A stretch of 48,033 nt of DNA. Source: a virus. The position numbers were made by a program, and so were the translations under genes. Of the stretch, positions 1 through 48,033 are shown in pieces. The stretch is taken from IMG/VR virus record IMGVR_UViG_3300044655_001351, positions 1-48,033 of that record; one strand, 5' to 3'. Each line of letters opens with the position of its first letter. The first letter of the stretch is position 1. The notes beneath the pieces are model-generated. The model worked only from the letters and a program-made list of their open reading frames with translations, did not search any database and had not been told where the DNA came from.

Positions 1-38
1 TTGTTCTTCATTAAGTTGCTCTTCAATTGATGTTTCAT
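1..38 (-). CDS. 5' end of a gene running off the left edge
   Basis: An ATG at 38 on the minus strand overlaps the TGA of the gene before it as ATGA, the coupling used all along this operon, and the frame stays open to the window edge. Only the first 12 residues (MKHQLKSNLMKN) are visible, so no function can be given. Confidence 0.35.
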   Translation of the reverse strand, partial: MKHQLKSNLMKN

Positions 39-265
39 TTATCACTTCTGGACTGCAATTCTTTCCAGATCTCATCCAGCATTGTGATTGCTTGTGAAAC
101 TTCATCTGGCGCGTCTTTATAGCGCCAAGAGTCATACGCCTCGCCAAGATGCATAATGGTGGTATTAAACCAGTTCTTTAACTGTTGAGTTTCCATGTTA
201 GAAACACGGGGAATAGAAGAACCTTTGAATTTTTCTTCAGCTTGTTTTTTCATGAACAGTTTCAT
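35..265 (-). CDS. Small hypothetical phage protein, 76 aa
   Basis: A predicted soluble, helix-rich protein with a basic N-terminus and an acidic C-terminal helix ending MLDEIWKELQSR. No domain is recognised. Its ATG overlaps the stop of the gene upstream as TAATG, so the two are probably translationally coupled. It lies at the promoter-distal end of the minus-strand tail/lysis block, which hints at a late-expressed accessory role; that is inference only. Confidence 0.7.
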   Translation of the reverse strand: MKLFMKKQAEEKFKGSSIPRVSNMETQQLKNWFNTTIMHLGEAYDSWRYKDAPDEVSQAITMLDEIWKELQSRSDK

Positions 266-537
266 TACCAGTCTCCAATTTCCCCAGGTGGTGTATCCAT
301 TATGCGGCCCTGCACAGCGTACAGCAAGCCTTCTTCATCTGCAAGAGTTTTGGGTGAGGCACACAATCCAATTTGGAAAACGTACTTTTTAATGCGTATC
401 TGAATACCCTTACCAGTTGCCCATGGTGCAGAAGTTTGGCGCATAAAAGCAGTTGACAATACTTTGTCTTTTGATGTTCCTGTGTCCCTTAATATCCAAT
501 AAACTTTCCCAATTTTATACAAACTATTTAAATACAT
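265..537 (-). CDS. Small hypothetical protein, 90 aa
   Basis: The open frame extends upstream to 732, but that part runs inside the 524-1333 gene in another frame. The ATG at 537, just inside the 3' end of that gene (14-base overlap), is the sensible start and gives 90 residues. The protein is basic with short hydrophobic stretches (KKYVFQIGLC) and no recognised domain. No strong Shine-Dalgarno sequence is seen, so coupling to the upstream gene is likely. Confidence 0.6.
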   Translation of the reverse strand: MYLNSLYKIGKVYWILRDTGTSKDKVLSTAFMRQTSAPWATGKGIQIRIKKYVFQIGLCASPKTLADEEGLLYAVQGRIMDTPPGEIGDW

Positions 538-1333
538 CTTTTTTGCCACGTTTTTTGCTCTTAACTGTTGATTTTTTGACCCTTGGTGGTGGGGGTGTAA
601 CAACATCTCTTGGAGAAGTCCAAGATAGGTTGAATAGCCAATACTCTTCTTCTGGGTGAAGTTCAGTATACCTAGTTCTATCTCCCTCTGAATATAGCCT
701 ACCAACGCCAGCACTTCTAACTGATCTTCCAAATGATTTTGAATTTCTTATGGCGTTCCACATCTCCCTGGATACACCAGAAAATACATACAAAGTTCCA
801 GTAGTTGTTTGGGACTTAGATGGCCTTGCAAATGCAACAAGTAAATCACCAACCACAGAAAGTAAAGTTATGTCTGTTTTTTCTGGCAGTCCTTTAAAAA
901 GTGGATCAGCTAACTCTGTCATTGCAACTTCTTCCATGCCAGTTGGAATCCACTGCATGGCTTGTACTGCTGTTGACTGAATTGATTTTGCAGCACCATA
1001 GTATTCTGGGTAAAGGTCAGGGCGGTGTGTTTCTCTGTCACCTTTTGTAGACTGCTCAATAAAGTCTAAAACCTCAGGTTCAGGTAGTTTGGGTTTTTCA
1101 ACCTCTTTAGGTTCTTCAATTGTAGGTTCTTCAAAGTCATCTGAAGGTGGAGTATCAGTCCAGTCGTACTCTGGCTCTTCTGCTTCTATGAGGGCTTCGT
1201 CGTATGCGCGTTCTTCTTCAGAACGAAATAGTTGTTCGCGCCTACCGCTCTCTTCAAAAAGCCTTTGGGCCTCTTGTTCTCTTTCTATAATTCCCTCTAG
1301 TGCGCCAGTGAGGTCGAGCTTTTTGCGCGCCAC
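524..1333 (-). CDS. Hypothetical protein with acidic, disordered N-terminal half, 269 aa
   Basis: The protein starts MARKKLDLTGALEG, continues with a long Glu/Asp/Pro-rich segment (roughly residues 15-105) that should be disordered or coiled-coil, then a more ordered region (about 110-240), and ends in a Lys-rich tail. No enzyme motif is visible. Its place directly after the tail-collar gene suggests a virion or tail-associated protein, but nothing in the sequence proves it. The 3' end overlaps the next gene by 14 bases. Confidence 0.7.
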   Translation of the reverse strand: MARKKLDLTGALEGIIEREQEAQRLFEESGRREQLFRSEEERAYDEALIEAEEPEYDWTDTPPSDDFEEPTIEEPKEVEKPKLPEPEVLDFIEQSTKGDRETHRPDLYPEYYGAAKSIQSTAVQAMQWIPTGMEEVAMTELADPLFKGLPEKTDITLLSVVGDLLVAFARPSKSQTTTGTLYVFSGVSREMWNAIRNSKSFGRSVRSAGVGRLYSEGDRTRYTELHPEEEYWLFNLSWTSPRDVVTPPPPRVKKSTVKSKKRGKKDVFK

Positions 1334-1348
1334 TTGTACTCCTTATAA

Positions 1349-2491
1349 TCAGGTTTTAATGATGTAGTTAAGAACTATATAAGGTTGCAAGTTGTTATGT
1401 GCACCGCCGCCACCCGTACTATTGTCAACACTAGCAGTGTGTACGTGGTTTGGCGTTGGGTGAGTATGGCTTTGAAGAGAGTGAGAGTGCCCAACACTTG
1501 CTGTAGACGTTCCACCTGGATCTGCTACTGCAGTAGTTATAGTAGAGGTGTTATATGGTCCATAAACATTTAAACCTTGAGAACCAGCCAAGATATAGGC
1601 GTTACCATCACCTGTTTGGCGCACAACAAGCGTACCATTTGTAACTGTGTGGCTATGTGTATCAGTAATATCATGGCTATGGGTTACACTTTGATCACCA
1701 GTACTTGCTGTAGCACTTGCAGTGGTTGTGCCCGCTCCAGAAGATGTCCACGTTAAACCATGGCTGTGCGCAGCAAGTTGTGCGCTAGTTAGTGTATGGG
1801 TTTCTGCACCACCGGTAGCACCAAGGGTGGCAAAAGTGCCAGAAGTATTCTTACCTACTGGAACTCGTGTCTGCAAGTTTGGAAGATAGTAAGTAGTACT
1901 TGAGTGCGTGCCATAGGTGTCACCTACTACAGTAGCAAGTGCTCCATAAACACCACTTGAGAATGAAGCACCATTACATAGTAAGTAACCAGCAGGTGCA
2001 GTAGCGCCCGCATACTGTTGGATTACACCTGGTGGTACAACTTGTTTCCATGCAACACCACCAGCAGACGCACTGGAATCAGCAACTAATGACTTACCAT
2101 CTGTAATATCTGATGAGGTACTTGTTGGAAGAGAAACCCTGGTATAAGAATTGTTGGCTTGACCAACCAACAAGTCACCTTTAGCATCAATACTTGAAGA
2201 AGCTAAAAGAATACTTGTATCTATACCAAGTTTAACTGCTCCACTAAAACCAGCAGAGGCTGCATTACCATAACCAGTTGTGCCTACCTCATATGCCAAA
2301 CCAGTACCAGCAATAACAGATGTAATGTCACCTGCTGCAGCAGTTTCCAACAAGTTCCACGTTTTTACACCATCACCAAATTTAATGAGCTTGTTTGTAC
2401 TTTCGTAACCAAGTTCACCAAGTGCAAGGATGGGGTTTGACGTAGACCACTCTGTAGCAGTACCACGCCTAAATTGAATTCTAACAGCCAT
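1349..2491 (-). CDS. Tail fibre / tail-collar domain protein
   Basis: A 380-residue structural protein. Residues 5-50 (RRGTATEWSTSNPILALGE, then a KFGDG turn) match the short beta module found at the N-terminus of many phage fibres and tropism determinants. Around residues 165-215, PPGVIQQYAGATAPAGYLLC followed by YYLPNLQTRVPVG is a classic phage tail-collar domain, which carries receptor-binding tips. The C-terminal half is rich in HSH and Thr/Ser/Gly repeats (AAHSHG, THSHDITDTHSH), a pattern known from metal-binding fibre tips. The Shine-Dalgarno AAGGAG lies 7-8 bases before the ATG at 2491. The endolysin gene is just upstream. Confidence 0.88.
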   Translation of the reverse strand: MAVRIQFRRGTATEWSTSNPILALGELGYESTNKLIKFGDGVKTWNLLETAAAGDITSVIAGTGLAYEVGTTGYGNAASAGFSGAVKLGIDTSILLASSSIDAKGDLLVGQANNSYTRVSLPTSTSSDITDGKSLVADSSASAGGVAWKQVVPPGVIQQYAGATAPAGYLLCNGASFSSGVYGALATVVGDTYGTHSSTTYYLPNLQTRVPVGKNTSGTFATLGATGGAETHTLTSAQLAAHSHGLTWTSSGAGTTTASATASTGDQSVTHSHDITDTHSHTVTNGTLVVRQTGDGNAYILAGSQGLNVYGPYNTSTITTAVADPGGTSTASVGHSHSLQSHTHPTPNHVHTASVDNSTGGGGAHNNLQPYIVLNYIIKT

Positions 2492-2504
2492 TAAGGGCTC
2501 CTTA

Positions 2505-3305
2505 TCAGCCGAACATCTTCTTCCATGTTACAGGACCGACGGAGCCGTCTGCAGTAAGGCCATGGGATTTCTGCCATGCTTTGAGTGAAGCAACAGACTT
2601 GGGCCCAAAATCACCATCGGCTTTTGCTCCAATGATTGCCTGAACTAGCGCAGCAGCTGGTCCTTTAGAACCAAGACTCACTGGGGTACCTGGGTAATTA
2701 AACTTCAAACCCCCACCAGCAGGTGCCGTTGCAGGTACCGCTGGGGCGGCTTGCGCTGAACCATCAGGAGAAGCATCACCAAGACAATACTGCCAGTGCC
2801 AAGCCTCAAACTCTTTGGATGCCCTGTTGTCTCCTTGAAGGTAGAAACCATACTTGGGGGCGTTAGCGCACATCCAATCAAAACAAGCCCCACCCATTGA
2901 GGTGAGTTTTCCATTGACATCATACCCAAGGTCAATTGCAAGACCCCAGCCATGATTAGAACCCTTAAGACCAGTTGGGTCTGGGGCAGCTGATGGAGCT
3001 TTGCCCTTCTTCAACCACCAGGTCTTACCCTCATATTGACGGGTAACGCCAGTTCCAGTATCAGTTGTTACATAACGATCCATAAACATGGATAACTGAC
3101 CTTGGAATGAACGGTAGTCACCAATGTTTTTAAGTTTGAAACCAGCGGCAAGGGCAGCATCGTACATCTTGTTGAATTGTGCAGCAGCAACATGGTACAT
3201 CTTGCCTCCAGATTTAACTGGCACTAATAAGGATTCGGGTAATTGACCATTCTTATGCTTAGTAAGTGCCGTTGGTACAACTAGTTTAATAAAAGGAAGG
3301 CTCAT
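2505..3305 (-). CDS. Endolysin: M15-type peptidase with peptidoglycan-binding domain
   Basis: A 266-residue lytic enzyme. The N-terminal domain (about 35-178) carries the zinc ligands of the VanY/M15 D-Ala-D-Ala carboxypeptidase family: SNHGWGLAIDLG (H118, D125) and the later AWHWQY (H170). The C-terminal domain (about 200-266) is a PG_binding_1 repeat, with GDFGPKSVASLKAWQKSHGL and DGSVGPVTWKKM. It should cleave peptide stems of host peptidoglycan at lysis. No signal peptide is present, so export depends on the holin. The ATG at 3305 has AAAGG six bases upstream and overlaps the stop of the holin-like gene. Confidence 0.9.
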   Translation of the reverse strand: MSLPFIKLVVPTALTKHKNGQLPESLLVPVKSGGKMYHVAAAQFNKMYDAALAAGFKLKNIGDYRSFQGQLSMFMDRYVTTDTGTGVTRQYEGKTWWLKKGKAPSAAPDPTGLKGSNHGWGLAIDLGYDVNGKLTSMGGACFDWMCANAPKYGFYLQGDNRASKEFEAWHWQYCLGDASPDGSAQAAPAVPATAPAGGGLKFNYPGTPVSLGSKGPAAALVQAIIGAKADGDFGPKSVASLKAWQKSHGLTADGSVGPVTWKKMFG

Positions 3306-3505
3306 TTGTTACCTTTACCAAAAGCGGTATCGTTAGGGTTAAGAAAACGGATAGCCACAGGCAAAGCCGCAGCCCAGAGGGCATTTAACGTCAACTTCCA
3401 ATCCTGTGTAGCTGTGTAGGTAGCAACTGCTGCTCCCAATACACTTCGGGCATAGGAAGCAATTATGGCTTTATTTTGTTGTGAAAGAGACATTCTAATG
3501 ATCAT
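3302..3505 (-). CDS. Small membrane protein, holin-like, 67 aa
   Basis: A short protein with one or two hydrophobic segments (AIIASYARSVLGAAVATYTA; LNALWAAALPVAIRFL) between charged ends, the usual shape of a phage holin that would permeabilise the membrane for the endolysin encoded next to it. The ATG at 3505 overlaps the stop of the upstream 49-residue gene as ATGA; an alternative ATG at 3493 gives MSLSQQNK. Holin function is inferred from size, hydrophobicity and position, since holin families share little sequence. Confidence 0.7.
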   Translation of the reverse strand: MIIRMSLSQQNKAIIASYARSVLGAAVATYTATQDWKLTLNALWAAALPVAIRFLNPNDTAFGKGNK

Positions 3506-3651
3506 TCTTCTTCCTGTACACCAGGGGTTGCTGGGACTTTCTGTATGGCATCAATTGTAGCTTCTAGGACTGCGATACGCTGGGCCTGTTGTGAAATCTG
3601 GTTCACGAGCGATTCAACTACTTTATTGACATCTAATTGAATATTTGACAT
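3502..3651 (-). CDS. Small coiled-coil protein of the lysis cassette, 49 aa
   Basis: A complete 49-codon frame from ATG 3651 to TGA 3502, preceded by a strong AAGGAG seven bases upstream and coupled by ATGA to the holin-like gene. The product (MSNIQLDVNKVVESLVNQIS...) has heptad-like hydrophobic spacing through QRIAVLEATIDAI, so it should form a short coiled coil. No transmembrane segment is present. It could be a lysis accessory protein or a small structural piece; the function is unknown. Confidence 0.72.
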   Translation of the reverse strand: MSNIQLDVNKVVESLVNQISQQAQRIAVLEATIDAIQKVPATPGVQEEE

Positions 3652-3665
3652 TTTGTTCTCCTTAG

Positions 3666-3893
3666 TTATGCGAGCGAGTCGTGTTCTGCGGCAATGGCAG
3701 TGTGGGCAGATTCAATAATCTCAAGGTTACTAATAAACTGAGCGACCTGAGTCTCTTTTGCCTCATCGTCAGGAAGGCTTTGTGCCACCAACAATGCGGT
3801 TTCATTGCTTAAATACTCTTGTTCCAACTGATTGAGACGACCAAGCAGAGCCTGCTTTTTGCCTTCTACGGGGTCAAGCGTTCTGAATTCCAT
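3666..3893 (-). CDS. Small coiled-coil hypothetical protein, 75 aa
   Basis: A predicted all-helical protein with a Leu/Glu/Gln-rich coiled coil across LLGRLNQLEQEYLSNETALL and a second helix ending in AIAAEHDSLA. The Shine-Dalgarno AGGAGAAACAAA precedes the ATG at 3893. It is the first gene after a 129-base gap with a promoter-like sequence, so it may open the lysis transcript (3893 down to 2505). Function unknown. Confidence 0.72.
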   Translation of the reverse strand: MEFRTLDPVEGKKQALLGRLNQLEQEYLSNETALLVAQSLPDDEAKETQVAQFISNLEIIESAHTAIAAEHDSLA

Positions 3894-3940
3894 TTTGTTT
3901 CTCCTGTGCTAGGTAGGTTTTATAATTTCTGGTTGCTAAT

Positions 3941-3969
3941 TTATCACATGCGCCTCGTGGTTTGTGCAA
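3941..3969 (-). promoter_or_regulatory. Candidate sigma70-type promoter for the lysis cassette
   Basis: On the minus strand TTGCAC (-35) is followed after 17 bases by TGATAA (-10) within TGTGATAAATT, about 45 bases before the gene starting at 3893. It lies in one of the few gaps of this operon. The assignment rests on pattern only. Confidence 0.35.
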
Positions 3970-3984
3970 CCTAAAGAACAAGGC

Positions 3985-3999
3985 AAGGTTAGAAACCTT
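3985..3999. terminator. Short inverted repeat, possible weak terminator
   Basis: AAGGTT-AGA-AACCTT forms a perfect 6-bp stem between the end of the gene at 4023 and the candidate promoter at 3941-3969. On the plus strand it is followed by a short T run, and on the minus strand no T run follows. It might separate the fibre transcript from the lysis transcript. Confidence 0.3.
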
Positions 4000-4022
4000 T
4001 TCGTGAAAATCAATAGTCATTT

Positions 4023-4316
4023 TTACTGCATATCTTCAAAAGTTTCTTGTACTTCAATTATCGGCGCTTGCCAAACACCATCAACGAGTGTCCAACCCGG
4101 GGAAACGAACACATCTGAAACTTCATCGTACAGGTCACCGATGCCGGCATACTTGCCACGAATAGTGCTGTTGTAGGAAGTACGAACACACCTCACCCCA
4201 CGAAAATTGCTGTACCACTGTTCAGGTGACAGACCTTCAATGAGTTCGTTCTCATCAATGCCGACGATTACTTCGGTCACCATATTGTTTTCGTCTATGA
4301 ACGCATAGTGGGCCAT
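4023..4316 (-). CDS. Tail-fibre-associated conserved phage protein, 97 aa
   Basis: The sequence opens MAHYAFIDENNMVTEVIVG and continues with YNSTIRGKYAGIGDLYDE, a pattern I recognise from small proteins encoded beside tail-fibre genes in cyanophages and other aquatic myoviruses and siphoviruses. The exact role is not established; a structural or fibre-associated function fits the location directly after the polyglycine adhesin. The ATG at 4316 overlaps the stop of that gene. Confidence 0.72.
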   Translation of the reverse strand: MAHYAFIDENNMVTEVIVGIDENELIEGLSPEQWYSNFRGVRCVRTSYNSTIRGKYAGIGDLYDEVSDVFVSPGWTLVDGVWQAPIIEVQETFEDMQ

Positions 4317-5203
4317 TATGTGAAACTCACATTCCCTGTGCCAGCAGTGATTGTCGTTACCTTAAACCCGCCCGAAGGTGCAGCGGTTGAACCTGTCAAA
4401 CCTGCACCAATAGTGATGGTGTACGCATCAGAATATTTGAGGATCACAACACCTGAACCACCATTGCTCGGAGAGCCTGTGGTGGATGTCGGTTTATTGT
4501 TTGAACCACCACCACCGCCTCCTCCACCGCGGTTTGCTTCAGCATTAGTTGCTTGTGCAGTAAGAACACCAGCAGCACCACCATCAGTTGCAGTTCCACC
4601 GCTACCATTGGCAAAGCACCCGCCTCCACCTCCGCCAGAACGACCAACTGCCGTACCTGTAATTGATGACGAAACGCCTGCACCGCCTGCACCGCCATTA
4701 CCAGACGCAACACCGTTTGATCCAACTACTGACGCGCCACCGCCACCACCAGCAGGGAAGTTCGGACCCCCTGCATTCCTGCCGCCAGCGTAACCTTGAT
4801 TTGCTGTTCCTGCACCACCCGCTGTGCCACCGCTACCGCCACCAGAACCACCAGTCAAACCAGCCAGGTTGTTTCGGCTACCACCACCACCACCGACCGA
4901 AGTGACAGCATTGAAAACACTATTAGTGCCTGATGAACCACTGACGCCGCCTTCTTGGCCTGAACCTTTAGCACCGCCTGCACCGACCGTGACTGTGTAG
5001 TCCGTACTTCTGAGTGCAGCAAAAACTGATTCTGCTGATGCGCCACCACCAGATGATTCACCAGTAACCGATGAACGATAACCGCCTCCGCCGCCACCGC
5101 CACCAGTTCCACCACCGCCACCACCGCCACCAGCGATCACAAGGTATTGAATCAGAAGTGGATGGTTTGATGAGGCCATGACACCAAGATTAAAACTAGG
5201 CAC
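4316..5203 (-). CDS. Polyglycine-rich tail adhesin
   Basis: A 295-residue protein dominated by long glycine runs. It starts with LLIQYLVIAGGGGGGGG and has a late SNGGSGVVILKY motif, the framework seen in glycine-rich phage adhesins whose polyglycine helices pack as a sandwich at the fibre tip (the gp38-type adhesin of phage S16 is the structural model). The loops between glycine runs would contact the host receptor. A GTG start at 5203 is preceded by GGAG with six-base spacing and overlaps the fibre gene stop by 8 bases; an internal ATG at 5179 is possible. The antisense proline-rich frame is a shadow. Confidence 0.8.
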   Translation of the reverse strand: MPSFNLGVMASSNHPLLIQYLVIAGGGGGGGGTGGGGGGGGYRSSVTGESSGGGASAESVFAALRSTDYTVTVGAGGAKGSGQEGGVSGSSGTNSVFNAVTSVGGGGGSRNNLAGLTGGSGGGSGGTAGGAGTANQGYAGGRNAGGPNFPAGGGGGASVVGSNGVASGNGGAGGAGVSSSITGTAVGRSGGGGGGCFANGSGGTATDGGAAGVLTAQATNAEANRGGGGGGGGSNNKPTSTTGSPSNGGSGVVILKYSDAYTITIGAGLTGSTAAPSGGFKVTTITAGTGNVSFT

Positions 5204-8200
5204 TCAAATCTCCGACGAGAACATAAGTATTTGATGCTGTGCACACCAATGTTGCCGCCGAATATCTAGCGCGCAACTTCAAACCAGGTGTTCCGTTCAA
5301 TGTCACGCTAGACGCGCTGAATGTCACGCTGGTTGCGGCGCCGATCCACATGAAATCTATGCGCTGGCCAGCGGTCAAACCTAGTGAACTGTTGATGGTT
5401 ACTGTTACGGCACCTGAAGTTGTGTCAATAGTCAGCAAGTCACCAAGATCGGCGCCTGTGGGTGTGTCTGTTGATGCTGTGATTGATCGTACAGTTTGTG
5501 TACCAACAAGGGCAACCGTACCTGAAGCGTTAGGTAAAGTAATTGTTTTATCGGAACCAGTCGGGTCAGTAACAGCAAGTGTTGTTTCAAAGCCATCGGC
5601 GGTTGCGCCTTCAAAAACAACCGACCCTGTTAGGGCAATATTGCCTACGACATCTAGTTTTTCGGTTGGACTAGATGTACCAATGCCAATACGGTCATTG
5701 GTTGAATTAACATATAATGTTGATGGAGGGCCAGTGGCAGTACCGCCCGTTCCACTAGAAGCACCAAGACCGCCAGAAATATAAAAGTGATTAGAACTGG
5801 CAACACTAATAACTGTTGTTATATTAAAATTAGTTGGGGTCACTCCAGTTATTGTGACAGTGTCACCATTACTGAAACCATGTGCTGTTGAAGTAAAATA
5901 GTTTGTTGTGTTAAAACCACCATCATAAGAGACAGTTGAAATAGCGACTACTCCTGAACCTGCTTTTACTGTTTTTAATGTTGTAGTTCCAACAACATCT
6001 AGTGCTGTATCGGGCGTGGTAGTGCCTATGCCAAGGTTGCCTGCCATATAGTTTTGTGCAGTACCACCCATGTACAAGTTGTAACGATTAGTACCACTAG
6101 CCAGGTTGCCCCAAAAACCATAAGCAGTAGTGACGGTTCCACTAAAGTTTGAGCCAAGACTGCTTGATGCAACAAATCCTGCGCTAGTGGAAAGCGTTGT
6201 GCCAGCACCAATTGCAGAAGGGTTAGCATGAAAATGCAATAGTTGAGTGTATGTGTTTGAACCTGCTGGAAGTGCTGGCAATGACCAAAAACCTTTATAA
6301 TCCAACATTGTTGATGAGAGGGTTTGCCCTGATGCTATCCCTGAACCTAAAGCACTAGAATCTGTAGTACCACCAATAATTAGTTGAGTTCCAGCAGAGG
6401 TACTGGCATTTACGCCCACTCTACCACTGGAGTCAATTTTGAACTCTGATGCTCCACTTGAATCCTGAACATCAAAGAAATCACCCGATTGTGATGCAGC
6501 ACCTTTAACAACAAACGCTTTATCCGCAGCAGTTGTATTAACAATCTGTGCCATCGCACCACTAGTTAAAGTTGCTCCTACACCTAGACGACCTAAAAGA
6601 TAGTTTGGGGCAGTACCACTCATGTATAGGTTGTAATTCTTGGCAGCATCAGCGGGAATTGCTCCCCAAAAACCAAGGTTGTTGCCAGTTGCGCCAATCA
6701 AAGACGATTCAGCAAGGAATCCAACTTGGGTTCCAATACTTGAACCAGCACCAATTGTTCCTTGCTGGGTTTTGTAATGAATTACGGTTCCACAAGTAAA
6801 AGCGGTAGCAGCAGTGTTTACAAATGTATTAAAATAATTAGCACTATTTGTTGCGTCGGATTGAATTTGACCCGCACTAAAAAAACCTATTGGTGCTATT
6901 GAACCAGTCATTGATTTGCCTAAAACAAAACTACGCCCAGCAGCAGGTGTATTACCAATACCAACAGCACCTGATGAGTCAACCTTGAACTGTGATGTTC
7001 CACCTGAGTTTTGAACATCGAGGAAGTCACCCGATTGTGATGCTGCGCCTCTAACAATAAATGCTTTATCGGCAGCGGTCGTGTTTTGTACTATTGCCAT
7101 TGCACCACTAGTTAAAATTGCGCCGACACCCAAACGACCTGCCATATAGTTTGCAGCAGTACCTTGCATATACAAGTTGTAACGACCCGTACCACTAGCA
7201 ATGTTCCCTAAAAAACCGTAAGCGTTTGTTATCGTTCCTAAATCGTTATTACCAATATTGGATTCAGCATAAAAACCTGTGGATGCTGTGATAGTCGACC
7301 CTGCGCCAACTCCTGCAACAGTCGCATAGAACTGTTGCAAAGTAGGCAAAGTTACAGAAGCAGCAACGGTTGGAGCAGTCCAAATCATGTCAGCCCTAGA
7401 TGTTACAGACGGCTGAACTGCTCCACCTAAAAATATTCCTTGAGAAAAAGCACTTCCCCCAATGTCTTTTACAAACCGCAATCCTATTTGAGCAAAACCA
7501 GCCCCCCCAATACCAAAATTTCCATCAACTCTTAAAGCACTCAAAGTACCTACAGAAGTAATTGCTGATTGAGCGGCACCAGTAACAGTTGCCGCACTAC
7601 CAGACACATTGCCTGTCACATTACCTGTCAATGGACCAGCAAAAGCCGTAGCAGTAACTGTTCCGACTACTTGAAGGGCTGTTGATGGAGTGGCTGTACC
7701 AATACCTAGGTTGCCTGCCAAATAGTTTTGTGCAGAACCACCCATGTATAGGTTCCAACGGTTGGTGCCATTTGGTATATCACCACGGAAACCGTAGTTA
7801 TTTGTTGCACTTACCATGCCGCTTGACACATAAAAACCGTACTGATTTGTTACGGAAGAACCAGCACCAAAAGTATTTTGATAAGCGGTGTAATGAAATA
7901 AAGCACCTAATGCTGTAGATGCGGCAGTTGTCATTCCTGACTGAAAAGCAGTTGCTTGAGAAGTTACATCGTTTAATATTGAACCTTGACTAACGATGCC
8001 GTATGCGCTCGTTGCACCAGTTATAGTTTTTGCAACATTAAGTGTTATGCCAGTAAGCGAATTTGAGCCAACCCCTAATGCCCCTGCTAAATAGTTATTG
8101 GCAGAACCACCCATGTATAGGTTCCAACGACCAGTTGCCGCAGCAATATTGCCGAAATAGCCGTAGTTGTTTGTTGCGCCAGTTAGCGATGAGTCAGCAT

Positions 8201-10229
8201 AATAACCATATTGGTTCGTGACCGTCGTGTTAGTAAAAGTGCCCTGACCTACATAGTGGTGGTTAATGTTAGCAATATTTGGTGGCGATGCTACATTTGC
8301 ACTTGTTGCGCCAATGAACGAGAAATACCCAGTTCCACCAATAATGCTTGGATAATCAGAGTCAATTGCTGAAGTAATATAATAACCAACTGGACTAACG
8401 CCACCAGTTAAAGATTTATTAACACGGAGCAAAGTGCTAGTAGAAGGAACAGTACCAATGTGGAAGTTGCCGTTAGGAGCAATGCCACTAAGTAGGTTTC
8501 CACTTGAATCTTGTACCTGTATTAAACCTGCACCGCTTTGAGCCGCAGCAGCCCTTATTCTGATACCGACAATATCTGAACTATTACTGATTCGTAATGT
8601 CGCACCAGTATCGGCGGCAGTAGCACCAATAGCGGTATTTCCTGCCAAATAGTTTTGTGCAGTACCACTCATGTACAAGTTGTAACGATTAGTACCACTA
8701 GGAATATCACCACGGAAACCGTAGTTATTTGTTGCACCAGTCGTGGATGAACTAACTAAAAAACCAGTTTGGGTAGTAATAGTTGAACCAGTACCAGGAG
8801 TAGTGACACCAAAAGCATAAAAGTGGATGTAACTACTAAGCGTGAACGATGCATTTGCAGTATTGCCAGCACTAAGAAATTGACTTGCAGTACTAGTTAC
8901 ATCCGATTGAACTGTTCCACCAGCAGTAATCCCGTAACTTGATAACGCACCAGTAATTTGTTTAGCATTATAAAAACCGTATCCAGCAATAGTGCTACTA
9001 CCAATAGCGATATTGCCAGCAGAGTCAATACGCATTCGCTCAGTAAGAGTTCCAGCGGAGTTAGCAGTATTGAAAGTTAGACGACCAGGAACAATGCCCG
9101 TAGAAATTGTGCCTTCAGCATCACCCTGAATCGTAGAAGAAGCAATAAAGTTTGTTCCGTCAGACCCAATAAACTGCAAGTTTCCTAAACGGTCACCAGT
9201 CGTCACGACAGTCTGAGTGCCAGCGGTAGCCGACCTTGATTTACCTAAATAAAGTGATGGGCCGTTAATGTCAGCCGAATATCTTGCAATAATTTCTGAT
9301 GCTGTTGAGGCAGTGACACCCAAAACTTGCAAACTAGGAGTAACGCCAGAAAGACTAGATACAGCAGATGAGGTACTAAATACGCCACCAGCAAAAGTGG
9401 GGGTTGCGCTAGTGGCAACTGATTGCCCAATAGAAATTGAATGAGCGATACCCTCGCCCGTAGATGCCCCAGATGTAGTTACGCCAGTACCAGCGGTAAT
9501 AGTTCCTACATAGTTACCTGTCGTATCTGTACCAAGGTCAATAGCATCAGCGACCCACAGTGAGCCGTTGTACTTTAAGAAGTCGCCAGAAGCAGGTGAA
9601 GGCAAACTTACATTATGAAGTTCATCTAATTCATACCCATTTTGGGTAGCAACATAGATAATGCCGTTATGATTGGCACGAACTACTACACCAATGAATA
9701 CCAAGTGGTCTGGTGCTGTGGGTTTAGTTTTTGTAAATGCGCCAGCCTCACCAAGCCATAAAACATCTCCAGCGGTATAGCCCGTTGATAGATCAATACC
9801 ATCTACATACCCCTGTGTTACAACTACGCCATTTTGGCTTGCCGCAATGTTTGCACTAACAACACCAACTGTCTTAGCGGAAGTAGCGTCGCTATTGTTG
9901 TCTGCTCGTTTAACAGTGGCGTGGTCTCCTGTTGCGCCAAATAGATAGACGCAAGTTCCCGTTGTAATGGTTGTTGCTTCAACATTACGGACATATACAC
10001 TGCTTTGAGCATTTGCATTAACCCAGTTAGTACCGTTGTACTCAAGAGTTTGAAACTCCAAGGGTGTTGTAATAACAACATCTGAAAGACCGTCAAGAGA
10101 AATAGAACCTGAACCTGGGGTTGCTGGGGCAAACTTAGTTCCGTTATAAATGAGTGAGTTACCAGTGGTGGCACTTGCTGTATCAATTTCTACCCCCTTA
10201 ATAAAGAGGGACTTTAAAAAGTTAGCCAT
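5196..10229 (-). CDS. Large repetitive tail fibre protein
   Basis: At 1,677 residues this is the largest gene. It has an N-terminal module (FLKSLFIKGVEIDTASATTG), a long Ser/Thr/Gly/Ala-rich beta-structured shaft, and six copies of a module containing NYGF.GDIPSGTNRYNLYM followed by G.A.NYLAGN.GIG. The ending (VTINSSLGLTAGQRIDFMW ... YVLVGDLSA) resembles C-terminal domains of aquatic phage fibres. It should form a trimeric host-recognition fibre. AAAGGAC precedes the ATG at 10229. No chaperone-like cleavage domain is obvious. The repeats are a likely site of recombination. Confidence 0.86.
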   Translation of the reverse strand: MANFLKSLFIKGVEIDTASATTGNSLIYNGTKFAPATPGSGSISLDGLSDVVITTPLEFQTLEYNGTNWVNANAQSSVYVRNVEATTITTGTCVYLFGATGDHATVKRADNNSDATSAKTVGVVSANIAASQNGVVVTQGYVDGIDLSTGYTAGDVLWLGEAGAFTKTKPTAPDHLVFIGVVVRANHNGIIYVATQNGYELDELHNVSLPSPASGDFLKYNGSLWVADAIDLGTDTTGNYVGTITAGTGVTTSGASTGEGIAHSISIGQSVATSATPTFAGGVFSTSSAVSSLSGVTPSLQVLGVTASTASEIIARYSADINGPSLYLGKSRSATAGTQTVVTTGDRLGNLQFIGSDGTNFIASSTIQGDAEGTISTGIVPGRLTFNTANSAGTLTERMRIDSAGNIAIGSSTIAGYGFYNAKQITGALSSYGITAGGTVQSDVTSTASQFLSAGNTANASFTLSSYIHFYAFGVTTPGTGSTITTQTGFLVSSSTTGATNNYGFRGDIPSGTNRYNLYMSGTAQNYLAGNTAIGATAADTGATLRISNSSDIVGIRIRAAAAQSGAGLIQVQDSSGNLLSGIAPNGNFHIGTVPSTSTLLRVNKSLTGGVSPVGYYITSAIDSDYPSIIGGTGYFSFIGATSANVASPPNIANINHHYVGQGTFTNTTVTNQYGYYADSSLTGATNNYGYFGNIAAATGRWNLYMGGSANNYLAGALGVGSNSLTGITLNVAKTITGATSAYGIVSQGSILNDVTSQATAFQSGMTTAASTALGALFHYTAYQNTFGAGSSVTNQYGFYVSSGMVSATNNYGFRGDIPNGTNRWNLYMGGSAQNYLAGNLGIGTATPSTALQVVGTVTATAFAGPLTGNVTGNVSGSAATVTGAAQSAITSVGTLSALRVDGNFGIGGAGFAQIGLRFVKDIGGSAFSQGIFLGGAVQPSVTSRADMIWTAPTVAASVTLPTLQQFYATVAGVGAGSTITASTGFYAESNIGNNDLGTITNAYGFLGNIASGTGRYNLYMQGTAANYMAGRLGVGAILTSGAMAIVQNTTAADKAFIVRGAASQSGDFLDVQNSGGTSQFKVDSSGAVGIGNTPAAGRSFVLGKSMTGSIAPIGFFSAGQIQSDATNSANYFNTFVNTAATAFTCGTVIHYKTQQGTIGAGSSIGTQVGFLAESSLIGATGNNLGFWGAIPADAAKNYNLYMSGTAPNYLLGRLGVGATLTSGAMAQIVNTTAADKAFVVKGAASQSGDFFDVQDSSGASEFKIDSSGRVGVNASTSAGTQLIIGGTTDSSALGSGIASGQTLSSTMLDYKGFWSLPALPAGSNTYTQLLHFHANPSAIGAGTTLSTSAGFVASSSLGSNFSGTVTTAYGFWGNLASGTNRYNLYMGGTAQNYMAGNLGIGTTTPDTALDVVGTTTLKTVKAGSGVVAISTVSYDGGFNTTNYFTSTAHGFSNGDTVTITGVTPTNFNITTVISVASSNHFYISGGLGASSGTGGTATGPPSTLYVNSTNDRIGIGTSSPTEKLDVVGNIALTGSVVFEGATADGFETTLAVTDPTGSDKTITLPNASGTVALVGTQTVRSITASTDTPTGADLGDLLTIDTTSGAVTVTINSSLGLTAGQRIDFMWIGAATSVTFSASSVTLNGTPGLKLRARYSAATLVCTASNTYVLVGDLSA
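6000..8745 (-). repeat. Six-copy repeat module inside the tail-fibre gene
   Basis: Copies lie near 8635-8745, 8070-8175, 7690-7800, 7125-7235, 6580-6690 and 6025-6135. Each encodes a GxIxxGTxRYNLYMxGTAxNYLAGxxGIG-like unit, and DNA similarity is high too (for example recurring CATGTACAAGTTGTAACG or CATGTATAGGTTCCAACG). Spacing is about 370-560 bases, consistent with a periodic fibre shaft. Confidence 0.8.
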
Positions 10230-10249
10230 TGTTGTCCTTTAATGACGGA

Positions 10250-11491
10250 TTAAGCAAGAATAACGACTCGGTATTGGTTGGCAGTCGGAGCAGTTGCAAA
10301 AGAGACCGTTGTGGTAGTACTGGTATTCACAACATCAGCATACATAATTTCTCCAGTAGATACTTCATACACAGACACAACAAGGTCGGCAGTACCTAAA
10401 CCATGTGTAAGGGCATAAGAAGTTGCACTTGTTGACAAAGTAGCAGAGTGCTTTGTCTTAGTCCATACAGGGGCACTAGCACCTGCGAGTAACTGATGAC
10501 CAGTGGTACCTAGTGCAAGGGTTGTAGTTGCTCCTGAACCAGTTTGGTACACAATAGAGCCAGCGGCACCACCAGTAACATTGGTAGCAGTAGTAGCGGT
10601 TGATGAGTTACCCGTGTACTGAGTAGCAGATAGAACTTGCGTACCAGCAATCTTTAGGACTTTACCCGATGCAAGGTCAATGTGCTCTGAAGAAGTCCAT
10701 GAGTCAGTAACATCAATCCAGTTCCAAGTCTTATCAGTAAGACCCTTAAGGGTAATACCACCACCATCTGCTGAGGCATCTAGTGCGTTACCATCTGCCA
10801 AAACAATGTTCTTATCATCAACACTCAGGGTGGTTGAGTTAATTGTGGTAGTTGTACCGTTTACGGTTAAGTTACCCGCAATTGTTACCGTACCTGCGGC
10901 ATTACCAATGTTGACCGCAGTAGCCGCACCACCAAAGTTAACTGTTGTAGCAGTTGTGTTAACTAGGGCAAAAGTAGTAGAATCAGTGATAAGACTGGTA
11001 GTAATGGTTGGTGAAATGTTAAATACAGCCTTAGCACCAGTTGAAAAACCAGTTTCATCTGAAAGAACTCCCGCTAGTTGTGCTGATGTAGTAGCAGCAA
11101 ACTGAGCAAGTGTGTTTGTAGTTAGGGCCACATTGGAAATTGCGCCACTAGAACCATTAACCGTGGTTACACCAGTACTTGAAGTCAGATAGGTAGCAGT
11201 ATCAATAGTCCAAGTACCTGAACCATTGGTCTTGAGGAAACCTGCGGTACCAGTAAGGGCGGCAATAGCCGTAAGGTCAGCATCTGCTGGTTGCCAGGTG
11301 CCCGAACCACCAGATGAGAGTTCTACCCATGCGGAGCCGTTGTGATACTTAAGTTTGTTAAGTCCACCGTTGGTATCAAAATAGATACCGCCGGCCTTAG
11401 CATTAGCGGTAGGGGTAGTACCTAGGTTATGGATAACAGGATTTTGGAGTTCGTTACCATTTAAGTTGATGTTTATTAGAAACTTGGGCAT
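10250..11491 (-). CDS. Tail fibre protein, 413 aa
   Basis: The N-terminus (INLNGNELQNPVIHNLGTTP then GGIYFDTNGGLNKLKYHNG) is a common start module of phage fibres. The middle is Thr/Ala-rich beta shaft, including TVNFGGAATAVNIGNAAGTV. The C-terminus (YALTHGLGTADLVVSVYEVS ... RVVILA) resembles receptor-facing domains that recur at fibre ends, and a related HNLGYYP domain ends the neighbour at 11499-11954. The Shine-Dalgarno GAGG lies five bases before the ATG. It probably builds the fibre together with the 1,677-residue protein. Confidence 0.83.
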   Translation of the reverse strand: MPKFLININLNGNELQNPVIHNLGTTPTANAKAGGIYFDTNGGLNKLKYHNGSAWVELSSGGSGTWQPADADLTAIAALTGTAGFLKTNGSGTWTIDTATYLTSSTGVTTVNGSSGAISNVALTTNTLAQFAATTSAQLAGVLSDETGFSTGAKAVFNISPTITTSLITDSTTFALVNTTATTVNFGGAATAVNIGNAAGTVTIAGNLTVNGTTTTINSTTLSVDDKNIVLADGNALDASADGGGITLKGLTDKTWNWIDVTDSWTSSEHIDLASGKVLKIAGTQVLSATQYTGNSSTATTATNVTGGAAGSIVYQTGSGATTTLALGTTGHQLLAGASAPVWTKTKHSATLSTSATSYALTHGLGTADLVVSVYEVSTGEIMYADVVNTSTTTTVSFATAPTANQYRVVILA

Positions 11492-11498
11492 TTAAACC

Positions 11499-11954
11499 TC
11501 ACGACAAATAGGCTTTACCACCGAAAGAGGCGGTAAAGGACACAGAAAGTGTGTTTGTTGATATATATGTTACATCACCAATTACAACACTTTCCCCGCT
11601 GTCTACAATAGAAACTGCTGGGTAATAACCTAAATTATGATTTATTGTCCAAGTAGATGCTGCCGCACTTTGTATATGAATATAACTACCTGAAACAGGT
11701 AGTACAAAATTAATAACTTGAGAAGGTGCTGTTCCTGTAATATTTACAGCGGCTGTACCTGTGGTTACATCTCCAATTGATAGGACATTAGGAGGGCCCG
11801 CTGGTCCTTGGTCAATCTTCTCAACTACCGACGTGTGTGGTACTCCAATTGTTACTGATGACCTGGGCTTTTGTGAGTTAACCTCTACAGTATTAGACTC
11901 ATTTTTAACAATCTCAATAGATCCTTTATCGTCACTTACCTGTACTGTACCCAT
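11499..11954 (-). CDS. Small tail fibre / baseplate protein with collagen-like hinge
   Basis: A 151-residue protein. After a polar N-terminus comes KIDQGPAGPPNVLSIGDV, a short collagen-like hinge, then a domain containing STWTINHNLGYYPAVSIVDS, found at the C-termini of many phage fibres. It is coupled to the gene upstream, since its ATG overlaps that stop (TAATG). A role as a short fibre or a fibre-baseplate connector is likely but not proven. Confidence 0.75.
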   Translation of the reverse strand: MGTVQVSDDKGSIEIVKNESNTVEVNSQKPRSSVTIGVPHTSVVEKIDQGPAGPPNVLSIGDVTTGTAAVNITGTAPSQVINFVLPVSGSYIHIQSAAASTWTINHNLGYYPAVSIVDSGESVVIGDVTYISTNTLSVSFTASFGGKAYLS

Positions 11955-12694
11955 TACGCAGGCTTTGCAGATACTGAAGGTTCAATTACTAATGTTCCTT
12001 TGGTAAGCCTGCTCCAATCGCTTGCGCTGTCTTGCACAAAAATGTCAAAACTGTATTCACCAGCAGCAATTGGGTTGGTGTTAGACAAATGAACAATCAA
12101 ACTTGCACCACTAGCAGGAGCAATGTAACCACGGCGGTTGGCTGTAAGGCCCTCAATTGTGGCTTCATTTGGAACCGTTGCGTACCAACGAAGATCCAGT
12201 ACAGTAGTTCCAGCGGCATTCTTTGCCTGCATGTAGGCGTTCTGAACGGAAACAATTGCATTATTGGAGTCGCGCCAAGTAAATGTGCGGTAGAAGTCTT
12301 CTCCTTGACCGAGACGCAATTCCATATAATCAATCTCCTCAATGGGGGTAACAGTTCCTAATGGCGACACGTTAATTGTACCCTTTGCTACCGGGGTAGT
12401 CATTGTGGTAGCACCGTCTGGTGTTAATGGCGTCCTTCGTACTGTAGCAATTACATCAAATGTCAATAAACCTTCAGGTAGATCCTTGGTTTCTTCTTCT
12501 GACAATGAAATTGCAATGCCACCTTCAGTCGTAATGGCGGTTGTTAACTCAATACGGCCAATGTCACTGGTTTTGACTACGCCCCAAGCATCTGACGGAA
12601 CAATAATGCGACGAGTTACACGATCTTTAACGATAATAAGACGTTCCCAAGGAAGTCCTTTAATAAGTGTGTATTTCACTTCATGAATCGTCAT
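11954..12694 (-). CDS. Baseplate/minor tail protein (upper-baseplate-like), 246 aa
   Basis: An all-beta protein with two similar halves. The second (residues about 125-240) contains GEDFYRTFTWRDSNNAIVSV and AGEYSFDIFVQDSASDW, a pattern seen in phage baseplate or fibre-attachment proteins where an Ig-like domain precedes the fibre genes. It is the first gene of the fibre cluster after a terminator-like hairpin and probably anchors the fibres. The match is to a fold type; I cannot name a precise family. Confidence 0.7.
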   Translation of the reverse strand: MTIHEVKYTLIKGLPWERLIIVKDRVTRRIIVPSDAWGVVKTSDIGRIELTTAITTEGGIAISLSEEETKDLPEGLLTFDVIATVRRTPLTPDGATTMTTPVAKGTINVSPLGTVTPIEEIDYMELRLGQGEDFYRTFTWRDSNNAIVSVQNAYMQAKNAAGTTVLDLRWYATVPNEATIEGLTANRRGYIAPASGASLIVHLSNTNPIAAGEYSFDIFVQDSASDWSRLTKGTLVIEPSVSAKPA

Positions 12695-12721
12695 AGTACT
12701 ATTCTAACTCATAAATGGCGC

Positions 12722-12749
12722 GGGTGGACCGCCCTCAGGCAGCCCACCC
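12722..12749 (-). terminator. GC-rich hairpin, probable terminator
   Basis: GGGTGG at 12722-12727 pairs with CCACCC at 12744-12749, and a second stem, GCC/GGC, sits in the loop. It lies between the stop of the gene at 12772 and the start of the gene at 12694, where a transcript end makes sense. No T run follows, which is usual for many actinobacterial terminators. Confidence 0.5.
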
Positions 12750-12771
12750 ACTTGGAGTACTCTGAAGTTAA

Positions 12772-13023
12772 TTATACACTCTTCTTACGTGGAGTGCGGG
12801 CTACAGGCTTTTCTAAATTAGTTACACGAGCGTCTAGACGATCAACCTTTTCGTCTACCCTATCTACTTTCCCATCCATACGGTCAAGTTTGGCTTCTAC
12901 TCTTCCGAGTATTTTCATATTTTGACCATGTTGTTCTGTGTTGCGTTTGTCAAACCGACTCAGAAACCACATCACTGGTCCTCCAATCAGAGCCACAACA
13001 ATAGGAATGTAAAGAGGTTCCAT
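12772..13023 (-). CDS. Membrane-anchored coiled-coil protein, holin-like, 83 aa
   Basis: One N-terminal transmembrane segment (YIPIVVALIGGPVMWFLSRF, about residues 4-23) is followed by a long coiled coil of repeating heptads (KLDRMDGKVDRVDEKVDRLD) and a basic tail. Actinophages often carry proteins of this shape next to other small membrane proteins, and some are annotated as holins. The ATG at 13023 overlaps the TGA of the gene upstream; a GTG three bases earlier is possible. Confidence 0.72.
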   Translation of the reverse strand: MEPLYIPIVVALIGGPVMWFLSRFDKRNTEQHGQNMKILGRVEAKLDRMDGKVDRVDEKVDRLDARVTNLEKPVARTPRKKSV

Positions 13024-13319
13024 CACTCACCATCTTCTTTCTTACCAGAAGACATAGCACGACTAGCAGCCAGACCAGTGAGGGCGCCGCCAATGCTAAA
13101 CATAAGAGGCTCAAGGATTTTAAGAAAAGCCGCATCATTAGGTGATTGCTCCGATGGTTGATAGACAAAAAGTAAAGAATAAAGTAGTGCACCAACACTA
13201 CCTAGAAGAACACTTACTAAACAAATAATCACAACGGCTCGTGTCCTTGCTTCAATCTCCTCAGGGGAGAGGCGCTTCCGTGGAGTAACCGGTCGTTGTG
13301 ATCTGATTGGTTGGGTCAT
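13023..13319 (-). CDS. Two-TM membrane protein, possible holin, 98 aa
   Basis: A basic, Pro-rich N-terminus (about 1-28) is followed by two hydrophobic segments (VVIICLVSVLLGSVGALLYS and FSIGGALTGLAA) and a charged C-terminus. Size and topology fit a class II holin or a phage membrane protein working with the gene immediately downstream. The first 59 bases also encode, in another frame, the end of a small lipoprotein (13261-13392), an arrangement like that of spanin genes. Confidence 0.7.
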   Translation of the reverse strand: MTQPIRSQRPVTPRKRLSPEEIEARTRAVVIICLVSVLLGSVGALLYSLLFVYQPSEQSPNDAAFLKILEPLMFSIGGALTGLAASRAMSSGKKEDGE

Positions 13320-13392
13320 CTTCTGGGTTCCTATATCTATCAGAGCAGGCTGAAATACTTAACAGTAATAACAATAATACAACTTTTTTCAT
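13261..13392 (-). CDS. Small phage lipoprotein, 43 aa, overlapping the next gene
   Basis: An ATG at 13392 opens 43 codons ending in TGA at 13261, with AGAAGGGA about 10 bases upstream. The product begins MKKVVLLLLLLSISAC, a textbook signal peptide with a lipobox (SISAC, lipidated C16), followed by SDRYRNPEDDP. That segment strongly resembles the CSDRYRYPCQDPAN start of tiny lipoproteins conserved in aquatic phages (recalled family knowledge, not a search). It overlaps the membrane-protein gene at 13319 out of frame by 59 bases. The o-spanin-like arrangement suggests a role at the envelope during lysis, but the function is unproven. Confidence 0.72.
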   Translation of the reverse strand: MKKVVLLLLLLSISACSDRYRNPEDDPTNQITTTGYSTEAPLP

Positions 13393-13440
13393 TATTAAGC
13401 TGTCCCTTCTTTCTCTGTTTGTCTAAGGTACTGTACGGTA

Positions 13441-13599
13441 TTAGGAAGTTAGAACAACAGATACTTCGTAGGTTTGTGGCCCAATTTTCTTAACAGCTGT
13501 AACACTCACGCGTTTCCAACCTTCAGCCGCTGCTTGGCGCATAGCCTGTGAGCGTGCATCATGCAGCATTTGGGTGTGGATGGTGTAAGTTACTAGCAC
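13441..13599 (-). CDS. Candidate small protein, 52 aa (GTG start) or 42 aa (ATG)
   Basis: An open frame from GTG 13599 (or ATG 13569) to TAA 13441 encodes MLVTYTIHTQMLHDARSQAM and then AAAEGWKRVSVTAVKKIGPQ, ending YEVSVVLTS. The alternating hydrophobic strand and helix look like a real small alpha/beta protein rather than random translation. Neither start has a Shine-Dalgarno sequence, and the start region overlaps the -35 of the facing plus-strand promoter, so it may be a remnant. Confidence 0.45.
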   Translation of the reverse strand: MLVTYTIHTQMLHDARSQAMRQAAAEGWKRVSVTAVKKIGPQTYEVSVVLTS

Positions 13600-13629
13600 T
13601 TGTTAAGTATATCAAAGCTGCTGTAGTAT
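13600..13629 (+). promoter_or_regulatory. Candidate promoter for the GT2 gene
   Basis: TTGTTA at 13600-13605, an 18-base spacer and TAGTAT at 13624-13629 lie 26 bases upstream of the plus-strand gene starting at 13656. This gene is isolated among minus-strand genes, so it needs its own promoter. Confidence 0.4.
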
Positions 13630-13655
13630 AAATTACGTTGAAATAGGAGAGTAGA

Positions 13656-14369
13656 ATGCAGTTACTTGTATCAATGGTCACTTTTAATAGGCTTGAATAC
13701 ACAAAACGCACTATTGAAAGCTTTACAAACACAATTCAAGTTCCTCATTATTTTGTTATTTGTGATAACAACAGCACTGATGGCACGCGTAAATACTTAG
13801 AAAACCTATACCGTACTGGTGGTTGTGACCGTGTGATATTAAACCCTGATAACTATTATCCAGGTAAAGCCACAAATATAGGGTGGGAACAGGGTCTGCG
13901 CAGCTTTTCACAAGCAACACACCTAATGCGCTTAGATAACGACATGCATTTTGAAAATGGTTGGGATTTACTTGCAAAGAAGTATTTTGAAACCATTCCT
14001 GAACTAGGTCAAGTTGGCTTGGATTTTGATGGTGGAGGAGATGTGCCTTGTATTGAATACAACGGTTTAGGGTTAAACCCATATCCGGGCAACGTAGGTG
14101 GCCCAAATATCATTAAAAGGGAATTATTTGATAAGGGCTTAAGGTACAGCGAAGCTAAATGGGACAAAGAAATTATTGAAAGCTTTGAAGACACTAATTT
14201 AAGTGTAAAAATACAAGAAATGGGCTATCTAATGGGCCATATGCAGGAAAGACTTAGTTGGACCTTTGCTACCAAAGAAAATTGGCATGAATACAAGGAA
14301 TATTATCTAGAAACAATGAAATCACGCGGTTTTTATAGTCATTATGAGTACCTTAATAACCTTCAGTAG
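13656..14369 (+). CDS. Family 2 glycosyltransferase (GT-A fold)
   Basis: A 237-residue protein with the GT2 layout. The N-terminal beta strand LLVSMVTFNRLEYTKRTIES is followed by ICDNNSTDGT at about residues 36-45 (nucleotide-binding aspartate) and a DxD-type metal site, RLDNDM, near 91-96. A C-terminal acceptor region contains the acidic ESFEDTNLS. It should transfer a sugar from a nucleotide-sugar; the acceptor (cell-wall glycan, phage DNA or a virion protein) cannot be read from the sequence. AGGAG lies 6-7 bases before the ATG. It is the only plus-strand gene left of 17 kb and overlaps its convergent neighbour by 17 bases, so it may have been acquired as a moron. Confidence 0.85.
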   Translation: MQLLVSMVTFNRLEYTKRTIESFTNTIQVPHYFVICDNNSTDGTRKYLENLYRTGGCDRVILNPDNYYPGKATNIGWEQGLRSFSQATHLMRLDNDMHFENGWDLLAKKYFETIPELGQVGLDFDGGGDVPCIEYNGLGLNPYPGNVGGPNIIKRELFDKGLRYSEAKWDKEIIESFEDTNLSVKIQEMGYLMGHMQERLSWTFATKENWHEYKEYYLETMKSRGFYSHYEYLNNLQ

Positions 14370-14985
14370 GTGAAGCTATAGGTACTGGCCAAATATCTAT
14401 TGGATTAAACTCTGGGCTTTGATAAATAGTCCCAATCCAAGATTCTGCATTGTGTCTTCGTTCATTTTTACATTCATCTAATAAATTTATGTGTTTGCCT
14501 GTTGCCCACCAGAAGTTTCCACCCCAAAATGGGTTTGGATTGTCAATATTGTTGTAATGAAAATGACAACCAACTGTAGAAAACCCATTTCTTAGCTGTT
14601 CAACAGCAATTACCCATTCAACTACTAATTTTCTTGTCATTCCCATACGCCAAACATCCTGCAAATACCCTGCATTTGCAGCACCTTTAGTGTGGCAGTA
14701 CAAAAATACATCATTTGGGTGGTCTTTTGCCTTTAACCAGAGTTGTTTTAGGGTAACTTGCTCCCAACCAGTAGTTTCATGAGCAACAATTGTGCAATCT
14801 ACGTCTTCTTCGTTTAAAAAGTTGACTAAATTATTAAAGTTTTCATCAGAACCAACGCAGCCAATGTTAAAAGACTCGAGATTGTCGTACAAACCGTACT
14901 GTTTCAAGGCCCTTATATGCTCTTTGACTATTGGTTGCCAGTAACCATCTGCGTAGACGTGGTAAAAATGATGCAAATTTGGCAT
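14353..14985 (-). CDS. Glycosyltransferase-like protein, 210 aa
   Basis: The sequence has FYHVYADGYWQPIVKEHIRA at the N-terminus, CYCHTKGA-like FLYCHTKGAAN near residues 92-102, and NPFWGGNFWWATGKHI near 150-165. This combination is familiar from capsule or LPS glycosyltransferase-like proteins in phages and bacteria, in which the HTKG and FWGGNFWW motifs surround the sugar site. It faces the GT2 gene tail to tail, so the pair may be a glycan-modifying unit. No clear Shine-Dalgarno sequence precedes the ATG at 14985. Confidence 0.68.
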   Translation of the reverse strand: MPNLHHFYHVYADGYWQPIVKEHIRALKQYGLYDNLESFNIGCVGSDENFNNLVNFLNEEDVDCTIVAHETTGWEQVTLKQLWLKAKDHPNDVFLYCHTKGAANAGYLQDVWRMGMTRKLVVEWVIAVEQLRNGFSTVGCHFHYNNIDNPNPFWGGNFWWATGKHINLLDECKNERRHNAESWIGTIYQSPEFNPIDIWPVPIASPTEGY

Positions 14986-14993
14986 TTAAACAA

Positions 14994-15206
14994 CTATTGG
15001 CGCCAAACAGACGGAGAGTGTGCGTCTTCTACTGCCAAACGATGCGACTCATCATTATAAAGACGAACAATGTGAATACAAGGGTCACTTTCCCAGAACT
15101 CTTCGTTCTCTTCTTCGCTCATGGGCAAACCATCATGTGTTTCACACACAGCGGGGCCGCACCAACTATTATCCATTCCCATTTTAAGCCACTCGTTAAA
15201 GTCCAT
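14994..15206 (-). CDS. Small acidic hypothetical protein, 70 aa
   Basis: The start at ATG 15206 is fixed by GGAGG five bases upstream and by overlap with the stop of the preceding gene (TAATG); the frame extends further upstream but without support. The protein is acidic (MSEEENEEFWESDPC) with three cysteines and no recognised domain. It follows directly on the 15206-15487 gene in a small minus-strand operon. Confidence 0.7.
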   Translation of the reverse strand: MDFNEWLKMGMDNSWCGPAVCETHDGLPMSEEENEEFWESDPCIHIVRLYNDESHRLAVEDAHSPSVWRQ

Positions 15207-15487
15207 TATTCCTCCGGAAGTTGTCCTGTACAACCACAACCTACAGTTGCATGATTGAAACTACCACTACGTGTCCCTAGGTTGCAACATTGCCCATTTT
15301 GGGCGTGGTATTCGTTGTCGAACTTATCATAATCAAAGTCGCGTGTCTTGCCAGGGGTGCCAAGCCACTTACCTTCGGTGATCTTGCGCTGACGATTGAA
15401 CTTAAAGTGTTCGTACTCCCTAGCTAGGCCATGAGCACTAGGGTCTAAAGAAGGGTCAATTGCTTGTTGGTTATTCTTTTTGGACAT
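15206..15487 (-). CDS. Hypothetical protein with Cys-rich C-terminus, 93 aa
   Basis: Starting at ATG 15487 (MSKKNNQQAIDPS; a GTG at 15502 is an alternative), the protein has a charged middle (EYEHFKFNRQRKITEGKW) and a C-terminal CCNLGTRSG...GCGCTG segment with four cysteines in two CC/CxC pairs that could bind metal. No family is recognised. It shares a transcript with the genes on both sides. Confidence 0.66.
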   Translation of the reverse strand: MSKKNNQQAIDPSLDPSAHGLAREYEHFKFNRQRKITEGKWLGTPGKTRDFDYDKFDNEYHAQNGQCCNLGTRSGSFNHATVGCGCTGQLPEE

Positions 15488-15571
15488 ATGAACACCGTAC
15501 ACAATCTCTAGAAAATAGTTTCACACCCATTATTACACGCTATTAGCGGTTACCTAAACGATTCAGGTAAA

Positions 15572-16036
15572 TTACTTTTGGCTACGTGAACCCTTAGACA
15601 TTTTGCGGGTGTCACTAATAAACTTGCCTGCTACGCCAATAGCTGCTCCAGCTACCATACCCTTTGCTACCTGTGGGGTATCAATAACTGGAAGGTTTTC
15701 TGCAGGATGGCCAACTTCGCCAGCTGCCAAGTTAATGCCACCACCAAGAAGGGCACCTCCGGCAGCAGCACCAATCATTGCTGCGCTGCCATAACCACTG
15801 TTAGCAATCTTGCTTCCAGCATTAGTAGCTGTCTCTTTAACACCCTTAGCAGTAATCATTGGGGGAACTTTACCTACAGGTGCCTGCTTTTCCATGCTGG
15901 GGTAGTCACCCTGCATCTTACCCATGGTTGCTTTTTGCAACAAAGTGTCGCCAGCGTTATAGAACGGGTTTGCCATGATTTCATCGTCAGTGCGCTTTCC
16001 AGCGTGTACGTGATTACCTCTGTGATCAGTAGCCAT
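15572..16036 (-). CDS. Glycine-zipper protein with HAGKRTDDE tag, 154 aa
   Basis: The N-terminus reads MATDHRGNHVHAGKRTDDE, almost identical to the start of the gene just upstream (16038-16289). The C-terminal half has two glycine-zipper-like hydrophobic stretches (AAMIGAAAGGALLGGGIN and VAGAAIGVAGKF), suited to membrane insertion or tight helix packing. It could be an internal virion or pore-forming ejection protein; this is inference from composition. Confidence 0.7.
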   Translation of the reverse strand: MATDHRGNHVHAGKRTDDEIMANPFYNAGDTLLQKATMGKMQGDYPSMEKQAPVGKVPPMITAKGVKETATNAGSKIANSGYGSAAMIGAAAGGALLGGGINLAAGEVGHPAENLPVIDTPQVAKGMVAGAAIGVAGKFISDTRKMSKGSRSQK

Positions 16037-16037
16037 C

Positions 16038-16289
16038 TTAGTCGTTACTTTCTATTTTCTTAAGCATGTTAGATCCGGTTGCTGCACGTTCTATTTTACC
16101 AATCATGCGTCCCATCATATAAGGGTCATCAATAATCCCGTGCTCGTTTGGCTCAGGGAAGCCATATTCAGAAGGACGTCCTTCGTTGAGGGGAGACTTA
16201 GAACTAGTGTTTTGTCTACCCAATTCAAATAGTTCATCATCGGTACGCTTACCTGCATGTAGGGGTTGTCCCCTGTGATCTGATGCCAT
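16038..16289 (-). CDS. Hypothetical protein with HAGKRTDDE tag, 83 aa
   Basis: It begins MASDHRGQPLHAGKRTDDE, shared with the downstream gene, followed by an unrelated acidic and Met-rich region (DDPYMMGRMIGKIERAA). GGAGG precedes the ATG by five bases. The shared tag on two otherwise different proteins suggests a sorting, cleavage or packaging signal. No domain is recognised. Confidence 0.7.
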   Translation of the reverse strand: MASDHRGQPLHAGKRTDDELFELGRQNTSSKSPLNEGRPSEYGFPEPNEHGIIDDPYMMGRMIGKIERAATGSNMLKKIESND

Positions 16290-16395
16290 TATTGCCTCCT
16301 AGAAGATCTGTTGCTCTATGTTACACCAAAATGCAACCTAACGGCGGATTTTTACTACTCCACTAGCCATATGCCGGTTGCGCCAACTTATACAG

Positions 16396-16848
16396 TTATA
16401 GGTAGGTATCCTGATTGTCGTGTAACTCTAACCCTTTTGAAGGGCTGTGTTCCCTAGACACTGTAAGTTTTCCAGAGTACTCTTCTGGAATAATTACTTC
16501 GTTATTTGGGTTAGCAGACCATCTAGCTATCTCAGTTGGTTGATCTCCAAGTCCCTTAATCTTTTCATATACATGGGAAGGTACATCAACAAACTTAACT
16601 AGTTGTGCTGAACCAGGGTCATCAAATGGATGGAGCTTAGCTACTTCAAGATCTGCCGTACCCCACCGGCCATTAACCTTATTAATACTCTTATCTCTAT
16701 CCCGCGTTATTCTCTGTTCTAGCCATGGGAGCATCTGTTTACGGTTGGGATCGGGCAGTCCACCATTTGGAGCGTACTCACCACGATACACACGAACATG
16801 TCCTTCTGGTACCGGAGGGTCACCAAACTGGTTAGGGTTAAGCGTCAT
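16396..16848 (-). CDS. Possible ADP-ribosyltransferase-fold protein, 150 aa
   Basis: The order of motifs resembles small R-S-E-type ADP-ribosyltransferases. HVRVYRGEYAPNG (residues about 17-29) would hold the arginine, GRWGTADLEVAKLHPF (about 61-76) the middle strand-helix, VKFVDVPSHVY the central strand, and NNEVIIPEEY near 113-122 the catalytic-glutamate region. Such enzymes in phages modify host proteins early in infection. The middle Ser/Thr motif is not canonical and the match was made by eye. It is the last minus-strand gene before the divergent region, a common place for an early host-takeover gene. Confidence 0.55.
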   Translation of the reverse strand: MTLNPNQFGDPPVPEGHVRVYRGEYAPNGGLPDPNRKQMLPWLEQRITRDRDKSINKVNGRWGTADLEVAKLHPFDDPGSAQLVKFVDVPSHVYEKIKGLGDQPTEIARWSANPNNEVIIPEEYSGKLTVSREHSPSKGLELHDNQDTYL

Positions 16849-16942
16849 AGTTAGATATTACATTATCCCCTTGACGGTTGCGCGATGTATATTTTAAACA
16901 TTTTGGCCCAACCTGCGCGTTGGAGCATTGCATCATGAATAG

Positions 16943-16982
16943 TTATCCACAGGGTGAATAGGGCTATGTAAAGTTATCCACA
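16943..16982 (+). promoter_or_regulatory. Two perfect DnaA boxes
   Basis: TTATCCACA occurs at 16943-16951 and again at 16974-16982 in the same orientation, 31 bases apart, next to an AT-rich stretch at 16885-16904. This is the consensus DnaA-binding 9-mer. Two exact copies so close together are unlikely by chance and suggest that host DnaA binds here, for replication or for transcription control. Confidence 0.6.
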
Positions 16983-17353
16983 GGTTCCCCCTAGTTGAGA
17001 ATAGGGCTATTCAGCAGTTGGGTGGTTATCGGGGAGTGGCCCCTGCCTACACCTGACCCCCCCTTGACCCTTTAATGTACGGGGTGTTCTACTCGCTAGA
17101 CACTTAGGTGCTGCTCTTGCGGTGCCGAGTGTGTCTACTGTAGCACACGGGTTCATAGCGTACCTCATAGGGTGTGGAAGAGGTAGTAGCCCGCACACAC
17201 TCAGCAGTGCTCCCCTGCCCCTAGTGGGTCTGGGCGGTGCCCCTCACAGGGCGCCTTCCTTATGCGGCGTGGGTCTAGAAATAGGTCTATGAAAAATGTG
17301 GCAAGACATTACAAAATGCCACCCCAGGAAAAACACTGCTACGAGTTCCATGG

Positions 17354-17372
17354 GAGTTGTTATGCACAACTC
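17354..17372 (+). promoter_or_regulatory. Inverted repeat before the first rightward gene
   Basis: GAGTTGT-TATGC-ACAACTC is a perfect 7-bp inverted repeat with a 5-base centre, 25 bases before the ATG at 17398 and just upstream of its GAAAGGGG ribosome-binding site. It could be an operator or an mRNA leader hairpin. Confidence 0.5.
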
Positions 17373-17397
17373 AATTCCTTTTGAAAGGGGAAAAACT

Positions 17398-17982
17398 ATG
17401 GAAACAACAACGGAAACTGTCCAGAGTAAGCTAGCACGCTTACTCACCACCTCGGCTAATGCCAGTGCCATCGAAGTGTGGGAGGTGCTCGGAGAAGTTC
17501 GTAAGAACTACGACGATGCAACCGACCTCATGGAGATGGCGTTGCCATTGAAGGCTTTCTTCTACGACTGTGGCAACACAGCCGAAGAGTTGGCTGAACT
17601 GCTGACCATCAAGAAGGTTGATGCGGATATCCTCCTTATCCAAGCCCGTGCTATGGGGCTTGTTGCGGGCGACAAGGTGTCCCTTATCAGCGTTGATGAA
17701 ATCGTGGGCACGGCTTGTCGTACCACTGGTGTCCGTGTCAAGAAGACCATCGGCTTCATCGAAGAGGCCGAGCTTCGTGGCAAAGATACTGACTGGTTGT
17801 TCAACAAGTTGAGCGCCGCGGTCAGCAAGGCAATCGCTCCCAAGCGTGAGCCCAAGGCTGAAGATGTGCAGGCTCGCCTGAACATCAAGAAAGCGACCGA
17901 CCTCCTTGAGGCTGCGAAAGCACACCTCACCGAGGCAGATGTGACCGCAATCAACGCCATCTTGGCGGCTGTCACTAAGTAA
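17398..17982 (+). CDS. First rightward gene; possible HTH protein, 194 aa
   Basis: The frame is open from 17296, but GAAAGGGG six bases upstream points to ATG 17398. The protein is helical. Residues about 61-89 (TAEELAELLTIKKVDADILL then IQARAMGLV) look like a winged-helix or HTH segment, and a Lys/Ala-rich helical C-terminus follows. It opens the rightward gene run and precedes a structured RNA block, so it may be a highly expressed regulator or nucleic-acid-binding protein. The family is unknown; codons are noticeably more GC-rich than in the genes to the left. Confidence 0.72.
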   Translation: METTTETVQSKLARLLTTSANASAIEVWEVLGEVRKNYDDATDLMEMALPLKAFFYDCGNTAEELAELLTIKKVDADILLIQARAMGLVAGDKVSLISVDEIVGTACRTTGVRVKKTIGFIEEAELRGKDTDWLFNKLSAAVSKAIAPKREPKAEDVQARLNIKKATDLLEAAKAHLTEADVTAINAILAAVTK

Positions 17983-18050
17983 TACATTTCCTGTGGGACT
18001 CGTAGCATCCTGAAATAAGGGAGACGCTCTGTGAAGGGCATCGCCCACAT

Positions 18051-18066
18051 CGACCTGAGTATGTCG
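18051..18066 (+). repeat. Covarying hairpin, copy 1
   Basis: CGAC-CTGAGTAT-GTCG, preceded by CAT and followed by TTAAAA. The same loop recurs at 19646-19661 with the stem changed to CAAC/GTTG, so base pairing is kept while the sequence changes. Confidence 0.6.
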
Positions 18067-18463
18067 TTAAAAGGCTTCCCACGCAATGTGGGGCATCAAG
18101 GGGTAAGCACTGCTTATATAAGTATCGGATAAGACCGAGTATCTGTCTGGCCGAGTGTTGTGGGCTGCGTAAGCACAAAGAGTACCCACCTTGATTGACA
18201 CTCATTCAAAGGCTTGCAGAATCTGGCCGAGTGTAGCAATACACTTCGTGCTGGGCGCCGTGAACGCTGGTAGCCAACCGCATGGTTGGTGCAGAATCGT
18301 TAGTAGCAGAGGGGTAATGCCCTCTAAGGCTGGTAGAAGTGACAGAGCAGTAGGTCCGAGATACGTGGTCGGAGAGTGCCCGACCGAGGGGTGGGCAAGG
18401 CATGCGGGATTACCCCCTTGCTGAGCCCATCCCTTACCGCCAATCATTGGGACAATAGGTGAG

Positions 18464-18493
18464 GACGGCGCCTCGGGCAACTGGGGCGCCGTC
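18464..18493 (+). terminator. GC-rich hairpin ending CCGTC-TAA
   Basis: GACGGCGCC pairs perfectly with GGCGCCGTC over a 12-base loop, followed by TAA. It is the first of a family of similar hairpins (20196, 21921, 23416) along the rightward genes. It may end or process the structured RNA. Confidence 0.5.
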
Positions 18494-18621
18494 TAAACCA
18501 CAAGACTCGTGGGAGTTAGTTGACCCCACATAAACCAAGGCAGCATGAGCCCCCCGCTCTTTGCGCCAGAGACTCCATTCTCCCAGTGGTTGGGGTGGCT
18601 CATGAGTCCTGAGGAGGACAC

Positions 18622-18879
18622 ATGTTAACTAATAAGTACCACACCACCAAAGATGGCCGTAACTGGCTGTATTGCGAAGACGTGGAACTGGACTGGTCTC
18701 AGTTCAGTTACAGGGATTACAAAAGGTGCGAAAAAGAGGTGCTTGAACCTCAGTTAAAGAAACTAGGGTTCAAGAACTTCTTTTGGTTCAACGGGGAATC
18801 CGATTCATTCGGTCCTCTTACAAGAATGGGCAACATGAACGACCCTGAAGGTCGTACTGTGTCGTTTGTATACGGTTAG
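18622..18879 (+). CDS. Small hypothetical protein, 85 aa
   Basis: A strong Shine-Dalgarno sequence (GAGGAGGACAC before ATG) fixes the start. The protein is rich in aromatic residues (DGRNWLYCEDVELDWSQFSY, FFWFNG) and probably a small alpha/beta fold, with no recognised family. It sits between the structured RNA block and the next small gene, and its 5' leader includes the CATGAGCC/GGCTCATG stem. Confidence 0.7.
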   Translation: MLTNKYHTTKDGRNWLYCEDVELDWSQFSYRDYKRCEKEVLEPQLKKLGFKNFFWFNGESDSFGPLTRMGNMNDPEGRTVSFVYG

Positions 18880-18991
18880 AGAATCAACCGAGCCACTTCA
18901 ACCACTGACCGTTCTCGTTCTAATGATTAGGCGGTGCGAAAACAGTTGTTGAGAACTTCCTTTTGCTTAACTCCCACGAAAGGGGAACCCT

Positions 18992-19366
18992 ATGAAAAAG
19001 AAGAAGTATGTTCAAGACGACAAGCACTCCAGAGAGGAACTTATGGACCGTTATGGTTCAGGGTGGCTCATTGAAAGGTGGACACGCACGCATGATCGTG
19101 TGTGCCCTTTCACTGGTAGGCAGGTCACACTGGAGGACGTGGAAAAGGGGATGTATTCCCTTCCACGAATCCAAGGCGACTCAGCGTACGGGTACGAGGT
19201 GTACCCAACCGATGAGTGGCTGATGGAGTTGTTCCAAAAAGGAATGTACTCCATTCTCACTAGCACATACCGAGAAGACTTCCTCGAATTCGTACAGTCA
19301 ACAGACCTTGAGCTTCAGAGTTTTGCTCAAAGTCTGAATCTCGAAGCAACCAACAACCCCGCATGA
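18992..19366 (+). CDS. Hypothetical protein, 124 aa, between inverted repeats
   Basis: Start at ATG 18992 behind GAAAGGGGAACCCT. The protein has a Lys-rich N-terminus, then EELMDRYGSGWLIERWTRTH, a single CPFTGRQVT segment, and a helical C-terminus. No family is recognised. The gene is bracketed by CGGTGCGAA (18932) and its exact reverse complement TTCGCACCG (19386), each next to a copy of the palindromic element, and the tRNA follows at once. Confidence 0.7.
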   Translation: MKKKKYVQDDKHSREELMDRYGSGWLIERWTRTHDRVCPFTGRQVTLEDVEKGMYSLPRIQGDSAYGYEVYPTDEWLMELFQKGMYSILTSTYREDFLEFVQSTDLELQSFAQSLNLEATNNPA

Positions 19367-19410
19367 GGGGTTCTCAGCAATTGAATTCGCACCGTCTAAT
19401 GATTAGAACG

Positions 19411-19483
19411 GGGGTGTTAGCTCAGCGGATAGAGCAACAGTTTCCTAAACTGTAGGTCGTAGGTTCGATCCCTACACACCCCA
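19411..19483 (+). tRNA. tRNA-Arg (anticodon CCU)
   Basis: A complete 73-base cloverleaf. The acceptor GGGGTGT pairs with ACACCCC, followed by discriminator A. The D-arm is GCTC/GAGC, the anticodon stem ACAGT/ACTGT with loop TTCCTAA gives anticodon CCU (reads AGG), and the T-arm GTAGG/CCTAC has loop TTCGATC. The 3' CCA is not encoded. It begins four bases after a copy of the palindromic element. It would supply a rare Arg codon during infection. Confidence 0.95.
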
Positions 19484-19836
19484 CTTTGGGCATAGCACGA
19501 AGTCGCACAACAATCTGCGATGGGTTTACTGGGGTTGCTACCATTACCCAAACGGTTGCACGTGCCGTTAGTGACGTGTCAGGATTGATAGCGACCTGCG
19601 TATTATGTCTCACCATACACGTGAGGCACATGGCTATTAGTGCATCAACCTGAGTATGTTGTAAAACTGCTCACCCCCCCAGGGAGGCATTGGTGCAAAG
19701 GTTATCGCGGGGCGCAAAGGACGTCCGGACTACCCCAGTAGTGGTTCGTTTCCACTACCTCCCACTCTCTAATGATTAGGCGGTCTTGAGGTGGTGCTGT
19801 TCAACCTGCCCTTTGGGGCAAGAAACGGAGTACCAC
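19484..19836 (+). ncRNA. Non-coding block after the tRNA, with stems
   Basis: No supported gene occurs in these 353 bases. They contain the second copy of the covarying hairpin (19646-19661), GTAGTGG/CCACTAC (19738-19758), an ACGG/CCGT stem, and a copy of the palindromic element at 19768-19779. It may be a second structured RNA or a processed leader for the next gene. Confidence 0.4.
19646..19661 (+). repeat. Covarying hairpin, copy 2
   Basis: CAAC-CTGAGTAT-GTTG, again preceded by CAT and followed by TAAAA. Compared with 18051-18066 the loop is identical and one stem pair has changed on both sides. Confidence 0.6.
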
Positions 19837-20145
19837 ATGAATAAAGAACGGCAGTACGCAAAAATCGTCCGCGATGCAAGCAGGGATAAGCAAGACCTGT
19901 TGTCTTACGCAGGCGAACTAATGATTAGCCTTGATGGTGTTGATATGAACACCGTTGATCTCAGTCCCCTGGCTGAGATGATCACGCACGTTCGTGCGTT
20001 GGACTGGGCTCGTCACTCACTCATTGCACTTATCGCTAAGGGCAATGACTTGGACAAGGCGCAAGCCTTGCTCCCTACTGTTACTGAATTGGCTCGTGCG
20101 TACAAGCGTGCGGTCAGTGGCGTTAACGCCATACTGAGTAAGTAA
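19837..20145 (+). CDS. Small helical hypothetical protein, 102 aa
   Basis: The start ATG 19837 follows ACGGAGTACCAC, whereas the longer frame from 19786 would run into the leader. The protein is all-helical (KIVRDASRDKQDLLSYAGEL ... ALDWARHSLIALIAKG) with no recognised domain. A full copy of the palindromic element sits in frame inside it at 19918, coding ELMIS. Confidence 0.7.
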   Translation: MNKERQYAKIVRDASRDKQDLLSYAGELMISLDGVDMNTVDLSPLAEMITHVRALDWARHSLIALIAKGNDLDKAQALLPTVTELARAYKRAVSGVNAILSK

Positions 20146-20195
20146 ATCCACATTCAACAGCACCATCTCAAGACTGTCTAACCGTTAGACCAACC

Positions 20196-20216
20196 ACGGC
20201 GCAATCGTAGCGCCGT
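20196..20216 (+). terminator. GC-rich hairpin ending CCGTC, abutting the palindromic element
   Basis: ACGGCGC-AATCGTA-GCGCCGT is a perfect 7-bp stem, and its last base is the first base of the element TCTAATCATTAG at 20216. A variant element, TCTAACCGTTAGA, lies just upstream at 20177-20189. No T run follows. Confidence 0.5.
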
Positions 20217-20241
20217 CTAATCATTAGCCTAAGGAGGCAAA

Positions 20242-20373
20242 GTGAATAAGCGTCAGACCCGTAAAGCAATCAAAAGAGTTGTTCGTGTCCAGCAAGACAT
20301 TGACGCCTTGGAAGAGGCGTTGTTCATCTTGCGTAGTGGCCTTATCCTGCGTGGCGTCAGGGTGGTGGACTGA
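20242..20373 (+). CDS. Small basic helical protein, 43 aa
   Basis: A GTG start at 20242 with an excellent ribosome-binding site (AAGGAGGCAAA), 43 codons, and a TGA that overlaps the next ATG (TGATG). The product begins MNKRQTRKAIKRVVRVQQDI, then DALEEALFILRSG, a basic helix followed by an amphipathic one, which could bind nucleic acid or protein. Function unknown. Confidence 0.68.
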   Translation: MNKRQTRKAIKRVVRVQQDIDALEEALFILRSGLILRGVRVVD

Positions 20374-20582
20374 TGGGCGTAGTTGAAGCAAGTTCAGGAC
20401 CATTTTGGTCCTGTGTTGACGTTGCCTTTGACGACGAAGGTAACTCAAGGTATTCAAATCTAATCGTTAGACACAAAGGCAAAGTGGTACTTGGGATTGC
20501 CAATAACGGAGAAATCACTGAGTACCTAGTGTCATCGGTAAACCTCCACATAGCAATTATGAAAGAGGAAACTAATGATTAG
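20373..20582 (+). CDS. Small beta-rich hypothetical protein, 69 aa
   Basis: Translationally coupled on both sides: its ATG overlaps the stop upstream, and its 3' end overlaps the next gene by 8 bases within a copy of the palindromic element. The protein shows alternating strands (FWSCVDVAFDDEGNSRYSNL IV, HKGKVVLGIANN). Another variant element (TCTAATCGTTAGA at 20459) is in frame, coding SNLIVR. Family unknown. Confidence 0.68.
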   Translation: MGVVEASSGPFWSCVDVAFDDEGNSRYSNLIVRHKGKVVLGIANNGEITEYLVSSVNLHIAIMKEETND

Positions 20583-20712
20583 ATTCATTGAAGATGTATT
20601 GGTCGTAGGCACAACGTTCTTCGGTGTTGCTTTTTTCATTCTCTTCCTGTTCAGGGAAGAGTTCAAAGGGGAAAGGGTTGCCCCACAACAACCCAAAGAT
20701 AGGGGCAAGTAA
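20575..20712 (+). CDS. Small single-TM membrane protein, 45 aa
   Basis: The ATG at 20575 lies inside the palindromic element (CTAATGATTAG), with AGAGG seven bases upstream, so the protein starts MIR. A single hydrophobic helix (VLVVGTTFFGVAFFILFLF) is followed by a charged, Pro-rich cytoplasmic or external tail. The stop overlaps the next start (TAATG). It is too short to assign; small membrane proteins of this kind can act in superinfection exclusion or membrane targeting. Confidence 0.65.
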   Translation: MIRFIEDVLVVGTTFFGVAFFILFLFREEFKGERVAPQQPKDRGK

Positions 20713-21110
20713 TGGCAAATATCAAAATCACACGAGTCAAGGTCTTGAAAGAGTTGAAAGACTCACTCAAGGTAAACCTCGATCACATCAAGAACAATGC
20801 CAAGGCTGACGAGCAATACAGGTTAGATGTACTTGCTTTTCGAGAAAGAATTACTCAAGCAGTCCTTGACGGCAAAGTAAAAGTTGCCGACGTGAGTTTC
20901 CGTGATTCTTGGAAAAATGATGGTATGACTGCCTCATTGGAAGTCAATCTTCCTAAAACATTCAAGAGTCCAGACCGTCCTGTTGACAAGGGGCTTCGTC
21001 CTTATGAACTTGATGAACTCAAGCAACTTATCAGGCTCTATGAAATGAGCGACGATGAGTTCGTTCCGGCTGGAGTCCATAAGAACTTAAGCAAGTTCTT
21101 TGCCATCTAA
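20712..21110 (+). CDS. Hypothetical protein, 132 aa
   Basis: Coupled to the membrane-protein gene by TAATG. The N-terminal half is a helix rich in Lys (VKVLKELKDSLKVNLDHIKN), followed by a beta region (ADVSFRDSWKNDGMTASLEV) and a C-terminal helix (YELDELKQLIRLYEMS). The stop TAA falls inside a perfect element, TCTAATCATTAGA. Family unknown. It precedes the first AAA+ gene by 74 bases. Confidence 0.7.
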   Translation: MANIKITRVKVLKELKDSLKVNLDHIKNNAKADEQYRLDVLAFRERITQAVLDGKVKVADVSFRDSWKNDGMTASLEVNLPKTFKSPDRPVDKGLRPYELDELKQLIRLYEMSDDEFVPAGVHKNLSKFFAI

Positions 21111-21184
21111 TCATTAGATCCAACCATACAGGGGTGCGACTGGCCAACGCACACTTCAAACAACAACCCGAAAGGTAATACCCA

Positions 21185-21901
21185 ATGACAACAGAAGCAA
21201 CTCTCCCCCAGTGCTGGCAAGACGTGAAAGACGCCAGCGATGCTGGTATCAATCAGGTCATCTTGTACGGTCCCCCAGGGACTGGCAAGACATTCACTGG
21301 TCTCCACTTCAACACTGGTATCGGTGGTGCGTTCCGTCTCATCTGTAACGAGGATATGACCTCAGCAGATGTGACTGGTCACATGCTTCCCGCTGGTGAC
21401 ACATGGCGCTGGAACTCTGGCGCAGTACTCAATGCCTGGCAGGGTGACGGTCAGGTCGGTGGCCGTGTGGTCGCTGACGAAATTGACCGTGCATCAGGTG
21501 ACGTGTTGTCACTGCTCTTGGCAATGTTTGACTCACCCGAGTCAGCATCATGGACCAACCCCATGACTCAAGAGAAGCACCGCCCACTGCCTGGCTTCAG
21601 TGTGTACATGACCACCAACTTGGAACAGCCTGAGGATCTTCCTACGGCACTCAAGGACAGGTTCCCTGTGGCGATCAGGATTAATCAGCCGCATCCCGAT
21701 GCGCTGACATTCCTCTCGCCTCGCTTGCGAGTGCCAGCCGCAATGTCTGCTGACGATCACTACGGTCGCATCAGCCTTCGTGGTTGGAAAGCCTTTGACA
21801 AGGCTAGCGAAGCAATCGGTGACGAGAAAGCGGCACGCCTTGTGTTCGGCTCACTGGCTAACAGTGTGCTTGACACCTTGCGAGTCAACGCTCTCGCCTG
21901 A
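21185..21901 (+). CDS. MoxR-like AAA+ ATPase, module 1
   Basis: A compact 238-residue AAA+ ATPase of the MoxR/CbbQ/CobS type. Walker A is GPPGTGKT (residues 29-36), Walker B VVADEID (95-101) ends in the acidic pair, sensor 1 is YMTTN (141-145) and an arginine-finger-like LKDRF follows (156-160). Such ATPases act as ring chaperones that remodel a VWA-domain partner or its client. The partner is almost certainly the VWA gene directly downstream (21997). AAAGG lies nine bases before the ATG. The N-terminal domain is very short compared with the second copy at 30388. Confidence 0.87.
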   Translation: MTTEATLPQCWQDVKDASDAGINQVILYGPPGTGKTFTGLHFNTGIGGAFRLICNEDMTSADVTGHMLPAGDTWRWNSGAVLNAWQGDGQVGGRVVADEIDRASGDVLSLLLAMFDSPESASWTNPMTQEKHRPLPGFSVYMTTNLEQPEDLPTALKDRFPVAIRINQPHPDALTFLSPRLRVPAAMSADDHYGRISLRGWKAFDKASEAIGDEKAARLVFGSLANSVLDTLRVNALA

Positions 21902-21920
21902 TACATAAGGCTAATGATTA

Positions 21921-21951
21921 GACGGGGGCGCACGCAAATCGTGCCCCCGTC
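21921..21951 (+). terminator. GC-rich hairpin GACGGGGGC/GCCCCCGTC
   Basis: A perfect 9-bp stem (21921-21929 with 21943-21951) overlaps the end of the palindromic element at 21911-21921, between the AAA+ gene and its VWA partner. It could reduce or process the transcript so that the two partners are made in different amounts. No T run follows. Confidence 0.55.
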
Positions 21952-21996
21952 TAGTCAGCCTAATAACCCAATGAATACAAACAGAACGGGAGTTCT

Positions 21997-23409
21997 ATGA
22001 CAGTTTCAAATGCAACTGCTTACCCAGGTTGGCTTGACCGCAATGACATGGAGTCATCAGCCTGGCAAGTGCAAGAGGGCGCACCAATTCGAGGTGACGC
22101 TTGGACAGACATTGACGGTAAGCGCATGCGAGTGCCAATGGGTGACGATGAGTTATCCCGTGCCGTCAGGTTTCATGAGATGGTTCACGCCAAGGTATCG
22201 CCGTCTCGGTTAATCATTCCCGACTGGATGCGTGAAGTTGATCCTGGGCTAGTCGCCGCATGCGAGGAAGTGCGTGTCAACATGCTTGCTAAGCATGCTG
22301 GTGCCAACGTTGACAAACTTGAGGACGGTTCAGAGAAGCGCAATGCCGAACTGCTAGTACGCAGTAAGAACATTGCTGGTCTCACGAATCTAATCGTTAG
22401 TACCTTTGGCACTAAGGTCAACAACACAGTGATGCGTGCCATTAAGAAAACTGCCAAGGAATTGGACATGCCTGCTGTTGCTGACTTGGCTACGTCAGTG
22501 CGTAAGACACTTATGGATCATACCAAGTGGGTTCGCAAGGGTCATGAGTCATACTTCAGCAGGTACGCAGATACCACTGAGAAAGAAGTTACCGAAGACG
22601 GCATTGAAGTAAAAATGCCTCGTGGGTATGAACACACACTCAGTCTTGCTCAGGCACTTAGTAGGTTCTCTAAACAATCTGCTGAACTTCCTAAGTGGTT
22701 AAATCTTAAGCCTGGTGAGAAGTATGGTGAGGAAGTTTCTATTGGTAGTGACGGTGCTAAGTTTGCTGTCCCTATCGTTGCCAACCTTCATCTCACTGAA
22801 CGCATCGCTGGCCGTATGGGTCGTAAGCGTATTGCCACTGACATTGGTACTAACCCACGACGCATTGCTCGTGTGCTCACTGATCCTGATCGTAGGATCT
22901 TTGACCGCAGAGCACGTGGTCTTGGGGGTGTCGTACTCATTGACCAATCAGGTTCAATGCGATTGGATACTGACGACATCTGGAGTATCATCAAGGCCGC
23001 TCCTGGCTGTACCATCATCGGTTATAGTCATGCGCCAGGTAGTAGTGACGTACCCAACATATGGGTCATGGCAGAGAATGGCAGGGTAGTCAAGACTGTC
23101 CCATCAGGTAATGGTGGTAACGGAGTTGACGGGCCTGCTCTACTGTTCGGTATCAGTAAGCGCAAGAAGGGCGAGCCATTCGTGTGGGTGTGTGACGGTC
23201 ATGTCACTAACGCACATGACAATCAGTTTGCCAAACTTGACGAGCAGTGTGTCAAGTTAGTAGCCAAGCACAACATTCACATGACACCTGACGTTGATGG
23301 TGCTGTCAAGGCACTCAAGTCAATTGATCGTGGCGACAAGTTAGAGACAACATTCACTGGTCCACTACGGACTACTGTGGCACGGCTGAACCGTAAGGAA
23401 GCAGCCTAA
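21997..23409 (+). CDS. VWA-domain protein with HExxH motif, module 1
   Basis: A 470-residue CobT-like protein. The N-terminal half has a zinc-peptidase signature HEMVH (residues 60-64) followed by CEEVRVNML, which matches the E-x-R helix supplying a third ligand in related proteins. The C-terminal half is a von Willebrand A domain: GGVVLIDQSGSM (D316-M321) is the first MIDAS motif and WVCDGH supplies a late aspartate. The middle MIDAS threonine is not obvious (NGGNGVDGPALL). It should work with the AAA+ ATPase encoded just upstream. GGGAG precedes the ATG closely. Confidence 0.82.
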   Translation: MTVSNATAYPGWLDRNDMESSAWQVQEGAPIRGDAWTDIDGKRMRVPMGDDELSRAVRFHEMVHAKVSPSRLIIPDWMREVDPGLVAACEEVRVNMLAKHAGANVDKLEDGSEKRNAELLVRSKNIAGLTNLIVSTFGTKVNNTVMRAIKKTAKELDMPAVADLATSVRKTLMDHTKWVRKGHESYFSRYADTTEKEVTEDGIEVKMPRGYEHTLSLAQALSRFSKQSAELPKWLNLKPGEKYGEEVSIGSDGAKFAVPIVANLHLTERIAGRMGRKRIATDIGTNPRRIARVLTDPDRRIFDRRARGLGGVVLIDQSGSMRLDTDDIWSIIKAAPGCTIIGYSHAPGSSDVPNIWVMAENGRVVKTVPSGNGGNGVDGPALLFGISKRKKGEPFVWVCDGHVTNAHDNQFAKLDEQCVKLVAKHNIHMTPDVDGAVKALKSIDRGDKLETTFTGPLRTTVARLNRKEAA

Positions 23410-23415
23410 TCATTA

Positions 23416-23446
23416 GACGGGGGCATGGGTAAACCGTGCCCCCGTC
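23416..23446 (+). terminator. GC-rich hairpin GACGGGGGCA/TGCCCCCGTC
   Basis: A perfect 10-bp stem directly after the VWA gene, starting within the palindromic element that also contains the gene's TAA stop. It closely resembles the hairpin at 21921-21951, so the VWA gene is bracketed by two near-identical hairpins. Confidence 0.58.
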
Positions 23447-23474
23447 CAATCCAACAACAAGAAGGGAACCACCC

Positions 23475-23816
23475 ATGAATAACAACAACCAACTACCCCC
23501 CAACGGGGTTCTTATCTATCTAGATCACGAAGGTGACTGGATTCTTTCAGCTAACCGATTCAAGACCACAACGGTCAATGAAGAAGTGCGCAAAGAAATG
23601 CTTGTATCAACAATGGAAATGACGGGACTTGAAGAATACCAAGTCATTGATCAGTTGCCTGCAATTGGTGACGAAGTTGGTCAACTTGAAAATGTTCAAC
23701 GAGTGGTGGCTTCCCTTGAAGAGGCAACGTCGTTAGCATCTGGACTGTGGGCATGGCTCACTGGTCTTGACGAAGAATTCCCATACCCATGTGACTGTGG
23801 GGAAGAACACATCTAA
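23475..23816 (+). CDS. Acidic hypothetical protein, 113 aa
   Basis: The start is ATG 23475, behind GAAGGGAACCACCC; the frame from 23436 runs through the hairpin. The protein is acidic, starting MNNNNQLPPNGVLIYLDHEG, with a helix VQRVVASLEEATSLASGLWA and a C-terminal YPCDCGEEH that could bind a metal. No family is recognised. The stop lies in a palindromic element and overlaps the next ATG. Confidence 0.7.
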   Translation: MNNNNQLPPNGVLIYLDHEGDWILSANRFKTTTVNEEVRKEMLVSTMEMTGLEEYQVIDQLPAIGDEVGQLENVQRVVASLEEATSLASGLWAWLTGLDEEFPYPCDCGEEHI

Positions 23817-24190
23817 TGATTAGGAGCATCATGGACATCAATATGGATGAAGCATTGGTACTGTTGTCTGACATGCGCTGGGAACTCGGTAAGAGTCCTT
23901 GCTTTTGTGTCAGCAGTGCTGAGGAAATTGAGTATCAACGACGACTTAGCGAAGTTCAAGGCGCTGAGGCTAGGTTGTTATGGTGCATTGAGAACGAAGC
24001 ACCTGAAGAGACCATAGCCGAGGAGTGCTTACGTTGTGAGTTGCTCGGTCGCTATGAAACCCTCATTGGCAGTGAAGCCTTTGATGCAGATTGGGACGAT
24101 CACAATGAACCCCTGTCTGCTGAAGAGCAGGCCAAGTTAGTCGCCGCAATTATGGGTGTAATCAACAAAGAGAAAGGGAAAGCCTCATGA
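23816..24190 (+). CDS. Acidic hypothetical protein, 124 aa
   Basis: Two starts are possible: ATG 23816 inside the palindromic element (protein MIRSIMDIN...) or ATG 23831 behind TTAGGAGCATC, where the ribosome-binding site is the 3' end of the element. The protein is helical and acidic with four cysteines (SPCFCVSS, EECLRCEL). Function unknown. Its TGA overlaps the next ATG. Confidence 0.68.
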   Translation: MIRSIMDINMDEALVLLSDMRWELGKSPCFCVSSAEEIEYQRRLSEVQGAEARLLWCIENEAPEETIAEECLRCELLGRYETLIGSEAFDADWDDHNEPLSAEEQAKLVAAIMGVINKEKGKAS

Positions 24191-24477
24191 AGGTGTCATC
24201 ACAAGATGCTTGGAAGCCCATGCAGAACCGTCAAGACTTCAAGACTGGCGGTGCTCTATGGGGTACAAGTCGCCCTCCTTATGTGGGGGGTAGACTTAGT
24301 GAGCATGACAAAAATGAGTACCAAGACAATATGGAAGACATTGACTTTGTTGTCGTGTCATACCATACGCCAATCGCTTGGCACTACAAGTCACGGGACT
24401 CGTGGTACATCGTGCGCACCAAGTTTTCTACCACCACGAGTAAGCACCAAACTCTTATTGAAAGGGCTGTGATCTAA
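24187..24477 (+). CDS. Hypothetical protein, 96 aa
   Basis: ATGA overlap with the gene upstream and a good AAAGGGAAA ribosome-binding site. The protein has an N-terminal loop region (GALWGTSRPPYVGGRLSEHD) and a beta-rich core (DFVVVSYHTPIAWHYKSRDS). The TAA stop is part of the element TCTAATGATTAGA, which also supplies the next start. Family unknown. Confidence 0.68.
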   Translation: MKVSSQDAWKPMQNRQDFKTGGALWGTSRPPYVGGRLSEHDKNEYQDNMEDIDFVVVSYHTPIAWHYKSRDSWYIVRTKFSTTTSKHQTLIERAVI

Positions 24478-24662
24478 TGATTAGACAGGACGTAAGAGAT
24501 GCTCAGGCAGTTGAGTCAGCGGTAGATGTAATTGAGATCGTTGACAAGGCCATGGCTAAACATTCGGGTCATCAAATGATGCCTGTGTCTGATATGTGTG
24601 ACGTCCTGTTGGATATCAGGTCACGCATGTCCCTAACCATTAAGAGGTACAACGATGAATGA
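24477..24662 (+). CDS. Small helical protein, 61 aa, start inside the palindromic element
   Basis: The ATG at 24477 is part of TCTAATGATTAGA, with GAAAGGG 10 bases upstream, so the protein begins MIR like the one at 20575. The sequence is helical (AQAVESAVDVIEIVDKAMAK ... DVLLDIRSRMSLTIKRYN). It overlaps the next gene by 8 bases. Function unknown. Confidence 0.66.
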   Translation: MIRQDVRDAQAVESAVDVIEIVDKAMAKHSGHQMMPVSDMCDVLLDIRSRMSLTIKRYNDE

Positions 24663-24885
24663 CAAATGGATTCGTCAGAAGATGATGAATATCAATCTTG
24701 ACATCTGTGTGTTGGAAGATGACCTAATCTCCACACCTTGGTGGAGGGTATTGCGTAACCGTAGTATCCGCCGTAACATTGACATCTTGGAACAGAAGCT
24801 CAAGATGTATGAATTTGACTATGAAAGTTTGGTTGATGCAGTACTTACTGAGCAAGCTAGCAGAGAGTGGGCTAACCCATCATGA
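24655..24885 (+). CDS. Small coiled-coil protein, 76 aa
   Basis: GAGG lies seven bases before the ATG at 24655. The product has a basic middle (WWRVLRNRSIRRNIDILEQK) flanked by acidic helices and may form a helical hairpin. It overlaps the lipoprotein gene by ATGA. Function unknown. Confidence 0.67.
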   Translation: MNDKWIRQKMMNINLDICVLEDDLISTPWWRVLRNRSIRRNIDILEQKLKMYEFDYESLVDAVLTEQASREWANPS

Positions 24886-25283
24886 AACGACTTCTAATCA
24901 TTAGCCTTTTAGGTTTAGCCGCATGCGGAGGTACTACCACTGAACGTGTGGTGTACATGCCGGCGACTGACGCACCTACTACAACAGTACGTGTAGTCAA
25001 GACAACAGACGCACCCATCGCTTCTTACAGCGATGACGATACATTCCTAGCGAGTGTGCGTGACTTATACAGTGGGTACATCCCAGTAACTGACCAAGAC
25101 ATGATTGACGCTGGTCATGCAACTTGTGATGCACTACAAACAGGTAGTACTGCACAGGATGTAGTTGATGCCGCAAACAACTCGGCAGACGGTGACTACG
25201 ACACTTACGACTTTCTCTCATCAGTTATTGCAGCAGCAGTAGTTACCTACTGCCCTGATCAGCAGTGGAAGTTCAATAGCTAA
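24882..25283 (+). CDS. DUF732-like lipoprotein, 133 aa
   Basis: A signal peptide MKRLLIISLLGLAAC ends in a lipobox with lipidated C15, followed by a Thr-rich linker and a domain (about 55-128) with FLASVRDLYSGYIPVTDQDM, AGHATCDALQTGSTAQDVVD and AAVVTYCPDQ. That is the pattern of DUF732, a small secreted domain with a conserved Cys pair common in Actinobacteria, so the gene was probably captured from a host. It should sit on the outer face of the membrane, a location fitting superinfection exclusion. A copy of the palindromic element encodes part of the signal peptide (LLIIS). Confidence 0.82.
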   Translation: MKRLLIISLLGLAACGGTTTERVVYMPATDAPTTTVRVVKTTDAPIASYSDDDTFLASVRDLYSGYIPVTDQDMIDAGHATCDALQTGSTAQDVVDAANNSADGDYDTYDFLSSVIAAAVVTYCPDQQWKFNS

Positions 25284-25443
25284 CCATTAGATCTACGAGG
25301 AAGGTAAGGGGTTTTCTTGTTGTTTACCCTTCATGCAGTACTTGAAAGTCGGAGGAAGTGACCTTCCGTCGCTAGACTTGACGGCTCGGAGAGACGAGCA
25401 CACAACGCAATCGTGCGTCCGTCCAATCAAGGAGAACCACCTC
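25284..25443 (+). other. 160-base leader with hairpins
   Basis: Follows a near-copy of the palindromic element (CTAACCATTAGA, 25280-25291). It holds GGAAG-TGA-CTTCC near 25353-25366 and ACGCA-ATCG-TGCGT at 25405-25418 followed by CCGTCCAA and AAGGAG, the same order as at 34193-34226. No gene is seen. Confidence 0.4.
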
Positions 25444-25653
25444 ATGGATGAAACAGAAGACACTTGTATTTGGCTAATAGAAAGTGGTCAAGACGAGTTT
25501 GGTTATTCCACAGTGTTTGAATGTGGTGCGCCAGTAACATACAATGCCAGCGGTTGGTCATGCGCCTCTGGTCATGTCCACCATTCATACGGGTCTTTGG
25601 CCTGGGAGCAAGAGCAATTTGAACATCGTGGTGACCCAGCTTACGGCTGGTAA
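25444..25653 (+). CDS. Small Cys-containing protein, 69 aa
   Basis: ATG 25444 is chosen because AAGGAG lies nine bases upstream; the longer frame from 25333 covers the hairpin leader. The protein is acidic with TCIW, FECGAPV and WSCASGHVHH, four Cys/His-rich patches that might form a zinc site. No family is recognised. Confidence 0.66.
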   Translation: MDETEDTCIWLIESGQDEFGYSTVFECGAPVTYNASGWSCASGHVHHSYGSLAWEQEQFEHRGDPAYGW

Positions 25654-25697
25654 TCATTAGCCACGCGTTAAACAATCTAATCATTAGGAGAACCACC

Positions 25698-26156
25698 ATG
25701 CAATTACAAGACTTCGTTAACTTTAACGACCTCTACTTTCAAACATACGAAGGCTGGGCAGAAGCTCCAGCCACAGTGTGGGATATGCAAACAGACGAAA
25801 TCATGACTGTGCCCGAAGTAATCGCTGAGGGAGACAACCCATACGAACTCATGGATGAGTTTGCTGTGTTTGGTGTTACACGAGAAGCAATCCTTGCTGT
25901 TCGTGGATGGGCCGCACCAATTGACGATGAAGGTCAAGATAACGACACCCGCCCATCGTTGCACCCCAAGAAGATGAGGGTTGTTATGTACCTCCATCTT
26001 AAGCAAGGCAGTGACACACTTACCGTGGCTGTTAGCCAAGAGGGTAAGGATCTAATCATTATGAACGAAGCGGGCGTAGGCCAAATGGCTGATGCAATCG
26101 CTGAGGCCGTAGCAAATGTTAAGAATCAACTTAGCAAAATCAAGGAAGAGGTATGA
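25698..26156 (+). CDS. Acidic hypothetical protein, 152 aa
   Basis: The ribosome-binding site TTAGGAG is the tail of a perfect palindromic element (25676-25688), so the element can affect both transcription and translation here. The protein has an acidic N-terminal half (WDMQTDEIMTVPEVIAEGDN), a beta strand region (MRVVMYLHLKQGSDTLTVAV) and a C-terminal helix. A near-copy of the element is in frame at 26051 (DLIIM). Function unknown. Confidence 0.7.
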   Translation: MQLQDFVNFNDLYFQTYEGWAEAPATVWDMQTDEIMTVPEVIAEGDNPYELMDEFAVFGVTREAILAVRGWAAPIDDEGQDNDTRPSLHPKKMRVVMYLHLKQGSDTLTVAVSQEGKDLIIMNEAGVGQMADAIAEAVANVKNQLSKIKEEV

Positions 26157-26158
26157 CC

Positions 26159-26722
26159 ATGACAACCATCCAGGACCTATACAAACACGTGGCTAACAAG
26201 ATCGCTAATAAGGTTAGTGATCCTTGGAATGACCTGTGGGCAACCATCATTCCAATTGACGCAGACGGTAACTTCTGTGAGCCAATCTCGTCAATGGATA
26301 AGGAAGAGTATGAGGGTGACATCTACACCCTCATCAAGCATCTGTGCTTCAACACTGAAGTGCTTCCAACACACACCTATGGTTTCTTTTCACCTGGGTA
26401 TAAGAAAGACCCCGAGACCTTTGAGCGTACCGGCAAAATGATCTCATTCGCATTGGTTCACGAGCCAACCAAGATTGAGTACATGATTTGGGACCTTGAA
26501 GATAACAGTGTGAGTGAATCGTTTGAAGATGAAAGCGAAAATGGCTACACTGGCCAACTACCAATCGCTCTCGGTGCCCTGAGTTTCAAGTGGGACATTG
26601 ACCATGACTTGGAAACAAGCGAACTTGCAAGGGTGACCAAGCAACTGTTCGAGAATGCAAAACATACTGCTGAGTTACTAGAGCAGGCAATGAAGTTAAG
26701 CGCCGACGAATCTAATCATTAG
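26159..26722 (+). CDS. Acidic hypothetical protein, 187 aa
   Basis: ATG 26159 has GAGG seven bases upstream and is preferred over ATG 26153, which overlaps the previous stop. The protein has two regions: an N-terminal helical part (VANKIANKVSDPWNDLWATI) and a beta-rich part (KIEYMIWDLEDNSVSESFED) with a C-terminal helix. The stop TAG lies in the element at 26711-26723. Function unknown. Confidence 0.7.
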   Translation: MTTIQDLYKHVANKIANKVSDPWNDLWATIIPIDADGNFCEPISSMDKEEYEGDIYTLIKHLCFNTEVLPTHTYGFFSPGYKKDPETFERTGKMISFALVHEPTKIEYMIWDLEDNSVSESFEDESENGYTGQLPIALGALSFKWDIDHDLETSELARVTKQLFENAKHTAELLEQAMKLSADESNH

Positions 26723-26732
26723 GAGAAACGTT

Positions 26733-27023
26733 ATGTACGAGCACACAAGCACCTCTACCAATGTCCACTTACGTGGCGATAGCAAAGTAAGCATGGAGTT
26801 CCATGACTTCACAGACCCTGTTCTTTCTGCTATGCCGTTTCGGACAATGCAATTAAACGCAGGAGACCACACGCTCAATGTATTCTTCAAGGAATACTGC
26901 GACGCACCAAACCTCGCTGAGGTACTACAGCAAATCATTGAGTCAGCTACTGCGCAGTTGGAACAACTTAGCAGTAAGGCATGGGTCAATGCCATTAACG
27001 AACTATCACTGGAGGTTAAGTGA
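26733..27023 (+). CDS. Hypothetical protein, 96 aa
   Basis: The ribosome-binding site TTAGGAG is again supplied by the palindromic element just upstream. The protein is beta-rich at first (STNVHLRGDSKVSMEFHDFT) and helical at the end (LAEVLQQIIESATAQLEQLS). It shares general layout (beta front, helical end) with the 25698 product but no clear homology. Its TGA overlaps the next ATG. Confidence 0.67.
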   Translation: MYEHTSTSTNVHLRGDSKVSMEFHDFTDPVLSAMPFRTMQLNAGDHTLNVFFKEYCDAPNLAEVLQQIIESATAQLEQLSSKAWVNAINELSLEVK

Positions 27024-27283
27024 TGGAAGAAGAAATCAATTGGTGTAACCCACCTAAGAAACCAATCTCAAAGCCTAAGAGTTTTGTGGAGCGCCTGAAA
27101 GAGCGCCCACAGACTTGGGCTTTGTGGAGAGAGAGCGTTTCTACAGCACACTCAGTGGGTAACTCTCTAGAAAAGTATTACCCAGGTGTCAAGACTACCT
27201 ATCGTAGTGCTGGTAAGAACGATAAAGGTTTATACCTTTATGACATCTATGTCATGTGGGACCCCGAGAATGAGGAGGCGTGA
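27023..27283 (+). CDS. Small basic hypothetical protein, 86 aa
   Basis: ATG 27023 overlaps the previous stop (TGATG) and has GGAGG seven bases upstream. The N-terminal half is Lys/Pro-rich (NPPKKPISKPKSFVERLKER) and the rest forms a mixed fold (GLYLYDIYVMWDP). No family is recognised. Confidence 0.67.
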   Translation: MEEEINWCNPPKKPISKPKSFVERLKERPQTWALWRESVSTAHSVGNSLEKYYPGVKTTYRSAGKNDKGLYLYDIYVMWDPENEEA

Positions 27284-27567
27284 TGGGTACTAACTATGAC
27301 GCTTGGTTAGAACAACCATTCCAAGACGCTTGTAGTTTGGCTGATGACTACGACAACGCTTGTGAGTTATTCGCAAACAGCGATTCATATTGGGAAGCCT
27401 ACGAAGAATGGGCTAGCCCTTTACTTAAGGCGGACATTCATTGCAGTACTGAAGTTTGGGAGGGTACTGCTGACTACGAGCAATCTGTTGGGAACTTTTG
27501 GAACAGGTACACCGAACCTGAACCAATGCCTGACGATCACCCGTACAACACAAGGGGATGGGGATGA
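27283..27567 (+). CDS. Small acidic hypothetical protein, 94 aa
   Basis: ATG 27283 overlaps the previous TGA and follows GAGGAGG. The protein is very acidic and rich in Trp/Tyr (SYWEAYEEWASPLL, NFWNRYTEPEPMPDD); such acidic small phage proteins often mimic DNA or bind host regulators, but there is no direct evidence here. ATGA coupling to the next gene. Confidence 0.67.
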   Translation: MGTNYDAWLEQPFQDACSLADDYDNACELFANSDSYWEAYEEWASPLLKADIHCSTEVWEGTADYEQSVGNFWNRYTEPEPMPDDHPYNTRGWG

Positions 27568-27779
27568 GAAGCCCTGTTATTCTAGTTAAAAAAATATGTC
27601 CTTCTTGTACGGGACATGGTGGGGTGTGGACAGGACACGACGACGCAACACAATGTGATGTGTGCAATGGGTGGGGAAACCTGATTTTCAATGTCTGCAC
27701 CGAATGTGAGAGGGTCTTTGATCTCACTAATAAAATTGATCAAGCCGAGATATACGGACACAACTGTGAGGTTGAATAA
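27564..27779 (+). CDS. DnaJ-type zinc-finger protein, 71 aa
   Basis: Two CxxCxGxG-type motifs, CPSCTGHGG and CDVCNGWGN, are followed by a third CxxC (CTECER). This is the Cys-rich central domain of DnaJ without the J domain, found as a free-standing zinc protein in many phages. It should bind one or two Zn ions and may hold unfolded protein or bind a partner. Start at ATG 27564 by ATGA overlap; ATG 27558 would leave no room for its ribosome-binding site. Confidence 0.76.
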   Translation: MRSPVILVKKICPSCTGHGGVWTGHDDATQCDVCNGWGNLIFNVCTECERVFDLTNKIDQAEIYGHNCEVE

Positions 27780-28189
27780 TGGATAACAAAATCATTGGGT
27801 ATATGGATACCAAAGGCAATGCCACTGGGTATATCAGTACTAAAGACAGCATCATTGGGTATGTATCTGCTGAGGGGTATGACACCCCTCAGCAAGCATA
27901 CGACGAGTCGGAAGGATGGGTTACCTGTGATACACACACAAAAGATCGCATCCTTACAGAGTTCCAAGAGTTAGCTGAAGAATACAAAGAAGATCATACT
28001 GTGTACACCCCTAAGGAAATACTTGACTGGGTGTTAGCCCGTCATAAGGGTATGGATGACTTGTTTGAAATAACAGAAGAGATGGTTGCTGGGCATAGCA
28101 CACAGTGTCCTGAGTGTTATGACGAGTGGACTAACGAGTTATATGAATCATCTATGAAAGACGCAGTAGCGCGTTGGGAGAATAGGTAA
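27779..28189 (+). CDS. Hypothetical protein with N-terminal IIGY repeats, 136 aa
   Basis: The first 35 residues contain three similar short units, KIIGYMDTKGN, ATGYISTKDS and IIGYVSAEGY, a tiny beta repeat. The rest is helical and acidic, with a CPECYDEW motif near the end. Its start overlaps the previous stop (TAATG) with GAGG seven bases upstream. Function unknown. Confidence 0.7.
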   Translation: MDNKIIGYMDTKGNATGYISTKDSIIGYVSAEGYDTPQQAYDESEGWVTCDTHTKDRILTEFQELAEEYKEDHTVYTPKEILDWVLARHKGMDDLFEITEEMVAGHSTQCPECYDEWTNELYESSMKDAVARWENR

Positions 28190-28392
28190 TGGCTGAGGTA
28201 ACAGAGTCTCAGAAAGAACTCATCCGTAAGTTGTGGGATGAGCATCACGAACAATTAAACAGTGGGGAGTACGACTACATCATGGCCTTACTACCAGCAG
28301 ACAATAGGTATAGGGCAAGTGGTTTGATTAACGCTTTGTTGTCGCTACCCAAAGTAGGTGTTAGGCATGAACAAGGTACGAGTATCAAGTAA
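28189..28392 (+). CDS. Small helical protein, 67 aa
   Basis: Coupled by TAATG to the gene upstream. The N-terminal helix (SQKELIRKLWDEHHEQLNSG) and YDYIMALLPADNRYRASGLI resemble the short C-terminal or stand-alone helical domains seen in phage single-strand-annealing or helicase accessory proteins, but the match is weak. Function unknown. Confidence 0.66.
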   Translation: MAEVTESQKELIRKLWDEHHEQLNSGEYDYIMALLPADNRYRASGLINALLSLPKVGVRHEQGTSIK

Positions 28393-28597
28393 GCGAGCAG
28401 TAGTCTTTCAAGTTGTTACGGGGTTACTGAGTCTAATGATTAGTGGGCGACTGATGTTTACAGATACCAACGTCTTCTATAAATCAATCGCTTTGTGTGG
28501 ATTCCTTTTCAGTTTGTACAAATCCATGATCATGATCATGTACGCTCAGTGGCGTTCAAACAGGGGTTGGGATACGGAAGTTGACTTACCCGAATGA
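28367..28597 (+). CDS. Small membrane protein, 76 aa
   Basis: Two hydrophobic segments (VVFQVVTGLLSLMIS and SIALCGFLFSLYKSMIMIMY) suggest a two-TM inner-membrane protein. ATG 28367 lies within the end of the upstream gene; a GTG at 28358 is possible and neither has a strong ribosome-binding site. A perfect palindromic element (28432-28444) encodes SLMIS in the first TM helix. Function unknown. Confidence 0.62.
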   Translation: MNKVRVSSKRAVVFQVVTGLLSLMISGRLMFTDTNVFYKSIALCGFLFSLYKSMIMIMYAQWRSNRGWDTEVDLPE

Positions 28598-28612
28598 GTA
28601 CAGGAGAACCAC

Positions 28613-30106
28613 ATGGAGATAGACGAACTACTATTCGGTCCGGCAAAGCCCGACACCTCAGGTTGGTCGATACCAGCGTTAGCGATAGACCTGCTACCTC
28701 ATCAGGAGGAAGCAGTGAAGTTTGCATTGGAGAAACAGCAGACTTACCTAGCCCTAGACATGGGATTAGGGAAGACGGCATGTGCTATTGCGGTCATCGC
28801 TTCGGCACACCAAGCATCAGCCACCCCAGCAATTATAATCGTGCCCCCCTCACTGAGGAGGACATGGCTTGAGGAGTTCAAGAAGTTTGCGCCACATCTA
28901 AAGGTTAGAGAGTTACGTGGACAAGCAAGTAAGCCCCTTGAGCCTGCTGATGTTTACATCATTGGTGACTCCATCATCTCTTGCTGGGTTGATGACCTAG
29001 CCGAAGACCCCAATACATTGTTAGGTAAGTTCAGGGTCATCGTTGTTGATGAGGCACACCGCAGTAAGAACATGTCAGCCTCACGTACTAGGGCGATCAT
29101 TAAGTTGGCTAACACTTGTGACACCATACGCATACTCATGTCAGGTACGCCTACACCCAATGGGCGTAACCAAGAGATGGGCCCACAGATTGAATCGTTA
29201 GGTAGTAGTGCTTGGGATGGCATAGGTGGTAAAGGTAAGTTTTGGAGTTACCACTGTCCTGTAGAGCGTGACCCCAATGGCAAACTTAATAAGTTTGGTA
29301 AGCGTGCCAACATTGATTCGCTTGGGTTGAACGAAGCAATGACATCATCGTTCATGTTGCGTCGTAAACGTGGTGACGTTCTAGACCTGCCAACCAAGGG
29401 TCGGGGCGCTGTCCATATAGAAGGATTAGGTAAGGCGGTTAGCGATTACAAGTTAGCCGAAGATGACCTAATCGCTTACTTGGCAGGTGAGGGTAAAGAG
29501 TGGCGAGCCGCCGTTCGTAACGAAGCATTAGTCAAACTAACTACCATGCGTAAGTTAGCGGGAGAGTGCAAGGTTAAGGGCGTAATAGAAAGGGCTAAGG
29601 AGTTCCTTAGGGAGACTAAGGATTACGACGTAGTTCCTGGATTGCTAATCATTGCTGAGCACCACAGTGTCATGGGACCGTTAGTCGCAGGGCTTGAGAA
29701 GTACGGGGTAGTTGCGTACAACGGAACAATGAATGATGACGAGAAGGCCGAAGCAGTAAAGGACTTTAACTCAGGTAAAGCAAGGGTGTTTGTTGGGCAA
29801 ATCAAATCAGCAGGTGTTGGGTTGACATTGCATGGTGATGGTCGCAACCATCACGTAATCATCTGTCAGTTACCTTGGTCCCCTGCTGATATACAACAAG
29901 CCGAGGACAGGGTTCATCGGATTGGTCAGACATCAGATGTCAACGTTGAGATATGCCTAGCGAGCATTGACAATGTGTGGACAATTGACGAGCGCCTATG
30001 GGCGTTGTTAGAAGTAAAAGCATTCTCTGCTGGAGAGATCATTGACGGCAAGGGAGAGTTTCTTCTTGAGGAAATTCAAGACAACATCATCGACAGTTAC
30101 AGATAA
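28613..30106 (+). CDS. SNF2-family DNA helicase/translocase
   Basis: A 497-residue superfamily 2 ATPase of the SNF2/SMARCAL1 type. Motif I is DMGLGKT (49-55), motif II VVDEAHRSK (DEAH 146-149), motif III SGTPTPN (177-183), and the C-terminal RecA-like lobe ends in QAEDRVHRIGQT, the SNF2 motif VI. LPHQEEAV near residue 28 is the Q-like start. It should move along double-stranded DNA and may act in replication-fork handling or recombination; phages often carry one. AGGAGAACCAC precedes the ATG. Confidence 0.9.
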   Translation: MEIDELLFGPAKPDTSGWSIPALAIDLLPHQEEAVKFALEKQQTYLALDMGLGKTACAIAVIASAHQASATPAIIIVPPSLRRTWLEEFKKFAPHLKVRELRGQASKPLEPADVYIIGDSIISCWVDDLAEDPNTLLGKFRVIVVDEAHRSKNMSASRTRAIIKLANTCDTIRILMSGTPTPNGRNQEMGPQIESLGSSAWDGIGGKGKFWSYHCPVERDPNGKLNKFGKRANIDSLGLNEAMTSSFMLRRKRGDVLDLPTKGRGAVHIEGLGKAVSDYKLAEDDLIAYLAGEGKEWRAAVRNEALVKLTTMRKLAGECKVKGVIERAKEFLRETKDYDVVPGLLIIAEHHSVMGPLVAGLEKYGVVAYNGTMNDDEKAEAVKDFNSGKARVFVGQIKSAGVGLTLHGDGRNHHVIICQLPWSPADIQQAEDRVHRIGQTSDVNVEICLASIDNVWTIDERLWALLEVKAFSAGEIIDGKGEFLLEEIQDNIIDSYR

Positions 30107-30114
30107 GGAGAGGT

Positions 30115-30303
30115 ATGCCAATTATCAAATCATCAGAACGTGGTGATCACATCACTACGGTTATCTTTAATAGCGAAGAAGTCGCCGCACTTGTTCTCTT
30201 ATTAGAGGCTGGTCAATACAACATTGAGGATGACAACGTAGCTAAAGCGTTGGATGTTCTTGATGAGCTCGTTTACGGATTGGGCGTTCGCTTAGACGTA
30301 TAA
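30115..30303 (+). CDS. Small hypothetical protein, 62 aa
   Basis: It has AAGGAGAGGT directly before the ATG. The product is alpha/beta (HITTVIFNSEEVAALVLLLE then VAKALDVLDELVYGLG) and might be a small accessory to the helicase encoded upstream. No family is recognised. Confidence 0.68.
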   Translation: MPIIKSSERGDHITTVIFNSEEVAALVLLLEAGQYNIEDDNVAKALDVLDELVYGLGVRLDV

Positions 30304-30305
30304 CG

Positions 30306-30355
30306 TGACATAAGTCATATATTAAAACCAACAACATACTTATCTAATAGATAAG
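30306..30355. promoter_or_regulatory. Palindromes before the second AAA+ module
   Basis: TGAC-ATAA-GTCA (30306-30317) and CTTATCT-AAT-AGATAAG (30339-30355) lie in the AT-rich gap upstream of the gene at 30388. The second is a perfect 7-bp inverted repeat that partly resembles the TCTAAT element. They look like operators controlling this module. Confidence 0.5.
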
Positions 30356-30387
30356 GTAAGCAAGAACCACCAACGAAAGGAACCGTA

Positions 30388-31575
30388 ATGGTTGCAGCAA
30401 AGGCCCTACGACAGGGCATGGAAGTAGTTATCAACTCTGGTCCATACAAGGGACTCTCAGCAAAAGTTACTAACGCTGTTGTGTACCCTGATGGTCACCC
30501 CAATCAACGCAAGATGCACGTTGACATCTCTGGTGTAGGTGACACGCTCATCATCCCTAAGCAACTTGACCTTATGGGTATGGCGCCTATTGCTAAGCCA
30601 GTCGTTACTGTTAGCACTGAGCGTCTAATCATTAGTAAGACTGAGATTGAGTCGCTTGATGATCCTTGTTTGGATCGTTGGCGTCCTACTCGTAAGGATG
30701 TACTCAAAGAGTATGTGTCTCGTGAACTGCCTGGCGGTATCAAAGATATCAATGCACTTATGTCGTATTGGTCTGACGCCAGGAACAATGGTTACGCACC
30801 TAACATCGGGCTAGTTGGTGACACACAGACAGGTAAGACAATGCTTGTTGAAGTGTTGGCTTACAAAGTTGCAGAAGCAATGGGGCTTAGTAAGCCATTG
30901 CCAATCTTCCTACTCGCTGGTAGTAGTGCTATCACTGACCACGATATGTTTGGTCAGTATCGTCCTGACGATTCAGGTGAACTTGTATGGATGGAAGGTG
31001 TGGTTGCACTGGCCGCGAGAGTCGGTGGCATCCTTTACTTAGATGAGGTTAACGCTATGCCTGGTAACGTTACGGCGGCATTACACCCACTACTAGATGA
31101 TAGGCATCAGTTCATCAACATCCGTAAGCCTGTGGATGACGGTCACGGTGGCAAGATGGCAGAAGTAGTCAATGCCTCTACCAACCTGTGGATATTATCA
31201 ACCTATAACCCAGGGTATGCGGGTATGAGCAAGACTAACGAAGCCTTTGCGGCCAGGTTCACTTGGTTGCCTTGGGACTACGACGAAGAAGTAGAGAAGA
31301 AGTTGATCAAGTCACCTGCTATCAGGTTGCTTGGTCAAGCATTACGTAATGCTCGTGACTCACGGGCAATTACTACACCTGTAGGCACTAGTGCATTACA
31401 ACGATTAGAACAGAGCGTTGCACTGTTTGGTGTTGACTATGCCTTATGGGGATTCTGTGGGCAGTTCACTGGCAAGTCCGAGCGCACAGTCGTTGACACA
31501 CTTATTGAGGATAGAAGTATCCGAGTAATGCTTAACACTGAACTGGCTGAGAAGTCAGATAGGAAGGATAAGTAA
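30388..31575 (+). CDS. CobS/MoxR-like AAA+ ATPase, module 2
   Basis: A 395-residue AAA+ ATPase. An N-terminal KOW/SH3-like strand region (GMEVVINSGPYKGLSAKVTN, about residues 10-60) precedes the ATPase core: Walker A GDTQTGKT (144-151), Walker B ILYLDEVN (215-222), sensor 1 LSTYNPGY and the following RFTWL. The core resembles CobS and other MoxR-group ATPases in phages, which act with a CobT-like VWA partner; that partner follows with a TAATG overlap at 31575. GAAAGGAACC precedes the ATG. A palindromic element is in frame at 30624 (RLIIS). Confidence 0.86.
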   Translation: MVAAKALRQGMEVVINSGPYKGLSAKVTNAVVYPDGHPNQRKMHVDISGVGDTLIIPKQLDLMGMAPIAKPVVTVSTERLIISKTEIESLDDPCLDRWRPTRKDVLKEYVSRELPGGIKDINALMSYWSDARNNGYAPNIGLVGDTQTGKTMLVEVLAYKVAEAMGLSKPLPIFLLAGSSAITDHDMFGQYRPDDSGELVWMEGVVALAARVGGILYLDEVNAMPGNVTAALHPLLDDRHQFINIRKPVDDGHGGKMAEVVNASTNLWILSTYNPGYAGMSKTNEAFAARFTWLPWDYDEEVEKKLIKSPAIRLLGQALRNARDSRAITTPVGTSALQRLEQSVALFGVDYALWGFCGQFTGKSERTVVDTLIEDRSIRVMLNTELAEKSDRKDK

Positions 31576-33629
31576 TGGAATATTACGACGATGATGACAA
31601 CGCGGGTAGCAAGATCTTTTCACGTAAGGATCTTGTTAACTCACGTGCACGGTTGCGTAGTCAAATCAATCGTGATCAAGAGTCAGCAAACAAACGTGCT
31701 TCAATCATGGCACGGGCAATCATTGAAGCAGGTCGTAGGGATGAGAAGAAAGATCCAGACGAAGATAGATCGCAAGCACTTGCTTATGGTATTAGCAACC
31801 TGGCATCTAAGGTATTAGCAAGCCTTAACATCAACATCCCTATGTTTCTTAAACAGTCACATGGTGGTAGTCGTCGTGCCGGTGCAAGGACAGATTTTAA
31901 ATCAATTACCCTTACTGTCAACACTTCACACTTTGATATGAAGGATAGAGAAAGTGTTATTGACCTTATGTATATGGTCAAGGGTTTGGTGTACCACGAA
32001 GGTGGTCATAACATGTGGACATTGCCATTCCCTAAACTACAGGAGCAAGCAAAACCATCAGTAGGTACGCCTGCCCATGACGTTTGGCCTAATGAAGTAG
32101 TGAGCAGTATGGGTGGTGTAACTACCTTTGGTGATTTAATAATTAAGTATGCACCTGAGTTGAGAGGCGTCGTAGACAATGATGTGCGTACCAACATATG
32201 GAAGCTTCATGAAGCATGGAACATACTTGAAGATCAACGCATGGAAACAGCCATGTGTGTTACATCACCTGTCATGGCCAAGTACTTTACAAACATTGTC
32301 TTAAACATTGTTATCAATGATAATCCTCAAACAGTGTGGCCTTACATAGCGGGCAGGACTTACCTGCCTAAGGCAATTAGACAACACCTCCGTGATCTAG
32401 CAGAGGAGCACTCACACGCAGCAATTATCCCTGAGATGAATGACATCATCATGCGGTATAGGGAATCTAATGATGTGCTTGAGATGTACGAGTGTGTCTT
32501 ATTGTTTGCTGAGTTGTTGGAGATTTGGCACGAGAGTACTGCGCGCAACAACACGGTTGATGCTCATACATTTGATGGTGACATTTACTTGCCTGATGTC
32601 AAAGGTATTACAAAGTTACCAACTGTTCCTAAAGCTGATAAGCAACCCTTAGAAGAGCCCAAGAACAGTAAAACGATTGCCATCCCATCTGATGAAGCTT
32701 CTGGTGAGGGTACTACTGAGGTACCTGAGGCACCTGAAAGTAATGGTGGTGCTCCTAAGGATCTTGATAATAAAAAGATTGGTGGTAACACCGCTGGTGC
32801 ACCTGACCCAACACCAAATAGTGACTTTAAAGAAGAGATACAGAAAGCTAAGCAGGACATACAGGATTCAGTAACTGAGAATGAATTAGTATCGTTCGTC
32901 AGTGAAGTTAACGAAGCAACTACTTGTTCCGTTAAGCCTGACCTATCAATTGTTCAAATGAACCCCGAGCAAATCAAAGCTACTGACGAAGTAACGAATG
33001 GTATGCGTAATGTGCTAGAGCATCTGATCGTACAGAACGAACCTAACTGGGTGCACTACCAAGAAGAAGGTGTGCTTGATCCTACTGCGTTTGTTATGAG
33101 ACGGCCTGGTGATACTGACTACTGGTCGGGTCTCAATGGTGTAGGTGCTACTGGCCATGATCTGGCGGTATCTATTCTGCTCGATACGTCTGGGTCAATG
33201 ATGCATGAAACTTCTAATGTTTCTATTGCGGCCATAGGTATACGTAAAGCTTGTGATGCATTAGGCATACCGTGTACGGTTACATCATTCAATGATGATG
33301 TGTACATGGTAGCTAAAGCTGATGAGGAGATTGAGTATCCACGTGTTAGAGCCACGGGTGGTACTAGTGTCCTTAACGCTTTCAGAGCATTAGCAGATCA
33401 ACGTTATAGCAAGAAGAATCACCTAACAGTTGTGCTCACCGATGGTGAATGGTATGACGTTGAAGACATGCGGCCATGGGGTGACCCTGGTCGGTACTTC
33501 TTATTGGTTGGCTTCAATATGGATAAGGCCCCCTTACTTAATAAAGGTGCTAACCAAGTAGTAACAGTAAATAGAGTAAGTGAGTTACCCGCCCTAGTCA
33601 CTGGGGCGTTAATTGATTATTTTGCATAA
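31575..33629 (+). CDS. CobT-like VWA protein with HExxH motif, module 2
   Basis: A 684-residue protein. Residues 141-145 are HEGGH in VYHEGGHNMW, and about 80 residues later ILEDQRMETAM supplies the acidic third ligand seen in VWA-linked metallopeptidases. A Pro/Glu/Ser-rich linker (about 355-420) leads to a C-terminal VWA domain with a complete MIDAS: LLDTSGSM (D537-M542), ATGGTS and VVLTDGEW. It should form a functional pair with the AAA+ protein upstream, to which it is coupled. It is a larger relative of the product at 21997. Confidence 0.84.
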   Translation: MEYYDDDDNAGSKIFSRKDLVNSRARLRSQINRDQESANKRASIMARAIIEAGRRDEKKDPDEDRSQALAYGISNLASKVLASLNINIPMFLKQSHGGSRRAGARTDFKSITLTVNTSHFDMKDRESVIDLMYMVKGLVYHEGGHNMWTLPFPKLQEQAKPSVGTPAHDVWPNEVVSSMGGVTTFGDLIIKYAPELRGVVDNDVRTNIWKLHEAWNILEDQRMETAMCVTSPVMAKYFTNIVLNIVINDNPQTVWPYIAGRTYLPKAIRQHLRDLAEEHSHAAIIPEMNDIIMRYRESNDVLEMYECVLLFAELLEIWHESTARNNTVDAHTFDGDIYLPDVKGITKLPTVPKADKQPLEEPKNSKTIAIPSDEASGEGTTEVPEAPESNGGAPKDLDNKKIGGNTAGAPDPTPNSDFKEEIQKAKQDIQDSVTENELVSFVSEVNEATTCSVKPDLSIVQMNPEQIKATDEVTNGMRNVLEHLIVQNEPNWVHYQEEGVLDPTAFVMRRPGDTDYWSGLNGVGATGHDLAVSILLDTSGSMMHETSNVSIAAIGIRKACDALGIPCTVTSFNDDVYMVAKADEEIEYPRVRATGGTSVLNAFRALADQRYSKKNHLTVVLTDGEWYDVEDMRPWGDPGRYFLLVGFNMDKAPLLNKGANQVVTVNRVSELPALVTGALIDYFA

Positions 33630-33669
33630 GTACGTTGTTAACTAACAAATGAAAGGTATATTGACCACT

Positions 33670-34026
33670 ATGAACAAATCATTAGAGACCACACTTAAAG
33701 AATTCATCTCACTGAAGCAAGCCATTGAGGCAAGCACGGAGACCTTGAAGAGCCTTGAGCAATCCATCAAAGATGAAATGATTGCCCAAGACATCAAGAA
33801 GATTGAGATTGAAGGCAAGTCAGTAACGCTTGTACAGGCTGAGCAACGCTCATTCAATGCTGAGGAGTTGCAGAAGCTAATCTCTGCCTCAGTGTTCAAG
33901 CAAGTTACTGAGCCTGCTGTCAAGTCCAAGTTGTTTGACGCCGCTGTAAGTCTTGGCAAGATCAAGACAGAGGTTGTTGAGAAGGTAACAAGCAAGAAGC
34001 CTTACTCACAACTGCGGGTCAACTAA
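33670..34026 (+). CDS. Coiled-coil phage protein, 118 aa
   Basis: From ATG 33670 (or 33649) the product has a coiled coil (FISLKQAIEASTETLKSLEQ SIKDEM), then a small beta unit (IKKIEIEGKSVTLVQAEQRS) and a helix with KKPYSQLRV. The layout resembles small phage proteins of the Gp157 type linked to nuclease or recombination functions, but only in outline. GAAAGG lies 13 bases before ATG 33670. Confidence 0.66.
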   Translation: MNKSLETTLKEFISLKQAIEASTETLKSLEQSIKDEMIAQDIKKIEIEGKSVTLVQAEQRSFNAEELQKLISASVFKQVTEPAVKSKLFDAAVSLGKIKTEVVEKVTSKKPYSQLRVN

Positions 34027-34085
34027 GCCTAAGGGGATAACGCTGGCGCCTGAAGACAACCCTTTCTTTCTTCGGGATATCCTCT

Positions 34086-34169
34086 CCCCCCTGTCTTATG
34101 CCTGTACAACCCTGGTAACCCTCCCCCGTTACTCTCGGTTGTTATAGGTAACAAAGTAAGGCAGGGGGG
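34086..34169 (+). ncRNA. Nested inverted repeats, structured RNA or terminator
   Basis: CCCCCCTGTCTTA (34086-34098) pairs with TAAGGCAGGGGGG (34157-34169), 13 bp with one G-U. Inside, ACAACC (34106-34111) pairs with GGTTGT (34137-34142), and inside that GGTAAC pairs with GTTAC (34128-34132). Three nested stems in an 84-base gap are not expected by chance. They could form a regulatory leader of the HNH gene or an end for the long rightward transcript. Confidence 0.55.
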
Positions 34170-34192
34170 TGAAGCCCGGCTAGACTCTACCT

Positions 34193-34211
34193 CAACGCAA
34201 TTGTGGCGTTG
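34193..34211 (+). terminator. Hairpin CAACGC/GCGTTG before the HNH gene
   Basis: A 6-bp stem with loop AATTGTG followed by TCCAAGGAGG, the same order (hairpin, GTCCAA, ribosome-binding site) as at 25405-25444. It is a leader hairpin or processing site rather than a true terminator. Confidence 0.4.
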
Positions 34212-34226
34212 TCCAAGGAGGTAAGT

Positions 34227-34697
34227 ATGAGTCTGTGTCGTGGTCCGGTATGTAGCGAAAAAGTCGTAGCCAAAGGCTTATGTTCTGCTCACTACAAGCA
34301 ATTACAACGCGATGGGGTACTTCACGCTATTGAGAAATCCAAACTACCTGAAGATAAGTTTTGGAAGAATATACGCAGAGACGCTAACGAGTGTTGGACG
34401 TGGACTGGCCCTGTTGATAAAGGGTATGGCCGTATGTACGTTGGTAACAAGGCGTTTCAAGCGCACCGTTGGTCATATGAACAGCACCGCCATGTGTCTC
34501 TAACAAAGGTGGAAACTCTCGACCACTTGTGTCGTAACACCCTTTGCTGTAATCCTGACCACTTAGAGAAGGTGTCACTCATTGAGAACATTGAGCGCCA
34601 ACACCTTTACCATGCGCTTAAAGCAGAGATCAAGCGATTGCGTGACTTCCTTGAAGACATTGGGTACAACCCTGACAGTCTTCAGAAAGAGTTGTGA
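34227..34697 (+). CDS. HNH endonuclease (homing type)
   Basis: A 156-residue protein from ATG 34227 behind AAGGAGGTAAGT. The N-terminus has a C-x4-C-x9-C-x2-H cluster (C4, C9, C19, H22), probably a zinc finger. The nuclease core is AHRWSYE (H80) followed by LDHLCRNTLCCNPDHLEKVS (residues 98-117), the HNH_3 pattern with D99-H100, N109 and H112. Free-standing HNH enzymes of this kind spread as homing endonucleases. It is the last rightward gene, and its end overlaps the WhiB gene from the opposite strand by 16 bases. Confidence 0.86.
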   Translation: MSLCRGPVCSEKVVAKGLCSAHYKQLQRDGVLHAIEKSKLPEDKFWKNIRRDANECWTWTGPVDKGYGRMYVGNKAFQAHRWSYEQHRHVSLTKVETLDHLCRNTLCCNPDHLEKVSLIENIERQHLYHALKAEIKRLRDFLEDIGYNPDSLQKEL

Positions 34698-35128
34698 GCC
34701 TTTTCTTTTGCAAGCAATGCACGGGCTTCATCTAAATCAAGGTTGAGCATTAGTGCTAACCGCTTCATTGGGTCATCTGCTTTAACCTTACGTAAGTTTT
34801 TAAGAATTGATGTAGCAGTCATTGCTGATGCTTTTTCAGCATCCTCTAACTCTAAGCCACGGCGGTTCCTGGGTGTTACCCCACCCCAAATACCGTGTTT
34901 AAGTTTGTTGTTTAGCGCAAACTCTAAGCAGTCTTTACGTACCGTGCATGCTGCACAACATAATTGGGCCTTAGCAACAGCCATGGCGGCGTCAACGCCA
35001 TCTCTATGGGGAAAGAACTTTTCAGTATCACTATTGGCGCATACCGCTTTTGCACGCCACGCACCATCGCCCCAATCCTTAAGACTAGGTAACTCAACAA
35101 ATAGGTGTGGTTCATCAGGTGTGTTCAT
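34682..35128 (-). CDS. whiB: WhiB-family transcription regulator, copy 1
   Basis: Starting at ATG 35128 the protein has 148 residues. Four cysteines in the WhiB pattern (C30; C58-x2-C61-x5-C67) hold a [4Fe-4S] cluster, and GIWGG (79-83) followed by VTPRNRR is the turn and basic motif. WhiB proteins bind region 4 of the host primary sigma factor; phage copies (WhiBTM4 type) can silence host whiB genes or alter host promoters. This assignment also places the host in Actinobacteria. The frame is open further upstream, but that part overlaps the glycosyltransferase gene. Confidence 0.88.
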   Translation of the reverse strand: MNTPDEPHLFVELPSLKDWGDGAWRAKAVCANSDTEKFFPHRDGVDAAMAVAKAQLCCAACTVRKDCLEFALNNKLKHGIWGGVTPRNRRGLELEDAEKASAMTATSILKNLRKVKADDPMKRLALMLNLDLDEARALLAKEKAHNSF

Positions 35129-35138
35129 GCAGGCGATT

Positions 35139-36200
35139 CTACAGATTGGTAAGTATATCAACCAACCTCTGAGCACCATATTTAATGTCACGTGGTTCAA
35201 TCTCTTTCTTAACTCGAGCCCCCTCTTCGGCACGAACATTAGGATCACGCAATTCGTTAAGGTGTCTAAGCCATTTTGATGGGCTCTTAGCCACACGACC
35301 AACACCTAACGACTGTTGTAGTTCAATGTAAGCATCTAGGTTCTGTGCAATAAACGGAATGCCCGAAGCCGCGTACTCTAAACCTTTAAGATCTGACTTA
35401 GCACGGTTAAACGGTGTGTTGTGTAATGGCACAATGCCTACATCCATTGTGATGAGTTTTGGATACTCAGTTGATGGGCATAAGGAAGCAGTTGTAACGT
35501 TATCTTCCGATACACCAACCTTGCCAGCAAAGGTAGGCCCACCATCCATAGCACCACCGTGGTACAGGCTTATTCGGTTGTCCCTGACCATTGGGCCAAG
35601 GATTCCCTTCATAGTTTCTAAGTCACCACTCCTATGGATTGTGCTACCAACCCAACCAACTACTGGAACATCTGAGTCAGTGTGTTCTTTTGTTTGGAAC
35701 CTAGCAATGTCAACAGTGTTCTTTGATACCTCAATGGGGCTCTTAGTTAAACCACTAAGTCGCTCAGCTAAGTAGGGAGTACTAGTAATGATTAGATCGG
35801 ACTTAGCTAAAGAAGCTTTATACCATTCAATGTTCTCATTTAGATTATTCTTAGGGTGGTTAACGTGGAAAGCATAGTTCTGAGGTGATAAACCCCAGTA
35901 CCAGTCGTCTACATCATTAACAATCTTTTGGCCGTACTTCTGTGCCTCAACAATGTTTTCAGCAATGCCTTTGTGCATCAGCCGTTGCATGATGATTACA
36001 TCAGGGTCGTAGTGGTTGCCCCATTGATCTGCAATTGAGAAGTGGTCTCGGTTCCACACCAAGACTCCAATAGCGGCGGCCATAGGGAGGCTTGGTACAT
36101 ACTGACCAATGCGAGCCCAACCTGACCCACCCCAATATTCTTTTCCATCATTTGATTTACCGGGACTTAACCAGTCACCCGATGCTATGCCTAGAAGCAT
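35139..36200 (-). CDS. GT-B-type glycosyltransferase, 353 aa
   Basis: It has the features of a GT4-like glycosyltransferase. The N-terminal domain contains GGSGWARIGQY, and the C-terminal domain contains VPVVGWVGSTIHRSGDLET near residue 190, PLHNTPFNRAKSDLKGLEYA, the sugar-nucleotide loop with the conserved acidic residue, and SGIPFIAQNLDAY. GGGGAG lies close before the ATG. With the two enzymes at 13656 and 14353 it makes three predicted glycosyltransferases in the window. The substrate is unknown. Confidence 0.83.
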   Translation of the reverse strand: MLLGIASGDWLSPGKSNDGKEYWGGSGWARIGQYVPSLPMAAAIGVLVWNRDHFSIADQWGNHYDPDVIIMQRLMHKGIAENIVEAQKYGQKIVNDVDDWYWGLSPQNYAFHVNHPKNNLNENIEWYKASLAKSDLIITSTPYLAERLSGLTKSPIEVSKNTVDIARFQTKEHTDSDVPVVGWVGSTIHRSGDLETMKGILGPMVRDNRISLYHGGAMDGGPTFAGKVGVSEDNVTTASLCPSTEYPKLITMDVGIVPLHNTPFNRAKSDLKGLEYAASGIPFIAQNLDAYIELQQSLGVGRVAKSPSKWLRHLNELRDPNVRAEEGARVKKEIEPRDIKYGAQRLVDILTNL

Positions 36201-36381
36201 CTTTCTCCCCTTTGAACTCCATCACACTTTTCTTATTTCCTACCCCACAACGGTGAGTAGGGGCTTCCAATAAAGGAACATACACCCTGATCTCACTGTT
36301 GCATTTGGGGCATTGGTAAAACCCTGCAGGCAGGTATTCTTTACTCACTGCATTCCATTCGTGGACTTTCGTCGTGTCCAT
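36175..36381 (-). CDS. Small zinc-ribbon protein, 68 aa
   Basis: CPKCNSEIRVYVPLLEAPTH is followed by RCGV; the CxxC plus a later H/C pair would form a small zinc ribbon. Its start (36381) lies inside the upstream HTH gene and no ribosome-binding site is clear, while its end overlaps the glycosyltransferase gene by 26 bases. The role is unknown. Confidence 0.62.
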   Translation of the reverse strand: MDTTKVHEWNAVSKEYLPAGFYQCPKCNSEIRVYVPLLEAPTHRCGVGNKKSVMEFKGEKDASRHSIG

Positions 36382-36548
36382 GTAGTAGCGAATACCCGAA
36401 TGTCTTCAAGGTCCCACAAGGGGGTTGCGGCAAGTGTGCGAATTGGCTTAGGAAAGTCTTTGCGCTTACGAAGAGCAAAGATCTGTTGCTTTGGGCAACC
36501 TAGTAGTTCCGCAATTTCCGCTGTGCCACCAATATTGTTTACGTCCAT
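36345..36548 (-). CDS. AlpA/Xis-like HTH DNA-binding protein, 67 aa
   Basis: Residues about 9-56 fit the MerR-like HTH of AlpA regulators and excisionases: GTAEIAELLGCPKQQIFALR, then KDFPKPIRTLAATPLWDLED with the wing. AAGGAG precedes the ATG. It could be a small transcription regulator or a recombination directionality factor. No integrase is found nearby, so a regulatory role is more likely. It is a candidate binder of one of the palindromes. Confidence 0.77.
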   Translation of the reverse strand: MDVNNIGGTAEIAELLGCPKQQIFALRKRKDFPKPIRTLAATPLWDLEDIRVFATTWTRRKSTNGMQ

Positions 36549-36613
36549 AATTTCTCCTTATGTTGTACACGGTCTATTTGTTACATATTACACGATAGCA
36601 CCAAAGGTGGCAA

Positions 36614-37126
36614 TTACTTGCAACTGCGAGTCCAGGGGATAAACCCACAACCCTTGTGATCATCAAACCATTTGTACATTTCCCAAGCCCACGTAAAATT
36701 CACTAGGGGGTCTTGAACCATGTCCCAACTTCCAAAGAAGTCTTCAACTTCGTTGGACCAAACCCTATTGATTTGGAGGGGGCCATAATCTGAACCGTTC
36801 CAGTTTGGGTGTCCTGGGATGATGTTTAAACAACGGGACTCTGACCATGCCTCTTCAAGAACATCAACTAAAAGTTCTTGGGGCCACCCAGCTTGTAGAG
36901 CAATGGGTGCTAACTCTTCACATTTTGACCCGAGGGGTACAAGTGTTGTGGTAGTGGTGGTGGTTGGGGCAACAGTAGTTGTTGTGGTTGTAGTTGTTGT
37001 GGATGGGGTTGTTGTAGTTGAAGTTTCTGCTGTAATTGCAACTTCTTGTGTGCTTACTTTTTCGTTACAGTTTGTGAGTAATAGAGCGCCCACAATGACT
37101 GCACTCGTTAGGGTAAGTTTACGCAA
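36614..37126 (-). CDS. Stalked lipoprotein with lysozyme/SLT-like domain, 170 aa
   Basis: A signal peptide MRKLTLTSAVIVGALLLTNC has a lipobox ending at C20, then a Thr-rich stalk of about 35 residues, then a domain like lytic transglycosylases: LEEAWSESRC (probable catalytic E96), a Gly-rich loop and GSDYGPLQINRVW. The protein would stay on the outside of the membrane and reach into the cell wall. It could help peptidoglycan remodelling or block secondary infection. The region from 36614 up to 36682 encodes a Cys pair that may close a disulfide. Confidence 0.83.
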   Translation of the reverse strand: MRKLTLTSAVIVGALLLTNCNEKVSTQEVAITAETSTTTTPSTTTTTTTTTVAPTTTTTTTLVPLGSKCEELAPIALQAGWPQELLVDVLEEAWSESRCLNIIPGHPNWNGSDYGPLQINRVWSNEVEDFFGSWDMVQDPLVNFTWAWEMYKWFDDHKGCGFIPWTRSCK

Positions 37127-37156
37127 TAGTCTTCTCCTTGATAGGGGATATGGAAA

Positions 37157-37179
37157 GGCCCTACTTTTGGGGTAGGGCC
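37157..37179 (-). terminator. Hairpin GGCCCTAC/GTAGGGCC, probable terminator
   Basis: A perfect 8-bp stem with a 7-base loop between the second WhiB gene and the lipoprotein gene, followed on the minus strand by TTTCC. It should end or weaken the transcript after the WhiB gene. Confidence 0.62.
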
Positions 37180-37219
37180 ATACACATATATTACCATTGT
37201 GTTACCGGAAATTCACACA

Positions 37220-37588
37220 CTATCTACCAATTAGGTCAAAGAGCAGGGCTTTTATGTCCATGGGAGTGTTCTTTTGTGGGAGTTTTGACAGTTGAAGTGG
37301 TTGTGGAATGGCGTGATCCATGCACTCATTGCAACGACATCCTTTACGGAATTGCTCAATTGAACCATGGGGAGGGCGCACAGTACCGCGTCGTTCTTGT
37401 GGAGTTAGCCCACCCCACATACCCCATGTTTCATCTGCACCAAAGTTCATACATTCCTTCCATACAGCACAATTAGCACACACTAGTTTACCTACTGTGT
37501 AGTAGTCACTAGGTGTTGGTGAATCCATAGGTGGATACCAAATGTCAGGGTGTTTACCCCTACATGATGCGTCTTGTAGCCAGTCCAT
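37220..37588 (-). CDS. whiB: WhiB-family regulator, copy 2, with extra CxC..C tail
   Basis: From ATG 37588 the protein has 122 residues with the WhiB cysteines C9 and C37-x2-C40-x5-C46, and GMWGG (56-60) followed by LTPQERR. It also has a tail with FRKGCRCNECMDH (about 80-92), a Cys-rich unit found at the end of several phage WhiB-like proteins that may bind another metal. The ribosome-binding site AGGAG is far (17 bases) from ATG. The two WhiB copies differ enough to have separate targets. Confidence 0.87.
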   Translation of the reverse strand: MDWLQDASCRGKHPDIWYPPMDSPTPSDYYTVGKLVCANCAVWKECMNFGADETWGMWGGLTPQERRGTVRPPHGSIEQFRKGCRCNECMDHAIPQPLQLSKLPQKNTPMDIKALLFDLIGR

Positions 37589-37596
37589 TGAAATGA

Positions 37597-37809
37597 TTAC
37601 TTTGACTCCTGCCGTGAGAATTTGTCTACAAATTTTCCAAGGGTTAAAGGCGCTATTGTTAAAACTGTAAAGAACCCAAATGAAACTACTATTGGCCACC
37701 CAGTCCCATGTTTAGAAAAAGCATCTGTAATGGATGCTACGAGCGATAGTGACAATGCTATTGCTGTCCTTCTACGATCTTGATATATGTGCTCGGGTAA
37801 GGTATCCAA
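37597..37809 (-). CDS. Small membrane protein with TTG start, 70 aa
   Basis: The TTG at 37809 has a strong AAGGAG seven bases upstream and lies 52 bases inside the preceding gene. The product has two hydrophobic segments (AIALSLSLVASITDAF and WPIVVSFGFFTVLTIAPLTL) and charged ends. It may be a holin-like or signalling membrane protein. The overlap makes its amount depend on the upstream gene. Confidence 0.66.
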   Translation of the reverse strand: MDTLPEHIYQDRRRTAIALSLSLVASITDAFSKHGTGWPIVVSFGFFTVLTIAPLTLGKFVDKFSRQESK

Positions 37810-38051
37810 TCTTGCTCTCCTTGTGGTTCATATGTTATGGGGATCTTGCCTATAAGACGGGCGGCATTGTCAATTGCTGGCTCCATTAACGGAAGCTCTT
37901 CTTCCAAACCCATTAGCCACCCAGCCGCCCAATAGTGTTCTGAGTAGTAGCTCATAGATGTGGGTAACAACTCTTCAATTGCTTTTTCAAGACAAGTAAT
38001 CTGGTGTTTGTAAACGTTTATGAGTGCTTGCTTTGAGGCGTCAATGTCCAT
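37758..38051 (-). CDS. Small hypothetical protein, 97 aa
   Basis: An acidic helical protein (KQALINVYKHQITCLEKAIE) with an aromatic middle (MSYYSEHYWAAGWLMGLEEE) and a C-terminal IPYPSTYIKIV. No family is recognised. The 3' 52 bases are shared with the membrane-protein gene in another frame. The gene begins 10 bases after the large 38061 gene ends. Confidence 0.67.
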   Translation of the reverse strand: MDIDASKQALINVYKHQITCLEKAIEELLPTSMSYYSEHYWAAGWLMGLEEELPLMEPAIDNAARLIGKIPITYEPQGEQDWIPYPSTYIKIVEGQQ

Positions 38052-38060
38052 TTGTAACCT

Positions 38061-39497
38061 CTAACCTTGTCCGTCAATGTTTATTACATCAGATATGAAA
38101 CGGTCAGTCATGGACTGATCGAGGCCACCGCCAGGAAGTTGTCGAGCGACGTCCCCAGCTTTGTTACCAAACAGGCGGGATAAGACTCCGGCTCCACCAC
38201 GTGCTTCAACTTCAATACGCATCATGTCACGGGTATCAGAGATGTTCTTAAACTTGTCAACAAGAGAAAAGAGGCGATCCATTTCAGATGATAATGCTGG
38301 GTCAAGACCTTGACCTTCTAGTTCTTCAGCAAAGCGTGCAAACAAAACTCGGCTTGTTTGCATCTCTAACATGGCTTGAAGTATGGCCTGTAACTGGTCT
38401 TTGGTGCGTATCTCTACAGGAAGTTTAAAACCACAATCTGAATGTTCGCGGAATGCAGGACAACGTGCCGCTAGATAGCAACTATCACACTGTCGTAATG
38501 GATTAGATTGGTATTTGATTACAGCAGTTTCTTCAGGGTTGATTTCAATGTGTTCTCCCTGGTCAGAAGCACTTTGTGTGCCCATAGAAACAATGTGTTC
38601 TATACCCATAACCGGTAGCAATACACGGTCACCCTCGTGCCGCTTTTCCATAGGTGCGCTAGCAATACCTGTACCCCTAGAAGACGGTTTAACCCCAGTA
38701 TGTGTTTCAGGGGGTATAGCAACTATCTCATCACTTTCGTTGTTTACAAATTCCTCTTCGTCGGCCACTTCTTGAGGGTCATAGGCCCCAAAAGAATGGT
38801 TTTCCCATTCCATCCAAGAGCGGATTGCAAGGTTGCCAACTGCCGACACGTCGTCTTCCATGACAGCTTCAAAGTCAATTCCTAGACGGATAATATCCGG
38901 CCTGTGCTTCCGTCTAGACGACTCTTTTTGTTGAGCGGGGTATCGTCGCAAACCATGACCATCCCATACTTGAGTTTCTCCGTAACGAATAGCAGAAGTC
39001 CACGAGCCAACAACAACGGCGGCCCATGGGAGTGCTTCAATAATGTCTGGCTTACTTGTCAAGCCAACTAAGTCGGCATCCCAACGCTGCGAGAGGGATC
39101 GAATTCGGGGGATGGTCTTACCTGTAATGGCTTTGTCTGATATGGCCGCTCGCCCATAACGTTGGCATAGCCAGGCTAAGCGTTCAAGGTCATCGTCGTC
39201 TGACCAAACTGGGATGTACTTTTCTCCCATCCAGTCACCGTCGTACCCTGGACGACCAATTACAAAAGCAAGGTCGTCAATATGTGTGCGCACAAAGTCC
39301 GTGTAACGGTTCTCATCTTCGTCATTTTCTGATGTGTATAAAATAACGTCAGCACCCCCAAACACTGTTGGGATGTGGAATTCTTTAGTCTTTGGGATAG
39401 GCAAATGAGTTAGGTTTACCGCCATGCTTTGAACGTCGTTTGCTAACAGAAGGCTCCTATGGGAACCCTTCTCAGCACCACCAAGGAAAACCCTCAT
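38061..39497 (-). CDS. Large protein with possible TGT/DpdA-like domain and Cys cluster, 478 aa
   Basis: The N-terminal ~230 residues look like an alpha/beta-barrel enzyme: MRVFLGGAEKGSHRSLLLAN, DVILYTSENDEDENRYTDFV, then LVGLTSKPDIIEALPWAAVV and GSWTSAIRYGETQVWDG. The SW...RYG pattern recalls the TGT-like DNA base-exchange protein DpdA and related phage proteins, but the match is by eye and weak. The C-terminal half has a CDSC..ARC...SDCGF cluster (four Cys, about 337-355), fit for Zn or Fe-S. No preQ0-pathway gene is in the window. A role in DNA or RNA base modification is a hypothesis. Confidence 0.62.
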   Translation of the reverse strand: MRVFLGGAEKGSHRSLLLANDVQSMAVNLTHLPIPKTKEFHIPTVFGGADVILYTSENDEDENRYTDFVRTHIDDLAFVIGRPGYDGDWMGEKYIPVWSDDDDLERLAWLCQRYGRAAISDKAITGKTIPRIRSLSQRWDADLVGLTSKPDIIEALPWAAVVVGSWTSAIRYGETQVWDGHGLRRYPAQQKESSRRKHRPDIIRLGIDFEAVMEDDVSAVGNLAIRSWMEWENHSFGAYDPQEVADEEEFVNNESDEIVAIPPETHTGVKPSSRGTGIASAPMEKRHEGDRVLLPVMGIEHIVSMGTQSASDQGEHIEINPEETAVIKYQSNPLRQCDSCYLAARCPAFREHSDCGFKLPVEIRTKDQLQAILQAMLEMQTSRVLFARFAEELEGQGLDPALSSEMDRLFSLVDKFKNISDTRDMMRIEVEARGGAGVLSRLFGNKAGDVARQLPGGGLDQSMTDRFISDVINIDGQG

Positions 39498-39967
39498 TCA
39501 TCTCTCCATGTTCTTTCAGCAGACTTCAATGCTTGACTGTCCATCTCATCAACGAGGTTTCCCCACTCTTTGATTTTGCGCCCGCTATCCCACTCGGGGC
39601 GCACAATGTAAGGGCAAGCAACAACAAGGGTGGGTATACCAAGTTTTAAAGTTTCTTGACATGTCCTAGGGTCGTTATCTACATACCAATTGATACGTCC
39701 TGCTGCTGACCCAATCCTGTGTACTGATTCTGCTTTTAACACAGGATCTGTTTGGTCAATAAAGTCCAACATGGATGCTTTGAACTGTTCGCGTTTAAGC
39801 CAATCCATAAACTGGGCGCGGTCATATACGTCGTTACATACAAGAATCATACGACCCATGTACTTTTCAAATAGTGCTCCCCAAATGGCCCTACCATCTG
39901 AGTCAGGTTGGCGAGTCGCTAAGGAATCTGCCGGACGTGCTATGACGTCAAAGTTAAATACGATCAC
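39494..39967 (-). CDS. HAD-like hydrolase or related Rossmann protein, 157 aa
   Basis: VFNFDVIARPAD at the N-terminus and YVDNDPRTCQETLKLGIPTL near residues 94-113 match motif I and motif IV of HAD-superfamily phosphatases, with MILVCNDVYDRAQ between. The nucleophile position (NFDVIA) is not the strict DxD, so activity may differ from a true phosphatase. ATGA overlap links it to both neighbours. Substrate unknown. Confidence 0.62.
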   Translation of the reverse strand: MIVFNFDVIARPADSLATRQPDSDGRAIWGALFEKYMGRMILVCNDVYDRAQFMDWLKREQFKASMLDFIDQTDPVLKAESVHRIGSAAGRINWYVDNDPRTCQETLKLGIPTLVVACPYIVRPEWDSGRKIKEWGNLVDEMDSQALKSAERTWRDE

Positions 39968-40419
39968 CCATACATCCCTTTAGCGATGCGATTCTTGTGT
40001 GTCACGTACTCCTGCGCAGGGCAGTAGTGGCACAAATACTGACGGTTCTCCTTGGGGACACCAATAGTGCGACCAATTGTTTTAGAAGCGTCTTCGTAAT
40101 CAATGCAACCCGCAGCGGGTCGGTTATGACGGTTAAAGCACTTAAGGGCGTCAACCTTAAGGTCATCACGTAAAGCACGCACTTCCCATTCGTTTTTCAT
40201 TAGTTCTTTTTGAATGGGTGTTTCGTTGCCAAGTTTTTCCCAAGTAGCTTCGTCAACGCGAAATACAAGGGAGATATGGCTTGCTGGGTCTGGGTCACGG
40301 GCTTCGCCAAGGTGACGCCTAATTAGTTCCTGTAACTCCATGTCGTAGTCAGCGGAACCTTCATAGTCTCGCATTTTGTACATGGTTCCACAAGACTTAC
40401 ACGCAAGTAGTCTAGGCAT
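39964..40419 (-). CDS. Cys-rich metal-binding hypothetical protein, 151 aa
   Basis: An N-terminal zinc knuckle CKSCGTMY and a C-terminal cluster KCFNRHNRPAAGCIDYED ... YLCHYCPAQEYV give at least six conserved-looking cysteines that should bind Zn or an Fe-S cluster. Between them is a helical region (MELQELIRRHLGEARDPDPA). Similar small Cys-rich proteins occur in other actinophages, without known function. ATGA coupling to the HAD-like gene. Confidence 0.67.
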   Translation of the reverse strand: MPRLLACKSCGTMYKMRDYEGSADYDMELQELIRRHLGEARDPDPASHISLVFRVDEATWEKLGNETPIQKELMKNEWEVRALRDDLKVDALKCFNRHNRPAAGCIDYEDASKTIGRTIGVPKENRQYLCHYCPAQEYVTHKNRIAKGMYG

Positions 40420-40441
40420 TTTGTGCTCCTAATTATAGATA

Positions 40442-40669
40442 TTAATCTTCAGCGTATCCGGTTTCGTACTCGTGGTCAAGTACCTTAGGGGTAACATCTT
40501 TAATAAAGTCAGTTACGTTGTACTGTGCTTGAAGTTGGCCTGCGCGAACTGAAACCTTAGGGTCACTATCTAATACCCCACCACGATCAGGGGTAAGGCT
40601 CTTTAGGCGACCATCGTTAACACCTGAGTGTAGATCTGCGTTCATTGAGCGTGCTGAGTTAACTGCCAT
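40442..40669 (-). CDS. Small hypothetical protein, 75 aa
   Basis: A polar protein starting MAVNSARSMNADLHSGVNDG and ending in an acidic tail (DHEYETGYAED). It opens a block of low-complexity, probably virion-related minus-strand genes running back to 44 kb. No family is recognised. Confidence 0.67.
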   Translation of the reverse strand: MAVNSARSMNADLHSGVNDGRLKSLTPDRGGVLDSDPKVSVRAGQLQAQYNVTDFIKDVTPKVLDHEYETGYAED

Positions 40670-40678
40670 GATTATTCC

Positions 40679-41293
40679 TTAGGGAGTTTGAGGGGGAGTT
40701 TGTTTGTTAAAATATGAAGCAGGGAAACCACCAGGAGCTTTGCTATCTAATAAGTTAATAGTCGTTGCTGGGGCACTTGAAGCAGAACCGCGCTTAAACT
40801 TTGTTCTGGTTGCAAAATTGCTTGCTTGCAAAGCCCTCCCTTGCTTAATAGTTTTGCTAGCAAAAGTGTTTAAGTTTTGCTTCTTTTCCCGTGCGTCTGT
40901 CATGGATTGTTTCCGATCTTGTTTTTCTTGGTTAGTACGTAGTTTATTGCGGGTGTTAAACGCCCAGTTTACAGTAGAAGCGGCACCACCAACGGTGTTG
41001 TTAAGCGTGTTGTAATTATAAGCGCCTGGATTTGATGGGGTGTTACCTCCACCAAGTTTTAAACTTACAGTTCCAGAACCCAACCAATCTGAGCCACCAC
41101 CACCAGAACCACCACGTGACCTAAAACTATTTGAAAGGGTGCCGTTCATTAAACTGTCTGCTTGGTCACTGTAGGCAAAAACGTCGTCAGTACGCCCACC
41201 AATGCTCCCATAGATCTTACGAGACCATGCGTCTTTAGGTGCAATTCCGCTAGCAAATGGGCTAGATGACCAGCCTGGTTCTTGAGTTGCCAT
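40679..41293 (-). CDS. Low-complexity hypothetical protein, 204 aa
   Basis: It has a Gly/Ser-rich middle (FRSRGGSGGGGSDWLGSGTV) and a basic C-terminal region (TNQEKQDRKQSMTDAREKKQ) with Ala/Ser/Thr-rich ends. Much of it should be disordered. Composition and position suggest a virion-internal or scaffold-like protein. ATG 41293 overlaps the stop of the gene upstream. Confidence 0.66.
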   Translation of the reverse strand: MATQEPGWSSSPFASGIAPKDAWSRKIYGSIGGRTDDVFAYSDQADSLMNGTLSNSFRSRGGSGGGGSDWLGSGTVSLKLGGGNTPSNPGAYNYNTLNNTVGGAASTVNWAFNTRNKLRTNQEKQDRKQSMTDAREKKQNLNTFASKTIKQGRALQASNFATRTKFKRGSASSAPATTINLLDSKAPGGFPASYFNKQTPPQTP

Positions 41294-41595
41294 TATGCAC
41301 TACCTCCCCATAGGCTACCCATAGAGTAGCGACCCGAACTAGAGAACGATCCGTCATTGAATGACGAACTCATAACCGGCATGCCGGACACCCATGAGCG
41401 GCGTGAGGGTACGTAACGGTCAATGTTCATAACAGACATTATAGTATGTTCTTGCCTACCAAATCCCATGCGCTCAGGAAAGAGCTGCTGAGGTACCGCT
41501 GGGCGTGTTTGCCTAATGGTCTCAGGATCGCTAATAGCCGCCTGTAATGCTTGGTCAACCATCATCTCTTGACGTGTTTGCCAGGGTCTGGCCAT
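41293..41595 (-). CDS. Hypothetical protein, 100 aa
   Basis: Starts MARPWQTRQEMMVDQALQAA and has a Met/Ser-rich C-terminus (MPVMSSSFNDGSFSSSGRYS MGSLW). No domain is recognised. It is coupled to the next gene by overlap and belongs to the same block of low-complexity proteins. Confidence 0.65.
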   Translation of the reverse strand: MARPWQTRQEMMVDQALQAAISDPETIRQTRPAVPQQLFPERMGFGRQEHTIMSVMNIDRYVPSRRSWVSGMPVMSSSFNDGSFSSSGRYSMGSLWGGSA

Positions 41596-41598
41596 TAG

Positions 41599-41802
41599 TT
41601 AAACGTCCTTAATAGGTAACCGTGGGCGCGCAGGCTTAGGGTCAAACATTTGGTGCACACGGTCAGAGATAGCATTTGTCATGTTGTTGATGTGCTCACC
41701 AGCTTGATTACCTGCTAATGCCTCACGGCTTACAGGAATACGGGAACCTGGAGCAATGGGTTGACCATTAGCCCATAAGCCACGATTACGAGGAGTAGCC
41801 AT
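41599..41802 (-). CDS. Small basic hypothetical protein, 67 aa
   Basis: A basic protein (MATPRNRGLWANGQPIAPGS, later DPKPARPRLPIK) with a short helix ISDRVHQMF. No family is recognised. Its start overlaps the stop of the gene at 41802, so the block is translated in tandem. Confidence 0.63.
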   Translation of the reverse strand: MATPRNRGLWANGQPIAPGSRIPVSREALAGNQAGEHINNMTNAISDRVHQMFDPKPARPRLPIKDV

Positions 41803-42389
41803 TAGTACTTAGAAGGGGGAGGGGAGTTACGACGAGGGTCAATGCGTCCCTTGCCTGTTGTTTTCTCCATGTTTCCGCCTGCACCTTTTTTCCCTGTATG
41901 GATGATGGCACCCGTTTTAGGATCTTTATTTGCTTGGTAAAACTTTGCGTCCATTTTACCAGTGTCATCAAATTTGTTACCTTTAGATGAAGGCCCAGTA
42001 GTTTGAAAAGGGTCAATTTTTCTTTTGTTTAATTCACCCATGGCATCTTGCACTCTAGAGTCATTTACATCAGGGCCACCCATACCTTTTTGTTGGGTAG
42101 TTGGGTCGGTTGATGTTTGTTGCCAGTGCTGTACTAACTGGTCGTCTGCCATGGCGCTCAAATGGCTACGATCCCGTTTTTCATAAGGAACGTCAACGCG
42201 CCCTGATCGAGTGCGTGGAATTTCAGGGGCAGGAGATGATTTTCCGAGCGTAGGAGGAGGGGGGAGAGGTTTGTTGCGATCAAAACCCTGTTGTGGTGAA
42301 CGAGGGGGAGGACCGCCTGGTAATGGTGGGAGTTCTTGTTGTGGTTGTCGGGTATTACGGCCCATAATGCTTCTGATATTAAATGCCAT
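41802..42389 (-). CDS. Pro-rich hypothetical protein with MAFNI..GRN start, 195 aa
   Basis: ATG 42389 (MAFNIRSIMGRN) is preferred to the upstream start because AAGGAAAG lies before it and because the neighbour at 42392 begins almost the same (MAFNLPGILGRN). A Pro/Gln-rich stretch follows (LPPLPGGPPPRSPQQ), then a charged, disordered region. A virion or scaffold-like role is possible. Confidence 0.66.
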   Translation of the reverse strand: MAFNIRSIMGRNTRQPQQELPPLPGGPPPRSPQQGFDRNKPLPPPPTLGKSSPAPEIPRTRSGRVDVPYEKRDRSHLSAMADDQLVQHWQQTSTDPTTQQKGMGGPDVNDSRVQDAMGELNKRKIDPFQTTGPSSKGNKFDDTGKMDAKFYQANKDPKTGAIIHTGKKGAGGNMEKTTGKGRIDPRRNSPPPSKY

Positions 42390-42391
42390 GA

Positions 42392-42793
42392 TTACTTTCC
42401 TTCCCATTCTTCTCTAGCAACGCGTTCTGCTGCTTTATCTAAAGCTTTGAAATCTTTGTTAGCCGAACGGACTTCAGATCTCTTGGGGCGGTTATCCCCA
42501 GTTTGTGTTTTACGCTGTTCTTCTAATTTGCGAGATTTGTCTGCAGCAGCATTGGAAACTTTATCAATGGTTTGTTGCTTTTTATTTTGATAACTACTGT
42601 CAGCAGGACCTTGAGCTGTCTTTGCAGCTTCTTCGTTGTTGGCTCCTGCTTTAGTTGCCCTTTTATAGGATTCACCGTACATTTTATTAGAATGTACTTC
42701 TGCTGCTTTCCCAGCGTCATAAACAGCATCTTCAACCATTGCTTGGCGTGCTCGGCTGTTGCGTCCTAGAATTCCTGGAAGGTTAAATGCCAT
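42392..42793 (-). CDS. Charged helical protein with MAFNL..GRN start, 133 aa
   Basis: Starts MAFNLPGILGRNSRARQAMV and continues as a highly charged helix (KAAEVHSNKMYGESYKRATK then SRKLEEQRKTQTGDN). Its first dozen residues match those of the gene downstream, suggesting duplication or a shared sorting signal. No domain is recognised. Confidence 0.67.
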   Translation of the reverse strand: MAFNLPGILGRNSRARQAMVEDAVYDAGKAAEVHSNKMYGESYKRATKAGANNEEAAKTAQGPADSSYQNKKQQTIDKVSNAAADKSRKLEEQRKTQTGDNRPKRSEVRSANKDFKALDKAAERVAREEWEGK

Positions 42794-42830
42794 AATAAAG
42801 TCCTTTGTTTAAGTTTAATAATTCTATCAG

Positions 42831-43067
42831 TTATTTATGAGGGCATTCTGAGCCTGGGCACTCAAGAAAGTCGTAACCTGACTTCTCTGCCTCAGCCCTA
42901 CGGAACTCCATATTGCGCTTACCTAAAGCCATCATACGACCCATTACATCTTTACCAGTTGATCGGTTTATCCAGTGGAACCCTGACATAGGGATGCCTG
43001 GGGTAACACCTTCACTTGAGATGGTGTTAATGCCTTTATCGCTTACATCAATAATGTCTTCGTTCAT
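42831..43067 (-). CDS. Small hypothetical protein, 78 aa
   Basis: ATG 43067 is preferred because GGAAG lies six bases upstream; a GTG at 43073 would leave no room. The protein has a Gly/Ser-rich front, a Met-rich helix (MGRMMALGKRNMEFRRAEAE) and ends CPGSECPHK, a C-x4-C-x-H patch. No family is recognised. Confidence 0.65.
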   Translation of the reverse strand: MNEDIIDVSDKGINTISSEGVTPGIPMSGFHWINRSTGKDVMGRMMALGKRNMEFRRAEAEKSGYDFLECPGSECPHK

Positions 43068-43069
43068 GG

Positions 43070-43582
43070 TCACTTCCAGGGTGGGGCTAATGTTTTAAGC
43101 ATTGACTGACGCTGACGGTCAATGATCTCTTGCTGGGGCCTGTCTAAGCCACGAGGGATGCCTCTTGGGCCAGCCTTACCATCATTGGTCAAACGTACTG
43201 GTTCTGCTCCTGGGGGCGCAAACTTCTTACCTTGAGATTCAAGTTGTAATCCTGTGTAAAGATTAAACTCGTCTGGCCACATGTAGTCGCCCTGGTTAAT
43301 GCGTTCACCCTTATGAACACCACGGGTATAAGGCACCTTGTTCATGCGGTGTACTGCGTTAACTATCTTGTCTTGGCGCCTATTAGACGACATAGTGCCA
43401 AGGTATCCGTCTGGATACTGTGTATCTGGGCCAGCACCAAATGAAGCTAACTGGGCATCCTTACTGTTACGAAAAACAGGGGCAGGACCCATGGATGCTG
43501 AGGTTACAGCACCTGCGTTAGGGTCATAGCTACCGCCCCAGTGAGTAAAAGCTTGCTGACTAGCGGGCACTTGAAGCGCCAC
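43070..43582 (-). CDS. Hypothetical protein, 170 aa
   Basis: GTG at 43582 opens MALQVPASQQAFTHWGGSYD. The sequence contains MSSNRRQDKIVNAVHRMNKV and WPDEFNLYTGLQLESQGKKF and has no recognised domain. Its 5' end lies within the 54-residue frame at 43560-43724. It is probably a structural or packaging-related protein from its place among virion-like genes; the function is not known. Confidence 0.66.
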   Translation of the reverse strand: MALQVPASQQAFTHWGGSYDPNAGAVTSASMGPAPVFRNSKDAQLASFGAGPDTQYPDGYLGTMSSNRRQDKIVNAVHRMNKVPYTRGVHKGERINQGDYMWPDEFNLYTGLQLESQGKKFAPPGAEPVRLTNDGKAGPRGIPRGLDRPQQEIIDRQRQSMLKTLAPPWK

Positions 43583-43724
43583 CAGTACCAGTTAGCATTG
43601 AACCCTGCCCACCACCAGTAGCGGGGATTGGGCGTGGGATGGCAGGGATAACGTTAGCAGCCTGCTTTTTAACAGGCTTCTTCTTCTTTTTCTTTTTGTC
43701 TTCAGTAATCTTCTTTGAGGCCAA
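43560..43724 (-). CDS. Lys-rich small protein with TTG start, 54 aa
   Basis: A frame from TTG 43724 to TAG 43560 reads MASKKITEDKKKKKKKPVKK followed by a Pro/Gly-rich end. The MASKK start equals that of the 1,062-residue protein at 47253. It bridges the otherwise unexplained gap between 43582 and 43702, overlapping both neighbours. The ribosome-binding site is weak (AGCAGGTG), so the start is uncertain. Confidence 0.5.
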   Translation of the reverse strand: MASKKITEDKKKKKKKPVKKQAANVIPAIPRPIPATGGGQGSMLTGTGGASSAR

Positions 43725-43860
43725 AGCGCACCTGCTCACGTTTCTTTTGCTTGCTATCTCTTACAATTTCTTCTTCATATAAATCATCAAAGTGTTCATT
43801 GTAATCTGGTGTGTTGGCTAGTTTGCGCCAGTCGTTTTGTGAAGATTTACGGTGAGACAT
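43702..43860 (-). CDS. Small charged protein, 52 aa
   Basis: ATG 43860 to TGA 43702 encodes MSHRKSSQNDWRKLANTPDY and a charged helical end (EEEIVRDSKQKKREQVRFGL). It fills a gap in a gapless operon, though no good ribosome-binding site is seen. Function unknown. Confidence 0.55.
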   Translation of the reverse strand: MSHRKSSQNDWRKLANTPDYNEHFDDLYEEEIVRDSKQKKREQVRFGLKEDY

Positions 43861-43871
43861 ATTTTAAAGCA

Positions 43872-44051
43872 TTACACTTCTAAAATTTTAGTCCCTGTAA
43901 TAGGGCTTTTATCTAAAATCCTTGTAGGGAGTTTTTCTGAATCTTTGTCAATCAAAACTAAATTCAAATGCTTGTCTTCAATTTGGTGAAGCTCACCATT
44001 ATGTAGTTGAATACCTAATTTTTGACCTGTGTAAATACGTGTGTTATGCAT
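43872..44051 (-). CDS. Small beta-rich protein, 59 aa (start uncertain)
   Basis: The frame is open back to 44156 inside the large upstream gene; ATG 44051 just after that gene's stop gives MHNTRIYTGQKLGIQLHNGE and then LHQIEDKHLNLVLID, a run of strands similar in feel to small Sm-like or OB folds. No ribosome-binding site marks any start. Family unknown. Confidence 0.55.
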   Translation of the reverse strand: MHNTRIYTGQKLGIQLHNGELHQIEDKHLNLVLIDKDSEKLPTRILDKSPITGTKILEV

Positions 44052-44064
44052 AATGTTTAATATA

Positions 44065-47000
44065 TCATCGATTAAACTGTGAGCCACCCATTGCTGATGT
44101 GTTATTTGGGTTTCTAAACCTTTCCCCAGTTGACATTGGTGGGTTACTCCGCGCAAAAGTTGGGTTAACGTATGAATTTGTATAGCCTTCAGTTCCGCTC
44201 AATTGTGGCTTTGGTGCGAATGGGCTTACACCACTGCTTAATGCTATGTCAGAAATGTCTGCTTGAACTCCTTGTTGAGTACGAGCTACAGCCGCAGCAT
44301 CTCGTCTTTGATCGGCTTGTTTTGCCATTTGATTACGCTGACGGCGAGTCAAGGGGGGACTTGATGTATCACCAGTAGCAGAACGTGAAGGGTCCCTTTT
44401 AGCGCCAAGAGGACTTGGCATATTTGTAACTGTGCCAGTTCCGCCTTGTTGACGAGCCAAACTTACTGCTGCTTGGCTAGTGCTCTTGATTTGATCAATT
44501 TTAGCTATCGCTGCAATTCGTTCTGGTGTCCTTGGAATTTGTGCTGCAGCATCTTCCCCACCAGACATGATTGCCCATGTAGATGGAGCTGGGGCTGGAG
44601 AAGTGGCTGCTTCTCGTTGTGCTTCAGAACGCCTAGATGCCATTTCTGCAGATTTAGCAGCATCGGCTGCTTGTTGTGCAGTTTGGCGTTCAGTTAAAGT
44701 TTGTTTAACAACTTCTGGTGCTGGCAAGGCAGGGTCAAAAGCTAACTTAGTTCCTTGAGGCCGTGTTGGTAGTCCTTCTGCAACTTGAGCGGGGGTGTCT
44801 GCATACTTTATGTTAGAAACACCTCGCCTTGTGCGAGTAAGGAATGAACCAATGCGCTTTAGGGCGTCAGTGGGGTCGGTTGCTCTTCCAGTAGAAACAA
44901 GATATTCCTTTGCGCGAGCAATACCACTCTTTGTACCCGTTGGTGGGTTTTTGTAGTCAACTACACGTGAAGTTTGGACTGGAACCATAGTAGCGCCACG
45001 GCCTGCGCCAGAAGGGGTCATTACAGGTGTGGTGCCTGTACCAATTTGAAGCGCGCCGTTTTCCCCTTGTTGAACTCTTTGACTTGTAACTTGTGCGTCT
45101 ACTTGCTCAATTCCTTTTGGAACCATAATATCTAAAGCTTCTGCTACGGTTGGTAGCTTTCCTTCAATAAGTTTTGTTTCACCCTTAACTACGGCAGGAA
45201 CAGAGCTACCAGCAATAGTTGGTTGGGGTTTACGAGCGTCCTTAAGAATATTTTGACCCTCTTCTTGAGGACGTTCATTACTGTCTTGCATCATTTCGGG
45301 AATGATGCGGTTTTCAGTAATGTCTTTTGTGCCGTATTTCTTAATGGCATCATTAATCCCAGGTCCACCCTTAGCATCGCTGTAAAGACGAGCTGCAGCA
45401 TCACGGTCTGTGGTATCAATATTTATTAATTTTCCGTCTGTTCCATAAATAGGGGTAGGTGCAGGAACCCTTACGCCAGCAAATTGTGGTCCAAGTCCAG
45501 TTGTTTGCTCTGGGTTGTCCCTCAGTGGAAAGTTTGCCATTGCGGCTTTATCTGTCCTACGCCATGATCTTGGTAACCCAAGCCCAGCAAGTGAACGCAT
45601 ATCTGGGTTCTTTGCTAGTTTTTCTCCCAAAATAGTTCGTGCTACGTCAGCTTTGTAGTTATCAAAGGTGCTTTCAATGTCGTAACCTTCAGTTGTTTGA
45701 GGCTTGTACAAAGGATTGGGAATTGTTTTGCCGGATTCGTCAACAGTAGTTGGATCAGCGTCTGGCCTTGTATTTACAAGTTTTTCTTTACCGGTTTTAG
45801 TAACTCCCTTTGACATCAAGGGGTTTACCAATTCTGTTTTACCAGTGGGTTGACCATTAGCATCAAGTATTGGACGAGTTTCAACAGCTTGGCGATCAGC
45901 ATCTTTTGTTCGCATTGAAACTTGTTTTCCAGTTACTGGGTCTCTAAAAGTAGTATAACCAAAGGCGCCTACAACACCACCCATTGATTCATCACCAATG
46001 CGTTGTTTGGTATTTGGGCCAGTTTGAACGTTGCTACCGCCTCGACGGCTTCCGTAAATGGTGCTTCCCATTTGGTTCTTGTTCAAGAGTTCCCTAAAGG
46101 TTGGGTTAACATACCCTGGAGTCAAGGGGTCTTCAGCACTTGGGGTGGCTTTTACAGGGACTGAGGCGGTCCTTGGCATTGTGTCTGTTTCATCAGTTTC
46201 AACCAAATTGCCAGTTTGTGACCTTCGTGTTTTACGAACTTGCCTTCTACCTGCAGTTTCAACAATAGCTGTTTCACGAGGGTTGCCTTCAGCGCCCCCA
46301 ATACCAGTGATTGCTGTACCCGAAGAAACCATTCCTTCAATGTCACCAATAGCTTTACGCAATGCTTGCTCACGTTGCAAACCAGTGTCTGAAGTTGCGG
46401 CGACAGAACGTACACCAATTGCATATTGACGTGGGCGTTGATCCCAGTCTGCAGTTCCTGCAGAGACTTTTTCTTCTTTTACCTCAACTTGACCTGTGCG
46501 CGGGTTAACGCGTTCACTTGTTCCAAGGAGAGCCTGTTGACGAGCTTGTTCTTCCTCTAATGTGGCAGGGGGGGCGTCACGACCAAGTTCAGCATTTGTA
46601 CGTCGGTGACCAGTACTTCCAAGATAAAATGGCAATGAGCGGGTGCCTTGTTGAGGAAGGCGACCTTCACCTGTATCCGTATCACGGGAGATTTGCCTAG
46701 CGGTTCCTGGGGCGTCAAGTGCTGCACCAAGTCCAGAAAGGTCACTTGCAAGTTTGGTGTACTGAGTTTGACCAGCTACTGATTCATCTTCTAAAGCTCG
46801 CGCATCTGGATCGCCAGCACGGCGAGCTTCAACGGTTCTTTCAACACGCAATGCTGGGTTAATCCCCTTGGGCTCAGAGGTGCTTGTTACAATGTTGCCT
46901 TCTTCGTCAATATCTGTTTGAGAGTCTGTCTTAACTCGGCCATTATCGTCGTCAAGTGCAGCAAGACCTTCTGCGTCCAACTGTGCGAGTGCTTCTTCTA

Positions 47001-47253
47001 CAGAAATGCCTTCTTCATTAGCTTTGTCAAAACCTGCGCGTTGACGTGCCATTCTTTTTGATTCTTTTTCTTTTTTAGAGTTCTTTGTTTCTTGAGCTTT
47101 TGCAGGTGCTGCAAGTTGTTTGGCCGAACGAACGTAAGCGCCACTGGCTTCTTTAATAGCACGAAGATCCTCTGCTGCCATGAGTTGGTCTTCGGTTGGG
47201 GCTAGACCTTTACCTCGGCGCTTGGGTGTATTGATATTTTTCTTGCTGGCCAT
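44065..47253 (-). CDS. Large low-complexity protein, 1,062 aa
   Basis: A very polar protein rich in Thr, Gly, Ala, Arg, Asp and Glu, with few hydrophobic stretches and long predicted disorder. It starts MASKKNINTPKRRGKGLAPT, has charged helical parts (AALDDDNGRVKTDSQTDIDE) and many GKT/TGKTE-like turns in the middle. No enzymatic motif is visible. Size, composition and place next to other low-complexity genes suggest an internal head, ejection or tape-like virion protein, but a tape measure would normally be more helical and hydrophobic. GAGGTAGCTA precedes the ATG. Confidence 0.7.
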   Translation of the reverse strand: MASKKNINTPKRRGKGLAPTEDQLMAAEDLRAIKEASGAYVRSAKQLAAPAKAQETKNSKKEKESKRMARQRAGFDKANEEGISVEEALAQLDAEGLAALDDDNGRVKTDSQTDIDEEGNIVTSTSEPKGINPALRVERTVEARRAGDPDARALEDESVAGQTQYTKLASDLSGLGAALDAPGTARQISRDTDTGEGRLPQQGTRSLPFYLGSTGHRRTNAELGRDAPPATLEEEQARQQALLGTSERVNPRTGQVEVKEEKVSAGTADWDQRPRQYAIGVRSVAATSDTGLQREQALRKAIGDIEGMVSSGTAITGIGGAEGNPRETAIVETAGRRQVRKTRRSQTGNLVETDETDTMPRTASVPVKATPSAEDPLTPGYVNPTFRELLNKNQMGSTIYGSRRGGSNVQTGPNTKQRIGDESMGGVVGAFGYTTFRDPVTGKQVSMRTKDADRQAVETRPILDANGQPTGKTELVNPLMSKGVTKTGKEKLVNTRPDADPTTVDESGKTIPNPLYKPQTTEGYDIESTFDNYKADVARTILGEKLAKNPDMRSLAGLGLPRSWRRTDKAAMANFPLRDNPEQTTGLGPQFAGVRVPAPTPIYGTDGKLINIDTTDRDAAARLYSDAKGGPGINDAIKKYGTKDITENRIIPEMMQDSNERPQEEGQNILKDARKPQPTIAGSSVPAVVKGETKLIEGKLPTVAEALDIMVPKGIEQVDAQVTSQRVQQGENGALQIGTGTTPVMTPSGAGRGATMVPVQTSRVVDYKNPPTGTKSGIARAKEYLVSTGRATDPTDALKRIGSFLTRTRRGVSNIKYADTPAQVAEGLPTRPQGTKLAFDPALPAPEVVKQTLTERQTAQQAADAAKSAEMASRRSEAQREAATSPAPAPSTWAIMSGGEDAAAQIPRTPERIAAIAKIDQIKSTSQAAVSLARQQGGTGTVTNMPSPLGAKRDPSRSATGDTSSPPLTRRQRNQMAKQADQRRDAAAVARTQQGVQADISDIALSSGVSPFAPKPQLSGTEGYTNSYVNPTFARSNPPMSTGERFRNPNNTSAMGGSQFNR

Positions 47254-47283
47254 TAGCTACCTCACAAAGATAAGAGAGTTATA

Positions 47284-47311
47284 TAGATATTACCACTTTG
47301 TGGCGTGGCAA
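47284..47311 (-). promoter_or_regulatory. Candidate promoter for the 1,062-residue gene
   Basis: On the minus strand TTGCCA (47306-47311), a 16-base gap and TATCTA (47284-47289) lie about 30 bases before the ATG at 47253, in one of the few gaps of this operon. Pattern only. Confidence 0.3.
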
Positions 47312-47316
47312 GATTT

Positions 47317-47601
47317 TTAGCGGGCTACAGGTTTAAATGTAATAGCTGAAATGGTTTCGCCGTTTTCACCTTGGATATCATCAAAGCCAATGACAAATGA
47401 TAAGTCAATACCACGAGGCGCTACAAAGCCACGAGCAATTGCGCAAGCCTTGGTAGCTTGGTTAACTGCACTGGCTCCAATGGCACGAATCTTGGGTGAA
47501 TGCCCTGCTACTACTGAGCGAGCAACAATAGACCCAACACTTTGGGGGTTGCTGGTTCCTGATACTTTGACGATATCGTCAACTGGTTGTTCTTCTGACA
47601 T
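47317..47601 (-). CDS. spoVS: SpoVS-like protein (stage V sporulation protein S family)
   Basis: A 94-residue protein whose core VKVSGTSNPQSVGSIVARSV ... IRAIGASAVNQATKACAIAR ... GFVAPRGIDL ... ITFKP matches SpoVS closely in motif order and length (SpoVS is about 86 residues). SpoVS has an Alba-like fold and is thought to bind nucleic acid; in Bacillus it affects sporulation and septation. A phage copy may bind DNA or RNA or tune host development. CGGAG precedes the ATG. It sits between the resolvase-like gene and the large virion-like gene. Confidence 0.88.
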   Translation of the reverse strand: MSEEQPVDDIVKVSGTSNPQSVGSIVARSVVAGHSPKIRAIGASAVNQATKACAIARGFVAPRGIDLSFVIGFDDIQGENGETISAITFKPVAR

Positions 47602-47611
47602 GATTTACTCC

Positions 47612-47640
47612 GTATTAAACAATTGGTACTTGTTTAATAC
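47612..47640 (-). promoter_or_regulatory. Inverted repeat GTATTAAACA/TGTTTAATAC before spoVS
   Basis: A perfect 10-bp inverted repeat with a 9-base centre fills the gap between the resolvase-like gene and spoVS; its outer end is the first base of the resolvase stop codon. It is AT-rich with no T run, so an operator or mRNA leader stem is as likely as a terminator. Confidence 0.5.
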
Positions 47641-48002
47641 TATGAGTAACCGGCCTCTTTTAGTAACTCAACCAAGTCAGATAACCTAAGCACAGCGTAT
47701 GAATCACCAACTGCTTTTTCCCCTTTACCAGGCCGTTTAACAACCAAAGCGGGTAGGGCACCCTTTAAATTAGCCGCTTGTTCAACCGTGTCGTTTAGCC
47801 ATTGACTAAGTGAGAATGCCTTTTGATTTTTGCATTGTAAAGCAACTTGGCGATTTACTTTATTTCTAATGCCATTGATGTCCCCAGTGTCACCGCCACC
47901 TTTTAAGACGGTTCGGTGAGCTACCGGGAAGCCGTTATCATTAAGATAGGTTCTTATAAGGGTTTCAAACGAAGTACCCTTCTGCTTAGCACGATTAGCC
48001 AT
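47640..48002 (-). CDS. Holliday-junction-resolvase-like PD-(D/E)xK nuclease
   Basis: From ATG 48002 (MANRAKQKGTSFETLIRTYL) the 120-residue protein carries a small nuclease core: E13, GGGDTGDI (D38, D41) and QVALQCKNQ (Q56-x-K58), the phage variant of PD-(D/E)xK seen in Hjc-like resolvases. It should cut branched DNA during replication or packaging. The C-terminal VLRLSDLVELLKEAG is a helix. A longer frame starts with TTG at 48026. The window ends just beyond. Confidence 0.8.
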   Translation of the reverse strand: MANRAKQKGTSFETLIRTYLNDNGFPVAHRTVLKGGGDTGDINGIRNKVNRQVALQCKNQKAFSLSQWLNDTVEQAANLKGALPALVVKRPGKGEKAVGDSYAVLRLSDLVELLKEAGYS

Positions 48003-48033
48003 TCTTAATTGCTTCTCTAATCTCAATTAATAA

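Follow-up and report, generated by a model that had tools for sequence, protein, structure and literature searches.

The window analysed here, the whole 48,033-nt stretch of the viral record IMGVR_UViG_3300044655_001351, carries a rightward early region in which the first gene is followed by 639 nt (17983-18621) without a credible gene. The only ORFs of this block are 65-92 aa long, mostly with TTG as start codon, or run antisense to gene 1; three of them were compared with Pfam and PHROG and gave no significant match, and none is common to the more distant relatives, so the claim of the earlier note that the block is gene-free holds. Ahead of gene 1, positions 16826-17046 are conserved in relatives, contain DnaA-box-like TTATCCACAG repeats and lie between divergent gene blocks, the features of a probable replication origin. 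Long inverted repeats were searched across the window, and their arms were then checked in a free fold of 17200-20260. The features are as follows, with P the pairing probability in the transcript fold:

17398..17982, + strand: gene 1, the first rightward early gene, 194 aa, without known family
17224..17263 with 18015..18054, + strand: gene 1 outer stem, 40 nt, gap 752, P 0.80
17337..17360 with 17984..18007, + strand: gene 1 inner stem, 24 nt, P 0.91
18055..18432, + strand: non-coding insert of 378 bases, limited to the window and its close relative L022, folding z = -1.9
18584..18601 with 18890..18907, + strand: gene 2 stem, 18 nt, P 0.96
18601..18624, + strand: gene 2 start hairpin, holding the Shine-Dalgarno sequence and the start codon
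18622..18879, + strand: gene 2, 85 aa, no assigned function
18910..18959 with 19367..19416, + strand: gene 3 stem, 50 nt, P 0.82, its 3' arm beginning at the first base past the stop codon
18992..19366, + strand: gene 3, 124 aa, no assigned function
19411-19484: tRNA-Arg(CCU), about 790 bases from the block, with two genes between
19768..19804 with 20153..20189, + strand: gene 4 stem, 37 nt, P 0.87
19837..20145, + strand: gene 4, 102 aa, no assigned function

The two stems of gene 1 are nested, and the first 71 bases of the block are their 3' strand. The stems of the window are 18 to 60 bp long and all are recovered in the free fold, with mean pairing probabilities of 0.80-0.96. With the exception of gene 1, each 5' arm stops 19-37 nt short of the start codon, and each 3' arm sets in 3-15 nt past the stop, a regular spacing by which each stem joins both ends of its cistron and leaves the coding sequence uncovered. 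It is very likely that the flanks of each of these first early genes pair in the transcript into a long stem around the gene. At the same threshold, no such gene-enclosing stems are present in the rest of the window, barring a few weak ones.

The same early region was found in five lineages of uncultured phages (the window with L022, then L020, L023, L028 and L029) when viral contigs were searched with the AAA ATPase and the core hairpin described below. No relative was identified by an AAA ATPase search of the named phage collection, and searches for distant DNA matches in phages and plasmids gave nothing useful. The first rightward gene of every lineage is followed by a gene-free block, which measures about 240-300 bases in the four others and has only one hairpin in common with that of the window; it is thus not a conserved 640-base unit. 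Long stems occur at matching places around genes 1 and 2 in L020, L023, L028 and L029, and around gene 3 in L029 and L022, although the arm sequences are unrelated between lineages. Gene 1 has remote counterparts in L020, L023, L028 and L029; its protein retrieved no relatives from viral contigs, searches with the L020 and L029 proteins retrieved those two only, and its predicted structure is unusable (mean pLDDT 44). Long inverted repeats of more distant phages (L048, L058, L093 and others) were excluded, as they include dispersed repeats in opposite orientation.

Several controls were applied to the stems, with every mismatch type weighted equally. In the 13 gene-phage cases, drawn from five lineages of which several are represented by short contigs, the flanks of a gene score 25-52 against each other, whereas flanks taken from two different genes reach at most 29-30 and shuffled flanks at most 26. 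Genes 1-4 of the window score 41, 26, 52 and 44, 25 of its late genes score 12-22, and one in 400 random spans of the window reaches 26. In the window, the gene 2 stem is the weakest; taken alone, its score of 26 only equals the shuffled maximum, and it leans on its counterparts. Part of the gene 3 and gene 4 scores reflects shared sequence, because palindromes present in some arms can pair with any copy. Shuffled loci totalling 1.37 Mb contained no stem with a score of 32. Among the control genomes, T7 has no gene-enclosing stem at the threshold, lambda has one stem (score 30), TM4 has two that lie within genes, and phiC31 shows just its repeated palindrome.

The hairpin common to the blocks of all lineages is one of three copies in the window:

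18463..18494, + strand: core hairpin, GC-rich, at the same place in the five lineages, with the loop GGGCAACU (GCAAC core)
21920..21952, + strand: second copy of the family, right after the AAA ATPase gene
23415..23447, + strand: third copy of the family, right after the gene at 21997-23409

L029 likewise has three copies, L023 and L028 have four each and the short contig of L020 has one, every one of them on the coding strand of the early region. In 12 members, which had been chosen as good hairpins, seven of the 13 pairs show changes of both bases and pairing is kept in 97% of the cells, exceeding shuffled and slid controls. Fairer evidence comes from the copies at the homologous position (window, L020, L023, L028 and L029), in which the stem changes likewise preserve pairing. 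A scan of 50 other phage loci with the hairpin model gave no clear member; an L031 hairpin that shares the loop was rejected, as it lies outside the homologous place and is unmatched by the model. As judged from these compensated changes, the core hairpin is part of a covarying family that these phages carry only in their early region.

Other repeated or structured elements are present in the same region. For example, the palindrome CTAATSATTAG occurs in 16 copies between 18920 and 30625, in the rightward early region only; L029 has 11 copies of it, and L020 has CTAACSGTTAG instead. It looks like a candidate operator with phage-dependent specificity, and it is our guess that the gene 1 protein binds it. 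The tRNA-Arg gene is followed by a structured element at 19485-19560 (TTTGGGCATAGCACGA ... GCTACCATTACCCAAA), whose inner stems differ in L022, L023 and L028 and which is a candidate small RNA family. A tRNA-like element at 19682-19763 has an acceptor and a T arm without a normal anticodon arm, with counterparts in L022, L023 (4189-4274) and L028 (7321-7410); in the predicted transcript fold of the window, its positions 19691-19715 pair over 1.1 kb with 18549-18568 in the 3' part of the block, in about 20 bp. ARAGORN reports a tRNA-SeC(UCA) at 7509-7578 of L029, which is probably a tRNA-like element and not a tRNA, its anticodon arm being the palindrome ACGTCTAATCATTAGACGT without U33. Finally, a small hairpin at 18051-18066 of the window (CGAC-ctgagtat-GTCG) recurs at 19646-19660 as CAAC-ctgagtat-GTTG and at 7653 of L029 as CGAC-ctgggtat-GTCG.

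The earlier note had taken the block for a large ornate RNA, a member of GOLLD or ROOL or of a new family. The many stems it had pointed out are borne out by folding, since the whole block has a minimum free energy of -270.9 kcal/mol (z = -4.3, 20 shuffles) and its plus strand lies well beyond exact dinucleotide shuffles (z = -6.4, 60 shuffles), with a weaker signal on the minus strand (z -2.1 to -2.8). This fold excess of the block alone, its multi-hairpin fold and a tRNA less than 1 kb away speak for such an RNA. However, the excess is uneven (z = -5.0 for the core hairpin region, just -1.9 for 18055-18432 and -1.6 for the 3' part), lying mainly in one GC-rich hairpin region and the block ends, and an inverted-repeat search and the fold in context both show these ends pairing with outside sequences and not with each other. 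The stem that closes the isolated block has a probability of 0.00 in the free fold of 17200-20260, and the isolated fold is thus misleading. Rfam covariance models run on the whole window at gathering score found tRNA only, and under relaxed thresholds no Rfam family, GOLLD and ROOL among them, matched the block (up to E 10), while 17000-20300 (up to E 5) gave, besides the tRNA, only weak chance matches far under gathering scores and none to GOLLD or ROOL; membership in either family, and in the other large RNAs of Rfam, is therefore dropped. Structured RNA near tRNAs is a likeness to the GOLLD and ROOL RNAs of phages (PMC12286853), whereas the block is not conserved as a unit. GOLLD has a conserved 3' domain and many members of more than 800 nt (PMC12286853); here the block has 639 nt in the window and 240-300 nt elsewhere, with a single hairpin in common and the rest non-homologous. 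GOLLD is often found close to tRNA islands; near the block, as the earlier note saw, there is one tRNA, 790 nt away with two genes between. The GC content of the block (52-59%) is higher than downstream (45-50%), as the note had it, but not higher than in the upstream gene, which is equally GC-rich. What survives of the original reading is real RNA structure, in the form of the fold excess, the covarying hairpin and the long-range arms; a single large non-coding RNA filling the block is very improbable, and 17983-18621 is not a natural unit but the junction of two stem-enclosed early cistrons. The insert at 18055-18432 could represent another RNA, a degraded module or something different. It shows one difference in 222 bases between the window and L022, and this conservation was dropped as evidence because both genomes are mosaic, with many identical stretches.

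The nature of the hairpins and stems leaves three other explanations to be weighed. The core hairpins could be intrinsic terminators without a U tract, being GC-rich hairpins of 12-14 bp of which several copies lie directly past stop codons, but the missing U run, a conserved loop (A17 and A18 are invariant in the family) that termination does not need, and the same-strand genes downstream that would be cut off make this rather unlikely. The inverted repeats, for their part, could be DNA features, that is, ends of exchangeable cassettes or recombination joints whose arms are kept alike by conversion. This is a real rival because L022 has a different gene within the same gene 2 arms as the window, whose protein resembles that of window gene 3, so that genes are swapped between arms; moreover, palindromes lie at the cassette borders. 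On the other hand, the arms are gene-specific, unlike the terminal repeats of a single mobile family, and their mismatches on the message strand comprise 29 G.U against 8 A.C (binomial P 0.0008), compared with 31 G.U and 26 A.C in cross-gene control alignments (Fisher P 0.027, moderately significant). Such a preference on one strand is expected neither of DNA-level repeats nor of conversion, and the wobble bias suggests pairing in RNA; in addition, one pair of the gene 2 stem changes in both arms between the window and L022, from C-G to U-A. We consider the DNA explanation unlikely. It has also to be asked whether the stems are translational switches, in which arms and start-site hairpins would open and close ribosome binding sites by alternative pairing. 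The gene 2 start hairpin is changed on both sides between the window (GTCCT-gagg-AGGAC) and L022 (TCCCT-gagg-AGGGA), and the 5' arm of gene 2 in L023 has an alternative partner in the left flank of the core hairpin, as switching would require; yet the arms stop 19-37 nt short of the start codon in genes 2-4 and the corresponding genes of the relatives, which leaves the ribosome site mostly free, and no trigger is known, so that switches too are improbable.

Processing stems around the 16S and 23S ribosomal RNAs are a feature of bacterial pre-rRNA. The phage stems resemble them in that long-range complementary flanks lie on either side of transcribed units, serially in one transcript, and differ in that they enclose small protein genes and that their cleavage is putative. 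The early message of T7 carries RNase III sites between genes, in local hairpins; these are likewise double-stranded sites between early-message genes, but a scan of T7 gave no gene-enclosing stem at the threshold used here. The CIR repressor sites of phiC31 are repeated symmetric sites. Like CTAATSATTAG, one palindrome repeated in the intergenic gaps of early genes, they and the cluster O palindromes and cluster A stoperators are present as many short intergenic copies for which regulator binding is proposed or shown, and the cluster O and phiC31 sites share its symmetry; operator-type palindromes account for the palindromes alone, not for the gene-specific arms. The cluster O palindromes are 17 bp long (PMC4351075), and the stoperators of cluster A occur as many short intergenic copies (PMC9283540). 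In cluster K mycobacteriophages, the SAS and ESAS repeats lie at translation starts of non-structural genes, with an inverted-repeat consensus that varies by subcluster, and the two ESAS arms, separated by 4-13 bp and sharing a consensus, are both located upstream of the start (PMC3203893). Repeats at early-gene starts and inverted repeats with lineage-dependent sequence are common to both systems, whereas the arms described here flank the gene on both sides and are gene-specific; ESAS elements, with a 13 bp SAS (GGGATAGGAGCCC) and both inverted arms just upstream, were ruled out on this ground, and no SAS-like element of 13 bp was seen at the starts of genes 1-4, where it was looked for. The cluster K SAS/ESAS (PMC3203893) and the cluster O palindromes (PMC4351075) are the nearest described repeats. 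The open full-text literature, which leaves most subscription papers outside, yielded no description of gene-enclosing stems in phages.

The best overall explanation is probably that the block is a junction of stem-enclosed early cistrons whose stems are processed. Within it lie the 3' arms of gene 1, the small conserved core hairpin, and the 5' arm of gene 2 together with its start-site hairpin. The flanks of early genes very likely pair in the transcript into a long stem around each gene; host RNase III would cut these stems as double-stranded RNA, as it does in ribosomal RNA processing, and each cistron would be left as a separate message with protected ends. By analogy with pre-rRNA, it is plausible, though we hold it tentatively, that the stems act as processing stems through which cistrons become separate messages. 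In the main variant of this scheme, the message would be closed, with the stop codon beside the start site and ribosomes passed on from one to the other. A broader possibility, put forward with caution, is an early operon built of modules, each of them a gene, an RNA or a bare hairpin enclosed by a 5'-3' stem of its own and bordered by common palindromes, in which every cistron would be a closed, separately handled message and genes could be swapped between stems, a new mode of phage expression.

The locus is also a caution to those who look for RNAs by eye or fold segments in isolation: a block cut at gene borders can resemble a large RNA when its strands are parts of stems spanning the neighbouring genes. 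Gene-specific complementary flanks offer a testable sequence signature of the proposed arrangement. If it is true, some phages provide each early gene with a stem in the style of ribosomal RNA, which would be a new way of splitting a polycistronic message, or of closing a bacterial message end to end.
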